Below, in pieces: positions 1-64,000 of a DNA stretch of 64,000 bases. The notes beneath the pieces were generated by a model that worked only from the letters and a program-made list of their open reading frames with translations, was not told the origin of the DNA and searched no databases. Positions within the stretch are counted from its first letter, which is position 1. The number at the start of each line of letters is the position of its first letter. The position numbers were made by a program, and so were the translations under genes. The stretch is from positions 62,001 to 126,000 of the forward strand of contig JAAZXY010000001.1 in the NCBI GenBank assembly GCA_014239855.1, given 5' to 3'. This stretch comes from Acidimicrobiales bacterium. GTDB taxonomy: Bacteria > Actinomycetota > Acidimicrobiia > Acidimicrobiales > MedAcidi-G1.

Positions 1-643
1 TCGGCGGACTCCACCATGAGGCCGCTGGTCACCGAGAACGGACTGCACGGGGCGATGGTCACGTGCACCATGTCTCCGTCGTGGTGACGGGCGATCACCG
101 ATTCGGTGGAGGCGAGGATGGCGTCGCGGTCCTCGACCACGTGGTCGGGCGGCAGGCCGCCGTCGCTCTCCCCGAGGTCCATGGAACCCCTGGACAGGTG
201 GAGGCGGATGCCCACGGATCGGGCCGCGTCGACAATGGCGTCGAACACCGTGTCGTCGCCGCCCGGCACCAGATAGTGGTGGTCCGAGGCAGTAGTGCAG
301 CCGGTGGCCGCCAGCTCGCCCAGACCGACCAGCGCGGCGGCCCGCACGTCGTCGACCGAGAGTCGACCCCACACCGGGTAGAGCTCGACCAGCCACTCGA
401 ACAGGTCGCAGCCGGTGGCCCGACCCCGGGTCATCCACTGGTACAGGTGGTGGTGGGTGTTGACGAGGCCGGCCGTGATGACGTCGCCGTCGCAGTGCAC
501 CACCGTGTCACCGGGCTCCGGCACCACGATGCCCACCGCGGTGATCCGCCCGTCGACCACGGCCACGTCGCCAGGATGGCGGGCGCCCCGCAGGACCAGG
601 CGTCCCTCCGAAGCGGAAGGACCCGTTGACGTCCGGGGACTGG

Positions 644-647
<4 letters not shown>
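1..647 (-). CDS. Amidohydrolase of the 8-oxoguanine deaminase / hydroxyatrazine ethylaminohydrolase type (partial, C-terminus beyond window start)
   Basis: Reverse complement reads [39 protein letters not shown]...[35 protein letters not shown]...; metal-binding HHH motif; GTG start overlaps the LLM gene stop (GTGA). Confidence 0.85.
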
Positions 648-1645
<998 letters not shown>

Positions 1646-1659
1646 GGGTGGTTCCTCTC

Positions 1660-2709
1660 TCAGATGTCTTCCAGGCGGCGGTGCAGGCGCACCGCCTCCT
1701 CAGCGGCCCGGGCCCGGACCTCGTCGGCGTCGACCCGGGTGGGTCGACCGTCGGCCAGTACGACCTCGCCGTCGACCTCCACGGTGCGGGGTCCCACACC
1801 GGTGGTGAAGGCCAGCCGCCACGGGTCCATGGGCGCATCAACGCAGGCGACCGGGCTCCATGTCACCCGGTCGTCGCGGGCCTCCGGGAACAGGTCCCAG
1901 CCGCCGGCCAGCCATTCCCAGGCTGTCTCCGGCGAGGCCGTCACGTCGTCCTCACGATGGCGCACGTAGGCCACCCGGAACTCGTCGAGCATGTCGGCCC
2001 CGATGCCGTCGGTACCCAGGGCCACCGGATTGGCGAAGCGGGCCGGGCGGGCATAGCCCACCGAGTTGTTCATGTTGGACCGGGGGTTGTGCACGAAGGT
2101 TCCGGCCAGGCCGTGGTCGTCGTCCAGATGCACACCGTGGACGAGCAGCCAGTCGTCGGTGGCCAGTGGTCGCAGGCGGTCGGCCACCCCGACGTCGGCG
2201 GCCCCCTCGGCCACGTGGACGTGGACGCCCACCCCGAGGTCGACAGCCAGGCCGGCGGCTGACTCGAGGCTGGCGTCGCTGCAGGTGAAGGCGGCGTGGA
2301 TGCCCACCATGCCCCGTCCCCCGGCCCGCAGGTACCGCTCGTTCTCGGCCAGGCCCCGTCGGGCCCCGTCGGCACCATGTCGATCGGTGATCCCGTAGGC
2401 GCACGACACCCGGACACCAACCTCGGCGCAGGCTTCGGCGATCACGTCCAGTGACCCGTCGATGGCCTCGGGTGACTCGTGGTGGTCGATGATCGCCGTG
2501 CAACCCCGCTCCAGGGCCTCCACGGCACCCAACATGGCCGACCAACGGATCGACTCGAGGTCGAGCGCCCGGTCGAGACGCCACCAGACCAGTTCGAGGA
2601 TGTCGATGAACCCGGCGGGAGTGCGGGGTGGGGCGGGCATGCCCCTGGCCAGGGCCGAGTAGAGGTGGTGGTGCGCGCAGACCAGACCCGGAGTGGTTGC
2701 CGCTTCCAC
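1660..2709 (-). CDS. SsnA-like amidohydrolase / aminohydrolase, apparently lacking the N-terminal beta domain
   Basis: [57 protein letters not shown]; start taken as GTG at 2709 just after the upstream XDH stop (2715); longer ORF to 2784 also open. Confidence 0.75.
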
Positions 2710-2714
2710 GGAAC

Positions 2715-5333
2715 TCAGCGCCCGTCCCAGTCGGCCCAGTGTTCCTGCTGGTCGGGGGCGGCCATGGGCAACGAGTGACGCCACGTCCCGTCGTGGGAGT
2801 GGAGCGCGGCAGCGACCGCCCCGGCGGTCGGCACCAGGCCGATCTCGCCCACACCCTTGATGCCGTAGGGAGCGTTCGGCTGGGGTGACTCGACGAGGCG
2901 CACGTCGACGTCGGGCATGTCCTTGGGTCGGATGATCCCCAGGCTTCGCAGCGTGTCGTTGCGGGGCCGGGCCTCATCGTCGGCCGGGAACCCCTCGGTC
3001 AACGCGTACCCGAGACCCATGTGCACGGCCCCCTCCACCTGGCCCTCGCACAGCATCGGGTTGACGGCTCGACCCACATCGTGGGCGGCCACCACCCGGT
3101 CCACGTCCCCCGTCTCGGGATCGAGCACCACCAACTGGGCGGCGTAACCGAACGTGGAGTGGATGATCGGATTCTCGACGCCGTCGTTCAACGAGTTGGT
3201 CCAATCGACCCGGTACTCGCCCTCGTAGTCGACACCCGTGCGACACCCGTCGGCCAGGGCGTTACGGCAGGCGTCGGCCACCGAGCCGGCGCCCATGAGG
3301 GTGCCCCGGCTGCCGGTGGTCTGGCCGGCCCCCAGTTCACGGGTGGTGTCCACGATGACGTCGATCGACTCGGGGTTGATGCCCAGTTCCTCGACGGCCA
3401 CCTGCAGGGCCACGGTGTGCACTCCCTGGCCCATCTCGGTCCAGCAGTGCCGCACCTCGACCCGACCGTCGTCGCGGAAGTGCACCACGGCTCGGGCGAT
3501 CTCCTTGAAGCCGTTGCCCAGACCGGAGTTCTTGAGTCCCAGGCCGAGCCCGACCGGGCGACCGTCGGCCACCGCCTCGTCGTAGGCGTCCTTCACCTCG
3601 TCGAGGCACGCCCGGGCGCCGAGGCATCCGTCGTCCATGATCTGGCCGGGCCCCCACACCACTCCCGGCGAGATGACGTTCCGGCTGCGGATCTCCCAAC
3701 CGGAGATGCCGGCCTTCTCAGCCAGACGGTCCAGCACGCCCTCCATGGCGAACTGGGCCTGGTTGGCCCCGAAACCCCGGAACGCCCCACAGACCGGGCT
3801 GTTGGTGCGTACCGCGGTGGCCTCCACGTCGATGGTGGGTAGCACGTAGGGCCCGCTGGCGTGCCCGGCCGCCCGCTCCAGCACCTTCATCCCGACCGAT
3901 GCATAGGGGCCCGAATCGCCGATCATCCGGGCCCACAGGCCGGTGAGTACGCCGTCGGCGTCGCAGCCCGCCCGGTAGGCCATGCGGATCGGGTGCCGCT
4001 TGGGATGCATGAGGAGCGACTCCTCACGGGACAGCGTGCACTTCACCGGACGACCGGTCACCCAGGCGGCGAGCGCCGCGTGGGCCTGGTTGGACATGTC
4101 CTCCTTGCCGCCGAACGCCCCACCGTTGGACACCAGTTCCACGGTGATCCTCGACGTGTCGACGTCGAGCACCGAGGCGATCTGGTTGCGGTCGTCCCAC
4201 ACGCCCTGCCCGCCGGAGTAGACGTACAGGCCCGCTTCGCCGGTGTCGGATTCCACCGGTACCGCCAGGGTCGACTCGGGCTCCACGAAGGCGTGCTCGA
4301 TGCGCTGAGTCTGGAAGACCTCCTCGACCACGTGGGCCGAGCCGGCCAGCGCGGCCTCCACGTCGCCTCGGGCATAGGTCGAGACCGAGAGCACGTTGCC
4401 GTCCAACTCCCACACGGCGTCCTCGTCGGCGGCCACGGCCACCACCGGGTCGCTGTACACGGTCAACGGCACCTGCTCGACGGCCACCAGGGCGGCAGCC
4501 CGACGGGCGGTCTCACGGTCGTCGGCCACCACCACGGCCAGCACGTCACCCAGGTAGGAGGTACGGCCCCCCTCGGGGATCATCACCGGCCAGTCGGTGT
4601 GGATGATGCCCACCCGTCGGGCCCCGGGAATGTCAGCCGCGGTGAGCACCCGGTGGACCCCGTCGACCGCCTCGGCGGCGGTGGTGTCGATCCGCACGAT
4701 GTCGGCCCGGGCGTGGTCGGCCAGCGTCAACGCGGCATGCAGCAGGCCATCGGGATGCCCGTCCTTCAGGAACAGGTCGTCCACGTAGGGACGGTCGCCC
4801 AGTGAGAGCTCACAGGCCTCGACCTTGATGCCGCTGGACCCCACGCCGCCCCGGGGCAGGGCCACCGGCACCTCGCCGGCAGCCAGGGACTCGACGGCGT
4901 CGAGGATCTTCACGTAGCCGGTGCAGCGGCACAGGTGGGCGCCCAGATGGCGGGCCGCGTCATCGCGCTCCAACACTTTGCCCTTGGCTGCGGCCTTGTC
5001 GAGCAGCGCCTTGGCCCGCATGACGATGCCCGGCGTGCAGAAGCCGCACTGCAGGGCGCCGTGGGCGGCGAACGTCATGGCGTACCGCTGCCGCTCGTCC
5101 TCGTCGAGTCCCTCCAGGGTGGTGATCGACGCACCCTCGGCCTTGTCCATCGACGTCTGGCACGACACCCGCGCCTTGCCGTCCACCAGAACGGTGCAGC
5201 AGCCGCACTGACCCGACGGCGAACAACCGTCCTTGGGGGAGATCACGCCCAGTTCGTCCCGCAGGGCGGCCAGCAGGTGGGGGTGGTCGGCCGAGGCCTC
5301 CACCGTGCCCCCGTTCAGATCGAAGGTCGTCAC
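2715..5333 (-). CDS. Molybdopterin-dependent xanthine dehydrogenase-family protein with fused N-terminal [2Fe-2S] domains (selenium-dependent XDH-like architecture)
   Basis: N-term CSPSGQCGCCTVLVDG and CGFCTPGIVMRA...CRCTGY [2Fe-2S] motifs followed by a molybdenum-binding domain (GAFGGKEDMSNQAH, GAFRGFGANQAQFAME) in one 872 aa ORF. Confidence 0.9.
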   Translation of the reverse strand: MTTFDLNGGTVEASADHPHLLAALRDELGVISPKDGCSPSGQCGCCTVLVDGKARVSCQTSMDKAEGASITTLEGLDEDERQRYAMTFAAHGALQCGFCTPGIVMRAKALLDKAAAKGKVLERDDAARHLGAHLCRCTGYVKILDAVESLAAGEVPVALPRGGVGSSGIKVEACELSLGDRPYVDDLFLKDGHPDGLLHAALTLADHARADIVRIDTTAAEAVDGVHRVLTAADIPGARRVGIIHTDWPVMIPEGGRTSYLGDVLAVVVADDRETARRAAALVAVEQVPLTVYSDPVVAVAADEDAVWELDGNVLSVSTYARGDVEAALAGSAHVVEEVFQTQRIEHAFVEPESTLAVPVESDTGEAGLYVYSGGQGVWDDRNQIASVLDVDTSRITVELVSNGGAFGGKEDMSNQAHAALAAWVTGRPVKCTLSREESLLMHPKRHPIRMAYRAGCDADGVLTGLWARMIGDSGPYASVGMKVLERAAGHASGPYVLPTIDVEATAVRTNSPVCGAFRGFGANQAQFAMEGVLDRLAEKAGISGWEIRSRNVISPGVVWGPGQIMDDGCLGARACLDEVKDAYDEAVADGRPVGLGLGLKNSGLGNGFKEIARAVVHFRDDGRVEVRHCWTEMGQGVHTVALQVAVEELGINPESIDVIVDTTRELGAGQTTGSRGTLMGAGSVADACRNALADGCRTGVDYEGEYRVDWTNSLNDGVENPIIHSTFGYAAQLVVLDPETGDVDRVVAAHDVGRAVNPMLCEGQVEGAVHMGLGYALTEGFPADDEARPRNDTLRSLGIIRPKDMPDVDVRLVESPQPNAPYGIKGVGEIGLVPTAGAVAAALHSHDGTWRHSLPMAAPDQQEHWADWDGR

Positions 5334-6301
5334 GACCGGTCCTCTCTATTCTCCGCGGCGGCCAGCGCGGCCTGCACGTGGGCAGGCACTTCGGGTCCCC
5401 GCTGGGTGGTGATCCGCTCGTAGACCTCGGGCCGGCGGTACCGGTCGAAGTCGAAGAGCGTCTCCTTGAAGTTGGCGCACAGGTCCAGATCCGCGGTGGC
5501 CACCACCAACTCGTCGCCCACCGTGGCCGTCACGGCCCGCACCTCGCCCGACGGGGCGATGATGGCGCTCTCCCCCAGCAGGTCGCAGCCCTCCTCGCAA
5601 CCGGCCTTGGCCACGCCGACCACCCACATGCCGTTCTGGTAGGCGCCCGATTGGAGCACCAGGCCGTTGTGGAAGCCCTGCAGCCGGTCCTGATCGGGGT
5701 CGGGGGCGTAGTGGATCGGCGTGTTGTAGCCGATGAGGGCCAGCTCACAGCCCTGCAGGCCGAGCACCCGGTAGGTCTCAGGCCAGCGCCGGTCGTTGCA
5801 GATGGCCATGCCGACCACGCCACCGAACGCGCCGTGGACGTCGAAGCCGTCGCCAGCCTCGAAGTAGTAGCGCTCGAGGTGCTGGAAGGCCCGCCACGGT
5901 TCATGGTCCTCGTGGCCGGGGAGGTGGACCTTGCGGTAGCGACCGACAATGGTGCCGTCGCGTTCGACGAGGATCGCCGTGTTGTAGCGGTGCCCGTCGG
6001 GCGTCAGTTCGGCGTAGCCGAGGTGGAAGCCCACGCCGAGGCGGCGGGCCTCGTCGAACAGGGGCTGCGTCTCGGGGCCGGGCATCTCGGTCTCGTAGAA
6101 CCGGTCGGCCTCGGCCAGGTCGTCGACCCACCACCTCGGAAAGAACGTGGTCAGGGTGAGCTCGGGGAAGACCACCAGGTCACAGCCCGCCTCGGCGCCC
6201 TCACGGAGCAGCACGATGAGGCGCTCGACGACCATCGATCGGGTGTCGGCCAACTGGATGGGACCGACCTGGGCGGCCCCGATGGTGATGGTGCGGGTCA
6301 T
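5330..6301 (-). CDS. Carbon-nitrogen hydrolase (N-carbamoyl amino acid hydrolase / beta-ureidopropionase type)
   Basis: Nitrilase-family E-K-C signatures: VVFPELTLTT, GRYRKVHLPGHE, VGMAICNDRRWPETYR. Confidence 0.88.
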   Translation of the reverse strand: MTRTITIGAAQVGPIQLADTRSMVVERLIVLLREGAEAGCDLVVFPELTLTTFFPRWWVDDLAEADRFYETEMPGPETQPLFDEARRLGVGFHLGYAELTPDGHRYNTAILVERDGTIVGRYRKVHLPGHEDHEPWRAFQHLERYYFEAGDGFDVHGAFGGVVGMAICNDRRWPETYRVLGLQGCELALIGYNTPIHYAPDPDQDRLQGFHNGLVLQSGAYQNGMWVVGVAKAGCEEGCDLLGESAIIAPSGEVRAVTATVGDELVVATADLDLCANFKETLFDFDRYRRPEVYERITTQRGPEVPAHVQAALAAAENREDRS

Positions 6302-7620
6302 CGGTCGGACTCCTCCGAGTAAAGGCCTGCTCTCTGAAGGGTGGCCCCATCCAATGAAAGCCCATCCAATGCGAGCATCGTCTGGAGCAGGACGTCGGCG
6401 CCGGCCACCAGGTCGGCCGGGTCGGTGTGCTCGGCCGGATTGTGGCTGACGCCGTCACGGCTGGGGACGAAGACCATGCCGGTCGGACAGACCCTGGCCA
6501 GCATCTGGGCGTCGTGCCCGGCCCCCGACGGCATGTGCTTCACGGTATGGCCGAGTCGTCGGGCCACGTCGGCCACCGTGTCGACCACCCGGTCATCGAA
6601 GGTCACCGGCTCGAACCGGGCCAGCGTGCGCTCGGTCACCGTCACACCCTCGGCGGCCGCCGTCTGGGCCACGAAACGGGCCAGATCGGCTTCGGCTTCC
6701 TGTAGAAGCGCCTCATCGGTGTTGCGGAGGTCCACCGTCATCGACGCCGAGGCGGCCACCACGTTGACCAGGTTGGGCTCCAGTTCGAGCCGACCCACCG
6801 TGCCCACCTGACGATCTCCACCCTCGGGACCGGCTGCGTTCATACGGACGGCGAGATCCCGGACGTGGGCGGCCACCGCAGCGGCCACGTAGCCCGGATC
6901 GTGGCGTAGTTCCATCGGCGTGGTCCCCGCATGGTTGGACTGACCGGTGATGGTCAGCTCGGTCCACGAGATCCCCTGGACCCCGGTCACCGCTCCGATG
7001 GTGATCCCCTCGGCCTCGAGCACCGGGCCCTGTTCGACGTGCAGCTCCACGAAGGCCCGGGGTGACGGACCGGGACACGGCGAGGTGCCCCGATAGCCGA
7101 TGCGGTCCAGTTCGGCGCCCACGATGGCGCCGTCGATGCCCTCGATGTCGAGCGCCTCCTCGACGGCCATGCCACCCACGTAGACGAGGCTGCCCAGCAT
7201 GTCCGGCGGGAACCGGGCGCCCTCCTCGTCGGTGAAGAAGCCCACGGCCACCGGGTGCTCGGTCTGGACGCCGTTGCGCTCCAGGGTCTCGATGACCTCC
7301 AGGCCGGCCAACACGCCGAGGTTGCCGTCATAGCGGCCACCCGTCCGGACGGTGTCGATGTGGCTGCCGGTCATGGTGGGTGGCCCGTCGGTCCGACCGG
7401 CCCGCATGCCGATCACGTTGCCGATGGCGTCAATGGTGACGTCCAGGCCCAGGTCACGCATCCACGTGACGACCAGGTCGCGGCCGGCCCGGTCCTCGTC
7501 GGTCAGGGCCAGGCGACACGAGCCTCCGCCGTCGATGGGTCCGATGGCCGCCAGGTCCTCGATGCGTCGCAGCAGACGGTCACCGTCGATGCGCAGCCCG
7601 TGGTGAAGTTCGGCGTTCAT
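6298..7620 (-). CDS. M20-family Zn hydrolase (allantoate amidohydrolase / N-carbamoyl-L-amino-acid hydrolase type)
   Basis: TMTGSHIDTVRTGGRYDGNLGVLAGLEVIETLERNG...GFFTDEEGARF...SGAGHDAQMLARVCPTGMVFVPSRDGVSHNPAE; 440 aa. Confidence 0.9.
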   Translation of the reverse strand: MNAELHHGLRIDGDRLLRRIEDLAAIGPIDGGGSCRLALTDEDRAGRDLVVTWMRDLGLDVTIDAIGNVIGMRAGRTDGPPTMTGSHIDTVRTGGRYDGNLGVLAGLEVIETLERNGVQTEHPVAVGFFTDEEGARFPPDMLGSLVYVGGMAVEEALDIEGIDGAIVGAELDRIGYRGTSPCPGPSPRAFVELHVEQGPVLEAEGITIGAVTGVQGISWTELTITGQSNHAGTTPMELRHDPGYVAAAVAAHVRDLAVRMNAAGPEGGDRQVGTVGRLELEPNLVNVVAASASMTVDLRNTDEALLQEAEADLARFVAQTAAAEGVTVTERTLARFEPVTFDDRVVDTVADVARRLGHTVKHMPSGAGHDAQMLARVCPTGMVFVPSRDGVSHNPAEHTDPADLVAGADVLLQTMLALDGLSLDGATLQRAGLYSEESDR

Positions 7621-9932
7621 GCAGCCTCCCCCGATTCCGGATTGGCGACCAGGCAGATGTCCGACGGGCGCACGGGCACCCGGGGCAGGTCCAGGCCGGT
7701 GGCGTCGCGCACCGCGGCGGCCACCGCGGCGGTCGACGAGATGGACGGCGGCTCGCCGATGCCCTTGGCGCCGAACGGGGCACCGGGCTCGGGTTGTTCG
7801 ATGAGGGCGGCCACCTCGAGGGGCGGCATGTCCAGCGCCGTGGGGATCAGGTAGTCGGTGAACGATGCGTTGCGGATGCGCCCGTTCGCGACCTGCACCT
7901 CCTCCATGACGGCCAGGCCCACACCCTGGGCCGCTCCCCCCTCCAACTGGCCGAGGGCCTGCAGCGGATGGAGCACACGGCCCACGTCCTGGGAGGTGGT
8001 CAACTCGACGACCTTGACGAGCCCCAGGTCGGGATCCACGTCGACGATGGCCCGATGGGCGGACACGGCGAACGACACGTGGGCGTCGCCCTGACCGTCA
8101 GCGTCCAACGTCGACGTGGGTGCGTGCCGGTGGACCACATCGGCCTCCACCGGCTCGGCCGTGAGCTCCGCCAGGGAGAGATCCAGGTCCCCGCTGAGCG
8201 ATCGGACCCGACCGTCGACCAGCACGAGGTCGTCGATCGGCAGGCCGTGGGTGGTCGCCAACCCCGCCAGCAACTCCCGGCGAACCGTCTCACAGGCCAA
8301 CTGCACGGCACCGCCGGACATCCAGGTCTGGCGACTGGCCGACGTGGAGCCCGCCGAGCCGATCGACGTCGTCTCCACCGGGGCCAAGACGATCTCGTTC
8401 ACGCCCAGCACCTCGCCGGCGATCTGGCGGGCCAGGGTCACGAATCCCTGACCCACCTCGGCACAGGCACAGGTGATGGTGGCCACCCCGTGGTGCAGCA
8501 CGCACCGTGCGGCGCTCGAGTCGTCGAAGCCCTCGGAGAACATCAGGTTCTTGAAGCCGACGGCCACCGCCTCGCCTCGGACCACGTGTTCGGCGTCCGC
8601 CGTCCGGCCGGCGCCGCCGGGTCGGGCCATGGGCTCGTCGGACCCCACGGCGGCTGACGGATGATCGGCGCACGCCCGGATCACCTCGGCCACCGGCAAC
8701 GTCCCGGTGATGACCTGGCCGGTGGCCAGACGGTCCCCCGGCTCGAGGGCGTTTCGCAGCCGAAGCGCCACCGGATCCATGTCCAGGGCGGCGGCCAGAC
8801 GGTCCATCTGGGCCTCGTGGGCGAAGCAGGTCTGGACGGCGCCGAAGCCCCGCATGGCCCCACAGGGCGGGTTGTCGGTGCGGACCACCACGCCCTCGAT
8901 CTCGACCGATGGGACCATGTACGGGCCCGCCGCGAAACAGGTGGCGTTGGCGATCACCGCACCGCTGGACGATGCGTAGGCCCCGCCGTCCAGCAGCAGG
9001 TGGGCTTCGACGCGCACGAGATCGCCATCGGTCGTGGCGTGGTGCCGATACCACATGCGGGCCGGATGACGATGTACGTGGCCGTGGAAGCTCTCCTCGC
9101 GGCCGTAGGACATCTTCACCGGTCGCCCGGTGCGCAGGGCCAGCAGGCACAGGTGCACGTGGAGGCTGAGGTCCTCGCGGGCACCGAACGCCCCACCGAC
9201 GCCGGCCAGTGTCAGGCGGACCTTCTCGTGGGGAAGGTCGAGGCATGCCGCCACCTGGTCGCGATCCACGTGCAGCCACTGGGTGGCCACGTAGAGGTCG
9301 ACGCCCCCGTCCTCGTCGGGCACGGCCATGCCCGATTCGGGTCCCAGGAAGGCCTGGTCCTGCATGCCCACCTCGTAGGTGCCCTCGACGGACACCAGGT
9401 CGTCGCGCTGGGCAGCGGCCTGGTCGCCGTGGCGAAGGTGGATGCGGCGGATGACGTTGCCGTCGGGATGGATGGGGTCGGCCGTCTCGGCCAGCGCCGG
9501 ATCCACCAGGGGCTCGGTGGGCTGCCAGTCCACGTGGATGGCCGCCAGGGCGCGGCGTGCCGTGTCGGGATGGTCGGCGGCCACCACGGCCACCGGCTCG
9601 CCCTCGTAGCGCACCACGTCGCCGGCCAGCACGGGCTGGTCACGATGCTCGAGTCCGTAGGTGGGGCTCCCGGGCACGTCGGCATGGGTGAGCACGGCAT
9701 GGACCCCGTTCATGGCCAGCGCCGGACTGGTGTCGATGCCACCGATCCGAGCCGCGGCATGCGGCGATCGGAGGGTGGCACCCCACAGCATCCGGTCGTG
9801 GTGGAGGTCGCTCGAGAAGGCGAAGTCACCGGTCACCTTGGGGACGCCATCGGGTCGGGGGGCGTTCTCGCCGATACGGGGTCCGACCGACGTCCCGTCA
9901 TCGGTCTCGGCACCGGTCTCGACCACCGTCAC
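7617..9932 (-). CDS. Xanthine dehydrogenase-family molybdenum-binding subunit (large chain)
   Basis: VGGAFGAREDLSLHVHLCLLALRTGRPVKMSYGREESFHGHVHRHPARMWYRH...CGAMRGFGAVQTCFAHEAQMDRLA; GTG start at 9932 overlaps the previous gene stop (GTGA). Confidence 0.9.
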   Translation of the reverse strand: MTVVETGAETDDGTSVGPRIGENAPRPDGVPKVTGDFAFSSDLHHDRMLWGATLRSPHAAARIGGIDTSPALAMNGVHAVLTHADVPGSPTYGLEHRDQPVLAGDVVRYEGEPVAVVAADHPDTARRALAAIHVDWQPTEPLVDPALAETADPIHPDGNVIRRIHLRHGDQAAAQRDDLVSVEGTYEVGMQDQAFLGPESGMAVPDEDGGVDLYVATQWLHVDRDQVAACLDLPHEKVRLTLAGVGGAFGAREDLSLHVHLCLLALRTGRPVKMSYGREESFHGHVHRHPARMWYRHHATTDGDLVRVEAHLLLDGGAYASSSGAVIANATCFAAGPYMVPSVEIEGVVVRTDNPPCGAMRGFGAVQTCFAHEAQMDRLAAALDMDPVALRLRNALEPGDRLATGQVITGTLPVAEVIRACADHPSAAVGSDEPMARPGGAGRTADAEHVVRGEAVAVGFKNLMFSEGFDDSSAARCVLHHGVATITCACAEVGQGFVTLARQIAGEVLGVNEIVLAPVETTSIGSAGSTSASRQTWMSGGAVQLACETVRRELLAGLATTHGLPIDDLVLVDGRVRSLSGDLDLSLAELTAEPVEADVVHRHAPTSTLDADGQGDAHVSFAVSAHRAIVDVDPDLGLVKVVELTTSQDVGRVLHPLQALGQLEGGAAQGVGLAVMEEVQVANGRIRNASFTDYLIPTALDMPPLEVAALIEQPEPGAPFGAKGIGEPPSISSTAAVAAAVRDATGLDLPRVPVRPSDICLVANPESGEAA

Positions 9933-10420
9933 GGCGTGGCCTCCGCCTGTCGGGCCTCGGCGGCCCGATCCACGGCATCGAGGATCCGCCCGTAGCCGGT
10001 GCAACGGCACAGGTTGCCGGAGATGGCCTCGCGCACCGTGAGGTCGTCGGGATCAGGGTCGTTTTCGAGCAGGGCGTCGATGGCCATGAGCAGACCGGGT
10101 GTGCAGAACCCGCACTGCACGGCGCCGGCGTCCAGAAACGCCTGTTGGACGTCGCTGAGGTCACCCTCCGAGCCGAGGCCCTCGATGGTCATCACCTGTC
10201 GTCCGGCGGCCGCCTCGGCCAGCACCAGACAGCTGCACACCGTCTCGTCGTCGAGGCGAACGGTGCACGATCCGCACTCACCTTCCTCGCACGCGTTCTT
10301 GGACCCGGCCAGACCCAGTCGCTCGCGCAGCACGAACAGCAGGCTCTCTCCGGGCAGGGCATCGACCACCGAACGGCTGCGACCGTTGACGGACAGGGAG
10401 AAGCCGCTCTCGTTCGTCAT
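9929..10420 (-). CDS. [2Fe-2S] ferredoxin-like small subunit of molybdenum hydroxylase
   Basis: CEEGECGSCTVRLDDETVCSCLVLA and CGFCTPGLLMAIDALL...CRCTGYGRILDAV; 163 aa. Confidence 0.93.
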   Translation of the reverse strand: MTNESGFSLSVNGRSRSVVDALPGESLLFVLRERLGLAGSKNACEEGECGSCTVRLDDETVCSCLVLAEAAAGRQVMTIEGLGSEGDLSDVQQAFLDAGAVQCGFCTPGLLMAIDALLENDPDPDDLTVREAISGNLCRCTGYGRILDAVDRAAEARQAEATP

Positions 10421-11301
10421 GCCGGCTCCGGAACCGGCCCGGAAAAGGCGCGGAGGATGGCCCGGCGGGCCAGGACGCCGACGGCGTGTGTCCGGTAGGC
10501 GGCGGAACTCCGATGGTCGTCAATGGGGCGTGCCGCGTCGGCCACCAGTTCGGAGAACCGGTTCACCAGCTCGGGTTCGGGCGTGGTCAGGCCCTCGAAG
10601 TCGAGCCGCTCGGCCATCAGGACCTCAGCCTCGGTGGCCCGGAGCGGCACGGGGGCCACCGAGCCGAGGGCCACCCGGACGGTTCGACCGGGCCGGTCCA
10701 CGACGAGGGCGAGCGAGGTCACGGCGATGACCATGGCGTTGCGGGTCCCCACCTTGAGGAACTCCTGGGGGCCGTCCAGCACCCGCACCCGGATCGCCGT
10801 GATGAGTTCGCCGGGGTTCAGGGCGTTGGCCTTCACGCCGGTCACGAACTCGTCCAGAGGCAGGCGGCGGGTGCCGTCGGTCGAACGCAACTCGACCTCG
10901 GCGTCCAGGGCGGCCAGCACGGGGAGGGTGTCACCGGCCGGCGACGCGGTGGCCAGGTTGCCGCCGAGGGTCGCCGCATTGCGAATCTGAGGGGAGCCCA
11001 CGGTTCGGGCCGCCTGGGCCAGGGCGGGCACCAACGAGGCGAGTGCCGGTTCGGCCAGGTCGGCACACGTGGTCCCGGCGCCCAGGCGCAGGACCTGTCC
11101 GTGCACCGGGTCATGGTCGCCCTCGATGCTCCATCCCCGGAGTTCGGGGATCCGGTCCACGGCGACCACGTGGTCGATCCTGCGGACCCCCCGGTTCACC
11201 TCGACCATGAGATCGGTGCCACCGGCCAGCACCAGTGCGCCGGGATGGGCATCCAGGGACGCGCAGGCATCGTCGATGGATATCGCAATGGTCACCGGCA
11301 C
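10417..11301 (-). CDS. FAD-binding medium subunit of molybdenum hydroxylase
   Basis: LVLAGGTDLMVEVNRG...AARTVGSPQIRNAATLGGNLATASPAGDTLPVLAALDAEVEL; 294 aa. Confidence 0.92.
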   Translation of the reverse strand: MPVTIAISIDDACASLDAHPGALVLAGGTDLMVEVNRGVRRIDHVVAVDRIPELRGWSIEGDHDPVHGQVLRLGAGTTCADLAEPALASLVPALAQAARTVGSPQIRNAATLGGNLATASPAGDTLPVLAALDAEVELRSTDGTRRLPLDEFVTGVKANALNPGELITAIRVRVLDGPQEFLKVGTRNAMVIAVTSLALVVDRPGRTVRVALGSVAPVPLRATEAEVLMAERLDFEGLTTPEPELVNRFSELVADAARPIDDHRSSAAYRTHAVGVLARRAILRAFSGPVPEPA

Positions 11302-11331
11302 CCCGACATGCTGCCGTGCCGCGATCCATTC

Positions 11332-11348
11332 GTCAACATTTTGTCAAC
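11332..11348. promoter_or_regulatory. Direct-repeat operator candidate GTCAAC-N5-GTCAAC in the divergent intergenic region
   Basis: GTCAAC at 11332-11337 and 11343-11348, 11 bp period; overlaps TTGTCA (plus) and TTGACA (minus) -35-like hexamers. Confidence 0.5.
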
Positions 11349-11374
11349 TATGGAGTCGGGGCTATGGTTCGGCC

Positions 11375-11761
11375 GTGGCCACCCCCGATCCGCACCCGGA
11401 CGCGCTGCTGGACGCGCTGCGGCCGGTCGTCGAGGCACTCGGAGGCACCCTGGTCTCTCCGGACGATGCCGACGGCGACGATGTCATGGTGAAGTGGGAC
11501 GACGCCGTGGTGGCCGCGGTGCGCCTACCTGACCCCCACCTGGACCTGCACGACGCGCTGCCAACGCTCATCGCCGAAGTCGAGCACGACATGGGCCGAC
11601 CGTGCGCCGAGATGGACCGCTCCCAGAAGCAGGACGCCGTGGCGCTCCTGAACGAACGGGGGGCGTTCACCCTCCGCAAATCCGTGGAGGACGTGGCCGA
11701 GGCACTCGGGGTGAGCCGCTTCACCGTCTACAACTACCTGGAGCGCGCCGAAGCGGACTAG
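11375..11761 (+). CDS. Small helix-turn-helix transcriptional regulator (YheO/DauR-type C-terminal HTH)
   Basis: VATPDPHPDALLDALRPVVEALGG...KQDAVALLNERGAFTLRKSVEDVAEALGVSRFTVYNYLERAEAD; divergent from the catabolic operon. Confidence 0.8.
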   Translation: MATPDPHPDALLDALRPVVEALGGTLVSPDDADGDDVMVKWDDAVVAAVRLPDPHLDLHDALPTLIAEVEHDMGRPCAEMDRSQKQDAVALLNERGAFTLRKSVEDVAEALGVSRFTVYNYLERAEAD

Positions 11762-11790
11762 ATCCACGCGTTCCGGTACGGTCCGCGGCC

Positions 11791-13284
11791 ATGAGCACCG
11801 AGCCCTCCCTTCCCGCCTCCTCCCTCCCCGCCCCCTCCCTCCCCGAAAGTGACGCCGAGCTGGCGCGGATCGACGCCGTCGGCCTGGCCGACCTGATCCG
11901 CAGCGGACAGCTCTCGGCCGTCGAGGCCGTGCAGGCCACCATCGACCGGATCGAACGCCTCGACGGCGAGTTGAACGCGGTCATCCACCAGCAGTACGAC
12001 CAGGCCCTCGAGCTGGCCGCCTCGCCGGACCTGCCCGACGGGCCGTTCCGGGGCGTGCCCATGCTCATCAAGGACCTGTGGGCCACCGAGGCCGGACAGC
12101 CCCACCACGCCGGTATCCAGGCGCTGAAGGACGCGGGGTTCACCGGAGACGTCGACTGCAACCTGGTCACCCGCTACAAGGAGGCCGGGTTCGTCATCGT
12201 GGGTCGGACGAACACTCCCGAACTGGGTCTGGTGGCCACCACCGAACCACACGCCTACGGGCCGAGCCGCAACCCGTGGAACACCGATCACAGCACCGGT
12301 GGCTCGTCGGGTGGAGCGGCGGCCGCGGTGGCCGCCGGCATCCTCCCGGCCGCCAACGCCAGCGACGGGGGCGGCTCCATCCGAATTCCGGCCGCCATGT
12401 GCGGCCTGGTGGGCCTGAAGCCGTCCCGGGGTCGGATCTCCCAGGGGCCGAGGGAGGAGTGGGGGTTCTCCTGCCAGCACGTGGTGAGCCACACCGTGCG
12501 TGACACGGCCGCCATCCTCGACACCTCGGCAATTCCGTTCCTCGGTGACGGCGTGGTGGCCCCCGACCATGGCCGGCCGTACGCCGGCTGCGTGGACGCC
12601 GACCCCGGTCGCCTGCGGATCGGCCTCATGCCCGACAACCACCGCAACGAGACCCACCCCGACTGTGAGGCGGCCACCCGTCGTACCGCCGATCTACTGG
12701 CCGATCTGGGCCACGAGGTCGTCGAGTCCCGTCCCGAGGCGTTCCTCCAGTTGGGCGACCTCAAGGAACTGGCATGGGCATTCACCGTCAACTGGTCGGC
12801 CGGCGCCGTGGTCAGCCTCCTGACCCTCGGCGACCAGTTGGGCCGGACGGTGACCGCCGACGACGTCGAACCGGGTACGTGGGCCATGGCACAGCGCGGG
12901 GAGGGCTACACGGCCCCCGACTTCATCAGGGCGCAGGGCATCCTCGGCGGCTGGCGCCGCTCCATGGCCCAGTGGTGGAACGACTTCGACGTGCTGTTGA
13001 CGCCGACCACCGCCCAGCCGCCGGCCCGGATCGGCGAGCTCACGCCCACCGACGACGACCCGGTGCGGGGCTCGAAGGGCTCACTGCCCTATTCGGTGTA
13101 CACGTCGCCGTTCAACTGCACCGGCCAGCCGGCCATCTCGCTGCCCATGGGCTCATCGGACGGTCTGCCCATCGGTGTCCAGCTTGTGGGTGCCTACGGC
13201 CGCGAGGACCTGTTGCTCTCGGTCAGCGGCCAGCTGGAACGGCTCGAGAACTGGTCGGCCAACCGGGCCCCCATCCACGCCTGA
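11791..13284 (+). CDS. Amidase (amidase signature family)
   Basis: FRGVPMLIKDLWATEAG...YGPSRNPWNTDHSTGGSSGGAAAAVAAGILPAANASDGGGSIRIPAAMCGLVGLKPSRG. Confidence 0.95.
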   Translation: MSTEPSLPASSLPAPSLPESDAELARIDAVGLADLIRSGQLSAVEAVQATIDRIERLDGELNAVIHQQYDQALELAASPDLPDGPFRGVPMLIKDLWATEAGQPHHAGIQALKDAGFTGDVDCNLVTRYKEAGFVIVGRTNTPELGLVATTEPHAYGPSRNPWNTDHSTGGSSGGAAAAVAAGILPAANASDGGGSIRIPAAMCGLVGLKPSRGRISQGPREEWGFSCQHVVSHTVRDTAAILDTSAIPFLGDGVVAPDHGRPYAGCVDADPGRLRIGLMPDNHRNETHPDCEAATRRTADLLADLGHEVVESRPEAFLQLGDLKELAWAFTVNWSAGAVVSLLTLGDQLGRTVTADDVEPGTWAMAQRGEGYTAPDFIRAQGILGGWRRSMAQWWNDFDVLLTPTTAQPPARIGELTPTDDDPVRGSKGSLPYSVYTSPFNCTGQPAISLPMGSSDGLPIGVQLVGAYGREDLLLSVSGQLERLENWSANRAPIHA

Positions 13285-13304
13285 TCCGCACGACTCCCGG
13301 GACT

Positions 13305-13700
13305 TCAGCCGCCGAGAAGGGCCACCCCGGGGAGGTCGTCGAACGCACCGACGTCGGCCGAGACCACCTGACGACCGGAGGCCGCGGCGGTCGCCGCTAT
13401 GACCAGATCGAGTTGACCCCTCGGACGTCCTGACCGACGGGTATGAGCCAGGAGACGACCGTGTTCCCTCGCCACGGCCAGGTCGTACGGAATCACCGGA
13501 AGCTCCTCGACCACCTGATCCACGAAGGCCCGACGACGGGCCCGATGCCGATCATCGGTGAGATGGACCCCCGCTTCCAACTCGGCGACAACCACCGCAG
13601 CGATGGCCGCATCGTCCTCGTCGAGGACCGCTCCATGGAGGTCCTCCCCGCCGCGCTCGATGTCGACCAGAAAACTGGTGTCCAGGAGGAGACGGTTCAC
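13305..13700 (-). CDS. PIN-domain (VapC-type) toxin
   Basis: MNRLLLDTSFLVDIERGG...VVVAELEAGVHL...DLVIAATAAASGRQVVSADVGAFDDLPGVALL; D-E-D PIN motif. Confidence 0.88.
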   Translation of the reverse strand: MNRLLLDTSFLVDIERGGEDLHGAVLDEDDAAIAAVVVAELEAGVHLTDDRHRARRRAFVDQVVEELPVIPYDLAVAREHGRLLAHTRRSGRPRGQLDLVIAATAAASGRQVVSADVGAFDDLPGVALLGG

Positions 13701-13939
13701 CCTCGTCCCTCGTAACCGATGAACTCCCGAAGGTCCCGGAGATCGTCAGCCCAGTCATCGTCGGGCGGACCCTGAGCGAGGAGGCGACGGACAGCCGCGC
13801 CGTTGGACCTCGCCGGGGCGGAGAGCCTGGCGACCGGACGGCCTTTCCGAAGAATGGTGAACTCGTCTCCACCCTGCTCAATGGCATCCAGGAGGTCGGA
13901 GAAGTTCCGGGAGGCCTCGGTGGCTGTCACGTCCGTCAT
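13697..13939 (-). CDS. Antitoxin of the Phd/YefM (prevent-host-death) type
   Basis: MTDVTATEASRNFSDLLDAIEQGGDEFTILRKGRPVARLS; 4 bp overlap with the PIN toxin. Confidence 0.9.
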   Translation of the reverse strand: MTDVTATEASRNFSDLLDAIEQGGDEFTILRKGRPVARLSAPARSNGAAVRRLLAQGPPDDDWADDLRDLREFIGYEGRG

Positions 13940-13943
13940 GGAA

Positions 13944-13958
13944 ATCAGACTATCTGAT
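13944..13958. promoter_or_regulatory. Palindromic operator candidate ATCAGA-CTA-TCTGAT upstream of the antitoxin
   Basis: 6 bp perfect arms immediately before the antitoxin ATG (13939, minus strand). Confidence 0.5.
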
Positions 13959-13997
13959 CATCTGGTGACCTGCGGGATGGCCTCAGGTCCCGTGCAG

Positions 13998-14028
13998 CTG
14001 GCCCCCATCTGGCCCCCATCTGGCCCCC
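13998..14028. repeat. Tandem repeat CTGGCCCCCAT x2.8
   Basis: Units at 13998-14008, 14009-14019 and 14020-14028. Confidence 0.9.
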
Positions 14029-14034
14029 GGCAGG

Positions 14035-14547
14035 TCAGGCGTCGAGGGCGGTCGTGCCGGCGCCCTGGAGGTCGACCACCGGCGGCTCGGTCGACCACGG
14101 GAAGTTGATCCAGCGATCGGTGTGGCGCCAGACGTACTCACAGTCGACCACCGACTGGGGCTTCTGGTACAGCACCGCGGACCGCACCTCGGCCACCGCC
14201 TCGGTCGCCGTCTCGTGCACCAGAGCCAGGGTGTGGCCGGTGTCGGCCACGTCGTCGACGATCAGGACCTTCTTGTCGTCCAGATCCACCCAGTCGACGT
14301 AGGGCGGCAGGATCACCGGGATGTCCAGGCGCTCGTCCACGCCGGTGTAGTACTCGACGTTCATCACGTAGAGGTTCTTGACGGCCAGGGCGTAGCCCAG
14401 CGAACCGGCCACGAACAGGCCACCCCGGGCGATGGACAGGATCATGTCGGGCCGATAGCCGTCGTCGGCCACCATCCGGGCCAACTCGCGGACTGCCGTG
14501 CCATAGACCGGCCAGTCCATTTCCTCGCGTTCTGGCTCAGCTCCCAC
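14035..14547 (-). CDS. Phosphoribosyltransferase (purine PRTase-like)
   Basis: PDMILSIARGGLFVAGSLGYAL...KKVLIVDDVADTGHTLALVHETA (PRPP-binding loop VLIVDDVADTG). Confidence 0.87.
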   Translation of the reverse strand: MGAEPEREEMDWPVYGTAVRELARMVADDGYRPDMILSIARGGLFVAGSLGYALAVKNLYVMNVEYYTGVDERLDIPVILPPYVDWVDLDDKKVLIVDDVADTGHTLALVHETATEAVAEVRSAVLYQKPQSVVDCEYVWRHTDRWINFPWSTEPPVVDLQGAGTTALDA

Positions 14548-14605
14548 GTCCGCTCCGTCCTCCGTGCTCGTGGCCGGGAACCTACCCCTTCAGTCACCTA
14601 TCCCT

Positions 14606-16363
14606 TCAGTCATAGGTGGCGGCAACCGTCCACCGGCCGTCGGTCAACACCACCAGGCGGGCCGTGCCATCGGCCGTCACCATCTGGAGCCGCACCCGTC
14701 GCCGACGCCGCAGGGGATCCCACCAACGTTCGTCGACCGGCCACGGCCCGGCCCACGCCACGACCCGCTCCCCCGTCGCGGCCGCCGGTCGGGTCCCGAC
14801 GGATGACCGCGGGACCACCAGACGGTCGGGCGGCGCCGAGAGGCCGCCCCGTCCGTCCACGGTCACCGGGGCACCCGCGGCATCCACCACGCCGACGGCC
14901 ATCGGCTCGACGTGGACGGCCGCCGGGGACGGCCCCGGCAGGGCACCCGGCCAGGGCTTCACCTCCTGGTCTGATCGGGCCGACCCCCTTCCCCGGTCGC
15001 CGACGGACCCGGTCTCCTGGAGCGACTCGACGAACGGCACGAGGGCCACCCGGTCGTCGGGGTCCCGGCCACCCCGCCACTCCGGGATCCTCACCGACCC
15101 CGGACCCAGCAGCCCCACCACCCGGGCGCATGCCCGCCCGGCCCGCTCGTCAGCCGCCGAGACCCCGCCCCAGAACCCCATCTGACGCCCCGATGCCGGA
15201 ACCACCTCATCGGGGGCCAGCACCAACCTCGTGATGCCCGACGTGGGGCGGACCGCCGGCGGACCGTGCAGCCATCCCTCCAGCTGCCACCGGACCCGGT
15301 CGGCCACCGCGGCCGGACCCAGCACCCCCTCGTCACGCCAACGACGGGACACCCGCTCGCCGTGCTCGGTCTCGGCTTCGACCACCACCCGGGTGCAGGC
15401 CATCCCCCGCGTCGAGAGCCGTTCGTGGAGGGCCTCGGCGGCTGATCGGGCAGCGAAGGCCGCCCGGTCGATCCGGTCCACCGGCGGGTCGAAGTCCACC
15501 GACACCGCCAGGTCGGGTGGCGCCGGGCGATGACCCGCCGGACGGTCGTCGATCCCTGAAGCCAGACGGTGGGCGTCGAGGCCGACGGTCCCGAACCGGG
15601 CCAGCACGTCAGCCACCGGGAGAGCGGCGAACGCTCCGAGGGTGGTCAGGCCCAGACGGACCAGGACGTCGACCAGATCCGCGGTCGGGCCCGCCGACGA
15701 CCCGGCCAGTGACTCGACCGGCAGCAGTACCTCCACGGGGAGGGGTGCCAGGAAGGCCGGGCTCCCGCCCCGGGGGACGATCATCGGGTGCTCCGGGGCC
15801 GGGCCGCCACCACGGGCCGCCAGGCCGGCGGCGAACGCCCCGTCGGCCACTCCCACCCGACACCCCGGTATCTGGCACCCCGGTACCCGGGACCCCGGAC
15901 CCCCGTCCGACCCCGACCCGACCCGGGCCACGGCAGCGTCCACCACCTCGGCGGCGTGACGCACCAGGGCCACCTCCCCACCGAACAACCGGACCGGGCC
16001 CCGGACCCCGAACGAGCACCGGCCGGGCCGATTGGCCTCCACCCACGGGGTGACCGCCCCGAGGGCCGAGACCACGGCCTCGAACCCCCGGGCCTCCCGA
16101 CCCTCGTCACGGGCCAGCACCCGGACCTCCGGACAGAGGAACTGGGCCTCACGCCTCCGCTGCCCCCGAGCCACGCCAACGGCCCGGGCCGGACCGTTGG
16201 CCGCCACGACCCGACCCGCCCCCAACACCAGGGCCGGTTCGTCGGAGACCACGCCCAATGCGACCAGCGGCCAGTCCGGGCAGCCCACCACCAGGATCCG
16301 GACGGCGGCCGGTGTCGCGATCGACCCGTTCACGACTGGCCCGTTCACCACAGGCCCGTTCAC
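14606..16363 (-). CDS. imuB: ImuB-like, catalytically degenerate Y-family DNA polymerase homolog
   Basis: 585 aa beginning ILVVGCPDWPLVAL (no DxD-type metal site); HhH/little-finger-like middle (LVDVLVRLGLTTLGAFAALPVADVLARFGTVGLDAHRLASG); C-term WWDPLRRRRRVRLQMVTADGTARLVVLTDGRWTVAATYD; immediately follows an ImuA-like gene. Confidence 0.87.
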   Translation of the reverse strand: MNGPVVNGPVVNGSIATPAAVRILVVGCPDWPLVALGVVSDEPALVLGAGRVVAANGPARAVGVARGQRRREAQFLCPEVRVLARDEGREARGFEAVVSALGAVTPWVEANRPGRCSFGVRGPVRLFGGEVALVRHAAEVVDAAVARVGSGSDGGPGSRVPGCQIPGCRVGVADGAFAAGLAARGGGPAPEHPMIVPRGGSPAFLAPLPVEVLLPVESLAGSSAGPTADLVDVLVRLGLTTLGAFAALPVADVLARFGTVGLDAHRLASGIDDRPAGHRPAPPDLAVSVDFDPPVDRIDRAAFAARSAAEALHERLSTRGMACTRVVVEAETEHGERVSRRWRDEGVLGPAAVADRVRWQLEGWLHGPPAVRPTSGITRLVLAPDEVVPASGRQMGFWGGVSAADERAGRACARVVGLLGPGSVRIPEWRGGRDPDDRVALVPFVESLQETGSVGDRGRGSARSDQEVKPWPGALPGPSPAAVHVEPMAVGVVDAAGAPVTVDGRGGLSAPPDRLVVPRSSVGTRPAAATGERVVAWAGPWPVDERWWDPLRRRRRVRLQMVTADGTARLVVLTDGRWTVAATYD

Positions 16364-16369
16364 TGCCGG
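16325..16369. repeat. Three tandem 15 bp units (CCCGTTCACNNCNGG) spanning the imuA stop / imuB start
   Basis: Units 16325-16339, 16340-16354, 16355-16369; in the imuB frame they encode (V)NGPVVNGPVVNG. Confidence 0.9.
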
Positions 16370-17145
16370 ACGGGAACGCCATCCGGACCCGGCAGGAGCA
16401 ACGCATCACGGCGGCCCTCCGTCGGGAGGCCCCGGCCACCGACCGACACGTCCATCCGACGGGACCGGAGGCGGTCACGTTCCCCGTCGAGCCCACCCCA
16501 CCCCACCTCGTCGACCGAGAAGCGCAGATCAAGACGTCCCGGCCACCCGTCGACCGGATGGTCCACTCCCGGCGACAGGTGGACCAGCACCGACCCACGC
16601 TCCCGGCAGCGGGCCGCCAGACGTCGGACGTCGCCCACCGACGGCCGGTGCCCGGGCGAGACCAGCACCAGGTCGACCGCCCCCACGAAGGTGGCCACCA
16701 CCGGGGCCCACTGTCCGGGGTCCGGGGCGTCGACCACCACCAGACGCTCCAGGGCCACCCCGATCTCGGCCGCCGCAGCCAGGCCCAGATCACCGTCGCC
16801 GACCACCACGGCCCACGAACCGGTCCCGGTGGCCCGGGCCATGAGGGCGAGGGCCACCGACCGGGCCCCGGTACCCGACACCCCCACGGTGATGCCCCGC
16901 CGGAGCCCGTCGGGGAGCAGGCCGGCCAGGGCCTCGAGCACCGGAAGGGCCCGGTCCACGGCCAGCGTGGTCGGCCGGACCCGACGGGCTGCCTCGGCCA
17001 GCGACGGGACGGCCCGCAGCGCCGGTCCGGCCCCTTCCGGAGGGCCGGCCTCCGGGAACGGGCGCTCCTCCGGCAGCAGGTCGTCGAACGGTTCGGGTTC
17101 AGCCAGGAGGCTCCGGGGAAGGGCCGCGGGAAGGGAGCGGGACAT
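16360..17145 (-). CDS. imuA: ImuA'-like (RecA-like SOS mutagenesis accessory) protein
   Basis: MSRSLPAALPRSLLAEPEPFDDLLPEERPFPEAG...ALPVLEALAGLLPDGLRRGITVGVSGTGARSVALALMA...; 4 bp overlap with imuB; LexA box upstream. Confidence 0.82.
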   Translation of the reverse strand: MSRSLPAALPRSLLAEPEPFDDLLPEERPFPEAGPPEGAGPALRAVPSLAEAARRVRPTTLAVDRALPVLEALAGLLPDGLRRGITVGVSGTGARSVALALMARATGTGSWAVVVGDGDLGLAAAAEIGVALERLVVVDAPDPGQWAPVVATFVGAVDLVLVSPGHRPSVGDVRRLAARCRERGSVLVHLSPGVDHPVDGWPGRLDLRFSVDEVGWGGLDGERDRLRSRRMDVSVGGRGLPTEGRRDALLLPGPDGVPVRQ

Positions 17146-17155
17146 GTCCCCAGTA

Positions 17156-17171
17156 TCGAACACCTGTTCGA
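17156..17171. promoter_or_regulatory. LexA (SOS) box TCGAACACCTGTTCGA
   Basis: Perfect 6 bp arms TCGAAC-N4-GTTCGA matching the actinobacterial SOS consensus, 10 nt upstream of the imuA' ATG. Confidence 0.92.
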
Positions 17172-17209
17172 TCAGAACAAGCGCGGCGCTCCGGTTTCCG
17201 GGCCGTTGA

Positions 17210-17854
17210 TCAAGCAGGCGGTGGTCCGGCGTGGCGGCGGATCCAGGCGTGCATGGCGATCCCCGACGCCACCCCGGCGTTGATCGATCTCGTCGATCCG
17301 TACTGGGCGATCGAACAGACCATCGACGCCGCGTCCCGCACCGCGTCGGACAGCCCCGGGCCCTCCTGGCCGAACACCAGCACACACCGCTCCGGCAGGT
17401 CCGTCGACTCCAACGGCACCGACCCGGGCAGGTTGTCGATCCCCACCAGAGGGAGGTCCTCGGAGGTCGCCCACGCCACCAGATCGTCGACCGTCGGGTG
17501 GTGGTGGACGTGCTGGTAGCGGTCGGTCACCATGGCGCCCCGCCGATTCCAGCGACGGCGCCCCACGATGTGCACGCCAGCGGCCAGGAAGGCGTTGGCC
17601 GTGCGGACCACCGTCCCGATGTTGAGGTCGTGTTCCCAGTTCTCGATGGCCACGTGGAACGGATGCCGGTACCCGTCGAGATCGTCGACGATGGCCTCCA
17701 TGGTCCAGTAGCGGTAGCGATCGGCCACGTTGCGGCGGTCACCGGAAGCCAGCAGTTCGGGGTCCAACCGGGGATCGTCGGGCCACGGCCCGGGATGGGG
17801 CCCCACACCCACCGACTCCGACACCGGAACCGACTCCGCGACGGGTTCCGACAT
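17210..17854 (-). CDS. TrmH/SpoU-family RNA 2'-O-methyltransferase
   Basis: NWEHDLNIGTVVRTANAFLAAGVHIVGRRRWNRRGAM...CVLVFGQEGPGLSDAVRDAASMVCSIAQYGSTRSINAGVASGIAMHAW. Confidence 0.92.
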   Translation of the reverse strand: MSEPVAESVPVSESVGVGPHPGPWPDDPRLDPELLASGDRRNVADRYRYWTMEAIVDDLDGYRHPFHVAIENWEHDLNIGTVVRTANAFLAAGVHIVGRRRWNRRGAMVTDRYQHVHHHPTVDDLVAWATSEDLPLVGIDNLPGSVPLESTDLPERCVLVFGQEGPGLSDAVRDAASMVCSIAQYGSTRSINAGVASGIAMHAWIRRHAGPPPA

Positions 17855-19110
17855 CAGTCCACGAGGGCCTGGTTCACCAGGGTTCGCAGGTCCCACCGCA
17901 ACGACACGTGGGTCGAAGACGGCAGCAGTTGGGTCAGGAACACGCCGTGGATCCCCTCGGCCGGGTCAACCCAGAACGCCGTGCTGGCCATGCCGCCCCA
18001 CGAACCCTCGCCCCGTGTGGCCTGCAGCCGACCTCGGGCCGGGTCCTCCACCGTGGCCAACCCGAGACCGAACCCACAGCCGGTGAAGAAGCCCGGCGTG
18101 TAGAGCGGGTCGCCGACCTCGTCGAGGTGGGCACCACCGGGCAGGTGGTTCACGAACATCTGCCGGACCGTCCGGCTCCCCAGGATCCGTCGGCCGTCCA
18201 GCACACCGCCGCCGACCAGCGCCGTACAGAAGCGGTGGTAGTCGGCCATGGACGACACCAGCCCTCCCCCACCACTGGGCCACGACACGTCGGCGAATCC
18301 GGTGGTCGGACCGGGATCCAGGAGCGCCGGCTCGGCACCCGGCGTGAAGGCGTAACACGACGTCATCCGATCGAGCCGATCGTCGGACACCCGGAAGACG
18401 GTGTCGACCATGCCCAACGGTTCGAGTACCCGGGCATGCAGCGCCTCGTCGAACGGACGCCCGTCGACGACCTCCACAACCCTGCCCAGCACGTCGGTGG
18501 CCATCGAGTACGACCACCGGGTCCCCGGCTGGTGCCGCAACGGAAGGGTGGCCAGCAGGTCGATCCGCTCGGCCAGGGACCCACCGCGCTCCAGAGCGTC
18601 GATCCCGGCCCGGCGGTACATCTCGTCTACCGGATGCTGATTCAGGATCGAATAGCTGAGACCCGCGGTGTGGGTGAGCAGGTCGGCAACGGTGATGGGG
18701 CGTTCGACGGGCACCGTCTCGGGCTCGTCGGCCGTTCCGCCCACGAACACCTCCATGTCGGCGAAGGCGGGAAGGAACCGCGACAGGGGGTCCCGCAGGC
18801 GGATCCGGCCCTCCTCCACCAACTGCATGACGGCCACCGAGGTGATCGGCTTGGTCATCGAGAAGATGCGCCACAGGCTGTCGTCGGCCACCGGCACCGC
18901 CTGTTCGCGGTCGGCCAGCCCGACCGTGGACCGCAGCACGACCTTCCCGTGGCGGGCCACCAGTACGTCGGTGCCGACCATGTGACCGTCATCGACAAAG
19001 GCCTTGGCGAAGTCGGCCACCCGCTGGAGCCGGTCGGGATCCAGTCCCAGATCGGCGGGGTCGTGCATGTCGGGGCCGGGAGTCGGGGCGTGCCCCATGT
19101 CAGAACTCAA
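17854..19110 (-). CDS. Serine hydrolase / class C beta-lactamase-family esterase
   Basis: DSLWRIFSMTKPITSVAVMQLVEEG (SxxK), RWSYSMATDVLG (YxN-like), 418 aa. Confidence 0.9.
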   Translation of the reverse strand: MSSDMGHAPTPGPDMHDPADLGLDPDRLQRVADFAKAFVDDGHMVGTDVLVARHGKVVLRSTVGLADREQAVPVADDSLWRIFSMTKPITSVAVMQLVEEGRIRLRDPLSRFLPAFADMEVFVGGTADEPETVPVERPITVADLLTHTAGLSYSILNQHPVDEMYRRAGIDALERGGSLAERIDLLATLPLRHQPGTRWSYSMATDVLGRVVEVVDGRPFDEALHARVLEPLGMVDTVFRVSDDRLDRMTSCYAFTPGAEPALLDPGPTTGFADVSWPSGGGGLVSSMADYHRFCTALVGGGVLDGRRILGSRTVRQMFVNHLPGGAHLDEVGDPLYTPGFFTGCGFGLGLATVEDPARGRLQATRGEGSWGGMASTAFWVDPAEGIHGVFLTQLLPSSTHVSLRWDLRTLVNQALVD

Positions 19111-19120
19111 CGGGGCTGGA

Positions 19121-19450
19121 TCAGCCCGCGGCGCCGGTCAACTCGTCGTCGCTCGGAACCTCGACGCCCTCGACCCAGTACAGGTAGAGGCCGGCGATGA
19201 TCTCCTCGACACCGTCGAAACCGGTGTCGGAGAACTCCACGGTGACGACGTTGCCGTTCACGTGGACGCCGGCAATGCCGCCGCGGGCGAACAGTCGGCG
19301 GGCCAACTCGTCGGTCGGTGTGCCACCGGAGATCTCGTCACCGGCGCGGAAGCGCTCGTGACCCATGCCGGTCAGGGCACGGTTGGTCTCGTACCGGACG
19401 ACCCCGGCTCGAGAGGACGGCTTGGCAACGACGGTGATCGGCTGACCCAT
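19121..19450 (-). CDS. Small conserved protein resembling an Nfu/NifU N-terminal-type domain
   Basis: ITVVAKPSSRAGVVRYETNRALTGMGHERFRAGDEISG...ARRLFARGGIAGVHVNGNVVTVEF. Confidence 0.55.
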   Translation of the reverse strand: MGQPITVVAKPSSRAGVVRYETNRALTGMGHERFRAGDEISGGTPTDELARRLFARGGIAGVHVNGNVVTVEFSDTGFDGVEEIIAGLYLYWVEGVEVPSDDELTGAAG

Positions 19451-19461
19451 GGCAGCGCAGG

Positions 19462-19932
19462 CTAGCGGTCGGTGCCCATCGCAGGGTCAGCGGCATCGTT
19501 GCCCACAGCCGGTTGCCCGGATGGTTCTGCGGTCAGGTCCCGATCGGCCCGGTAGAGGGCCCCGGCCAGACCGATGGAGGCCAGGGCCAGAACGGTGTGC
19601 ACCACCTTGAAGCTCACCTCATGGTCGCCGAACAGCATGCCGCCGCCCCGCACCGTCCAGAAGACGATGGTCCACAGGCAGAACATCGCCACCAGACGGG
19701 TCGATCCGAGTGGGCGACGGTGCCAGAGCCCGAGCGGCACGGTGGCCACCAGTGCGGCCAGGACGAGGAAGACGAGGGCCACCACGATCCGCCAGGTACG
19801 GGCCCCGGCGGTCAGGTCGTCGTCGCCGACCACGTTGCGGATCCGACCCACCCACACCAGGGCCGTCCACGCCACGGCCAACCAGAGGAGTCGCACGAGG
19901 CCTCGCCTGTTTCCGTTCGTGTTTCCGGTCAT
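19462..19932 (-). CDS. Hypothetical membrane protein (about four hydrophobic helices)
   Basis: 156 aa with LVRLLWLAVAWTALVWVG, WRIVVALVFLVLAALVATVPLGLW, LVAMFCLWTIVFWTV, VVHTVLALASIGLAGALY. Confidence 0.7.
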   Translation of the reverse strand: MTGNTNGNRRGLVRLLWLAVAWTALVWVGRIRNVVGDDDLTAGARTWRIVVALVFLVLAALVATVPLGLWHRRPLGSTRLVAMFCLWTIVFWTVRGGGMLFGDHEVSFKVVHTVLALASIGLAGALYRADRDLTAEPSGQPAVGNDAADPAMGTDR

Positions 19933-19953
19933 GGACGAAAACGGTACCGGCGG

Positions 19954-20646
19954 TCAGAACAGACGAACCACCCCGGCCCGACCCCGGGCCGGCTCACCCG
20001 CCGGCGGGAGGCCATCCATGAACGACCAGGACCGACGGTGGAACGTCGTGGCACCCCGTTCGGCCAGGGCCTCGCGGTGGACGGGGCTGGGATAGCCCTT
20101 GGATGCCGCGAACCCGTAGCCCGGGAACCGGGCCTCGGCGTCACGCATGATGCGGTCCCGGGTGACCTTGGCCACCACGGAGGCCGCGGCGATCGACAGG
20201 CTGGTGGCGTCGCCCCTCACGATGGTCCGGGCCCGTCCTCCGCCCACGAAGTCCCAGTTGCCGTCCAGGAGCACCCGGTCGACCTCGATGCCGAGGGCGT
20301 CCAGTGCCCGTCGGGCGGCCAGGCGTTGGGCGGCCGACATCCCCAGGTCGTCGCACTCGTCGTTGCTGGCGTGACCCACCGACCATGCCGTGGCCCATCC
20401 GGTGATGCGGTCCACGAGCAACTCGCGTTCCGGTTCGGTCAGCATCTTGGAGTCGCGGACCCCGGTGATACGGCGGTCCGTGTTCACCACCACCGCCCCC
20501 ACGGTCAGCGGGCCGGCCCATGAGCCCTTGCCCACCTCGTCCATGCCGGCCACCACGGCGTGCCCCTCGGCCCACAGCTCACGTTCTGCGGCCAGCCCCG
20601 GGGCCTTCCCCCTCAACGCGGCACGCATCCGGGGTCGTCCGGTCAT
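19954..20646 (-). CDS. rnhB: Ribonuclease HII
   Basis: VVAGMDEVGKGSWAGPLTVGAVV...GVRDSKMLTEPERELL...VLLDGNWDFVGGG...IAAASVVAKVTRDRIM. Confidence 0.95.
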   Translation of the reverse strand: MTGRPRMRAALRGKAPGLAAERELWAEGHAVVAGMDEVGKGSWAGPLTVGAVVVNTDRRITGVRDSKMLTEPERELLVDRITGWATAWSVGHASNDECDDLGMSAAQRLAARRALDALGIEVDRVLLDGNWDFVGGGRARTIVRGDATSLSIAAASVVAKVTRDRIMRDAEARFPGYGFAASKGYPSPVHREALAERGATTFHRRSWSFMDGLPPAGEPARGRAGVVRLF

Positions 20647-20683
20647 GGTCCGACCCTAGGAGCCGGCGTCGGATCCTCGGGGC

Positions 20684-22243
20684 TCAGCTGAACGAGCCAC
20701 CCTCGGGAAGATTCCCGGTCGGGGGTGGCACCCGACCCGCGGGAGCGGCCAGCAACGCCTCACCGGTGGCCTCCGTACTGGAGAACGCATTGTCGAGGCC
20801 CGGCGCACGCAGGACCACCGGACCGGTATCGCCACCCGAATCGGGGTGCGGCTCGAGTTCCCACAGGAGAGCCGGCCGTTCGCCGTGCCACCGCACGGCG
20901 AACCCCAGCCGACCGACCGCCGTGGCCAGCCCGTGCACCTCGATGGGTTGGCCCAACCAGGCGTCGGGCACATCCACCAACAGGTCCAGGCCGTCCGACG
21001 TCCGGCGAACCAGACGGTCGGCGAGCATCCGGAGATCGTCAGCCGGGCCGGCACTGACCCGAGGCGGGTCGTCCCGGACCGGGGAGTCTTCGACCATCAC
21101 GGGCGTCTCGCTGAGAGAGGCGGCGTCGGCGGCCGCCGTGGGGTCGCCGAGCGCCTCGAACAGGCCAGCGAGGGACGCCAGCGCCCGACGGGCGTCAGGA
21201 TCATCCCCGCCGGCCCGGATGATGCCGTCCAACCCCTCGGCGAGAGGTGCGCCGACGAGCGGTCGCGTGAACAGTGTCGGGTCACGGGTCAGGTCCCAGA
21301 GGGTGGCTACGGCTCGCAGCCGATCGGCACCCGACCCCGGCCAGCCCGCCTGCAGGCACCGGGCCGCCTCCTCCTCGAATCCCCAACGGGCCAGTTCGAC
21401 GGCCACAGCGGCCGACGGTTCAGCCAGCACGAGGTCGACCAGGGCCCGGTGGGCATTCTCACCCTCGGGAACGTCGACGGTGGCCGCCACCTCCAGTCGG
21501 GACGACCAACCGGCCACCACCCGTTCAGCGGCCGGAAGCACGGCCGACGGGTTGTCCACCAGGTCGCCGGCCGGCACGGCGAACCGCAGCGCCGTCCGGT
21601 GGGTGAGCGGGACGACCAGGGCGCCGGCTGCCGCGCCGATCCGACATCGGACCGGGTCGGGCGCCCGGTCGACGGCTCGACCCCCGGTGACCTCGTCCCA
21701 CAGGTCCCCGGCGGCGTCCACCAGTGCGAAGCGTCCGGGGTCCCGGTCGACCACCACCGCGGGCGCCCCATCGACCATGAGACGACGACCATCCACGGCC
21801 ACTCGTCGGATCCGGCCGCCCGCCGTGGCCCGGACGATGACCGCCACGGCCACCGGGACCGGCGTCTCGTTGGCCAACTCCACGACCACCGCCGGGCCGG
21901 TCGAACCATCGGCCTGGGCGGCCCACGTGGTGGCCACGATGTCACCACCGGACACCCGCATCCGGGTCTCCAGCACGGGTGCCGTGCCGGGCCTGACCTG
22001 TCGGACGGCGGCTTCCACGGCCGGCTGATACCAGCGGTCGTCGGCCCCGATCCACCATTCGACCTGCCAGCCGGTGCCATGCCCATCCCCCAGCGGCCGG
22101 ACCGTGGCCCGCTGGTCGACCACGGCCAGGGAACCGTCCCAGGTGCCGATCCTCGTCCCGGCGGGCAGAGGCGGCCCGCTGTCGGATGGGGCACGCCAGA
22201 AAGCCAGGCGAGAGCGCAAGCCCGCTCCGGCAGAACCGGCCAT
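20684..22243 (-). CDS. Conserved hypothetical protein (519 aa)
   Basis: Long ORF in operon context with start near 22243 after gpsA; no family recognised. Confidence 0.65.
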   Translation of the reverse strand: MAGSAGAGLRSRLAFWRAPSDSGPPLPAGTRIGTWDGSLAVVDQRATVRPLGDGHGTGWQVEWWIGADDRWYQPAVEAAVRQVRPGTAPVLETRMRVSGGDIVATTWAAQADGSTGPAVVVELANETPVPVAVAVIVRATAGGRIRRVAVDGRRLMVDGAPAVVVDRDPGRFALVDAAGDLWDEVTGGRAVDRAPDPVRCRIGAAAGALVVPLTHRTALRFAVPAGDLVDNPSAVLPAAERVVAGWSSRLEVAATVDVPEGENAHRALVDLVLAEPSAAVAVELARWGFEEEAARCLQAGWPGSGADRLRAVATLWDLTRDPTLFTRPLVGAPLAEGLDGIIRAGGDDPDARRALASLAGLFEALGDPTAAADAASLSETPVMVEDSPVRDDPPRVSAGPADDLRMLADRLVRRTSDGLDLLVDVPDAWLGQPIEVHGLATAVGRLGFAVRWHGERPALLWELEPHPDSGGDTGPVVLRAPGLDNAFSSTEATGEALLAAPAGRVPPPTGNLPEGGSFS

Positions 22244-22277
22244 CAGGAACTGGCCATGAGGAACTGGCCCATCAGGA
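22240..22277. repeat. Tandem 14 bp repeat CCATSAGGAACTGG between gpsA stop and downstream start
   Basis: Units 22240-22253, 22254-22267, plus a partial copy covering the gpsA stop. Confidence 0.85.
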
Positions 22278-23357
22278 GGTGGTCGCGCCGTTCTCCGACG
22301 GTTCGACCTCGGCGGCCGGACGGCGGGTCATCAGGTCCGTCCACACGTCGACCGGCGATCGGTCATCCTCGAACACGCTGCGGACGCTCTGGGCGATCGG
22401 CACCTCGACGTCGACCTCGGCCGCCAACTGGCAGGCCACCCCGGCCGCCCGCACACCCTCGGCCACCTGGTCCATGCCGGCCAGCACCTCGTCCGGCGAA
22501 ACGCCTCGACCCACCTGCTCGCCGACCCACCGGTTCCGGCTCTGGCCGCTCATGCAGGTGGCCAGGGCGTCCCCCAACCCGGCCAGTCCGGCCAGCGTCT
22601 GGAAGTCGGCTCCGAGGGCCACACCCAGTCGGCTCATCTCCGCCAGGCCCCGGGTGATGAGCGCGGCCCGGGCGTTGTCGCCCGTCTCGAGCCCTTCGGC
22701 CATGCCGGCCGCCAGGGCGATCACGTTCTTGACCGCCCCGCCGATCTCACAGCCCACCAGATCCTCGTTGGTGTAGACCCGCAGACGGTCCGAGGCGAGC
22801 AGACCCTGGAGGGCCAGAGCGACCGACGGATCGGTGGCGGCCACCACGGTGGCCGCGGACCGACCTTCGAGGATCTCCCGGGCCAGATTGGGGCCGGTCA
22901 ACACGCCGACCGGTCGGCCGGGCAGCACCTCTGCGGCCACCTGGGTCATCCGCAGGCCCGTCCCCTGCTCGAAGCCCTTGGCCAGGCTGATGACCGGCAC
23001 GTCGGCACCAATGGCCGGTTCCGCACTCATGAGGGTTGATCGAAAACCGTGGGTGGGTACTCCGGCCACCACCAGATCAGCGTCCGAGACGGCGTCCAGC
23101 AGGTCGTCGGTGGCCTCCAACTCGCCGGGCAGGTCGTGGCCCTCGAGGTAGCGGCGGTTCCCCCGACCGGCGGCCACGTCAGCCGCCACCTCGGGTCGTC
23201 GAGACCAGAGCACCGTCGACACCACGGGAGCCAACAGGGCGGCCACCGTCGTCCCCCAGGACCCGGCACCGACGACCACCACCCGCTCGACGGAACGGGC
23301 CACCGGGTCTGACGAAGGGTCGGAGCCCGGCGGTTCAGCCGGAGGCGGGGGCGTCAT
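22272..23357 (-). CDS. gpsA: Glycerol-3-phosphate dehydrogenase [NAD(P)+]
   Basis: VVVVGAGSWGTTVAALLAP...GPNLAREILEGRSAATVVA...YTNEDLVGCEIGGAVKNVIALAAGMAEGLETGDNARAALITRGLAEMSRLG. Confidence 0.96.
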   Translation of the reverse strand: MTPPPPAEPPGSDPSSDPVARSVERVVVVGAGSWGTTVAALLAPVVSTVLWSRRPEVAADVAAGRGNRRYLEGHDLPGELEATDDLLDAVSDADLVVAGVPTHGFRSTLMSAEPAIGADVPVISLAKGFEQGTGLRMTQVAAEVLPGRPVGVLTGPNLAREILEGRSAATVVAATDPSVALALQGLLASDRLRVYTNEDLVGCEIGGAVKNVIALAAGMAEGLETGDNARAALITRGLAEMSRLGVALGADFQTLAGLAGLGDALATCMSGQSRNRWVGEQVGRGVSPDEVLAGMDQVAEGVRAAGVACQLAAEVDVEVPIAQSVRSVFEDDRSPVDVWTDLMTRRPAAEVEPSENGATTS

Positions 23358-23379
23358 GGCGTCACCCTAGGGTGTCGCG

Positions 23380-23952
23380 ATGTCCGGACCCGTCGGCGTG
23401 CTGATCCCCGTGAAGGCGTTCGCCGACGCCAAGGGCCGCCTCGCCGGGGCCGTCGAGCCCGACGTCCGGGCCGACCTGGCCCGGTCCATGGCGGCCACCG
23501 TGATCGCCGCGGCGGCGCCCCTACCGGTGACCGTGGTCTGCGACGACGACGGGGTCGATGCCTGGGCCCGCTCGGTGGGAGCCGGGGTGGTCCGGGTCGA
23601 CGGACCGGGCCTGAACCGGGCCGTGGAGGCCGGGGTGGCTGCCCTGGCCGCCGACGGAACACGCCAGGTGGTGGTGGCCCACGCCGACCTACCCCGGGCC
23701 ACCCGACTGGACCACTGTGCAGCGACCGAGGGCATCACCCTCGTGCCCGACCGGAACCTCGACGGCACACCGGTGCTCTCGGTACCGACCGATGCCGGCT
23801 TCCGGTTCGCCTACGGACCGGGCTCGTACGCCGCCCACGTGGCCGAGGCCGAACGTCTGGGTCTTCCGTGGCGGAGCCTGCACGACCCTGACCTGGCCTT
23901 CGACGTGGACGATCCGGCTGACCTCGAGGGACTCAGGTTCGCCGTCGACTGA
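23380..23952 (+). CDS. fbiD: 2-phospho-L-lactate/phosphoenolpyruvate guanylyltransferase (F420 biosynthesis, CofC/FbiD)
   Basis: VGVLIPVKAFADAKGRLAGAVEPDVRADLARSMAATVIAAA...VVVAHADLPRAT...VLSVPTDAGFRFAYGPGSYAAHVAEAERLG. Confidence 0.92.
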   Translation: MSGPVGVLIPVKAFADAKGRLAGAVEPDVRADLARSMAATVIAAAAPLPVTVVCDDDGVDAWARSVGAGVVRVDGPGLNRAVEAGVAALAADGTRQVVVAHADLPRATRLDHCAATEGITLVPDRNLDGTPVLSVPTDAGFRFAYGPGSYAAHVAEAERLGLPWRSLHDPDLAFDVDDPADLEGLRFAVD

Positions 23953-24754
23953 CCGACCCGGTCGACGGTTCCCACCGGAACTTCCGGGCCGCCACCAACG
24001 CACCGAACACTCCCCAGAGGGCCATCCTCAAAAGCAGCCCCGGCTCCCAGGCCGAGCCGACGTGGTACGGATCGAAGGCGGTGAAAAAGGCCTTCACGAA
24101 GGCCTTGAGCGGCAGGACGTCGCCCGCCACCAGCAGCCACCGGGCCGGCTCGTCACCCAGGGGAACGAAGATGTCGGACACGAAGGCCATGGGCAGCATG
24201 GTGGCCTGGGCCAACGCCGGGGAACTCTGGCCCGATGGGGCGACGGCGGCCAGGGCCAGGCCGAGCATGGCGAACGACGCCGACCCGACCACGAAGGTGA
24301 CCAGCGCCGGGAGGACCCGGTCCATCTCGACCTCCACCCCGTAGGCGACCATGCCCACGGCCAGCATCATCGCCACGCCGAACACGGCAATGCACACGCC
24401 CGAGCCGACGACCCCCCCGAGGTAGCACCAGCGCGGGAGCGGCGTGCTGCTGACCCTCCGCAGGATCCCCTCGTCACGGGCGATGGCCGTCGAGATCCCG
24501 ATGTTGGTGTACGTGGCCGACGCCGCGGTGAACACGGCCAGTCCCGGGGCGTAGAACTGGGCCGACGCCACCTCATGGCCTCCACCGATGGCCACGTCGC
24601 CGAAGATCGCCGCGAACAGCAGCAGGAACATCATCGGAAAGGCCAGGGTGAAGAACGCGGAGATCGGCACCCGACGGAACACCCGGTTCTGGTAGCCGAT
24701 CTGGTGCAACAGCAGGCCCAGCCTCGACGGCAACCGTCCGGTCCGGTCAGCCAT
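23933..24754 (-). CDS. ABC-2 type transporter permease
   Basis: Multiple TM segments; LLHQIGYQNRVFRRVPISAFFTLAFPMMFLLLFAAIFG; follows an ABC ATPase with overlap. Confidence 0.9.
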   Translation of the reverse strand: MADRTGRLPSRLGLLLHQIGYQNRVFRRVPISAFFTLAFPMMFLLLFAAIFGDVAIGGGHEVASAQFYAPGLAVFTAASATYTNIGISTAIARDEGILRRVSSTPLPRWCYLGGVVGSGVCIAVFGVAMMLAVGMVAYGVEVEMDRVLPALVTFVVGSASFAMLGLALAAVAPSGQSSPALAQATMLPMAFVSDIFVPLGDEPARWLLVAGDVLPLKAFVKAFFTAFDPYHVGSAWEPGLLLRMALWGVFGALVAARKFRWEPSTGSVSRRRT

Positions 24755-25697
24755 GGTCGCCACCTGCCGGTTCCCCAGCCGGTTCCCCACTGATGAGATC
24801 CAGATAGACGTCCTCGAGGGTGGGGCGCACCACCTCCAGGTCGTCCAGATCCACGCCCCGCTCCAGGGCCCACGCGGTCAGTCGGTGCAGGTCGGCCGTG
24901 GGCTGCTCGGTCCGCACCTCGAGGCGACCGCCCCGCACGGTCGCCCGACCGGACAGCCCTCCCAGCAGATCGTCGACCGTGCCGTCGGCGTCCAGCGGGA
25001 ACCGGGCCCGGATGGCCGTCTCGCGGTCCATCGAACCACGGAGCTCGTCGGGCGTGCCCTCGGCGACCGCCCGCCCGCCGGCAATGACCAGCACCCGGTC
25101 GGCCAACGCCTGGACCTCGTCCATGTAGTGGCTGGTCAGCACGATCGTGGTGCCCAGCGACCGCAACCCGTCGACCATCTCCCAGGCCTGCCGCCGCGCC
25201 GACGGGTCGAACCCGGTCGTCGGCTCATCCAGGAAGAGGACGTCCGGGTCGCCGATGATGCCCAGGGCCAGATCGATCCGCCGTTTCTGGCCGCCGGACA
25301 GTCGATGGGTGCGTCGGTCGCCCAGGCCGTCGAGTCCGACCAGTTCGAGCACCTCGTCGACCGGCCGGCGGCGCGAGTAGCAGGCGCCGTAGTGCACCAG
25401 TGCCTCACGCACCGTCAACTCCCGCTCGATGCCGACCTCCTGGAGGACGATGCCGACGCGGTCCCGGAAGGCCGCGGACGCCGTGCCCGGATCGTGGCCC
25501 AGGACCTCGACAGTGCCGGCGTCCCGGGACCGGTGCCCTTCGAGGATCTCCACCGTGGTGGACTTCCCGGCCCCGTTGGGACCCAGCAGGGCGAAAACCT
25601 CGCCCGGCTCCACCTCGAACGAGATGCCGTCAACGGCCCGGACGTCGCCGTAGGACTTCTCCAACCCCGACACGGCGAGAGCGGGGGAAGCGGACAC
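24747..25697 (-). CDS. ABC transporter ATP-binding protein
   Basis: LLGPNGAGKSTTVEILEG (Walker A), LSGGQKRRIDLALGIIGDPDVLFLDEPTTGFD; GTG start at 25697 chosen over the longer upstream ORF. Confidence 0.94.
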   Translation of the reverse strand: MSASPALAVSGLEKSYGDVRAVDGISFEVEPGEVFALLGPNGAGKSTTVEILEGHRSRDAGTVEVLGHDPGTASAAFRDRVGIVLQEVGIERELTVREALVHYGACYSRRRPVDEVLELVGLDGLGDRRTHRLSGGQKRRIDLALGIIGDPDVLFLDEPTTGFDPSARRQAWEMVDGLRSLGTTIVLTSHYMDEVQALADRVLVIAGGRAVAEGTPDELRGSMDRETAIRARFPLDADGTVDDLLGGLSGRATVRGGRLEVRTEQPTADLHRLTAWALERGVDLDDLEVVRPTLEDVYLDLISGEPAGEPAGGDHG

Positions 25698-25766
25698 GGC
25701 GGCGAGGCTAGCCAGCCGCGACCGGTCCCTTGGCGTCCACGGGCCCACCTGCCAGACTGCGCGGCC

Positions 25767-26345
25767 ATGGAGACCGTGAGTTTTGAACACATGGTGGACG
25801 GCACCCCCGAGGACTACGACCTCATCGGGCGCGAGTTGGCCGCCCACAAGGCCGAGCATCTGGCCGATCACATTCTGGGCACCCTGAAGGCCATGGCCGG
25901 GCCGCTGCTGGGCTACCCGGTGGACCGCTTCCAGCACAGCCTGCAGAGCGCCACCCGGGCGCTTCGCAACGGCGAGGACGACGAGATGGTGGTGGCCGCT
26001 CTACTCCACGACGTCGGCGACCCCATTGCCCCGGAGAACCACAGCGCGGTGGCCGCCGACATCCTCCGGCCCTACGTGTCGGACCGGACCCACTGGATCA
26101 TCCGGCACCACGGCCTGTTCCAGGGGTACTACTACTTCCACCATCTGGGCGCCGACCCCGATGCCCGTGAGCAGTTCCGGGACCACCAGTGGTTCGACGA
26201 CTGCGCGGCGTTCTGTGCCGACTACGACCAGAACTGCTTTGAGCGGAACCACGACACCATGGCGCTCGAGGATTTCGAGCCCATGGTGCGAACCCTGTTC
26301 GCCGGCGACAGTCGGTTCCCGCTCCCGTCCATGACCCTTGCTTAG
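25767..26345 (+). CDS. HD-domain protein (possible PhnZ/TmpB-type diiron oxygenase relative)
   Basis: VDRFQHSLQSATRALRNGEDDEMVVAALLHDVGD...PENHSAVAADILRPYVSDRTHWIIRHHGLFQGYYYF. Confidence 0.75.
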   Translation: METVSFEHMVDGTPEDYDLIGRELAAHKAEHLADHILGTLKAMAGPLLGYPVDRFQHSLQSATRALRNGEDDEMVVAALLHDVGDPIAPENHSAVAADILRPYVSDRTHWIIRHHGLFQGYYYFHHLGADPDAREQFRDHQWFDDCAAFCADYDQNCFERNHDTMALEDFEPMVRTLFAGDSRFPLPSMTLA

Positions 26346-26367
26346 GAACAGCGCCTAGGAACAACGC

Positions 26368-27354
26368 CTAGGGCTCGAGGACCACCTTGATGGCTCCGGC
26401 CGACCGGTCGGCGGCCACCCGGAAGGCCTCGGCGGCCTCATCCAGGCCGAACCGGTGGGTCACCACGGCAGCCGCAAGCTCGGGCACGTCGGCCAGCAGG
26501 CGGGCCGCCACCTGGAGTTCACCCGCCGGGTCGGCATCCGGTGCCTGACCGGCTCCCGTGCCCGGCGAGCCGTGGGCATGGACGCCCCGGGCGCAGCCGT
26601 ACATCGACGACGGCACGAGGCGGACCTCCTTGAGGAACATGGTCATCACGTTGGGTAGCGCCAGACCGTCCCAGTAGACGCCGGGCAACGACACGGTGCC
26701 CCCCGGCCGGGCATGGTCGATGGCGGTGACCAGCGCTCCCTCGGTACCGGCGGCCTCCACCACCACGTCGTACTCCCCCGATGCATCCGTGCCGGCGCCG
26801 AGACGCTCGGCAGCCGCCTGCTGATGGGGGTGGCGGGCCGAAATGTCGACGTCGGCTCCCACCGCCCGGGCGGCGGCCACCGCGGTCAGGCCCACCGTGC
26901 CGCCCCCGACGACCAGCACCCGGTGCCCCGAGATAATGCCTGCGGTGGCCACCGCGTGGACCGACACGGCCACCGGTTCGACCAGGCAGGCATCGGCCAC
27001 CGACAATCCGTCGGGCAACGCCACCACACACGACGGGTCCACCAGGACCCGGTCGGCCATGCCGCCGTCGGCGGCCAATCCGTAGAGCGCCATGTCACGG
27101 CACTGCTGGACCTCGCCGGCCAGACAGCGGTCGCAGGCGCCGCAGGTCAGGGTGGGACGCATGGCCACCGCCGTGCCGTCGGCAGTCCGGCCAGCCACCT
27201 CGTGACCGAACGTGGTGGGCAGTCCGAAGCCCGCCATGTGGAGGTCCGATCCGCAGATGCCCGCCGAGGCCACCTCGACCAGCACGCCGTCACCCTCGGG
27301 CTCGGGCACCTCCACCACGTCGAACACCCCGTCGACCGTCCGTACCCCTCGCAC
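26368..27354 (-). CDS. Zinc-binding alcohol dehydrogenase (MDR family)
   Basis: GICGSDLHMAG, GHEVAGRTADG, CGACDRCLAGEVQQCRDM, VLVVGGGTVGLTAVAAARAVGADV. Confidence 0.93.
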   Translation of the reverse strand: MRGVRTVDGVFDVVEVPEPEGDGVLVEVASAGICGSDLHMAGFGLPTTFGHEVAGRTADGTAVAMRPTLTCGACDRCLAGEVQQCRDMALYGLAADGGMADRVLVDPSCVVALPDGLSVADACLVEPVAVSVHAVATAGIISGHRVLVVGGGTVGLTAVAAARAVGADVDISARHPHQQAAAERLGAGTDASGEYDVVVEAAGTEGALVTAIDHARPGGTVSLPGVYWDGLALPNVMTMFLKEVRLVPSSMYGCARGVHAHGSPGTGAGQAPDADPAGELQVAARLLADVPELAAAVVTHRFGLDEAAEAFRVAADRSAGAIKVVLEP

Positions 27355-27425
27355 CGCGACCCCGATCCGTCATCCCCGGGCCACCCGACTCCGGGTCGCC
27401 TCCCACGCGACCGTAGGGTCCGCCC

Positions 27426-28685
27426 ATGGGCATCGACCTGTTGGACGGCGACTTCTACGTCACCGACCCCTACCCCACCTACGCCCGTCTCCGCAACGAG
27501 GACCCCCTCCACTACGACGAGACCAACGACCTGTGGGGCGTGTCCCGCTACGACGACATCGTGGCCATCGAAAAGAACAAGGCCACGTTCTCCAACTCCA
27601 GCGCCGGCTCCAACTCCAGCGCCTACGCCGTTCCGGATCGACCACGCCGCGGCTACCGCCCCAACATCCCGGCCGACCGCTCCATCATCGGCTTGGACGA
27701 CCCCCACCACGTGCTGCGCCGCAACGTGGTGTCCCGCCGGTTCACCCCACGGGCCGTCGGCCGATGGGAGGACCATGTCCGCGACACGGTGACCGAACTG
27801 GTCGACGGCGCCCTGGCCAACCCGGCGGCCGACGGGACCTGCCGGGTGGAAGCCGTCTCACAACTGGCCGCCCCCCTGCCGGCCCAGATGATCGGCCTGC
27901 TCCTGGGCTTCGGCACCGACATGTGGCCCCGGCTCCAGGAATGGTCGGAACGCACCATCGCCCTGGGAGGCGGTCCCCGCTACCACGACCACGACGGCGT
28001 GGCGGCCGCCATCGAGTTCGCCGGAGCGTGCGCCGAGCTCTACGAGGCCAAGCAGCCGGCGGTCACCGAGGGCTGCCCGATGGACGACGTCATGTCGGTC
28101 TGGATCGACCGCCAGCGACAGGGGCCCGAGGCCATGGACGGCCACGCCTTCGGCCTCGACGAGATCATTTCCGACTGCCTGCTGCTGCTGGACGGGGGCG
28201 CCGAAACCACCCGGACGGTCATCGCCCGCACCCTCGTCGAACTGGCTGGCCGACCCGACCAGTGGGCGCTGCTGCGAGACGGTGCCGACATGACGGTGGC
28301 CACCGAGGAGTTCATTCGCTGGGTGACGCCCATACACAACATGTGCCGGGTGGCCACCACCGACGTGGAGATGCACGGCCACACCATCCGGGCCGGCGAC
28401 CAGCTGGTCCTCATGTACTCGTCGGCCAACCGGGATCCGTCCCACTTCGACGACCCGGAGACGTTCGACGTGACCCGCGACCCGAACCACCACATCGCCT
28501 TCGGCTTCGGCACCCACTTCTGCCTGGGTGCCGCCCTGGCCCGCCTGGAGATCCGCTCGTTCTTCGAACAGTTCGTGTCCCGGGTGGCCGAGATCCGCAT
28601 CGCCCCGGGGACTGCTCCCGTCGAGATGCCCAACTCGTTCGTCTACGGGATGCGCGAAGCCCACCTCGAGTTGCTTCCGGCCTGA
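27426..28685 (+). CDS. Cytochrome P450
   Basis: Heme motif FGFGTHFCLGAALARLEIRSF; I-helix LLLDGGAETTRTVI; ExxR-type EEFIRWVTPIHNMCR. Confidence 0.97.
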   Translation: MGIDLLDGDFYVTDPYPTYARLRNEDPLHYDETNDLWGVSRYDDIVAIEKNKATFSNSSAGSNSSAYAVPDRPRRGYRPNIPADRSIIGLDDPHHVLRRNVVSRRFTPRAVGRWEDHVRDTVTELVDGALANPAADGTCRVEAVSQLAAPLPAQMIGLLLGFGTDMWPRLQEWSERTIALGGGPRYHDHDGVAAAIEFAGACAELYEAKQPAVTEGCPMDDVMSVWIDRQRQGPEAMDGHAFGLDEIISDCLLLLDGGAETTRTVIARTLVELAGRPDQWALLRDGADMTVATEEFIRWVTPIHNMCRVATTDVEMHGHTIRAGDQLVLMYSSANRDPSHFDDPETFDVTRDPNHHIAFGFGTHFCLGAALARLEIRSFFEQFVSRVAEIRIAPGTAPVEMPNSFVYGMREAHLELLPA

Positions 28686-28718
28686 CCCGGCTGGCCCCCA
28701 CCGGACGGCGGGGAAACC

Positions 28719-29570
28719 TCAGTCAGTGGGTCGGAGGCCGGCCAGGACGTCGTCGCCCATTCCGGCGAGGAACGACGAGAAGTCGGGGCCGGACCGCAGA
28801 GCCTGCCCGCCGTCCACGTTGACGGCGGTTCCGGTGATCCACCTCGACTCGGGACCGATCAGGAACCGGGCCAGCGCACCCACATCGGACGGCTCGCCGA
28901 CACCGGTCTCGGTGGTCGGGGCCAGAGGCGTGTTGCGGACATAACTGTCGTAGACGTCGCTGTCGCGCGGCACCAGGTCCATCATCTCGGTGGCGATGAA
29001 CCCGGGACGGATCGAGTTGAACCTCACGTTGGACCGACCGAACTCGTCGGCCGCGTTGCGCATCATGGACTCGATCCCCGCCTTGGCCACCGGATAGGCC
29101 CCGAAGTGGACGTGGTTGCGATGACCGGCGATCGACGACATGCCGACGAACGAGCCGCCGCCGGCGGCCACCATCTCGGGCACCGAATGCTTCACGCACA
29201 GCATCGTGCCGACCACGTTGAGGCGCAGGACCGCCTCGAACTGACTCAGGTCCTGGACGTTGTAGGGCCCGAGGCCGCCACCACCGCCCGCGTTGGCCAC
29301 CACGCCCCGGAGGTTCCCGGCGTTGGCCACCGCGGCGGACACCGCCGCACGCACGTCGTCCTCGGACGTCACGTCGGCCACCACGTGGTGCACGCTCCCC
29401 CCGTGGCCGGGACGAATCCGGTCGACGGCGTCCACCAGTCGGGATTCGGTCCGCCCACAGATGGTGACCACGGCTCCGTCAGCGGCCAGCGCCTCGGCGC
29501 ACGCCCGCCCGATGCCCGTGCCGCCACCGGTGACCAGTACCCCCATGCCATGCAGCGCACCGTCGGTCAT
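28719..29570 (-). CDS. SDR-family oxidoreductase
   Basis: GVLVTGGGTGIGRACAEALAADGA; YPVAKAG catalytic motif; PxxxxxM-type C-term. Confidence 0.95.
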   Translation of the reverse strand: MTDGALHGMGVLVTGGGTGIGRACAEALAADGAVVTICGRTESRLVDAVDRIRPGHGGSVHHVVADVTSEDDVRAAVSAAVANAGNLRGVVANAGGGGGLGPYNVQDLSQFEAVLRLNVVGTMLCVKHSVPEMVAAGGGSFVGMSSIAGHRNHVHFGAYPVAKAGIESMMRNAADEFGRSNVRFNSIRPGFIATEMMDLVPRDSDVYDSYVRNTPLAPTTETGVGEPSDVGALARFLIGPESRWITGTAVNVDGGQALRSGPDFSSFLAGMGDDVLAGLRPTD

Positions 29571-30271
29571 GCGTCATTCTCCTCGTTGAGACCCTCCTCC
29601 TCGTCGGCGTCCTCGGGAGGGACCAGCAGGTCGAGGATTCCCGGGAAGCCCGGAACCCGTCGCAGGGCCCGGTCGGCCCAGAAGAAGGCCACCATGCTGG
29701 CCAACGTCCCGGCGGGCCAACCCACCAGGAACCGGATCAACACGTAGCCGCTGGCCGACGTCTGATTGAACAGCCAGATGTCCCACGCCGAGGTCAGGAA
29801 CTGGTAGCAGCCCAGCCCGATGGTGACGTGGCCCATGACCTGCCGGTAGCGGGGGTGGTCCCTCGTGGTCTGGTCGAAGGGCACCACCAGGTGGGCATAC
29901 CGGGCCAGGAACGGACGACCGACCACCACCGTGCCGATGAGTGCCGCCCCGATGGCCGCCTTGGTTCCGATACCGATGCCGAAGTACACGGCGTCCGAAT
30001 CGGTGACGATGCCGATGACGGCCCGCACCACCAGGTAGGCCACCAGGATCGGCAGGTAACGGCCGATCTCCTCGCCACGCCGGCGACGACCCACCACGAT
30101 CTTGAGGCTCCAGAGCGTGGCGCCGGTGACGCCGGCGGCCAGCCCCCAGAGGCGTTCCAGCCCGATGAACAGGGCAATGGGCAGGACCGAGTCCCAGACC
30201 CTGGAGCGATCACCCCGGCTGCGGTCGGGTCCGGCGGGGTCCGGCCGGACCGGTTCAGACGGTGAAGGCAT
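29567..30271 (-). CDS. DUF3159-like actinobacterial membrane protein
   Basis: LIGLERLWGLAAGVTGATLWSLKIVVGRRRRGEEIGRYLPILVAYLVVRAVIGIVTDSDAVYFGIGIGTKAAIGAALIGTVVVGRPFLARYA. Confidence 0.75.
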   Translation of the reverse strand: MPSPSEPVRPDPAGPDRSRGDRSRVWDSVLPIALFIGLERLWGLAAGVTGATLWSLKIVVGRRRRGEEIGRYLPILVAYLVVRAVIGIVTDSDAVYFGIGIGTKAAIGAALIGTVVVGRPFLARYAHLVVPFDQTTRDHPRYRQVMGHVTIGLGCYQFLTSAWDIWLFNQTSASGYVLIRFLVGWPAGTLASMVAFFWADRALRRVPGFPGILDLLVPPEDADEEEGLNEENDA

Positions 30272-30755
30272 CGCGGGCGGCCGCCGCGCCCAGCGACAGC
30301 ACGCCCTCGGGCACCCGGTCGGCGATCCGGCGGACCTCGGTGTAGTGGTGGTGGTGCGAGGCCTCGGCGAACAGGCGCCGACGCTCGTCCAGACGGTCGC
30401 CGGTGGGTGCCGCGTCGAGGAATCCGAAGATGGAGAAGGCCAGCTCCAGGTCGCCCACCATGGGAGCCCGACCGAACAGGGCGGCCCGCTTCAGGGCGAC
30501 GCCCACACAACCGGCCATCACGTCGGCCGCGTGCTCGCCCGCGCCCAACTGGAGCCGTCCCGTGAATCCCCGAGCCAGCCGGAGGGCATAGCCCTGATCG
30601 GGACCCTGACTCCCCAGGCGCTCACCGCGCGGCTGACCCCCGACGACCTCACCCGGTCGATTGGCGTGCCATGGTCCGAGACGACGACGCGGGCCCGAAT
30701 AGGCCCATCCGGTGGACCGGACGGCGGAATGGGGGACGTACGACGGTGCGGCCAT
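30255..30755 (-). CDS. Conserved hypothetical protein
   Basis: 166 aa, DQGYALRLARGFTGRLQLGAGEHAADVMAGCVGVALKRAALFGRAPMVGDLELAFSIFGFLD; overlaps the DUF3159 start. Confidence 0.7.
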   Translation of the reverse strand: MAAPSYVPHSAVRSTGWAYSGPRRRLGPWHANRPGEVVGGQPRGERLGSQGPDQGYALRLARGFTGRLQLGAGEHAADVMAGCVGVALKRAALFGRAPMVGDLELAFSIFGFLDAAPTGDRLDERRRLFAEASHHHHYTEVRRIADRVPEGVLSLGAAAARDAFTV

Positions 30756-30764
30756 GGGTTCAGG

Positions 30765-31622
30765 CTACGGGGCGTCCCCGGTCACTGGACCAGCCGGGAG
30801 CCACACCCAGCCGAGCGTCGCCCTCGTGCCCGGAGCGTCATAGTCGTCGTCGCCCTCGAAGCGGACCGGGGTGGTCGAGTCGTCGAGGAGCCGCACGTGC
30901 CGAACGGGTGCGTCGGTGGTCGCCGCCATCACCTCGTCGACCGTCCGATACGTGGCCAGACGCTGGAACATGGCAATGGTCGGGCTGATCATCGTGAGTT
31001 CGCCGGCCTCCCAGCGGGTCAGGGCATCAGCGGGCCGGCACCACTCGGCGTGCACGGCCTCGCGGCCATCGACCACCGGTCGGCATCCGGCCGGCGCCCG
31101 GGCCACGAAGAACGCCGTGTCGTAGCGCTTGATGCTGGGCATGGGCGTCACCCACCGGGCCACCGGATGGACACCTGAGAGGTCCAGGTGGGTATCGGCC
31201 GTCGACACGAGGTCGGCCAACCGGACCGCACCCGATTCCAGATCCCGGCGGCGGGCCACCAGGTCGGCAGCCACCGTCTCGTCACCGATGCCGAGGGCCA
31301 CCCCGACCTCTTCGATCGTCTCACGCACCACGGCGATCCGGTACGAGAGGGGGTCGTCCATACCCGGAAGCTCGCCGACGGCACCCGACGACAGGTCCCC
31401 CCACCGGGGATCGTGGTCGCCGTCGTCCACCGCTCCACCGGGGAACAGCGTGTGCCCGGCCACGAACGTCGAGGCGTCGGTGCGACGGAGGGCGAGCACG
31501 TGCAGGTCGGGTCGGTCGTCGAGCAGCACCACGGTGGCCGCCGACCGGATGGGCACGTCGTCGACGGGAATCTGGTCGCGGTGGGGACCGGCCCTCCGTT
31601 GATCCGATCCGCCTCCGAGCAT
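30765..31622 (-). CDS. NUDIX hydrolase
   Basis: AGHTLFPGGAVDDGD...AVVRETIEEVGVALG (degenerate Nudix box). Confidence 0.85.
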   Translation of the reverse strand: MLGGGSDQRRAGPHRDQIPVDDVPIRSAATVVLLDDRPDLHVLALRRTDASTFVAGHTLFPGGAVDDGDHDPRWGDLSSGAVGELPGMDDPLSYRIAVVRETIEEVGVALGIGDETVAADLVARRRDLESGAVRLADLVSTADTHLDLSGVHPVARWVTPMPSIKRYDTAFFVARAPAGCRPVVDGREAVHAEWCRPADALTRWEAGELTMISPTIAMFQRLATYRTVDEVMAATTDAPVRHVRLLDDSTTPVRFEGDDDYDAPGTRATLGWVWLPAGPVTGDAP

Positions 31623-31633
31623 CCGGCGATCCT

Positions 31634-32902
31634 ATGGTCGGGGTCATGGCCGACGACCAGACCACCGACCGGCCGACCGGCGACCTGACCGAACCACCGT
31701 CACGGCCCGTGCCGGCCGACCTGCTGGCCGGGCTGAGCGTGGCCATGGTGCTGGTCCCGCAGTCCATGGCCTACGCCGAGCTGGCCGGCCTGCCGCCCCA
31801 CCTCGGCCTCTTCGCCTCGGCCCTGCCGCCCATCCTGGCCGCCTTCTTCGCCTCATCGCCCTACCTGCAGACCGGTCCGGTGGCCCTGACCAGCCTGTTG
31901 ACCTTCGGCGCCCTGGCCGGTCTGGCCGAGGTCGGTACTCCCGACTACGTGGCCATGGCCGCCCTGCTGGCCCTGCTGGTCGGGGTGACCCGGCTGCTTC
32001 TCGGTGTGTTCCGACTCGGGATGGTCACCTACCTCATGCGTGACCCGGTCGTCACGGGATTCACCTCGGCGGCCGCCATCCTCATCATCGCCTCACAGCT
32101 CCCCAAGGCCCTCGGGGTGGCCGCCCCAACCGGCGGCGTGCTGTGGCGGGCCGGCTGGTCGTTGGGCCACCTCGACCACTGGGAGGCCGCCTCGGTGGCC
32201 ATTGCGGTGGTCACCATGGCACTGGTGCTGGCCGGCCGTCAGGTCGTCCACCGCCTGTTCCCGGGCGCGCTGCTGGCCGTGGTCGGAGGCGTGATGATCA
32301 GTCGGATCGCCGACTACTCGGGACCGGTGGTCGGCGAGGTACCGACCGGGCTGCCGGACCTGTCCCTGGACCTCCCATGGGGGTCCACCGGCACCCTGCT
32401 GGTGGGCGGGGTGCTGATCGCGCTGGTCGGCTTCGCCGAGCCGGCGTCCATCGCCCGGGTGTTCGCCGATCAGGACCGGCAACGATGGAGCGCCGACCGG
32501 GAGTTCGTGAGTCAGGGCGTGGCCAACGTGGCCGCTGCGGTGTCCGGCGCCTTTCCGGTGGGCGGATCGTTCAGCCGTTCGTCACTGAATCGCCTGGCCG
32601 GCGCACAGACGAGGTGGTCGGGCCTGGTCACCGGGGCCGCCGTGCTGGCCTTCGTGCCGTTCGCCGACGTGCTGGCGCCGCTGCCCCGGGCCACCCTCGG
32701 AGGGGTGGTGGTCGCGGCGGTGGTGGGGCTCGTCCGGCCGGTGGCGCTCGTCTCCATGATCCGGCGGTCATCGGCCGATGCCCTCGTGGCGTGGGCCACC
32801 TTCGCCGCCACGCTGGCCCTGGCCCCCCGGGTCGAACAGGGCGTCCTGGTGGGAATCCTCCTCTCGCTCGCCGTGGGCCTGCGGACCCGCCGAACCCGCT
32901 AG
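31634..32902 (+). CDS. SulP-family inorganic anion transporter (no C-terminal STAS domain visible)
   Basis: LLAGLSVAMVLVPQSMAYAELAGLPPHLGLFASALPPILAAFFASSPYLQTGPVALTSLLT...; ORF ends at LAVGLRTRRTR. Confidence 0.92.
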   Translation: MVGVMADDQTTDRPTGDLTEPPSRPVPADLLAGLSVAMVLVPQSMAYAELAGLPPHLGLFASALPPILAAFFASSPYLQTGPVALTSLLTFGALAGLAEVGTPDYVAMAALLALLVGVTRLLLGVFRLGMVTYLMRDPVVTGFTSAAAILIIASQLPKALGVAAPTGGVLWRAGWSLGHLDHWEAASVAIAVVTMALVLAGRQVVHRLFPGALLAVVGGVMISRIADYSGPVVGEVPTGLPDLSLDLPWGSTGTLLVGGVLIALVGFAEPASIARVFADQDRQRWSADREFVSQGVANVAAAVSGAFPVGGSFSRSSLNRLAGAQTRWSGLVTGAAVLAFVPFADVLAPLPRATLGGVVVAAVVGLVRPVALVSMIRRSSADALVAWATFAATLALAPRVEQGVLVGILLSLAVGLRTRRTR

Positions 32903-33546
32903 TCGTCGGCCTCCAGCCCCATCTGGAACCATGCCTCGACGAGGGTGGCCACGTCGGTCAACGTCGACACGTAGGCCAAGGTGTGTTCCAGCACCTGCTC
33001 GCCGTATTCGGGCGTGGTGGCCACCGTTCCGTCGGTCGGGACCACCACCTGGAAGCCCCCGTTGACCAGGTCGAACACCGCGTTGGGAATGGCCACGTTG
33101 AGGCTCACGCCGGCCACCACCACGGTGGTCACCCCTTCGTTGCGGAGCATGGGCGCCAGTTCGGTGCCGGCCACCGGCGACAACCCGTGGAACCGGGGTA
33201 CGACGACGTCGACCCCCTCGACGAACCCGATCTCGGCGGCCGGTTCGACCGCGTCGGTACCCACGTACTGCTGGACCTCGGCTCGACGACCAGCGGCGAA
33301 CAGGCGGGAGTTCCGGTTGCCGCCCCACAGGTCGGAGTGGGCGTGGAAGGTGCAGTGCACGACGCGCACCCCCGCCGAGCGGGCGGCACCAGCCAGATCA
33401 CCCAGCCGGGGTAGCAGACCGGAGGCGGCCACCGCATCGGCCACTGCGGGCATGTTGGATGCCTCGCCGACCACGCCGTTCTGGCACTCGACCACGCACA
33501 GGGCGGTGTGTGCGGGATCCACCAGGTCCCGGAGATCCATCGCCAT
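32899..33546 (-). CDS. Isochorismatase-family cysteine hydrolase
   Basis: MAMDLRDLVDPAHTALCVVECQNGVVG...VVVAGVSLNVAIPNAVFDLVNGGFQVVVPTDGTVATT. Confidence 0.88.
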   Translation of the reverse strand: MAMDLRDLVDPAHTALCVVECQNGVVGEASNMPAVADAVAASGLLPRLGDLAGAARSAGVRVVHCTFHAHSDLWGGNRNSRLFAAGRRAEVQQYVGTDAVEPAAEIGFVEGVDVVVPRFHGLSPVAGTELAPMLRNEGVTTVVVAGVSLNVAIPNAVFDLVNGGFQVVVPTDGTVATTPEYGEQVLEHTLAYVSTLTDVATLVEAWFQMGLEADD

Positions 33547-33578
33547 CGACCTTCCCTCCCCTTCCCGGCGTCGCCGGG

Positions 33579-35903
33579 CTATTCGAATTTGGTACCGGCC
33601 TCGCGCAGCACGTCCAGCCAGCGGGCACCCGCATCGGGCGCCTGCTCCCCCGGACGGTACGTCACGCCCGCGAGGGTGCCCGTCCAGGCGAAGGTGCCGA
33701 ACCGCTCCCGGATGGCCCACGACACCGGCGACTTCCGGTCGATGCCCACGTCGATGCCCTGGAAGGGAGCCATGGCGGTGAGCACCGGAAGGTCGCCGGC
33801 ACCTCCCGCCACCACGCCGTCGACCCGCAGCTCGACGTCGAGCTTGAGGTCGCCCAACGCCTCCACGGCCAGCACCACCGAGGCCGCACCGGCCGGCAGC
33901 ACCCCACCGTCCACCTCGACCATCGAGCCGTAGCCGTTCCACGCCAGGGTCAGCCGGTCGTCGACCACGTACAGGGCGTACCCGCCTCCCTGGTCGCCGT
34001 GGGCCACCAACGTGCCCCGGTCGCCGGAGGCGAAGTCCAACGCCACCTCGACCTCGAACGACCGGAAGTTGATGAGGGCGAGCGACCGGTACCGCTCGGT
34101 GGTGGGCGTGCCCGGCCGGAAGGTCGTCTCGACCACGGTGTCGGCGCCCCACGGGGGCCGCAGCAGGTTCTTGACGTTGTTGCCCTCGTCCAGCGGGAAC
34201 ACCTGGTTGGCCCACGCGGCCTCCTCCCAGGCGGCCACCAGCTCGGCCAGCTTCTCGGGATGCTCGTCGGCCATGTCGCGTGACTCGGTGGGGTCCTCGT
34301 CCAGATGGTGGAGCTCCCACGTCTCGGTCGAGAACGGCGTCCGGGGCTGCCGACAGGTCACCGCCGACCAGCCGTCCCGGTAGAAGCCCCGGTGACCCAT
34401 CTGCTCGTAGTACTGCTCGGGATGGGTGCTGTCCACGGCCGGATCGGCCAGCGAGCTTGCGAAGCTGGCGCCGGCGGCCGGTGGGACGGGCGACCCGTGC
34501 TTCGTCGTGGGCATGGCCACCCCGGTCAGGTCCAGCACGGTGGGCAGCAGGTCGGTGACGTGCTGGTACTGACGGCGGATGCCCCCGGCGTCGGCCAGGC
34601 CGGCACCCTTCGAGATGATGAACGGCACCTGATGGCCGCCCTGGTGGGTGTTGATCTTGTAGAGCCGGAACGGGGTGCCCGACACCATGGCCCAACCCGA
34701 CGGGTAGTGGGCCAGGGCCTGGGGGCCACCCAGCAGCTCCATCCGGGAATGGTCCAGTTCCACCGAATCCAGGGGATTGGCCCGGGTCTGGCTGATGAGG
34801 GTCCGGAAGTAGGCCGAGGTGCCGTTGTCCAGTCCCTCCCGGCTCCCGCCGTTGTCCGAGGTGAACACCACCACGGTGTTCTCCCACTCCCCCATGGCCT
34901 CCAGCCCCTCGCGGAGCCGACCCAGGTTCTGGTCGACGTTGTCGACCATGGCGGCGAACACCTCCTGGTACCGGGCGAAGACCTCCTTCTCGGTGACCGT
35001 GAGGTCGTCCCACGCCCGGACGGCGTAGTTCTCCTCGGTGTTGCGGGGCGGCAGCACCACGCCGTCGTCGAAGAGGCCCATGGCCTTCTGGCGTTCGAAG
35101 CGGAGGCGCCGTACCTCGTCCCAGCCGGCCTCGTAGCGGCCCCGGTACTTCTCCAGGTCGTCAGGTCGGGCCTGCAGCGGGGCATGCACCGCACCGTGGG
35201 AGAAGTAGAGGAACCACGGCTTGGTGGGGTGCCCGTCACGGACCTCGCCGACCATGGCCAGGGCCCGGTCGGTGAGGTCGTCGGTGAAGTAGTAGTCGTC
35301 GTCGAAGTCGTCGATGTCCAGCGCGTGGTTGTCCTCGTAGAGGCGGTGCGGCTGGTGGAAGTTCGTGAACCCGTCGAGGATCCCGTAGAAGCGGTCGAAC
35401 CCGGTCTGGAGCGGCCACCCGTCCTTCGGGCCGGCCTCGGTGAGTTGGCTGTCCGGGCAGAGGTGCCACTTGCCGACCATGAGGCTGGACCAGCCGGCGC
35501 CGCGGAGCACCTCGCCCATGGTCACCGCATCACTGCGGATGGACGCCGCGTACCCGGGAAAGCCGGGCTCCATGTGGCAGACGGTGCCCACCCCGGCCAG
35601 GTGGTGGTTCAACCCGGTGAGCAGTGACGCCCGGGTCGGCGAACACATCGGGTTGACGTGGAAGTTGACGTACCGCAGGCCCTCGTCGGCCAGACGGTCG
35701 ACGTGCGGGGTGTCGATCTCCGAGCCGAAGCAGCCGACGTCGCTGAAACCCAGGTCGTCGACCAGCACCACCAGCACGTTGGGGGCACCCTCGGGGGCGG
35801 TGGGCGGCCGGGGCCACGAAGGGGTCGACGTGGACATGATGCGCCCGACCTCGCCGCTGAATCCGTCGTAGGCAGATGGGCTTGCCGCTGCAACAGTGGT
35901 CAC
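33579..35903 (-). CDS. Arylsulfatase (formylglycine-type sulfatase)
   Basis: YDGFSGEVGRIMSTSTP...NVLVVLVDDLGFSDVGCFGSEIDTPHVDRLADEGLRYVNFHVNPMCSPTRASLLTG; CSPTR FGly motif; GTG start at 35903. Confidence 0.95.
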   Translation of the reverse strand: MTTVAAASPSAYDGFSGEVGRIMSTSTPSWPRPPTAPEGAPNVLVVLVDDLGFSDVGCFGSEIDTPHVDRLADEGLRYVNFHVNPMCSPTRASLLTGLNHHLAGVGTVCHMEPGFPGYAASIRSDAVTMGEVLRGAGWSSLMVGKWHLCPDSQLTEAGPKDGWPLQTGFDRFYGILDGFTNFHQPHRLYEDNHALDIDDFDDDYYFTDDLTDRALAMVGEVRDGHPTKPWFLYFSHGAVHAPLQARPDDLEKYRGRYEAGWDEVRRLRFERQKAMGLFDDGVVLPPRNTEENYAVRAWDDLTVTEKEVFARYQEVFAAMVDNVDQNLGRLREGLEAMGEWENTVVVFTSDNGGSREGLDNGTSAYFRTLISQTRANPLDSVELDHSRMELLGGPQALAHYPSGWAMVSGTPFRLYKINTHQGGHQVPFIISKGAGLADAGGIRRQYQHVTDLLPTVLDLTGVAMPTTKHGSPVPPAAGASFASSLADPAVDSTHPEQYYEQMGHRGFYRDGWSAVTCRQPRTPFSTETWELHHLDEDPTESRDMADEHPEKLAELVAAWEEAAWANQVFPLDEGNNVKNLLRPPWGADTVVETTFRPGTPTTERYRSLALINFRSFEVEVALDFASGDRGTLVAHGDQGGGYALYVVDDRLTLAWNGYGSMVEVDGGVLPAGAASVVLAVEALGDLKLDVELRVDGVVAGGAGDLPVLTAMAPFQGIDVGIDRKSPVSWAIRERFGTFAWTGTLAGVTYRPGEQAPDAGARWLDVLREAGTKFE

Positions 35904-35913
35904 GGACCAGAAC

Positions 35914-37167
35914 CTACTCAGGGCCCCCGGCGTGCCTGTCCCCCGGAGCCGTGTCGCCGGAGATGTGGCGCCGGAGTTGGGCGGTCGGCACCAGGAGCAG
36001 CACACAGACCACCGCCACCAGCCCGAACGCCCCGGCGAACCCGGCCGATGAATCAGCGACGGCACCCAGCACGAACGGACCGGCGAACCCGCCGATCTCG
36101 GCCACCGCGAACCACAGGCCGTAGGCCACCCCGGTGTTGGCCGGGGTCACCGAGCCCGACTCCATGAGACCGATCAGGATGAGCGGCACGAGCGCCGATC
36201 GCAGCCCGGCCACGGCCACCGGGATCGGATCCAGTGCGGTGGGCAGGACGAGCAGGGCCACGAGGGCGAACGCGATCAACAGGAACATGGCCGTCAGGGC
36301 AACCGGCATCCGGCTGGGCTCCGTGCGCCGGGGCACCAGGAGCGACGCCAGCACCCCGACCAGCCCGCCGAGGGCTGCCCAGTTGGCGGCCGCCATGGCC
36401 GAGAAACCGCTGTGCTCCCGGAGGGCCTCGGGCATCCATCCGCCGAGGCCGTGGCCCACGAAGAACACGCCCAGGCCCAGAACCAGCACCGTGCGGACCT
36501 CGGGGTCGGCCAGAAGGGCCCGCCTCCCCGCCGCACCGGCCACGTCGGCCGGAGCCACCCGCACCGGCGCGTCGGGCGCCCGGCCGGACACGACCAGCCA
36601 CGCCGCAGCGGCCACCACGACCACGCCCGTCTCGATCAGCACCGTGGTGCGCCACGAACCGGTCAGCGGCATGAACACCGAGTTGGAGAGCACCAGGGTG
36701 ACCATGCCGCCGATGGCCGGCATGGTGCTGTAGGTCCCGATGGCCAGCCGTCGTTCGCGCTCCTCGCCGAACCACAGGCCGACCGCCTTGGGCGCACCGG
36801 CCGAGATGAGCGGACCACCGATGCCGAACAGGGCGATGGCCAGCAGGAACGTGACCAGACCGTCGGCCGCCGCCCGGGTCACGCCGCTCACGGCCACCAC
36901 CGAGGCCCCCAGCAGGATGCCCCGGTGGATGCCGAGTCGATCCAGGAGGCGCCCGCCGATCGGGGCGCTCACGATGTACACCAACTGCCAGGCACCCAGG
37001 GCCAGGCCCATGGCACCCCGGCTGAGGCCGAGATCGTCCCGCACCTCGCCGACCAGCGGCGGGATCGACATGGCCACCACCCCGAAGGCGAAGTAGACGC
37101 CGCACACCCCGCTGAACAGCACCCAGCGGTAGGGATGCCGGTGGCGATCATCCAGGGGGCCGGTCAT
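35914..37167 (-). CDS. MFS transporter
   Basis: Multiple TM helices; start MTGPLDDRHRHPYRWVLFSGVCGVYFAFGVVAMSIPPLVGEVRDDLGLSRGAMGLALGAWQLVYIVSAPIGGRLLDRLG. Confidence 0.93.
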   Translation of the reverse strand: MTGPLDDRHRHPYRWVLFSGVCGVYFAFGVVAMSIPPLVGEVRDDLGLSRGAMGLALGAWQLVYIVSAPIGGRLLDRLGIHRGILLGASVVAVSGVTRAAADGLVTFLLAIALFGIGGPLISAGAPKAVGLWFGEERERRLAIGTYSTMPAIGGMVTLVLSNSVFMPLTGSWRTTVLIETGVVVVAAAAWLVVSGRAPDAPVRVAPADVAGAAGRRALLADPEVRTVLVLGLGVFFVGHGLGGWMPEALREHSGFSAMAAANWAALGGLVGVLASLLVPRRTEPSRMPVALTAMFLLIAFALVALLVLPTALDPIPVAVAGLRSALVPLILIGLMESGSVTPANTGVAYGLWFAVAEIGGFAGPFVLGAVADSSAGFAGAFGLVAVVCVLLLVPTAQLRRHISGDTAPGDRHAGGPE

Positions 37168-37246
37168 CGGGTGATGATCCCACGGCATCCTCATTCGATT
37201 CCGACCGGGTCCACGATCCGGCCGATCGATCTGCGAACCTGTGGTC

Positions 37247-38176
37247 ATGGCCGAACCGATCGAACTGCGTTGGACGGCCGATGACCAGTTGCTCGACCAA
37301 CTGGACCGTCCGATCCTCGTCGTGGCGTTCCGCGGGCTGTTCAACGCCGCCGGATCGGCCACCTCGGCCGTCGAGTGGTTGATCGAACGCCTGGACAGCA
37401 CTCAGGCGGGCGACATCGATCCCGAGACCTTCTACGACTTCACCCAGGAACGCCCGATCGTCGAGTTCGACGATGGTGGAGCCCGGCGGGTCCGATGGCC
37501 ATCCAATCGGGTGTTGGCCGTGCGTACCCCCGACGGCCAACGGGATCTGGTGCTGGTGGCCGGTGTCGAACCCCACCTCCGGTGGCGGACGTTCACCGAG
37601 GCGCTCCGGTCCGCGGCGACCCGCACGGGTGCCCAACTGGTGGTCACCCTCGGGTCGATGAGCGGCATGTCTCCCCACACCCGCCCTCCGGCGGTCACCG
37701 GGAGCAGCACCAACCGGGACCTGGCGGAGCGCCTGGGCCTCGACCGCCCCTCCTACCAGGGGCCGACCGGCGTGGTCGGCGTCCTGCACGACACCCTGGA
37801 CCGGGCCGGCGTGCCGGTGATCTCCCTGCGGGTGTCGGTGCCCTACTACCTCCCGGACTCCCCCAACCCGAAGGCCACCCGGGCTCTGCTGCGTCGCTTT
37901 GAGCAGGTCAGTGGGGTGGAGACCGCGTTCGCCGACCTGGACGGCCCGGCGTCGGAATGGCAGCTGCGGGTGGATGAGGCGGTGGCCGGCGACGGCGAGG
38001 TCACGGCCCACGTACGACGTCTCGAGTCCCAGGTCGACCAGAGCGAGGACCTGATGCCCCGGGGCGACGACCTGGCCGCCGAGTTGGAGGCCTTCCTGCG
38101 CGACCAGGACCAACGCGTCGACCGGGATGACGGGCCGGCCGAAGGTGACGAGCCAGAGATCCCCGACGAGGACTGA
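37247..38176 (+). CDS. PAC2-family (proteasome assembly chaperone-like) protein
   Basis: RPILVVAFRGLFNAAGSATSAVEWLIERL...FYDFTQERPIVEF...GSMSGMSPHTRPPAVTGSSTN. Confidence 0.85.
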   Translation: MAEPIELRWTADDQLLDQLDRPILVVAFRGLFNAAGSATSAVEWLIERLDSTQAGDIDPETFYDFTQERPIVEFDDGGARRVRWPSNRVLAVRTPDGQRDLVLVAGVEPHLRWRTFTEALRSAATRTGAQLVVTLGSMSGMSPHTRPPAVTGSSTNRDLAERLGLDRPSYQGPTGVVGVLHDTLDRAGVPVISLRVSVPYYLPDSPNPKATRALLRRFEQVSGVETAFADLDGPASEWQLRVDEAVAGDGEVTAHVRRLESQVDQSEDLMPRGDDLAAELEAFLRDQDQRVDRDDGPAEGDEPEIPDED

Positions 38177-38203
38177 AGCGGCCCGGTGGGTGAGACTCGC
38201 CCC

Positions 38204-38911
38204 ATGGACCGCAACACTCTCCTGACCGCCGTCGAACGCGAGGGGCGGGCCCTGTTGGCCGCCGCTGAACGCGACCCCTCCGCCCGGATCGAACACTGTC
38301 CGGACTGGGACGTCGCCGGCCTGGTCGACCACATGGCCATGGTGTGGGGCTTCATGACCGCCCAGATCAACGCCGCCTCACCGGACAAGCCGAGTCGACC
38401 AGACGCCGACGACACGTCGACGGCCAGCGACCGACTCAGCCGTCTGGTGGCCCTGCTGGCCTCGGTCGACCCGTCGGAGCCGTGCTGGAACTGGTGCCCC
38501 GAGGAGGGCCGAAACGTTGGCTGGGTGGTCCGACGTATGGCCCATGAGAACGGCATCCACCGCTGGGATGCCGAGAACGCGGTCGGCGAACCCGAACCGC
38601 TGGACGCCGAGCTGGCCCGCGACGGCGTGGACGAGATCCTCGACGTGGCGTGGCGCTACCACCGGACGGGCCCGGTCACCGTCTTCCCGTCAAGCACCCT
38701 CCATCTGCACCGCACCGATGGTGACGGTGAGTGGCTGCTGTCATCGGCCGACGACCAGTTGGTCGTGGAGCACCAGCACGCCAAGGGCGATGCCGCGGTG
38801 CGCGGCACGGCCTCGGACCTGAACCTGCTGGTCTGGGGCCGCCGTCAGCCGGCGCTGGAGGTCTTCGGCGACCAGGCCGTCCTCGACGCCTGGCTGGCCC
38901 TCACGCCCTAA
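38204..38911 (+). CDS. Maleylpyruvate isomerase/DinB-like mycothiol-dependent family protein
   Basis: CPDWDVAGLVDHMAMVWGF...GWVVRRMAHENGIHRWDAENA. Confidence 0.82.
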   Translation: MDRNTLLTAVEREGRALLAAAERDPSARIEHCPDWDVAGLVDHMAMVWGFMTAQINAASPDKPSRPDADDTSTASDRLSRLVALLASVDPSEPCWNWCPEEGRNVGWVVRRMAHENGIHRWDAENAVGEPEPLDAELARDGVDEILDVAWRYHRTGPVTVFPSSTLHLHRTDGDGEWLLSSADDQLVVEHQHAKGDAAVRGTASDLNLLVWGRRQPALEVFGDQAVLDAWLALTP

Positions 38912-40104
38912 TCCTTCTCGGTGCCCCAGATGCCGACGAAGGACACCATCTCTCCCGGGTAACCGCCGAGGTTGTGCACCAGGGCCCGGCTCCGGGTGTC
39001 CAGCGTGGTGACGCTCCGGTCGACGGGCGCCTCGCCCCGCAGCTGCAGCCACGCCTCGTAGTGCATACGCAGTCCGCTGGCCCCCACCGGGTGGCCGAAG
39101 CTCTTGAGGCCGCCGTCGGTATTGACCGGCAGGTCACCGTCGAGGGCGAACCGGCCGTCCAGCACGTCGCTCCAGCCCTCGCCTCGCTCACTGAACCCGA
39201 GGTCCTCCATGAGCACCAGTTCGGTCGGGGTGAAGCAGTCGTGCACCTCGGCCATGGCCAGCTCGGTCCGCGGGTCGGTTATCCCCGCCTGGGCGTAGGC
39301 GTCATCGGCTGCTGCCGCGCATTCGGGCAGCGTGGTGAAGTCGAAGGCCGGGTCCACGAGACCCGACCCGTCACCGGCCACCAGCGACAGGGCCTTCACG
39401 TACAGCGGGGCGTCGGTGTAGTCGGTCGCCCGGTCGGCGGGCACCACGACGGCCGCCGCCGCCCCGTCGGCCACGCCGGCACAGTCGAACACCGAGAGGC
39501 GACCGGCCACCGCGGCCATGTCGCAGATGGCCTCGGCTGACATTTCCCGCCGGAACTGGGCCAGGTCGTTGCGGGCCCCGTTGAAGTGGTTCTTCTCGGC
39601 GATCTTCGCCACCACGTAGCGCAGCCGGTCCTCGTCGACGCCGTACCGCTCGGCGTAGGCGGGCAGCATGAGGCTGAACATGGCCGCCGCGGTGAGGGTG
39701 CGGTTGGTGCCGTCGGTGGGAATGGGGAAGGCGTTGAGGCCCTGGTAGCCGCCGTCCTTGACCTTTTCGCCGCCGATGGCCACCGCCACGTCATAGGCCC
39801 CCGACGCCACGGCGTAACAGGCCTGGCGGAGGGCCTCGGACCCGGTGGCGCAATAGTTCTCCACCCGGGTGACCGGACGGTTCTCGAGGCGAAGCGGGGT
39901 GGCCAACGAGATGCCCGAAGCCGACGACTGCGACGTGCCGTACCAGTAGGCGTCGACGTCATCCTTGACCATTCCCGCCGAGTCGAGGGCCAGGCCGTGG
40001 GCGTCGATGAGCAGGTCGTCCAGCGAGCGGTCCCAGTGCTCGCGGAACGGGGTGCACCCCATGCCGACGATGGCCACCCGATCAAGGATCCCGTGTGATG
40101 CCAT
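38908..40104 (-). CDS. Thiolase-like (lipid-transfer/SCP-x type) acetyl-CoA acetyltransferase
   Basis: VAIVGMGCTPFREHWDRSLDDLLIDAHGLAL...VENYCATGSEALRQACYAV...HDCFTPTELVLMEDLG...GGLKSFGHPVGASGLRMHYE. Confidence 0.9.
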   Translation of the reverse strand: MASHGILDRVAIVGMGCTPFREHWDRSLDDLLIDAHGLALDSAGMVKDDVDAYWYGTSQSSASGISLATPLRLENRPVTRVENYCATGSEALRQACYAVASGAYDVAVAIGGEKVKDGGYQGLNAFPIPTDGTNRTLTAAAMFSLMLPAYAERYGVDEDRLRYVVAKIAEKNHFNGARNDLAQFRREMSAEAICDMAAVAGRLSVFDCAGVADGAAAAVVVPADRATDYTDAPLYVKALSLVAGDGSGLVDPAFDFTTLPECAAAADDAYAQAGITDPRTELAMAEVHDCFTPTELVLMEDLGFSERGEGWSDVLDGRFALDGDLPVNTDGGLKSFGHPVGASGLRMHYEAWLQLRGEAPVDRSVTTLDTRSRALVHNLGGYPGEMVSFVGIWGTEKD

Positions 40105-40139
40105 ATGTGCGTTCCCTGCTTCCTCGGCTGCCCGGTCGC

Positions 40140-41546
40140 TCAGCCCCGGGCGGGCTGGGCCTTCCAGAAGTAGTTGTGCAACCCGTCGGCGGTGAACATC
40201 CGACGGAACGTCATTTCCACCCGGTCGCCAATGGCCACCTCGGCCGGGTCCACGTCGGTGAGTTCGATGGGCATGCGCCCGCCACCGTCGAAGTCGACCA
40301 CCGCGAAGACCACCGGCGGGCTCTGCGAGTAGACGAGGTGGTCCACGGTGAAGGTGGCGATGGTGCCCGTGGCGTCGGCCATGGGGGTCGGGTCCATGTC
40401 GTCCACCGCTCCGCCGGCGATGCCGACGCGGCTCGGAGGCAGGTGGGTGATGCCGGTCGTCCGGTCGGTGGCCCCCACGAAGCCGTGCTTCCAGTCGGTA
40501 CGCCGCAGGGCGGCCGACGACGACGGTCGGTTGGGTTCGGGTCGGTTGGGCGGCTGGATCTCCAGCAGGCCCCGCCACGCCAGGTAGCGGGTGTACGCCA
40601 CGTCGGCCCGGTCGTCGACCTGGATGGCCACCGATCGGGCCGGGCGTCCGGCCGCCAGGGCGTCGGTGGCCCGGAAGAACAGGACCTCGCAACCGTCGGC
40701 CAGCACCACGAGGGCCACCACGGCACCCGCCTCGGCGCCGTCCAGCACGTCGGCCAGCAGCAGGGAGGGGTGGGCCGCTCCGGAGTTGCCCACGGTGGCC
40801 GAGCGGTCGTCAGCAATGGCCACGCCGAGGCCGGACGCCGCCTTCTTGGTGGCCCGACCGTGCAGCCCGGTGGCCACCGCGACGGTGACGTCGTCGGTGC
40901 TCAGACCGGTGGCAGCCAGGGCGTCGGCCCACGCCTGCTTCACCAGCGGCAGGTAGGCCTGCTCGCCGAAGCGGTCCTCCCAGGTGCGCGAGTGGGCGCT
41001 GCCCGGGGTGCGCCAGCGGTCGGTGAACTCCCCGGTCGCCGTGGCCCCGCCCAGGTACTCGGCCAGTAGCGGGCCGTCGTCCGACGATCCGGTGAGGAAG
41101 GCCGTCGCCGCGTCGCCACCGCCGCCGTCCTCGGGACCGGTCGGCAGCCCGATCCGGAGGTCGGAGGCCACGACCAGGGTCCGGCCCGGTGCGGTCAGGG
41201 CGGCCCGCAGGGCACCCACGGCGGAACGGGTCGCTCCCCCGAAGTCCAGTGCGGGGATCGAGGGGTCCAACCGGAGGGCGGCGTGCATGACCGTGGCGTT
41301 GGTCTTGTCGAGGTAGGCCGGAGCGACCGTGGAGAACCAGAGGGCATCGGGGGTGGCGCCATTGATCGCACCCAACGCCCGGCGGGCCGCGGCGACGCCC
41401 ATGGTCGTGGTGTCCTCGTCGAAGGAGGCGACGGAACGATGGCCCCGGCCGCCCCCGGCACCCATGACCGATCCGATCTCGGCCCGGTCGAGACGCCGGT
41501 ACGGCACGTGGGCGCCGTAGGCGAGGATTCCTCTGGTCGTACTCAT
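40140..41546 (-). CDS. HMG-CoA synthase/KAS III-like protein fused to a C-terminal OB-fold (DUF35-type) domain
   Basis: GILAYGAHVPYRRLDRAEIGSVMGAGGGRGHRSVASFDEDTTTMGVAAARRAL...; C-term GTIATFTVDHLVYSQSPPVVFAVVDFDGGGRMPIELTDVDPAEVAIGDRVEMTFRRMF. Confidence 0.87.
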   Translation of the reverse strand: MSTTRGILAYGAHVPYRRLDRAEIGSVMGAGGGRGHRSVASFDEDTTTMGVAAARRALGAINGATPDALWFSTVAPAYLDKTNATVMHAALRLDPSIPALDFGGATRSAVGALRAALTAPGRTLVVASDLRIGLPTGPEDGGGGDAATAFLTGSSDDGPLLAEYLGGATATGEFTDRWRTPGSAHSRTWEDRFGEQAYLPLVKQAWADALAATGLSTDDVTVAVATGLHGRATKKAASGLGVAIADDRSATVGNSGAAHPSLLLADVLDGAEAGAVVALVVLADGCEVLFFRATDALAAGRPARSVAIQVDDRADVAYTRYLAWRGLLEIQPPNRPEPNRPSSSAALRRTDWKHGFVGATDRTTGITHLPPSRVGIAGGAVDDMDPTPMADATGTIATFTVDHLVYSQSPPVVFAVVDFDGGGRMPIELTDVDPAEVAIGDRVEMTFRRMFTADGLHNYFWKAQPARG

Positions 41547-41571
41547 GCGTCTCCCCTCCGATACCGTACAG

Positions 41572-41590
41572 ATCTGACGGACCGTCAGAT
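41572..41590. promoter_or_regulatory. Perfect palindromic operator candidate ATCTGACGG-A-CCGTCAGAT
   Basis: 9 bp perfect arms, 1 nt spacer, in the divergent intergenic between 41546(-) and 41616(+). Confidence 0.8.
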
Positions 41591-41615
41591 TACCTTCCAC
41601 GAGACCGGGCACCCC

Positions 41616-42809
41616 ATGGACTTCGATTTCACCACCGAACAGGAAGCTTTCCGTGATGAGGTCGAGGCCTTCCTGAACGCCAACGACGACCCCGACGTGT
41701 TCGACCCCACCCGGGAGAACATGGCCCAGATCGTCGATACTCCCAAACGCCGGGCCCTCATGAAGAAGATGGGCGAGCAGGGCTGGTTGGGCATCACCTG
41801 GCCGAAGGAGTACGGCGGCCAGGAGGGCGAGGGCGTCTACGAGTACATCCTCAACGAGGCCCTCGCCGGACGGGGTGGCCCCCAGATCGGCAAGGGCGTC
41901 GGCATCATCGGCAAGACCCTCATCGCCCACGGATCCGAATTCCTCAAGGAGGAGTTCCTCCCCAAGATCCTGGCCAACGAGGTGGAGTTCGCCGTCGGCT
42001 ACAGCGAACCGGAGGCCGGCTCGGATGCCGCGGCCATGAAGCTCAAGGCCGTCGAGACCGACGGCGGCTGGACCCTCAACGGCCAGAAGACGTGGACCAC
42101 CTCGGCTCACTTCGCCGAGTGGTACTGGGTGGGCGCCCGCACCAACCCCGACGCCCCCAAGCACTCGGGCATCACCCTCTTCCTGGTGCCCATGGACCAC
42201 CCCGGCATCACCGTGCAGGGCATCTGGACCATGGGCGACGAGCGCACCAACGACGTGTTCTTCGACGACGTGTTCGTTCCCGACGAGTACGTGGTCGGCC
42301 AGCTCGACCACGGCTTCCAGTACATCTCCCAGGCGTTGGACCTCGAGCGGTTCACCATGTTCACCTTCTCCCCGATCAAGCAACGCCTCGACCTGCTGAT
42401 CGATCACGTGCGTTCGGCCCAGCGCGACGGCCAACCACTCAAGGACGATCCGAAGGTGCGTTCGCGCATCGCCCGCCTGGCCACCACCGCCGAGGTGGCC
42501 CGGGGCATGGGCCTGCGGGTCGTCGATGCCTCGGTGAAGGCCGAGGCCAGCGGTGGCGCACCGCCGACCATCGAGTCCTCGGAGTACAAGTTGTTCACCA
42601 CCGAGTTCTCCAAGGTGCTGGCCGACGCCTCGATGGACCTGGGTGGTCCGGGTACGCAGCTGCGGGTCGGCACCGAAGAGGCCCCCATGGCCGGGCGGGC
42701 CGAGTCGACCTACCGCTACACGGTGCTGGACACCATTGGCGGCGGTACCTCCGAGGTCCAGAAGAACATCATCACCCGCCGCGGCCTGGGCCTCCCCAAG
42801 AACTTCTAG
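41616..42809 (+). CDS. Acyl-CoA dehydrogenase
   Basis: MDFDFTTEQEAFRDEVEAFLN...FAVGYSEPEAGSDAAAMKLKAVETDGGWTLNGQKTWTT...GGGTSEVQKNIITRRGLGLPK. Confidence 0.97.
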   Translation: MDFDFTTEQEAFRDEVEAFLNANDDPDVFDPTRENMAQIVDTPKRRALMKKMGEQGWLGITWPKEYGGQEGEGVYEYILNEALAGRGGPQIGKGVGIIGKTLIAHGSEFLKEEFLPKILANEVEFAVGYSEPEAGSDAAAMKLKAVETDGGWTLNGQKTWTTSAHFAEWYWVGARTNPDAPKHSGITLFLVPMDHPGITVQGIWTMGDERTNDVFFDDVFVPDEYVVGQLDHGFQYISQALDLERFTMFTFSPIKQRLDLLIDHVRSAQRDGQPLKDDPKVRSRIARLATTAEVARGMGLRVVDASVKAEASGGAPPTIESSEYKLFTTEFSKVLADASMDLGGPGTQLRVGTEEAPMAGRAESTYRYTVLDTIGGGTSEVQKNIITRRGLGLPKNF

Positions 42810-42829
42810 GGCCCACCCCTTTCAGCAAC

Positions 42830-44002
42830 ATGACGACCGACCGCCGCCCCCTTCTCGACGGGATCACCGTGCTGGACCTCGCCTCAGTGGGGCCCGCGGT
42901 GCGCGCCGCCCGCTGGCTGGCCGACTGGGGCGCCGACGTCATCAAGGTGGGGCCGGTGCCCCGCGATGCCGGCGTGCAGATCACCCCACCGGCCTACGCC
43001 TACAGCGCACACCGGGGCATGCGCCGGGTCCTGCTGGACCTCAAGTCCGACGGCGGACGCGACGCCTTCCTGGATCTGGCGGCCACCGCCGACGTGGTCA
43101 TCGAGAGCTTCCGACCGGGCGTCGTCGACCGTCTGGGCATCGGCTACGAGGCCCTCCGGGCCGTCAATCCCCGCATCGTGCTGTGCTCGACCACCGGCTT
43201 CGGTCAGACCGGACCACGGTCCCAGTGGGCGGGCCACGACCTCAACTACCTGGCCGTGGGCGGCTACCTCCACTGCTCGGGTCGCAGCGGTGACGGTGGC
43301 CCGGCGCTGCCCGGCGCCACGGTGGCCGACAGCGCGGGCGGCGGCCTGCACGCGGTGGCCGCCATCTGCGCCGCCCTGACCGCCCGTTCGACCACCGGCG
43401 AGGGCACCCACCTCGACGTGTCGATCGCCGACGGGGTGCTGTCGCTCATGTCGCTGGCCGTCGACGAGTACCTGGCCAACGGCACCGAACCCGGCCCCCG
43501 TCACGGCCTGCTCACCGGCCGCTACGCCTGGTACGACCTCTACGAGGCGTCGGACGGCGGCTGGCTGGCCGTCGGGGCCATCGAGCCCCGTTTCTTCGTC
43601 AACCTGTGTCGAGGCCTGGGCTGCGACCAGTGGGCCGGGCACCAGTACGACGACGATTCGGTCGACGCCATGCGGGCCGACTTCGCCACCGCCTTCGCCA
43701 CCCGCCCCCGCGACGAGTGGGTGGATCTCCTGGGGCCGGCCGACACATGCGTCACCGCGGTACTCGACGTGCCCGAACTGCTGGCCGACGAACAGTTCCG
43801 GGCCCGGGGCGCCTTCACCGAGGTGACCCACCCGACAGCCGGGACCATTGCCCAGGTGGCCGCCCCGCTGGCCGGCCAGGTCGACGCCGCCGGGCTGCCC
43901 GTCCACGACATGGCCCAGCCGACCACCGACGAGATCCTGACCGCCGCCGGGGTGGACGCCGACCGGCTGGCCTCGCTGCGAGCCGAGGGAGCGATCGCAT
44001 GA
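42830..44002 (+). CDS. CaiB/BaiF-family CoA transferase
   Basis: GITVLDLASVGPAVRAARWLADWGADVIKVGPV...ADVVIESFRPGVVDRLGIGYEALRAVNPRIVLCSTTGFGQTGP. Confidence 0.95.
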   Translation: MTTDRRPLLDGITVLDLASVGPAVRAARWLADWGADVIKVGPVPRDAGVQITPPAYAYSAHRGMRRVLLDLKSDGGRDAFLDLAATADVVIESFRPGVVDRLGIGYEALRAVNPRIVLCSTTGFGQTGPRSQWAGHDLNYLAVGGYLHCSGRSGDGGPALPGATVADSAGGGLHAVAAICAALTARSTTGEGTHLDVSIADGVLSLMSLAVDEYLANGTEPGPRHGLLTGRYAWYDLYEASDGGWLAVGAIEPRFFVNLCRGLGCDQWAGHQYDDDSVDAMRADFATAFATRPRDEWVDLLGPADTCVTAVLDVPELLADEQFRARGAFTEVTHPTAGTIAQVAAPLAGQVDAAGLPVHDMAQPTTDEILTAAGVDADRLASLRAEGAIA

Positions 44003-44553
44003 GCACTGACCCCGTCGTGGAGACGCTTCCCCCGGTTCCCGACGCCGTGACCGATCGCATCGGCCTCGTCCAGTACGAGGAGGAGGGCGGCTTCCCGGTC
44101 GAGCACGGCTACATCTGGACGACGTGCGCCGCCGTCGAGAACGGCAACCCGCTGTTCTGGGAGGACTCGGTGGCCGATGCGCTGACCGACGGTCCCATTG
44201 CCCCCCCGACCATGCTCTCGGTCTGGTTCCGCCCCCACCACTGGTCGCCGGGACGCACCGAACCGGCGGTCCCTCTGCAGGCCCACTTCGACCTGAAGGA
44301 CGACCTCGACCTGCCCGAGGCCATCATCTCGTCGAACACCAACACGTTCCACGATCCGGTCCGAATCGGTGACCGGGTCCGGTCCCGCCAGATCCTCCGG
44401 TCGATCAGCGAACCCAAGACGACCCGGTTGGGCCACGGTCGGTTCTGGACCATCGACGTGGAGTACCTGAACCAGGACGACGCCCTGCTGGGCGTGGAGT
44501 CCTACACGGCCTTCGGCTATCGGCGACCTGATGCGCCCGAGGCGAAGCAGTGA
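43999..44553 (+). CDS. MaoC-like N-terminal (FAS1-type dehydratase/hydratase) protein
   Basis: NPLFWEDSVADALTDGPIAPPTMLSVWFRPHHWSPG...TFHDPVRIGDRVRSRQILRSIS; ATGA overlap with upstream gene. Confidence 0.83.
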   Translation: MSTDPVVETLPPVPDAVTDRIGLVQYEEEGGFPVEHGYIWTTCAAVENGNPLFWEDSVADALTDGPIAPPTMLSVWFRPHHWSPGRTEPAVPLQAHFDLKDDLDLPEAIISSNTNTFHDPVRIGDRVRSRQILRSISEPKTTRLGHGRFWTIDVEYLNQDDALLGVESYTAFGYRRPDAPEAKQ

Positions 44554-45035
44554 GCCGGCCCACGACTCGCCTGCTGCACGGTGACGTGGCGGTCGGCGAC
44601 ACCCTGCCCGGTTTGGGCGTCGACGTGACGGCCACCACGGTGGTGCTCGGCGCGTTGGCTTCCCGGGACTGGCGACCCATGCACCACGACCGGGACTTCG
44701 CCATCAACCGCAACGGCACGCAGGACATCTTCCTCAACACCCCGAACCAGGCCGCCTGGTTCGAGCGCTACGTGACCGACTGGACCGGTCCCACCGGCCG
44801 CCTCGGCCGCATGACCTTCCGCATGAACACCTCGGTGTTCCCCGACGACCACATGGTCTTCTCGGCCACCGTCACCGGCACGTCGGTCGATGACGCCGGC
44901 TGCGGCTGGATCGACCTGGACGTGGCCCTCATGGTGGGCGAGGTGGCCGCCACCACGTGCGCCACCCGGGTGGCCCTCCCCCTCGACGAGAACGACAACC
45001 CCTGGGCACGCCGCGGCGATGCCTGGCGACCATAG
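44550..45035 (+). CDS. MaoC-like acyl dehydratase
   Basis: ALASRDWRPMHHDRDFAINRNGTQDIFLNTPNQAAWFERYVTDWTGPTGRLGRMTFRM; hydratase D-x4-H-type motif region. Confidence 0.8.
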   Translation: MSRPTTRLLHGDVAVGDTLPGLGVDVTATTVVLGALASRDWRPMHHDRDFAINRNGTQDIFLNTPNQAAWFERYVTDWTGPTGRLGRMTFRMNTSVFPDDHMVFSATVTGTSVDDAGCGWIDLDVALMVGEVAATTCATRVALPLDENDNPWARRGDAWRP

Positions 45036-45046
45036 GAGAACCGACC

Positions 45047-46156
45047 GTGGACCTCGCCTTCAGCGACGAACAGGACATGCTGCGAGAAGCCGTGCGCGGC
45101 CTGTGCGCCGATGCCGCGGACTCCGTCCGGGGCATGGAGAACGACCCCAAGGGCTTCGATGACGCCTTCTGGCAGGGCCTGGCGGCCATGGGCCTGACCG
45201 GGCTGATGACGTCGGAGGCCCTCGGCGGTTCGGGCATGGGGCTGTTGGACGCCGTGGTGGTCTACGAGGAAATGGGCCGCAGCCTCGTGCCGTCACCCCA
45301 CCTGGCCTCGTCGGTGGTGGCCGCCGGCGTGCTGGCCGCTGCCGGATCGGACGCCCAGCAGACCGAATGGCTTCCCCGGATGGCCGCCGGCGAGGCCGTG
45401 CTGTCGGTGGCCTGGCTGGAGCCCGACAACAGTTCGGGACCCACCGGCGTGCAGTTGACGGCACGGGCTGCAGACGGGGGCTTCGTCCTGTCCGGCGTGA
45501 AGCGCCACGTGCCCTACGCCTCATCGGCCGACCGGCTGGTGGTCCTGGCTCGAATCGGCGAGGCCATCGACCTGTTCCTGGTGGACCCCACGGCCGACGG
45601 CGTGACCCTGACCCTCCAGCCGACGGTGGCCGGCGACACCCAGTACCGGGTCGACCTGGACGGCGTCCGGGTGACGGCCGCCGACCGGATCGGCGACGCC
45701 GGATCCGGCTGGGCCACCTGGTCGACGGTCATGACCGACGCCATGGTGCTGGTGGCCGCCCAGGCGGTGGGCGCCGCAGAGGCCACCCACGCCCTGACCA
45801 CCGAGTACGCCAAGGAGCGCCACCAGTTCGGCAAGCCCATCGGCTCGTTCCAGTCCATCAGCCACTACCTGGCCGACGGTGTCACGGCCATCGACGGCGC
45901 CCGGGTACTGGTCCACCGGGCCGCCTGGACCCGCGACGAAGGGCGCGACGTCGCCTCGTTGGCTCCCATGGCCAAGCTGTTCGCCACCCAGACCTGTCGA
46001 GACGTGACCGGGGTGGCCATCCAGGTGCACGGCGGGATGGGCTTCACCGTGGAGTGCGACGCCCAGCTGTACTTCCGCCGGGCCAAGTCGTGGCAGCTCA
46101 ACTGGTTCGACGACGACCACCTCGAGGACCTCATCGCCGCTGCCGTCCTGGACTGA
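45047..46156 (+). CDS. Acyl-CoA dehydrogenase (short type)
   Basis: VDLAFSDEQDMLREAVRGLCADAA...ALTTEYAKERHQFGKPIGSFQSISHYLAD...VAIQVHGGMGFTVECDAQLYFRRAKS; SD AGGAGAA before GTG. Confidence 0.95.
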   Translation: MDLAFSDEQDMLREAVRGLCADAADSVRGMENDPKGFDDAFWQGLAAMGLTGLMTSEALGGSGMGLLDAVVVYEEMGRSLVPSPHLASSVVAAGVLAAAGSDAQQTEWLPRMAAGEAVLSVAWLEPDNSSGPTGVQLTARAADGGFVLSGVKRHVPYASSADRLVVLARIGEAIDLFLVDPTADGVTLTLQPTVAGDTQYRVDLDGVRVTAADRIGDAGSGWATWSTVMTDAMVLVAAQAVGAAEATHALTTEYAKERHQFGKPIGSFQSISHYLADGVTAIDGARVLVHRAAWTRDEGRDVASLAPMAKLFATQTCRDVTGVAIQVHGGMGFTVECDAQLYFRRAKSWQLNWFDDDHLEDLIAAAVLD

Positions 46157-46186
46157 CCCGCGCCACCGAGGCCGCCTCCGACTGGT

Positions 46187-46210
46187 TTCCCGGCTGGGTT
46201 CCCGGCTGGG
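46187..46210. repeat. Perfect tandem TTCCCGGCTGGG x2
   Basis: 46187-46198 and 46199-46210 identical. Confidence 0.9.
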
Positions 46211-46283
46211 AGACGCGGTGGCGCCTGCCCTATCGTCCGGTTCCCGTCGGACGACCGGTCCGCGGAGAATGCCGGGGGGCCAC

Positions 46284-48023
46284 ATGGGAACGTCGTGGAT
46301 CATCGAGGGTTCGGTTGATGACCGTTGGCCGATCAACACCCGGGGCAACGTGGGCGAGGTATTCCCCGAGGTCCTGACCCCGCTGTCCTACCGGCTGGGA
46401 GTGATCGCCGCCGAGAAGGCGTGGCGTGAGGCCTACGCCGAGCTCGGGGTGGCCAGCAAGGGGGACTTCACCAGCGAGGACCCGATCATCATCGGCCTCT
46501 ACGGGGGCTACGCCTACCTCAACCTCTCGTACCTGCGAATCCTGGGCGTCCGGGCACCGGGCTCGTCACCGGAGGCCATCGACGTGTCCTTCTTCGGCGA
46601 GGGCAACCCGCCTCCCTACAAGCCCCACAAGGGTGACAAGAGCCTGCGGTCCACGCTTCGAATCCTGAAGTCCGTAATGGGCGCCATTGGCACCAAGGCC
46701 ATGCCGCCAATGGTGGCCGACAGCTTCGCCCGGGCCGACACCCACTGGAACGCCTGCCCGTCGCTGGACGCCTCCGACGAAGATCTGCTGGCCTACCTCC
46801 ACGCGTTTCCGTCGGCCTTCGGTCCGGCCTTCCACAACCACATGCTCTCGACGGCACTGGCGTCGATCGTGGCCGGGGTGCTGGCCGATGCCTGTGCGGC
46901 TGCCGACGAACCGGGATTGGTCACCCACCTCATCGGGTCGGCCGGCGATGTGAAGTCAGCCGAATATGCCCGCGACCTCTACACCATCGCCCGAGCAGTC
47001 CGCGACCAGCCAACGGTCGTTGCTGCGTTTGACGCCGGCGTGGACGGGTTGGTGGATCGACTGGCCAGCCAGAGCGGCGACCCGGATGTCGCGAACTTCA
47101 GCGACCGGTTCGCCGCCTTCGTGGCCGACCATGGCCACCGGGGTCCCAACGACTGGGAGATCTCGTCGCGCAACTGGGAGAACACACCGGAGATGGCACT
47201 GGTGGCCATCGACCGGATGCGCCTGGCCGACCACGATCTGGACCCGGCGGCCCGACTGGCCGACGATGACGCCCGCCGGGCGGCAGCCATTGCCGTGGTG
47301 CGCCCGCACGTCAAGGGGCTTGACCGCATGAACTTCGACAAGGCACTGATCGCCACCCGATGGTGGTCCCAGGCCCGCGAGGCGACCCGGGATCGGGCCA
47401 TCCGCATCGGCGCCCCCACCAAGAAGGTGTACCGCGAACTGGTCCGCAGGGCTGCCGAACGGGGCGGCAACCCCGACCCCGTGCGGATCGCCCTCCTGGA
47501 TCCGTTGGACGAACTTCCCGCCTACCTGGCCGATCCGACGGCGTTCACCGACGTCCTGGCCGAGCGGGGAGCCCTGTTCGACCGGTACGCGGCCGTCGAG
47601 CCCCGCTTCTTCATCGCCAGCCAGGACGAGGTACCGACCATCGAGGAACTGGAGGCCGACCAGGCCGCCCGGGCCGCCGAGGCCGTCGCCACACCGGGCG
47701 ACGTGCTGACCGGAGCCGCCGGTTGCCAGGGTGTGGCCCGCGGGCGGGCCCGCATCGTGATGGACCCGGCCGATGCCATCGATCTGGAGCCGGGCGAGGT
47801 TCTGGTGGCCCCCATCACCGATCCGTCGTGGACCCCGCTGTTCCTCCCGTCGGCCGCCGTGGTGGTCGACGTGGGGGCGCTCATGAGCCACGCGGTGATC
47901 GTGGCCCGCGAGTTGGGTATCCCGTGCGTGGTGGCCGTCGACGGCGCCACCCGACGGATCCCCGACGGGGCGCTGGTCGAGGTGGACGGCACCGCCGGAA
48001 CGGTCACCGTCCTCGAGGGCTGA
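46284..48023 (+). CDS. PEP-utilizing enzyme mobile (phosphohistidine) domain protein without an ATP-grasp domain
   Basis: C-term GAAGCQGVARGRARIVMDPADAIDLEPGEVLVAPITDPSWTPLFLPSAAVVVDVGALMSHAVIVARELGIPCVVAVDGATRRIPDGALVEVDGTAGTVTVL; N-term MGTSWIIEGSVDDRWPINTRGNVGEVFPEVLTPLSY. Confidence 0.88.
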   Translation: MGTSWIIEGSVDDRWPINTRGNVGEVFPEVLTPLSYRLGVIAAEKAWREAYAELGVASKGDFTSEDPIIIGLYGGYAYLNLSYLRILGVRAPGSSPEAIDVSFFGEGNPPPYKPHKGDKSLRSTLRILKSVMGAIGTKAMPPMVADSFARADTHWNACPSLDASDEDLLAYLHAFPSAFGPAFHNHMLSTALASIVAGVLADACAAADEPGLVTHLIGSAGDVKSAEYARDLYTIARAVRDQPTVVAAFDAGVDGLVDRLASQSGDPDVANFSDRFAAFVADHGHRGPNDWEISSRNWENTPEMALVAIDRMRLADHDLDPAARLADDDARRAAAIAVVRPHVKGLDRMNFDKALIATRWWSQAREATRDRAIRIGAPTKKVYRELVRRAAERGGNPDPVRIALLDPLDELPAYLADPTAFTDVLAERGALFDRYAAVEPRFFIASQDEVPTIEELEADQAARAAEAVATPGDVLTGAAGCQGVARGRARIVMDPADAIDLEPGEVLVAPITDPSWTPLFLPSAAVVVDVGALMSHAVIVARELGIPCVVAVDGATRRIPDGALVEVDGTAGTVTVLEG

Positions 48024-48059
48024 CCCGCCGCCGACCGAGAGGACCGGGAACCCCGTTCG

Positions 48060-48704
48060 TCAGCTGGTGACGCCGATCGGACACGAGACGCCGGTGCCAC
48101 CGAGGCCGCAGTAGCCCATGGGGTTCTTGGCCAGATACTGCTGGTGGTACTCCTCGGCGTAGAAGAACCGGGCCCGATCCACGATGCCGGTGGTGATCGC
48201 ACCGAAACCCGCCTCGGTCAGGCGGGGGGCGAACTCATCACGGGTGGCTTCGGCGACGACCCGCTGGGCGGCATCGGCCACGTGGATCTCCGAGCGGTAC
48301 TGGGTGCCCACGTCGTTGCCCTGACGCATGCCCTGGGTGGGGTCGTGGTTCTCCCAGAAAACCCGGAGCACGTCGGTCAGGCCGATCACCCCGGTGTCCC
48401 ACGCCACCAGCACGACCTCGTTGTGCCCGGTCATGCCCGAGCACACCTCCTCGTAGGAGGGATTGGGGGTGTGCCCGCCGGCGTAGCCCACGGCGGTGGT
48501 CCACACACCGGGCGTCTCCCAGAACTTCCGCTCGGCGCCCCAGAAGCAACCCATGCCGACGACGATCGTGTCGATGCCGTCGGCGAACGGCCCGACGAGG
48601 GGCCGCCCGTTCACGAAGTGGGGCGCTACCACGACCATTGCCTCGGTCCGACCGGGCAGCGCGTCGACGGGATCCGGAATGGTGGGTTGCCTGTGCCCGA
48701 ACAT
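48060..48704 (-). CDS. msrA: Peptide methionine sulfoxide reductase MsrA
   Basis: [54 protein letters not shown]...[21 protein letters not shown]. Confidence 0.97.
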
Positions 48705-48739
48705 GGGTCTGATGCTACGCCCGGCTGTCGGAGCCGGGG

Positions 48740-49558
48740 TCAGATCGTGAAAGCGAGGCGGGCGGCCATCTGGGAGCCCAGTTCCACGTCGCCACCCACC
48801 GTCACCCGGCCATCGTCCAGCAACGGCTGCGGATCGACCCGGCCACCGGTGAGGGACAGCCAGTCGTGGGACGACATGGTCAGGGTCACCGTCGGTTCGC
48901 CATCCAGCTCGTCGACCACCGCGGCCCGGCCATCGACGGCCACCCGGATGGTGGCCTCCACCGGTCCGGTGAGGGTCACCTCGACCCGGCTGCCGTCGGG
49001 CGCCCCGGCCTTCTTCCCGATGACGAACCCTGCGGCCGTGGTCACCTCGGCCACCGACATCTCGGCCGGACGGCCAGCGGCACCTTCCGGGTGGCCCAAC
49101 GGCGCCCGGCAGTCCTCGAGGTGGAGCCACGAGTCGTAGACCCGGACGTGCATGAACCGCAGGTACGGCACCTCGCCCACCGGCGACCAGCCGACCTTCA
49201 GGATCTCCTCGTCGGGCATGGCGTTCAGTTGGTCGAGCCGTTCGGTCGAGATGGTCCGGAAGGCGTCCAGCACCTCGGCACCCGACATCGATCGCATCGA
49301 CTCCACCCACTGCTCGTTGCCTGCCGCGATGGCGTTCTTCAGGTGGTCCTTGGGATAGTCCACCTCGGGAGCCGTCTCGCCCCGGAGCATCCGTTCGGTA
49401 CCGATGATGTGGGCCAGGTTGTCCTGGACGGTCCAACCCGGGCAGCGGCTGGGCGTGGCCCACTCGTCGGCCGACAGCCCGTCGGCCCAGTCGATCCATT
49501 CGTTCCAGATCTCGGCGAGTCCGCCGAGAATGTGGTCGCGGTCCAGCGTGATGTCCAT
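48740..49558 (-). CDS. Maleylpyruvate isomerase N-terminal (mycothiol-dependent) family protein
   Basis: [61 protein letters not shown]. Confidence 0.85.
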
Positions 49559-49619
49559 GAGATCTCCGTTCAGGGGGTCGTTGAGCGAGCGTTCGGGTCT
49601 GGTCAGGAAAGGAGGTGAG

Positions 49620-50327
49620 TCAGGGCGTGGGGTTGGCCATCGACTGCCACTCCCGGGCCTCGAGGTAGGGCTTGAAGACCTCGCCCACCGTGGCCAGGTC
49701 CGCCGGGGTCTTGGGACGCTGGAGTTCGTAGAGGTGAGGGAACTCCAGCCAGCCCAACACGAGGTTCCAGAGTCGTTCAGCGGCCTCGCCGGTCGGCGGC
49801 TCGATCAGGACGGGCCCGAACAGCTTGCGCGAATCGTCGTCGTCGGCGCCCGGGAACACCAGCGTCGGGACGCCCCAGCCACCCATGCCCACCACTCGCT
49901 CGTGATCGGCCCGGACGTCGTCGTGGGTGGTCTCGTCGGCCAGCGCGGCATCCACGAAGCCGGGGTCCAGGTCCATTTCGACCAGCAGCTCACGGGCCAC
50001 GTCGGGACGGTGGGGCTGGCGACCCTCCACGTGCAGAGCGGTCCCCGATCGCAGGTACCAGGCGTCGTTCAACGCCGGGTCCTCACGCTTGAGCAGCGCG
50101 CCGATGCGCATCATCGACCAGCCGTAGGACCACTCGCGTTCCCACGGGTGCTTCTTTCCCTCGACCCGGTTGACCTCCTCGAGGCTGAAGAACCGCCAGT
50201 CCACGTCGAGGTCCAACCGGTCGCGCACCTCACGCATCCACAACGAGGTCTGGTAGGCCCACGGGCACATCACGTCGAAGTGGAAATCCACCCGGGTCGG
50301 TCGTTGGTCAACGGTCGCGTCACTCAT
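49620..50327 (-). CDS. DsbA/thioredoxin-fold oxidoreductase (mycothiol-dependent nitroreductase-like, CPWA motif)
   Basis: VDFHFDVMCPWAYQTSLWMREVRDRLDLDVDWRFFSLEEVNR...WGVPTLVFPG. Confidence 0.8.
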   Translation of the reverse strand: MSDATVDQRPTRVDFHFDVMCPWAYQTSLWMREVRDRLDLDVDWRFFSLEEVNRVEGKKHPWEREWSYGWSMMRIGALLKREDPALNDAWYLRSGTALHVEGRQPHRPDVARELLVEMDLDPGFVDAALADETTHDDVRADHERVVGMGGWGVPTLVFPGADDDDSRKLFGPVLIEPPTGEAAERLWNLVLGWLEFPHLYELQRPKTPADLATVGEVFKPYLEAREWQSMANPTP

Positions 50328-50360
50328 GGCCTGAGCCTCGCGCAGACCCGTGTCGACGGA

Positions 50361-51953
50361 TCAGTCGGGGAGCCGGAGTTCGTGGCGGGTCACCTTGCCC
50401 AGGGCGTTGCGGGGCAGGGCGTCAACGGCCACCACCCGCCGGGGCAGCTTGTAGGACGCCAGGTGTTCCCGGGCGAAGGCCCGAAGTTCGTCGGCTTCGG
50501 GACAGTCGTACCCGTCGGCCACCACGATCCACGCCACCACCTCCTCACCCCATTCGGGCGACGCCACGCCGGCCACGGCCACTTCGGCCACCGCCGGGTG
50601 GAGCCCCAGAGCGTCGTCGACCTCCCGGGGGTACACGTTGAAGCCGCCGCTGATGATGAGCTCCTTGGCCCGCCCCACGATGGACAGGTACCCGTCGTTA
50701 TCGACCGCGCCCAGGTCGCCGGTCCGGAACCACGGAACGCCGCCGTCCGGGTCGTCCACGAACGCCTCGGCAGTGGCGTCGGGTCGGTCCCAGTAGCCGG
50801 CGAACACATTGGGTCCCCGGACGAGGATCTCGCCGACCGGCCCGGCCGGGCCACCTTCGCCCTCCGACCCGTCGGCGAGGCGGACGTCCACGCCGGGCAG
50901 GGGGATGCCGACCGCTCCCGGTCGCCGGTCACCGTCGAACGGGTTGGAGACCAGCATCACCGTCTCGGTCATGCCGTAGCGCTCCAGGACCGAGACGCCG
51001 GCCCGATCGGCCAGACGGCCGTGCAGGTCGGCAGCCAACGGCGCCGAGCCGGCCACGCAGAGGCGAAGGCCTCCGAGCCGATCGACCCGATCGTGCTCAG
51101 CCAGACGGTGATACATGGTCGGCACGCCGAAGAACATCGTGGCGTCGTGCTCATCAAGGGCGTCCAGAACGCCGTCGGGTGCGAACCCCGGCTGCAGAAC
51201 GGCTGAGGCCCCGGCCAACAGGGTGCCGTGCAGGCCCACGCCGAGGCCGTGCATGTGGAACAACGGCAGGCACAGGACGAGCCGGTCAGCCTCGGTCCAA
51301 CGCCAGGCCACCAGGACCGACTGGGCACCGGCCAGCAGGTTGACCTGGGTCAGCACCGCTCCCTTGGGGCGCCCGGTGGTCCCCGACGTGTAGCCGATGA
51401 TCGCCGGATCGTCGGGCCGCGACCCGTCCATCAAGCCGGCCGGAAGCCCGTCCGACAGCCCATCCACAAGCCCGTCCGGGAACGGGTCGATCACCGACGT
51501 GACCAGCAGATCGGGATCCAGTCCGGACAGCAGGTCGGCCCAGCCGTCGTGGTCGACCAGTGCGGCCCGGGGGGCGCAGTCGGAAATCACGTGGGCCAGT
51601 TCGGCGTCGCGATACGAACCGTTGGTCGGCACCACGACCAGGCCCAACCGCAGGCAGGCCACATGGGCCACCGCCAGGTCGACGGTCGACGGTCCCGACA
51701 ACAGCACCCGCTCGCCGGCCATCAGCCCCGCCCCGGCCAGCCGGCCGGCCAGGCGTCCGGTGCGGTCCAGGAACTCGCCCCTCGACACCCACCGGTGCGG
51801 TCCACCATCGACCGGACCCCACAGGAGGTGACGGTCGGATTCGACGCTGAGGGCCGCCGTCCATGCACCGACCAACGTCCCCGGCCGGGGCAGGTCGAAT
51901 CCCCCCGGGGCGCCGTCCGGCAGGTGCGCACTCCAGTGTCGGGGATCGTTCAC
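50361..51953 (-). CDS. Acyl-CoA synthetase (AMP-binding)
   Basis: AIIGYTSGTTGRPKGAVLTQVNLLAGAQ...VLERYGMTETVMLVSNP...WFRTGDLGAVDNDGYLSIVGRAKELIISGGFNVYPREVDDAL...LPRNALGKVTRHEL; GTG start at 51953. Confidence 0.95.
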   Translation of the reverse strand: MNDPRHWSAHLPDGAPGGFDLPRPGTLVGAWTAALSVESDRHLLWGPVDGGPHRWVSRGEFLDRTGRLAGRLAGAGLMAGERVLLSGPSTVDLAVAHVACLRLGLVVVPTNGSYRDAELAHVISDCAPRAALVDHDGWADLLSGLDPDLLVTSVIDPFPDGLVDGLSDGLPAGLMDGSRPDDPAIIGYTSGTTGRPKGAVLTQVNLLAGAQSVLVAWRWTEADRLVLCLPLFHMHGLGVGLHGTLLAGASAVLQPGFAPDGVLDALDEHDATMFFGVPTMYHRLAEHDRVDRLGGLRLCVAGSAPLAADLHGRLADRAGVSVLERYGMTETVMLVSNPFDGDRRPGAVGIPLPGVDVRLADGSEGEGGPAGPVGEILVRGPNVFAGYWDRPDATAEAFVDDPDGGVPWFRTGDLGAVDNDGYLSIVGRAKELIISGGFNVYPREVDDALGLHPAVAEVAVAGVASPEWGEEVVAWIVVADGYDCPEADELRAFAREHLASYKLPRRVVAVDALPRNALGKVTRHELRLPD

Positions 51954-52003
51954 CGCCGGGACCGTACCGTCGACACCGGCCACCGGCCGGATACCGGCCA
52001 GAA

Positions 52004-52020
52004 TCAAGTCGACGACTTGA
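52004..52020. promoter_or_regulatory. Perfect palindromic operator candidate TCAAGTCG-A-CGACTTGA
   Basis: 8 bp perfect arms, 1 nt spacer, in the divergent intergenic. Confidence 0.72.
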
Positions 52021-52042
52021 CCCCCACCGCCGGTTGGTCCAT

Positions 52043-52061
52043 ACTAATGACACTCATTAGT
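52043..52061. promoter_or_regulatory. Perfect palindromic operator candidate ACTAATGA-CAC-TCATTAGT
   Basis: 8 bp perfect arms, 3 nt spacer, 20 bp upstream of the LLM gene start. Confidence 0.8.
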
Positions 52062-52081
52062 TCATCACGGAGGGTCACCCC

Positions 52082-53293
52082 ATGGAATTCGGCATCTTCA
52101 GCAACGGCTACACCCCCGGTCCCGCCGCCCACGATTCGGAGAGCGAGCACACCGAACTGATGCGGGAGGCCGAGTACGCCATCCTCGCCGACAAGCACAA
52201 CTGGAAGTACATCTGGTTCGGCGAGCACCACGGCCTGGTCGAGTACAGCCACATGTCGGCCCCCGCCCCGATGATGGGCTGGGTGGCCGCCCAGACCGAC
52301 TACATCCACATCGGGTCGGCCATCACCAGCCTTCCGACCAAGAAGGAGCACCCGGTTCGCATCGCCGAGCGGGCCGCCATGCTCGACCACGTCACGAACA
52401 ACCGGTTCGAGTTCGGGACCGGTCGGGGCGCCGGTAGCCACGAGCTGCGCACCTTCAACGTCATGGACCCGAGCGAGACCAAGGCCCAGTGGGACGAGGT
52501 CATCCGTGAGATCCCGCGGATGTGGGAACAGAAGGACTACGACTTCGACGGCGAGTTCTTCACCGTGCCCACCCCGCACAACATCCTCCCCAAGCCCTAC
52601 GGCCCGGGCCATCCCCCGCTCTGGGTGGCGTGCGGCAACCCGCCCACGTTCGCCAAGGCGGGCGCCATGGGCATCGGCGCCATCGCCTTCAACTTCGAAC
52701 CCATCCACAACCTCAAGGGTCGGGTGGACGCCTACAAGGAGGCCATCCAGGACCCGGTCGACCAGATCGGCCAGTACAAGAACGACAACATCATGATGAC
52801 CAACGCCTGCATCTGCCTGGAGGACCGGGACGAGGCCCGGGCCGTGGCCATGGCCAAGGGCCGCGGCTACCTGGTGACCATGGTCAACATGTACCACGAC
52901 ACCATGCCCAAGTCGCCCGACGCCATTGTCTGGCCCAACGCCCCCATGGATCCGGGCTGGACCGAGGAGCTCCTCGACATGGCCATCGACGGTGGCTACA
53001 TGCTCTGCGGAAACCCCGAGGAGGTCTGCGAGCAGCTCAACCGCTACAAGGACGTGGGCTGCGACCAGGTGGTGTTCGGCCTGCCCACCGAGGGCCTCAC
53101 CCACGACCAGACCCTCGAGATGATCGAACTGTTCGGCGACCAGGTCATCCCCGAGCACGACGGCGACCGGGTCCACTCCACCGACCGCTACCGGGCCACC
53201 GCTGAGCGTCAGTTCCCGGACTTCCAGTACCCGGTGCCCGACGGCCTCGACGTGTCGATCATCCCGACCACCGCCCTGCTCCCCCTGGACTGA
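52082..53293 (+). CDS. LLM class flavin-dependent oxidoreductase
   Basis: MEFGIFSNGYTPGPAAHDSESEHTELMREAEYAILADKHNWKYIWFGEHHGLVEYSHMSAPAPMMGWVAAQTDYIHIGSAITSLPTKKEHPVRIAERAAMLDHVTNNRFEFGTGRGAGSHE. Confidence 0.95.
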   Translation: MEFGIFSNGYTPGPAAHDSESEHTELMREAEYAILADKHNWKYIWFGEHHGLVEYSHMSAPAPMMGWVAAQTDYIHIGSAITSLPTKKEHPVRIAERAAMLDHVTNNRFEFGTGRGAGSHELRTFNVMDPSETKAQWDEVIREIPRMWEQKDYDFDGEFFTVPTPHNILPKPYGPGHPPLWVACGNPPTFAKAGAMGIGAIAFNFEPIHNLKGRVDAYKEAIQDPVDQIGQYKNDNIMMTNACICLEDRDEARAVAMAKGRGYLVTMVNMYHDTMPKSPDAIVWPNAPMDPGWTEELLDMAIDGGYMLCGNPEEVCEQLNRYKDVGCDQVVFGLPTEGLTHDQTLEMIELFGDQVIPEHDGDRVHSTDRYRATAERQFPDFQYPVPDGLDVSIIPTTALLPLD

Positions 53294-53335
53294 GCCCCGG
53301 AGAGCACCAGTCCCGAACGGGAGACGAGCCTCACC

Positions 53336-53962
53336 GTGGCCCGCGACGGCACCGAGACCCGGGCCCGCCTCCTCGGCGAAGCCGAACGCCTCTTCGCCGA
53401 GGTCGGCGTCTGGGAGGCCGCCACCGGCGACGTCGTCCGGGCGGCCGGCCAACGCAACGCCTCGGCGCTGACCTATCACTTCGGCTCCCGTCAGGGCGTG
53501 CTCGACGCCATCCTGGCCGAGCACGGAAACCCCATCGACCAGCGCCGGGGCGAGTTGCTGGGTGATCTGGAGGACCCACCGCCCGCCGACGCCCCCGGGG
53601 TTCGAGGCCTGGTGTCGGCGCTGGTGCAACCCATGACGGCCGTGCTGGACGACCCCCGTGGCCGGCGCTACGTGCGGATCATCGCCCAACTCTCGGACCG
53701 CTTTCCCGCCTGGCGCGACGTCCCGACCGGGGTCGACCAGACCCACCTGGCCGTGGCTCTGAACCTGTTGGAAGAGGTGGCCGCCGGCGACGGGCCGGCG
53801 GAACGCGAGGCCCGTCTGCTGGCCATGATCCAACTCATGACGGTCTCGCTGGCCGCCCGGGCCGGCGAACTCGAACACGGCTCCCCCCGTCTCGACGCCC
53901 CGGCCTACGAACGACACCTGGTCGACGTCCTGACCGGCGTGCTCACCGCGCCCGGCTCCTGA
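53336..53962 (+). CDS. TetR-family transcriptional regulator
   Basis: MARDGTETRARLLGEAERLFAEVGVWEAATGDVVRAAGQRNASALTYHFGSRQGVLDAILAEH. Confidence 0.93.
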   Translation: MARDGTETRARLLGEAERLFAEVGVWEAATGDVVRAAGQRNASALTYHFGSRQGVLDAILAEHGNPIDQRRGELLGDLEDPPPADAPGVRGLVSALVQPMTAVLDDPRGRRYVRIIAQLSDRFPAWRDVPTGVDQTHLAVALNLLEEVAAGDGPAEREARLLAMIQLMTVSLAARAGELEHGSPRLDAPAYERHLVDVLTGVLTAPGS

Positions 53963-53994
53963 ACCACTCCGGTCTTCCGGTACCGTCGCCCGCC

Positions 53995-54717
53995 GTGCAC
54001 GTCATCCTCGTCCGACACGGACGCCCCCAGATCGTCGTCGACTCCCCCACCGTGGCCGACCCCGGCCTCGACGAGATCGGGCAGTGGCAGGCCGAACGCC
54101 TCACCGCCTGGCTGGCGTGCGAGGAGATCGACGCGGTGGTCACCAGCCCCAAGGCCCGGGCCATCCAGACGGCGGCCGGCACGGTCCGACGACGGGGTCT
54201 GACCCCCCGGGTGGTGGACGGTCTCGACGAGATCGACCGCGGCGCCCACACCTACCTGCCCACCGAGCTGCTGCCCACCGAGGGCGGCGACTACTGGGAG
54301 AAGATCAGCCAACAGCGATATGACGAGATCGGGTGGGACTCCCCCGAGGTGTTCCGCGACCGGGTGGTGGCCACCTGGGACGACCTGTGCCGCAACCCAC
54401 CGGGCGAGCGGGTGCTGGTGGCCTGCCACGGCGGGACGATCCGAACCATCCTCGCCCACGTGGTCGGCAACATCGGAGCCGGCTTTCGCCTCGACTACAC
54501 GTCGATCAGTCGGGTCGAGGTCACGCCACCGGGCGCCGACCCCCACGGCGAGGACGGCCCTGACGACCCGTACTGTTCGGTGGCCAGCGCCAACGAGAGC
54601 GCCCACTTCGACGCCGACAGAAGCGCCGTGGTGGGAGCCTTCCGGGGCGTAGAACGACCGGGAACCACCTTCAACCGTCGACCGGTGACCGCGCCGGTAG
54701 CTCCATCGGCCTCCTGA
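53995..54717 (+). CDS. Histidine phosphatase family protein
   Basis: VHVILVRHGRPQIVVDSPTVADPGLDEIGQWQAERL...VTSPKARAIQTAAGTV...VACHGGTIRTILAHVVG. Confidence 0.93.
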   Translation: MHVILVRHGRPQIVVDSPTVADPGLDEIGQWQAERLTAWLACEEIDAVVTSPKARAIQTAAGTVRRRGLTPRVVDGLDEIDRGAHTYLPTELLPTEGGDYWEKISQQRYDEIGWDSPEVFRDRVVATWDDLCRNPPGERVLVACHGGTIRTILAHVVGNIGAGFRLDYTSISRVEVTPPGADPHGEDGPDDPYCSVASANESAHFDADRSAVVGAFRGVERPGTTFNRRPVTAPVAPSAS

Positions 54718-54754
54718 CCGGCTTCCTGACCGGGCGATCCCCGGCCGGCCAGCC

Positions 54755-56029
54755 TCAGCGGGATTCCAACAGGTCGGAGCCCAGTTCGTCGACCGTGGCG
54801 GCCCCCACGAGGGCCATCGTCCGTTCGGTACCCGAACGGAGCAACTCCAGGACGTGGTCCACACCCCGTTCGCCGGCGGCCGCCAGCGCGTAGAGGAAGA
54901 GGCGGCCACCCATCGTGGCGTCCGCCCCGGCAGCCACCGCCTTGACGATGTCCGATCCCCGCCGGATGCCACCGTCGCAGATCACCTCGATCCGGTCCAC
55001 TCCACCATTGGCCCCTGAGCCGGCCACTGCCTCAGCCACCGCGGGCACCAGGTCGAACGGTGCCGGCGCCGTGTCGAGCTGGCGGCCACCGTGGTTCGAC
55101 AGGATGATCCCCTCCACCCCGTGTTCGACGGCCAGCACGGCGTCGGCCACCGACTGGATGCCCTTGACCAGGATCGGTCCATCCCAGACGGTGCGGAGCC
55201 ACGCCACGTCGTCCCACGACAGACCGTGGTCGAACTGGGCGTTCATGTAGGCGGCCAGGTCCACGGCCCGCTCGCCGGTGCCCGGGGCACCCTCGTCGCC
55301 GTCTGCCGGTCCGGCGGCCTCCCGCTCCACGTTGGCGAACCGGATCGGGTCGGAACGCAGGAACCGCCACGTCCAACCCGGCCGGCGCATCCCGTCGAAG
55401 AAGGTCCCGGGCCCGATCTCCGGCGGCAGGGTCATCCCCCGTCGGACGTCACGCTCCCGTCGACCCAGCATGGCCGTGTCGACGGTCAGGCAGATCGCCT
55501 CGAACCCGGCCGCCGCGGCCCGATCCAGCATCGCCCGGATGAGGTCCCGGTCGCGCCAGGCGTACACCTGGAACCACAGTCGGGCCCCCGGTCCGGCAAC
55601 CGCCGCACACTCGTCGATGGACCGCGTCCCCATGGTCGACAACGTGAACGGGATGCCGGCCCGGCCGGCAGCCCGGACCACGGCCAGTTCGCCGGCCGGA
55701 TCGGCGATCCGGGTGAAGCCGGTGGGCGCCAGGACCAGCGGGAAGGCCAGTGGCCGCCCCAGCAGCGTGGTCGAGGTGTCCAGCTCATCGAGACCCCGGA
55801 GTACCCGCGGCCGAAACGTCGTCTCCCGGAAGGCCCGGACGTTGCGATCCAACGTCAGCTCATCCTCGGCACCGCCGTCGATGTAGTCGAACACGCCGGC
55901 CGGGAGGCGCCTGCGGGCAATGTTCCGCAGGTCATCGACGTTGGCGGCCCCCCGCAGACGACGGGCGGTTCGATCCCCCTCCGGTCGGCGCAGTCGCACC
56001 ACGGCCCGCAGCGTTCGGATCATGCCCAT
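54755..56029 (-). CDS. FMN-dependent alpha-hydroxy-acid oxidizing protein (L-lactate dehydrogenase-like)
   Basis: LPAGVFDYIDGGAEDELTLDRNVRAFRETTFRPRVLRGL...ILVKGIQSVADAVLAVEHGVEGIILSNHGGRQLDTAPAPFDLVPAV...VICDGGIRRGSDIVKAVAAGADATMGGRLFLYALAAAGERGV. Confidence 0.96.
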   Translation of the reverse strand: MGMIRTLRAVVRLRRPEGDRTARRLRGAANVDDLRNIARRRLPAGVFDYIDGGAEDELTLDRNVRAFRETTFRPRVLRGLDELDTSTTLLGRPLAFPLVLAPTGFTRIADPAGELAVVRAAGRAGIPFTLSTMGTRSIDECAAVAGPGARLWFQVYAWRDRDLIRAMLDRAAAAGFEAICLTVDTAMLGRRERDVRRGMTLPPEIGPGTFFDGMRRPGWTWRFLRSDPIRFANVEREAAGPADGDEGAPGTGERAVDLAAYMNAQFDHGLSWDDVAWLRTVWDGPILVKGIQSVADAVLAVEHGVEGIILSNHGGRQLDTAPAPFDLVPAVAEAVAGSGANGGVDRIEVICDGGIRRGSDIVKAVAAGADATMGGRLFLYALAAAGERGVDHVLELLRSGTERTMALVGAATVDELGSDLLESR

Positions 56030-56053
56030 GGGTTGACTCGTCGACGATGGGCG

Positions 56054-56341
56054 TCAGGCGCCCGACTCGTCGGCCTTCTTCTTCTCGTAGATCTCCCGAC
56101 ACGTCGGACAGACCGGGAAGCGATCGGGGTTCCGACCCGGCACCCAGACCTTGCCGCACAGGGCAACCACCGGCTTGCCGGTCACCGCCGACTCCACGAT
56201 GTCGGACTTGCGGGCGTAGTGGGAGAAGCGGTCATGGTCACCGTCGTCGAGGAGCGGGTCGTCCAGGAGCGGATCGACCGGAGTGACCGTCTCGAGGTCC
56301 GACAGCACTGACGGCTCCACGGAGCGCGTCATGACCCTCAT
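56054..56341 (-). CDS. DUF3039-like small zinc-ribbon-type protein
   Basis: DHDRFSHYARKSDIVESAVTGKPVVALCGKVWVPGRNPDRFPVCPTCREIYE. Confidence 0.83.
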   Translation of the reverse strand: MRVMTRSVEPSVLSDLETVTPVDPLLDDPLLDDGDHDRFSHYARKSDIVESAVTGKPVVALCGKVWVPGRNPDRFPVCPTCREIYEKKKADESGA

Positions 56342-56369
56342 CGCCGGACCCTCATCATCAGACCGCCGA

Positions 56370-56834
56370 TCAGTCGGCCGGGGACGGGTCCAGCGACCCG
56401 TCGAGATCGGACAACTTGTCGACCCGCCCGGCGTGACGACCGCCCTCGAACTCGGCATCCAACCAGGCCCGGAGGGCTTCGGACGCCACCTCGGGTCCGA
56501 TCAGGCGTTCACCGAAACAGATCACGTTGGCGTCATTGTGCTGGCGGGTCAACCGTGCCGACGTGGCGTCGTGCACGGTGGCCGCCCGGACCCCCGGAAC
56601 CTTGTTGGCCGCCATGGCGATGCCGATGCCCGATCCACACACGCACACGCCCAGTTCGGCGTCGCCACCGGCCACCGCCCGCCCGACCGCCGCACCGAAG
56701 TCCGGGTAGTCGACCCGGTCGGGCGAGTGGGCACCCAGGTCGAGCACCTGGTGACCGAGGTCGCGCAACTCGCCGGCCAACTGTTCCTTGAGTACGTATC
56801 CGGCGTGGTCGGAACCAACGGCGATGGTGGCCAT
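56370..56834 (-). CDS. rpiB: Ribose-5-phosphate isomerase B
   Basis: [31 protein letters not shown]...[52 protein letters not shown]. Confidence 0.97.
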
Positions 56835-56843
56835 GGGCCGAGG

Positions 56844-57515
56844 CTAGCGGTCGGCTCCCGGGGCGGCCGATGCCGGTTCGACCCGGATGCCGGCCGCTTC
56901 CAGATCAGCGACGGTGACCGTTCCCTCCCGAAGGATGGTCGCCGGGTCGATGGTCAGGTCGACCACCGTGGAGGGAACGCCGGCGCACGGGCCCCCGTCC
57001 AGCACCAGGAGGTCGCCGCCCAGAGAAGCGGCAGCCGACGCAGCGTCGACCGGGGTCGGGTCGCCCGACCGGTTGGCCGAGGTGGTGGCGATCGGCCCCA
57101 CGACCGAGGCAATGGCCCGCACCAGGGAGTGGTCCGGACACCGCACCCCCATCGTGGGCTCAGAGGAACCCGACGCGGCTTCCAGAATCATGGTCAACGG
57201 CCCCGGCCAACATGCGGCAGCCAGACCTGCGGCCCGGGCATCGACCACGGCCACCGACCGGGCCTGGTCCAGGTCGGCGACCAGCACGGCCACCCGACGA
57301 TCGGCCGGTCGGCCCTTACGTACGAAGAGTTCCTCGACAGCCGACGGGACGGCGGCCAGGGCCGCCACGCCGTACACGGTCTCGGTGGGCAGCACCACGA
57401 CGCCGCCACTCTGCAGGCAGGCCACCGCGGCGTCCACGGCTGCGGCCGGATCGGTCGAGATGTCCATCACCACGGGACCGTCGCTCACGGGCGCGCTCAC
57501 GGGTCCGTCGCTCAC
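56844..57515 (-). CDS. tsaC: L-threonylcarbamoyladenylate synthase (YrdC/Sua5)
   Basis: AVACLQSGGVVVLPTETVYGVAALAAVPSAVEELFVRKGRPADRRVAVLVADL...ATTSANRSGDPTPVDA. Confidence 0.95.
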   Translation of the reverse strand: MSDGPVSAPVSDGPVVMDISTDPAAAVDAAVACLQSGGVVVLPTETVYGVAALAAVPSAVEELFVRKGRPADRRVAVLVADLDQARSVAVVDARAAGLAAACWPGPLTMILEAASGSSEPTMGVRCPDHSLVRAIASVVGPIATTSANRSGDPTPVDAASAAASLGGDLLVLDGGPCAGVPSTVVDLTIDPATILREGTVTVADLEAAGIRVEPASAAPGADR

Positions 57516-58429
57516 GGGTGAATGCCCACGAGGGCCCGGTCCCGGCCGGCCAGATCCCGGTGGACGACCACGTCGACGTACCCGACGGACCGGGCCAGAT
57601 CGGCCATCGGCCCGGTCTGGTCGGGCGACATCTCCAGAACCAGGGCGCCACCGGGAACCAACCAGTCCGAGGCCCCCTCGATCAGGACGCGTAGGTCGGC
57701 GGTCCCCCGGTCGACGGCGTAAAGGGCCGCATCGGGCTCCCAGTCGGCCACCTCAGCCGGTAGGTCATCGTCGGCGGCCACGTACGGCGGGTTGGACACG
57801 ATCACCTCGAGTCGGCCCCGCAGGTCACCGGGCAGGGCGTCGAACCATGAACCCTCGGCCAGCGTCACCCGCTGGGCCGGACGCCCCAGGCCCACACAGT
57901 TGGCCCGGGCCACGGCCAACGCATCCGACGAGGCGTCGGTGCACCAGACCCGGGTGCCCACCCGTTCGGCGGCCACCGAGAGGCCGATGGCCCCCGAGCC
58001 GGTCCCCAGGTCGGCCACCAGCACCGGTTCGGTCGACGGGTCACGCCCGGCCGCCAGGCGGTCCACCTCGGCCAGGGCCAATCCGGCCACCACCTCGGTC
58101 TCCGGTCGGGGGATCAGCACCCGCCGGTCGACCATCAGGTCCAGCGTGCGAAACGACCAACACCCCAGCACGTACTGCAGCGGCTCGCCGGCCAGACGCC
58201 GCTCCACCATGGCGTCGTGGTGGGCCATACCCCGGACGGTGACCAGCACATCCAGTTCCGACGCCGCTGATTCGGTCGAAGCACCGGAGGCTTCCTCGAC
58301 AATCCAACGCGACTCCCGGAGCGCCGAACCGGCGTCATGTCCGGCGGCCAGCAGTCGTCCCTCGGTCTCGGCCAGCACCTCACGCCACGAGATGGTTCCC
58401 GCTTCCGGCACCTCGGGTGCCTCAGGCAC
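57512..58429 (-). CDS. prmC: Release factor glutamine methyltransferase
   Basis: VPEAPEVPEAGTISWREVLAETEGRLLAAG...LIPRPETEVVAGLAL...VADLGTGSGAIGLSVAAE...EVIVSNPPYVAADD (NPPY). Confidence 0.96.
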   Translation of the reverse strand: MPEAPEVPEAGTISWREVLAETEGRLLAAGHDAGSALRESRWIVEEASGASTESAASELDVLVTVRGMAHHDAMVERRLAGEPLQYVLGCWSFRTLDLMVDRRVLIPRPETEVVAGLALAEVDRLAAGRDPSTEPVLVADLGTGSGAIGLSVAAERVGTRVWCTDASSDALAVARANCVGLGRPAQRVTLAEGSWFDALPGDLRGRLEVIVSNPPYVAADDDLPAEVADWEPDAALYAVDRGTADLRVLIEGASDWLVPGGALVLEMSPDQTGPMADLARSVGYVDVVVHRDLAGRDRALVGIHP

Positions 58430-59510
58430 CGGCGGCCGGCCCGTCCTCCAGGCCGGCGGCCAACTGACGGGTGCGCTCGTCAGACAGGAGCGCATCGGTC
58501 ACGTCGTCCAGTTCGCCAGCCAGGATCCGATCCAACTTGTGGAGGGTCAGACCGATGCGATGATCGGTGACCCGGTTCTCCTTGAAGTTGTAGGTCCGGA
58601 TCTTCTCCGACCGGCCGCCGCTTCCCACCTGACCCCGCCGGGCTTCGGAAGCCTCCGACATCTGGCGTTCCTGCTCGATCTGGAGGAGCCGGGACCGCAG
58701 CACCCGCAGGGCCTTGGTCTTGTTCTGGAGCTGGCTCTTCTCGTCCTGCATCGACACGACCAACCCGGTCGGCTTATGGGTGAGCCGCACCGCCGAGTCG
58801 GTGGTGTTGACCGACTGGCCGCCCGGCCCGGAGGCCCGGTACACGTCGACCTGGAGGTCGTTCTCGTCGAGTTCCACCTCGACCTCGTCGGCCTCGGGCA
58901 GCACGCTGACCGTCGCCGACGAGGTGTGGATCCGACCCTGGGACTCGGTCACCGGAACCCGCTGCACCCGGTGCACCCCACCTTCGTACTTGAGGCGGGT
59001 CCAGGCGTCATCTCCCTTGACCAGGACCATGACCTCACTGAAGCCCCCCATGTCGGACTCACGGGCCTCCAGCGGTTCGATCTTCCAGCCGTGGATCACC
59101 GCGAAGGCCAGGTACATCTCGTGGAGGTCGCGGGCGAACAGGTTGGCCTCCTCGCCACCCTCGGCGCCCCGGATCTCGACGATGACCGGCCGTCCGTCGT
59201 TGGGGTCCCGGGGGAGCAGCAGGTTGCGGAGGTCGGCCTCCAGACGCACGATCTCCGTCTCCAGTTCGGAGATCTCCGTGCGGAGCTGATCACGATCATC
59301 ACCTTCGGCCATGTCAGCCAACTCCCGGGCCGTCTCGAGGTCACCGTGGGCGGCAGCCAACGGACGGCCCACGGCCAGCACCTCGTCGAGTTCCTTGAAG
59401 CGACGACCGGCCGCCTGAAGGCGGTCCGAATCACTGATCACCTCAGGATCGGCGAGTCTCGACTCCACCTCTGAATATTCGGCCTCGAGGGCCTCCACCT
59501 GGTCCAGCAC
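58422..59510 (-). CDS. prfA: Peptide chain release factor 1
   Basis: RASGPGGQSVNTTDSAVRLTH (GGQ) and RVPVTESQGRIHTSSATVSVLPE anticodon-like region. Confidence 0.98.
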   Translation of the reverse strand: MLDQVEALEAEYSEVESRLADPEVISDSDRLQAAGRRFKELDEVLAVGRPLAAAHGDLETARELADMAEGDDRDQLRTEISELETEIVRLEADLRNLLLPRDPNDGRPVIVEIRGAEGGEEANLFARDLHEMYLAFAVIHGWKIEPLEARESDMGGFSEVMVLVKGDDAWTRLKYEGGVHRVQRVPVTESQGRIHTSSATVSVLPEADEVEVELDENDLQVDVYRASGPGGQSVNTTDSAVRLTHKPTGLVVSMQDEKSQLQNKTKALRVLRSRLLQIEQERQMSEASEARRGQVGSGGRSEKIRTYNFKENRVTDHRIGLTLHKLDRILAGELDDVTDALLSDERTRQLAAGLEDGPAAGA

Positions 59511-59563
59511 CGGATCAAGGCTAGCGAGGGGTCCGCGGTGGACCCCGGTGGTGATCGGGCGGG

Positions 59564-60601
59564 TCAGGCGTCCCAGCTGCAGGTCACGCCGACCACCGTG
59601 GTCGGCACCCGGAGTCGGGCCATCACCCGCTCCACCGGTGCCATCACGTCACGGGCTGGAAGGGCCACCACCACCCGGTCCGGTTCCTCGCGCAGCACCA
59701 GTTCAGCAACTGCCGAGACGAGTCGGGGGTCGACCCCCACCGAACAGACCACCAGTACCCGGCTCCCGTCGGCGTCGCTCCCCACGGCCGGAGCCGGTGC
59801 CGGGTCACGGAGGTTCAGGCGCTCGTCGGCCGGATCCACCGACGTCAGGTCGACCAGCCCCACCGTCTCCGGAGCGGCACACAGGTCACGACGCATCCAC
59901 CGTTCCCGAGCCAGCGAAGCCAGAGGATGGGCACCGGCCCCCGGTCGGCGCTGCGCCCGTACCAGGTCGGCCGCGGCGGCCAGCGCCTCGGCATCGGAAC
60001 GCCCGGCACGCATCAGCACGCCGGCTTCCCGATCGAATCGACCTACGCCCACCTCGATCGCCGGCGGGATGCCCGAGCCATCGTCGGCAGGCTCGCCGGT
60101 CATCGGGTCGATCCCGTCGACCACTCGGACGACCTCCAGGCCCAGCACCTCGCCCCGCCAGGCGCCGTGTTCCAGGATCGGCTCGACGCCGACGCCTCGA
60201 CAGAGGTCGTCGAACTCGACCGCGAATCCATCCGGCGACGTGTCCGGCGCCGGATCCGGCGCGGCGGCCGGCGCCACCACGGTCAGCGAGCGACCGTCGA
60301 CGTGGCAGACCTCGGGCGACGGCTCGAGCGCGCTCACCCGACGGGTGGCCAGGGCGGCCTCGTCGGCGTCGTCGAAACAGACGGTCAGCGGTGTGGAATC
60401 ACCATGACGACCGGCCCGCAGCAGTCCGGCCCCGAGGGCAGAGCCGGGCTGGTCCTCGGACGCCAGCGTCCAGAGGCGGACGCCGTCAAAGAGGTGGTCG
60501 CCGTCGGGTTCCGGGACTGACGCTGCGCCGGATGCCTCGGCGACCAGGGCGCGCAACTTCGCCCCACGAAGGGCGGTGCGACGCTCGGGATCGAGGGCCA
60601 C
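59564..60601 (-). CDS. Conserved hypothetical protein between rpmE and prfA
   Basis: 345 aa ORF with consistent codon usage; no family recognised. Confidence 0.7.
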   Translation of the reverse strand: MALDPERRTALRGAKLRALVAEASGAASVPEPDGDHLFDGVRLWTLASEDQPGSALGAGLLRAGRHGDSTPLTVCFDDADEAALATRRVSALEPSPEVCHVDGRSLTVVAPAAAPDPAPDTSPDGFAVEFDDLCRGVGVEPILEHGAWRGEVLGLEVVRVVDGIDPMTGEPADDGSGIPPAIEVGVGRFDREAGVLMRAGRSDAEALAAAADLVRAQRRPGAGAHPLASLARERWMRRDLCAAPETVGLVDLTSVDPADERLNLRDPAPAPAVGSDADGSRVLVVCSVGVDPRLVSAVAELVLREEPDRVVVALPARDVMAPVERVMARLRVPTTVVGVTCSWDA

Positions 60602-60625
60602 GGTGTGTCCGGTCAGGAGTTGGCC

Positions 60626-60660
60626 CGGTTCGCTTCAGCCTGATCGGCCGAAGCGAACCG
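60626..60660 (-). terminator. Strong hairpin downstream of rpmE (no U-tract)
   Basis: CGGTTCGCTTC (60626-60636) / GAAGCGAACCG (60650-60660): 11 bp perfect stem; loop can add GCC/GGC pairs. Confidence 0.55.
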
Positions 60661-60669
60661 TGAGGAGGC

Positions 60670-60924
60670 TCAGCCCTTGCGGCGCTGGCCGTATCGGCGC
60701 TCGAAGCGCTCGACGCGACCGGCGGTGTCCACGATCTTCATCGTGCCGGTGAAGAACGGGTGGCTGGCCGACGAGATCTCGACCTTGACCAGCGGGTACT
60801 CCACGCCGTCGTCCAGGGTGATCACATCCGCGGTCTCAACCGTCGAACGGATCACGAAGTTGGTGCCCTCGGAAAGGTCCTGAAAGACCACGGGGCGATA
60901 GTTCGGGTGGATGTCCTGCTTCAT
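60670..60924 (-). CDS. rpmE2: 50S ribosomal protein L31 type B (no zinc cysteines)
   Basis: MKQDIHPNYRPVVFQDLSEGTNFVIRSTVETADVITLDDGVEYPLVKVEISSASHPFFTGTMKIVDTAGRVERFERRYGQRRKG; no Cys residues. Confidence 0.95.
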   Translation of the reverse strand: MKQDIHPNYRPVVFQDLSEGTNFVIRSTVETADVITLDDGVEYPLVKVEISSASHPFFTGTMKIVDTAGRVERFERRYGQRRKG

Positions 60925-60994
60925 AACTCGTCCAGTCTGCGGTGCGATCGGGGGTTCGGCAACCCGCGTGACGGGTGGCCATCGGGTATCGGGT

Positions 60995-61019
60995 CCGGGT
61001 GTCGGATCCGGACACCCGG
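60995..61019 (-). terminator. Hairpin immediately after rho stop (no U-tract)
   Basis: CCGGGTGTC (60995-61003) / GACACCCGG (61011-61019), 9 bp perfect stem adjacent to the rho stop codon at 61020. Confidence 0.5.
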
Positions 61020-62843
61020 TCAATCACCCATGCTCGGTCCCTTGGCGATCTCCACCAGGAACTCTTCGTTGTTGTTGAAGGTCTTGAGTCGGTCGATGAG
61101 CAGCTCGAGACCGGCCGCCGCACCACTGCCGTCGTTGGCCAGGCCGTTGAGGACCCGACGCAACTTCCACACCTGGTTCAGCTGCTTGCGCTCGAACAGG
61201 AGCTCTTCGTGACGGGTCGACGAGGCGTCCACGTCGATGGCCGGGTAGACCCGACGCTCGGCGATCCGACGGTCCAGGCGCAGCTCCATGTTGCCGGTGC
61301 CCTTGAACTCCTCGAAGATCACCTCGTCCATCTTGGAACCGGTGTCGACCAGCGCGGTGGCCAGGACGGTCAGTGAGCCGCCCTCCTCGAGGTTTCGTGC
61401 CGCACCGAAGAAACGCTTCGGTGGGTAGAGCGCACCGCTGTCCACACCACCGGACATGATCCGACCGGTGGCCGGGGCGGCCAGGTTGTAGGCCCGCGAC
61501 AGCCGGGTGATGCCGTCCAGGACGATCACCACGTCGTCGCCGTACTCGACCATTCGCTTGGCCCGCTCGATGGTGACCTCGGCCAGCTGGGTGTGCTCGT
61601 CGCTGGGACGGTCGAACGTGGATCCGACCACCTCGCCACGCTGCAACCAGCGCTTCATGTCGGTGACCTCTTCGGGTCGCTCGTCGACCAGCAGGACGAT
61701 GAGCTTCACCTCGGGGTGGTTGGTCTCGATGGACCGCACGATCGACTTCATGATCGTGGTCTTGCCCGCCTTGGGGGGCGACACGATCATCCCTCGCTGG
61801 CCCTTGCCGATCGGCGAGAGCAGGTCGATGATCCGGGCCGTCATGTTGGTCGGATCACCGTCGATCTCCATGCGGAGCTTCTCGTCGGGGAACAGCGGGG
61901 TGAGGTCCTCGAACCGGGGTCGGCTCTTGGCCAACTCGGGGTCCCGACCGTTGACCTTGTCGATACGAAGGAGTGCCGGGTTCTTCTCGCTGCGGTTGGC
62001 CGGCCGGGAGGCGCCGACCAGGTGGTCCCCCCGTCGCAGGCTGAACTGGCGGACCTGCTTGACCGAGATGTAGGCGTCGTTCTTGGACGGCTTGTAGCCA
62101 CCGGTCCGCAGGAAGCCGTAGCCCTCGTCCCGGAGGTCGAGGTGACCCTCGATCTCGACGGGCTCGCCGTCCCAGACCTCTTCGGGACCGCTCGGCTGGT
62201 CGCGCTCACGGCCCCGACGGCGGCGGCGGCGGTTGCCCGGCTCGGCATCACCCTGACCGTCACGGTTCTGGCCGCCCTGACCATCACGGTTCTGGCCACG
62301 GTTCTGGCCACCCTGACGACCACCCTGGCCGTCGCGGTTCTGGCCACGGTTCTGGCCACCCTGCCCGTCGCGGTTCTGGCCACGGTTCTGGCCACCCTGA
62401 CGACCACCCTGGCCGCGATCGCCGTCACGGTCCGACCTCTGGTCGCCCGATCGGTCGGCGCCATCGGCGCTGCCGGCTTCTGCGCCGGCTTCGTCGCTGG
62501 CTTCTGGGCCGGCTCCCGCGTTGGTCTCCGAGCCGTCGGGAGCCTCGGCGGCGGCAGCCACCTCCCATTCGGCCGGCGGCTCCTCATCGGACGCCTCAGC
62601 AGAGGCCGTGGTCTCGCCCTCGGCAGCTTCAGGAACATCGGCAGCTTCAGCAGCGCCGGTGCGGGCCCGTCCGCCATTGGAGGACGAGCCGTTGCCTCCA
62701 CCGGACAGGTCCAGGATCAGATCGACGATCTCCGCCTTGCGGGCGCGCGATCCGGGCTTGCCGCCCAACGCAGTGGCGATCGTCGTCAGTTCGTCGCGGT
62801 CCTTGCTTTCCAGCGTTCCGCGTTCCAGTTGGGTGGAGTCCAT
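61020..62843 (-). CDS. rho: Transcription termination factor Rho with Gly/Arg/Gln/Asn-rich N-terminal insertion
   Basis: Start [44 protein letters not shown]; core [25 protein letters not shown] (Walker A), [32 protein letters not shown]. Confidence 0.98.
62258..62420. repeat. In-frame degenerate tandem repeats inside rho (GQNRDGQGG / RQGGQNRGQ units)
   Basis: Recurring GGTTCTGGCCACGGTTCTGGCCACCCTG blocks; protein [53 protein letters not shown]. Confidence 0.92.
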
Positions 62844-62862
62844 GCTCACAACACCTGTTTCT

Positions 62863-62932
62863 CGAGGGCCGTCGGGCCTTCGGTTTTCGAGGGCCAGAAG
62901 CCCTACGGGTCTTCCGAGGACCAGAGGCCCAT
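62863..62932. repeat. Three imperfect 18 bp hairpin-like repeats in the rho 5' leader
   Basis: CGAGGGCCGTCGGGCCTT (62863-62880), CGAGGGCCAGAAGCCCTA (62888-62905), CGAGGACCAGAGGCCCAT (62915-62932). Confidence 0.8.
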
Positions 62933-62938
62933 CGGATG

Positions 62939-62964
62939 GATGCGAACCGGGTTCGGTTCGCATC
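62939..62964. promoter_or_regulatory. Perfect 10 bp stem-loop in the rho leader/promoter region
   Basis: GATGCGAACC - GGGTTC - GGTTCGCATC. Confidence 0.7.
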
Positions 62965-62980
62965 GGGATTCACCGTCCAC

Positions 62981-63016
62981 CACCGAAGATCAGAATGGCA
63001 CCGAAGATCGGAATGG
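62981..63016. repeat. Tandem 18 bp duplication CACCGAAGATCRGAATGG x2 upstream of rho
   Basis: 62981-62998 and 62999-63016, one mismatch. Confidence 0.9.
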
Positions 63017-63209
63017 AGGGCGTGTCGTGGACGGCATTCCCGGAGTCCTCTTCGATCCGCGGACCACGAAGTGGCATCCGGGGAGGAGGAAACGAGGTTT
63101 CCGGAGAACACGTCGCCCGCCCGACGACCTGTTCACTGTACCGAATCGCCGCGAACGACGACAACATGCCCCCGGTGAAACCCCCCGGATCCCTTCCGGG
63201 GTACGGAAA

Positions 63210-64000
63210 TCAGCCGGCGAGCAACCGTCCCATGAGGGCATGACCGGGCACCGGATCCTGATCGGCCACCCCGACCTCGGTGAACGTGCCTCCCGGGCCG
63301 TCGACCGCCGAATCCACCAGCAGGTACGGCACGGGATCCGGGGTGTGGGTCCGGGTGGTCAACGGTGTGGCGTGGTCCGGGAGCATCAGCAGGCGCCACG
63401 GCCCCATGGCATCCAGTGCCGGCACCAGGTCAGCCAGGATGCGGCGGTCCCAATCCTCGAGGGCCTGCACCTTGGCGGCCACGTCCCCGGCGTGGCCGGC
63501 CTCATCGGTGGCCTCCACGTGGATCACGAACAGGTCGAGACCTGCCTGCAACTCGGCCAGGGCGATGTCGCGCTTGCCCTCGTAGTCGGTGTCGTACCAC
63601 CCGGTGGCGCCGGGGATGTCACAGATCTTCATGCCCGACAGCACGCCGATGCCGCGTACCAGGTCCACCGCGGTGACCAGACCGGCCTCGACACCGTGGG
63701 TCTCGCGGAACGACGGCACCTGGGGCTGGAAGCCCTGACCCCACAACCAGGTCTGGTCGGCCTCCATGTCGAACCGCTCCATGACCTCCCGGGAGGCCTC
63801 CATGACCTCGATGAGCCGTCCGGCCGCCGGGCCGGTGGGCAGCACGATGGGATCACCGGACAGGTCGTGCGGGGGGGTGCAGTCGGCGTCGATCCATTCC
63901 TTGGGGGCGATCATGGCGTTGCGGAATCCCACGCCGGCCAGGAACTCGACGCCGTCGTAGCGGGGCGCCACCTCGGCCTGCAGGGCGGCCACCACTGCGG
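63210..64000 (-). CDS. Alkaline phosphatase-superfamily, cofactor-independent phosphoglycerate mutase-like (archaeal apgM type), partial
   Basis: VEFLAGVGFRNAMIAPKE...DLFVIHVEATDEAGHAGDVAAKVQALEDWDRRILADLVPAL...LLMLPDHATPLTTRTHTPDPVPYLLVDS; N-terminus lies beyond the window end. Confidence 0.85.
   Translation of the reverse strand, partial: AVVAALQAEVAPRYDGVEFLAGVGFRNAMIAPKEWIDADCTPPHDLSGDPIVLPTGPAAGRLIEVMEASREVMERFDMEADQTWLWGQGFQPQVPSFRETHGVEAGLVTAVDLVRGIGVLSGMKICDIPGATGWYDTDYEGKRDIALAELQAGLDLFVIHVEATDEAGHAGDVAAKVQALEDWDRRILADLVPALDAMGPWRLLMLPDHATPLTTRTHTPDPVPYLLVDSAVDGPGGTFTEVGVADQDPVPGHALMGRLLAG

Follow-up and report, generated by a model that had tools for sequence, protein, structure and literature searches.

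The question raised by this locus is what charges a protein that ends in a phosphohistidine swivel domain and lacks an ATP-grasp domain, and on which kind of compound it might act. The window, the whole stretch of 64,000 nucleotides that was analysed, comes from a marine Acidimicrobiales genome (G000). Its forward strand carries at 46284..48023, with the ATG at 46284, the gene for an orphan substrate-and-swivel protein of 579 residues (P0001), recognised by homology and by Pfam. The gene is a real one, because homologues occur in 16 of the 17 genomes of the genus (2-6 matches each) and orthologues with 61-87% identity are found in other genera. The family is paralogous and centred on the Acidimicrobiia; the window genome has three members, at C56 (the window), C82 and C128.

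The only Pfam domain found in P0001 is PF00391 (PEP-utilizers mobile domain) at residues 502-572 (E 1.9e-22), within a swivel domain that spans residues 474-578 (47703..48017, forward strand). Pfam gave no match to PPDK_N, and neither PEP-utilizers_C nor PPDK_N, which accompany the swivel in PEP synthase and PPDK, is present. Among NCBIfam models, RedH, PRK06241, RPH and PRK05865 (Rv2047c-like) aligned, all far below cut-off and always on the middle and C-terminal parts of the models. A sequence-only reading had described a C-terminal swivel with no ATP-grasp domain and no split ATP-grasp gene adjacent in the window; both observations were confirmed.

That reading had also held that the N-terminal 450 or so residues are not an ATP-grasp domain, and here Pfam, the structural model and the fold search all agree. 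A profile built from 22 homologues matched residues 436-867 of RPH-Lm with E 1.5e-50. The AlphaFold2 model of P0001 (mean pLDDT 87, pTM 0.88) is helical through residue 470, and the RPH-Lm structures (5fbt/5fbu) ranked first when it was searched with Foldseek; for 5fbt, E was 3.7e-18 and TM 0.70 normalised to the query, over about 600 columns. PPDK and pyruvate kinase followed, with coverage of little beyond the swivel domain. On this profile match, the helical model and the Foldseek ranking, residues 1-470 or so (46284..47693, forward strand) are assigned to the RIF-binding type of helical substrate domain seen in RPH and HpeH, which is a known kind of domain and not a new fold. The structure prediction of residues 1-450 likewise revealed no cryptic ATP-grasp fold; this candidate was ruled out, the model being helical and the fold search returning the RIF-binding domain of RPH.

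The substrate domain contains the conserved motifs TRGN-GE (residues 19-25) and G-RGPN-W-W (residues 284-298). In the profile alignment Arg365-Glu366 of P0001 correspond to Arg666-Glu667 of RPH-Lm, a pair indispensable for the second phosphotransfer (PMC4844700), and Arg369 corresponds to Lys670; the codons of these putative substrate-side phosphotransfer residues lie at 47376..47390 on the forward strand. Among 115 homologues R365 is found in 115, E366 in 114, and K or R at position 369 in 114. The catalytic swivel histidine, His536 (codon 47889..47891, forward strand), lies in VVVDVGALMSHAVIVARELGIPC. It is invariant in 39/39 sequences gathered by plain homology, for which the swivel motif was not used, and in all 115 of the overall set, 76 of which came partly via a pattern that itself contains His536; a loss across orthologues, as that reading had contemplated, was not seen. 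The match to RPH thus covers the RIF-binding and swivel domains over the whole length of P0001, with equivalents of R666, E667 and K670 (PMC4844700). Unlike RPH, P0001 has no fused N-terminal ATP-grasp, and specificity for RIF is not expected.

The closest parallel in architecture is a known kind of half-enzyme. HpeH is a separate substrate-and-swivel subunit of the kinase HpeHI and needs the ATP-grasp subunit HpeI (PMC12167813). Like HpeH, CreH and PpsA, P0001 combines a RIF-binding-type substrate domain with a C-terminal swivel, lacks ATP-grasp and is of similar size; it keeps the catalytic swivel histidine and the substrate-site Arg-Glu, and its context is catabolic. The earlier comparison with phenylphosphate synthase was borne out in this respect, PpsA being such a half-enzyme of substrate domain and swivel. 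From sequence and model, P0001 is predicted to be the substrate-and-carrier half of an enzyme that phosphorylates a small molecule. In contrast to HpeHI, CreHI and PpsAB, the genome and genus of P0001 have no HpeI-type ATP-grasp partner, and the family co-occurs with the C-terminal half of PPDK and with a further domain, here called X. The swivel motif also differs: T/SxxGGxxxH in HpeH and its relatives, and VxxG[AG]xxSH in the P0001 family, where the motif starts with V in 113/115 sequences.

An orphan ATP-grasp protein elsewhere in the genome had been proposed as the partner. It was sought with the PF01326 (PPDK_N) profile, for which a control search was positive in 13/14 well-known genomes. 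No match was found in the whole window genome (83% complete) or in the 16 other genomes of the genus, of which several are 95-98% complete, and this candidate was rejected for the 17 genomes in total. Of 118 sampled genomes of the order, 29 have the P0001 family and 89 do not; PPDK_N was absent from 13/29 and 12/89, respectively (p=0.001), so that the family occurs preferentially in genomes without the ATP-grasp domain. The remaining 16 of the 29 family-positive genomes retain a PPDK_N gene, mostly as full-length PPDK.

Besides the P0001 family, the sole strong swivel protein in the window genome is a protein of 521 residues (G000:C44), made up of a swivel and a PEP domain and encoded at L058:8407-9969 on the minus strand. 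Its Pfam domains are PF00391 and PF02896 only, it matches TIGR01828 (PPDK) with E 7e-144, and the swivel histidine and the RTEH, GTNDLTQ and CGEHGG motifs are intact. By these sequence criteria it is the C-terminal half of a PPDK that lacks PPDK_N. A first impression of PTS Enzyme I was rejected: the protein is a PPDK half that lacks the N-terminal domain by which EI binds HPr, and a search of the genome gave no HPr. A fifth swivel-like match in this genome is weak (26.7 bits, in a 193-aa frame; G000:C67:36593-36805, L005). The C-half gene begins 40 bp after an upstream gene, which we take by eye to be GlyRS and which shares 70% identity with the gene next to full-length PPDK in G047. Because of this short gap and the shared neighbour, the ATP-grasp part of the PPDK seems, from the gene arrangement, to have been lost in place.

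C-halves were found in 16/17 genomes of the genus from swivel match and frame length, seven of the sixteen being checked by sequence. The PPDK motifs (swivel His, RTEH, NDLTQ, CGEH) are intact in the other C-halves examined, with few exceptions; in G351 the C-half runs into the end of its contig. In a tree the C-halves of G019 and G036 nest among the full-length PPDKs of the group to which they belong (support 100/96), and PPDK C-halves therefore arose at least twice. Both halves can also persist as separate genes: in G355 the ATP half of PPDK (496 aa) and the PEP half (534 aa) are encoded on different contigs (L185, L186).

The C-half and the P0001 family tend to occur together. Among the 118 genomes of the order the family is present in 13/14 of those with a C-half and 16/104 of the others (p=1.2e-8); the genomes are related, and collapsing them to taxonomic families, which corrects only partly for kinship, gives 6/7 and 13/54 (p=0.003). 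Two genomes depart from a strict trio of C-half, X and family: G012, which is 94% complete, has a C-half and X and no family member was detected in it, and G048 has a C-half with neither X nor a strong family member. In the window genome the C-half gene is not adjacent to any family member.

Domain X, of about 190 residues, is also associated with the family. In the window genome it is a separate protein of 206 residues (C70, L178:5954-6571), with no Pfam match and no significant NCBIfam match. In its model (pLDDT 96), X opens with a winged-helix-like region, followed by a helical part that has no structural match and contains invariant histidines in DSYHTVWFELHEDLL; Foldseek returned only weak winged-helix matches, which cover the first 70 residues or so. 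X occurs in 27/29 family-positive and 24/89 family-negative genomes of the order sample (p=1.6e-10), or 19/19 and 16/42 when collapsed to taxonomic families (p=2e-6). It is located at the end of PPDK ATP halves near family members in L079, L106, L140, L146 and L150, and is recognised partly in L095; in L149 and G261 it has its own gene, which adjoins the ATP half. In G352 it is fused to a PPDK C-half, giving a protein of 814 residues with swivel, PEP domain and X (L188:1511-3952, G352:C16). Its gene is divergent from that of a family member in G293, G355 and G327. At L089 (Ilumatobacteraceae) a gene for a PEP half with X (375-2015) precedes a family member by about 90 bp, a direct link between the PEP half and the family; the first 480 bases of L089 look chimeric (a MazG piece), may be misassembled and are left out of the argument.

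Truncated PPDKs of the opposite kind, with ATP-grasp and swivel and no PEP domain, lie within 6 kb of a family member at 7/80 family loci. Two of them, scored against NCBIfam PRK05878, exceed the cut-off or fall just above it. From the domain content described for VadK, these ATP halves are taken to be of its kind. The Mycobacterium tuberculosis VadK (Rv1127c) is a truncated PPDK of ATP-grasp and swivel that autophosphorylates His422 from ATP (PMC13400623). The window genus differs in having the opposite PPDK half, of PEP domain and swivel. On one strand, the family gene is separated from the ATP half by 2 bp in L095, 20 bp in L106 and 90 bp in L146, and in L140 two family genes in tandem precede the ATP half with a 5 bp gap, again on one strand. 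In L106 the family gene occupies 5571-7316 and the gene for the ATP half with X 7337-9535. In L079 the ATP half is two genes away from a 65% identical orthologue of P0001. VadK-type ATP halves fused to X form operons with family members in the Dehalococcoidia.

Fusions, operons and co-occurrence together suggest that P0001 may be powered by a broken-off PPDK half, in this organism the PEP-using one. To the fuller reading, in which P0001 is the acceptor subunit, of the RPH/HpeH type, of a multi-component small-molecule kinase whose donor is a separately encoded PPDK half, we give about even credence. Of the partner foreseen in the sequence-only reading, the general idea of separate encoding gains support, a PPDK half plus domain-X protein appearing to fit, and its ATP-grasp type does not hold in the genus. 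The sole candidate for a PPDK-half donor found in the window genome is G000:C44. Its swivel histidine would be phosphorylated by PEP, and the phosphoryl group would then pass to His536 of P0001, either directly or by a visit of His536 to the PEP site. The C-halves keep their own swivel, and a His-to-His step therefore has to be assumed. The domain-X protein might act as a docking or regulatory partner. The P0001 swivel would then turn to the substrate domain, where Arg365-Glu366 could help transfer the phosphoryl group to a hydroxyl group on an intermediate of catabolism. The PPDK half would thus provide donor site and carrier histidine, the family acceptor site and carrier histidine, and together they would make a complete kinase, charged by ATP where ATP halves are present and by PEP in the genus of the window. 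The C-half is not required everywhere, since PPDK_N is retained in 16/29 family-positive genomes. The proposed donor would resemble PTS Enzyme I and HPr in passing PEP-derived phosphate from a swivel histidine to a separate histidine protein; unlike Enzyme I, it is a PPDK (TIGR01828) with no EI N-terminal domain, in a genome with no HPr.

A donor might be dispensable altogether. HpeH alone catalyses a slow exchange of phosphate between phenols and can move it from 4-phosphoacetophenone to acetovanillone (PMC12167813), and a P0001 that likewise shuttled phosphate between small molecules via His536, with no upstream kinase, would suit a genome that has no PF01326 match. We consider this improbable, as the HpeH exchange runs at only 2.7 nmol/min/mg and such a transphosphorylase would leave the fusions and co-occurrence with PPDK halves and X unexplained.

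The association could instead be indirect, the PPDK halves and X regulating central metabolism and the P0001 family merely sharing catabolic niches with them. VadK, besides autophosphorylating at His422, co-purifies with PrpC/PrpD, and methylcitrate-cycle enzymes have been proposed as its partners in a regulation of that cycle, in a report where Rv2047c is unmentioned (PMC13400623); the neighbours of the family are also often catabolic genes. This explanation is made rather unlikely by operons that join family members directly to X-fused halves of the ATP or the PEP type, and by iron TnSeq in M. tuberculosis, where rv1127c (ppdK/vadK) and rv2047c both become essential with mycobactin and share a closely similar profile (NE/ES/GD/NE/NE/ES and NE/ES/ES/NE/NE/GD, respectively; PMC7058343). 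Little probability is likewise left for an ordinary two-component ATP kinase of the HpeHI type, with an ATP-grasp subunit missing from the assemblies or too divergent for PF01326. The HpeI/CreI/PpsB pattern does exist (PMC12167813), the genomes are drafts, and G053 has a stand-alone PPDK_N adjoining a swivel protein of 590 residues. Against this, PF01326 was found in 0/17 genomes of the genus and is absent from 13/29 family-positive genomes, with positive controls, and the family swivel motif departs from T/SxxGGxxxH (V first in 113/115). Loss of phosphoryl function, with P0001 kept for binding or scaffolding, would accommodate the altered motif and the lack of a donor of known type and is very improbable, as His536, R365 and E366 are essentially invariant down to about 33% identity.

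If a PPDK half does charge P0001, the arrangement may be wider than one enzyme. Somewhat short of even credence is given to a modular, PTS-like phosphorelay in which split PPDK halves and the winged-helix X, with the PEP half in marine Acidimicrobiia and the ATP half or VadK elsewhere, would charge paralogous, substrate-specific swivel proteins for different small molecules, orphans of the Rv2047c type being clients of VadK. Rv2047c resembles P0001 in having a substrate-and-swivel region and no ATP-grasp, as judged from the PRK05865 alignment, which is far below cut-off; it differs in carrying an extra epimerase domain. The half-enzyme architecture and VadK are already known; a link between PPDK halves, X and the P0001 family, or a PEP-charged version, was not found in the literature searched. 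Such a relay would account for the many 'PEP-utilising mobile domain' proteins that lack ATP-grasp and for the targets that VadK and other truncated PPDKs phosphorylate, and it would be a PTS-like use of PEP (or ATP) in which one shared donor serves the phosphorylation of many small molecules. For the M. tuberculosis pair it predicts that Rv1127c charges Rv2047c, which is directly testable.

The genes upstream of P0001 give limited help with the substrate. At 41616..46156 on the forward strand Pfam identifies an acyl-CoA dehydrogenase, a CaiB-type CoA transferase, FAS1-like and MaoC-like dehydratases and a second acyl-CoA dehydrogenase. Their order is kept in L071/L072 and not in L069/L070, and orthologues of P0001 with 61-72% identity have different neighbours. 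The link to this cluster drawn in the initial reading proved to be genus-level only, and the cluster was dropped as functional context; because its conservation stops at the genus, a CoA-pathway acid is not put forward as substrate. Across 80 family loci, raw counts of neighbours named by sequence recognition, with no background comparison and with some gene calls from a codon-usage caller that were Pfam-checked only in part, are 23 SDR-like, 17 P450-like, 13 enoyl-CoA hydratase-like, 9 acyl-CoA dehydrogenase-like and 9 CaiB-like. Because of these gene types, the likeliest substrate would be a hydroxylated hydrophobic compound under degradation.

Several other arrangements were seen around family members. 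A Y_phosphatase3 gene (PF13350), a possible phosphatase counterpart, lies 40-60 bp upstream of one paralogue (L057:463-1266, L062:8069-8875). Another paralogue adjoins a serC-looking gene (phosphoserine aminotransferase) in L056, L060, L063 and L073, a conserved arrangement, and in two of these loci a luciferase-like monooxygenase is also present. Several members of the genus have a distant swivel protein of 565 residues (L061:2095-3789, G001:C41) that matches the family only from residue 327 on. At L067:9089-11580 an SDR gene and a family gene meet end to start, which recalls the fused epimerase and swivel of Rv2047c.
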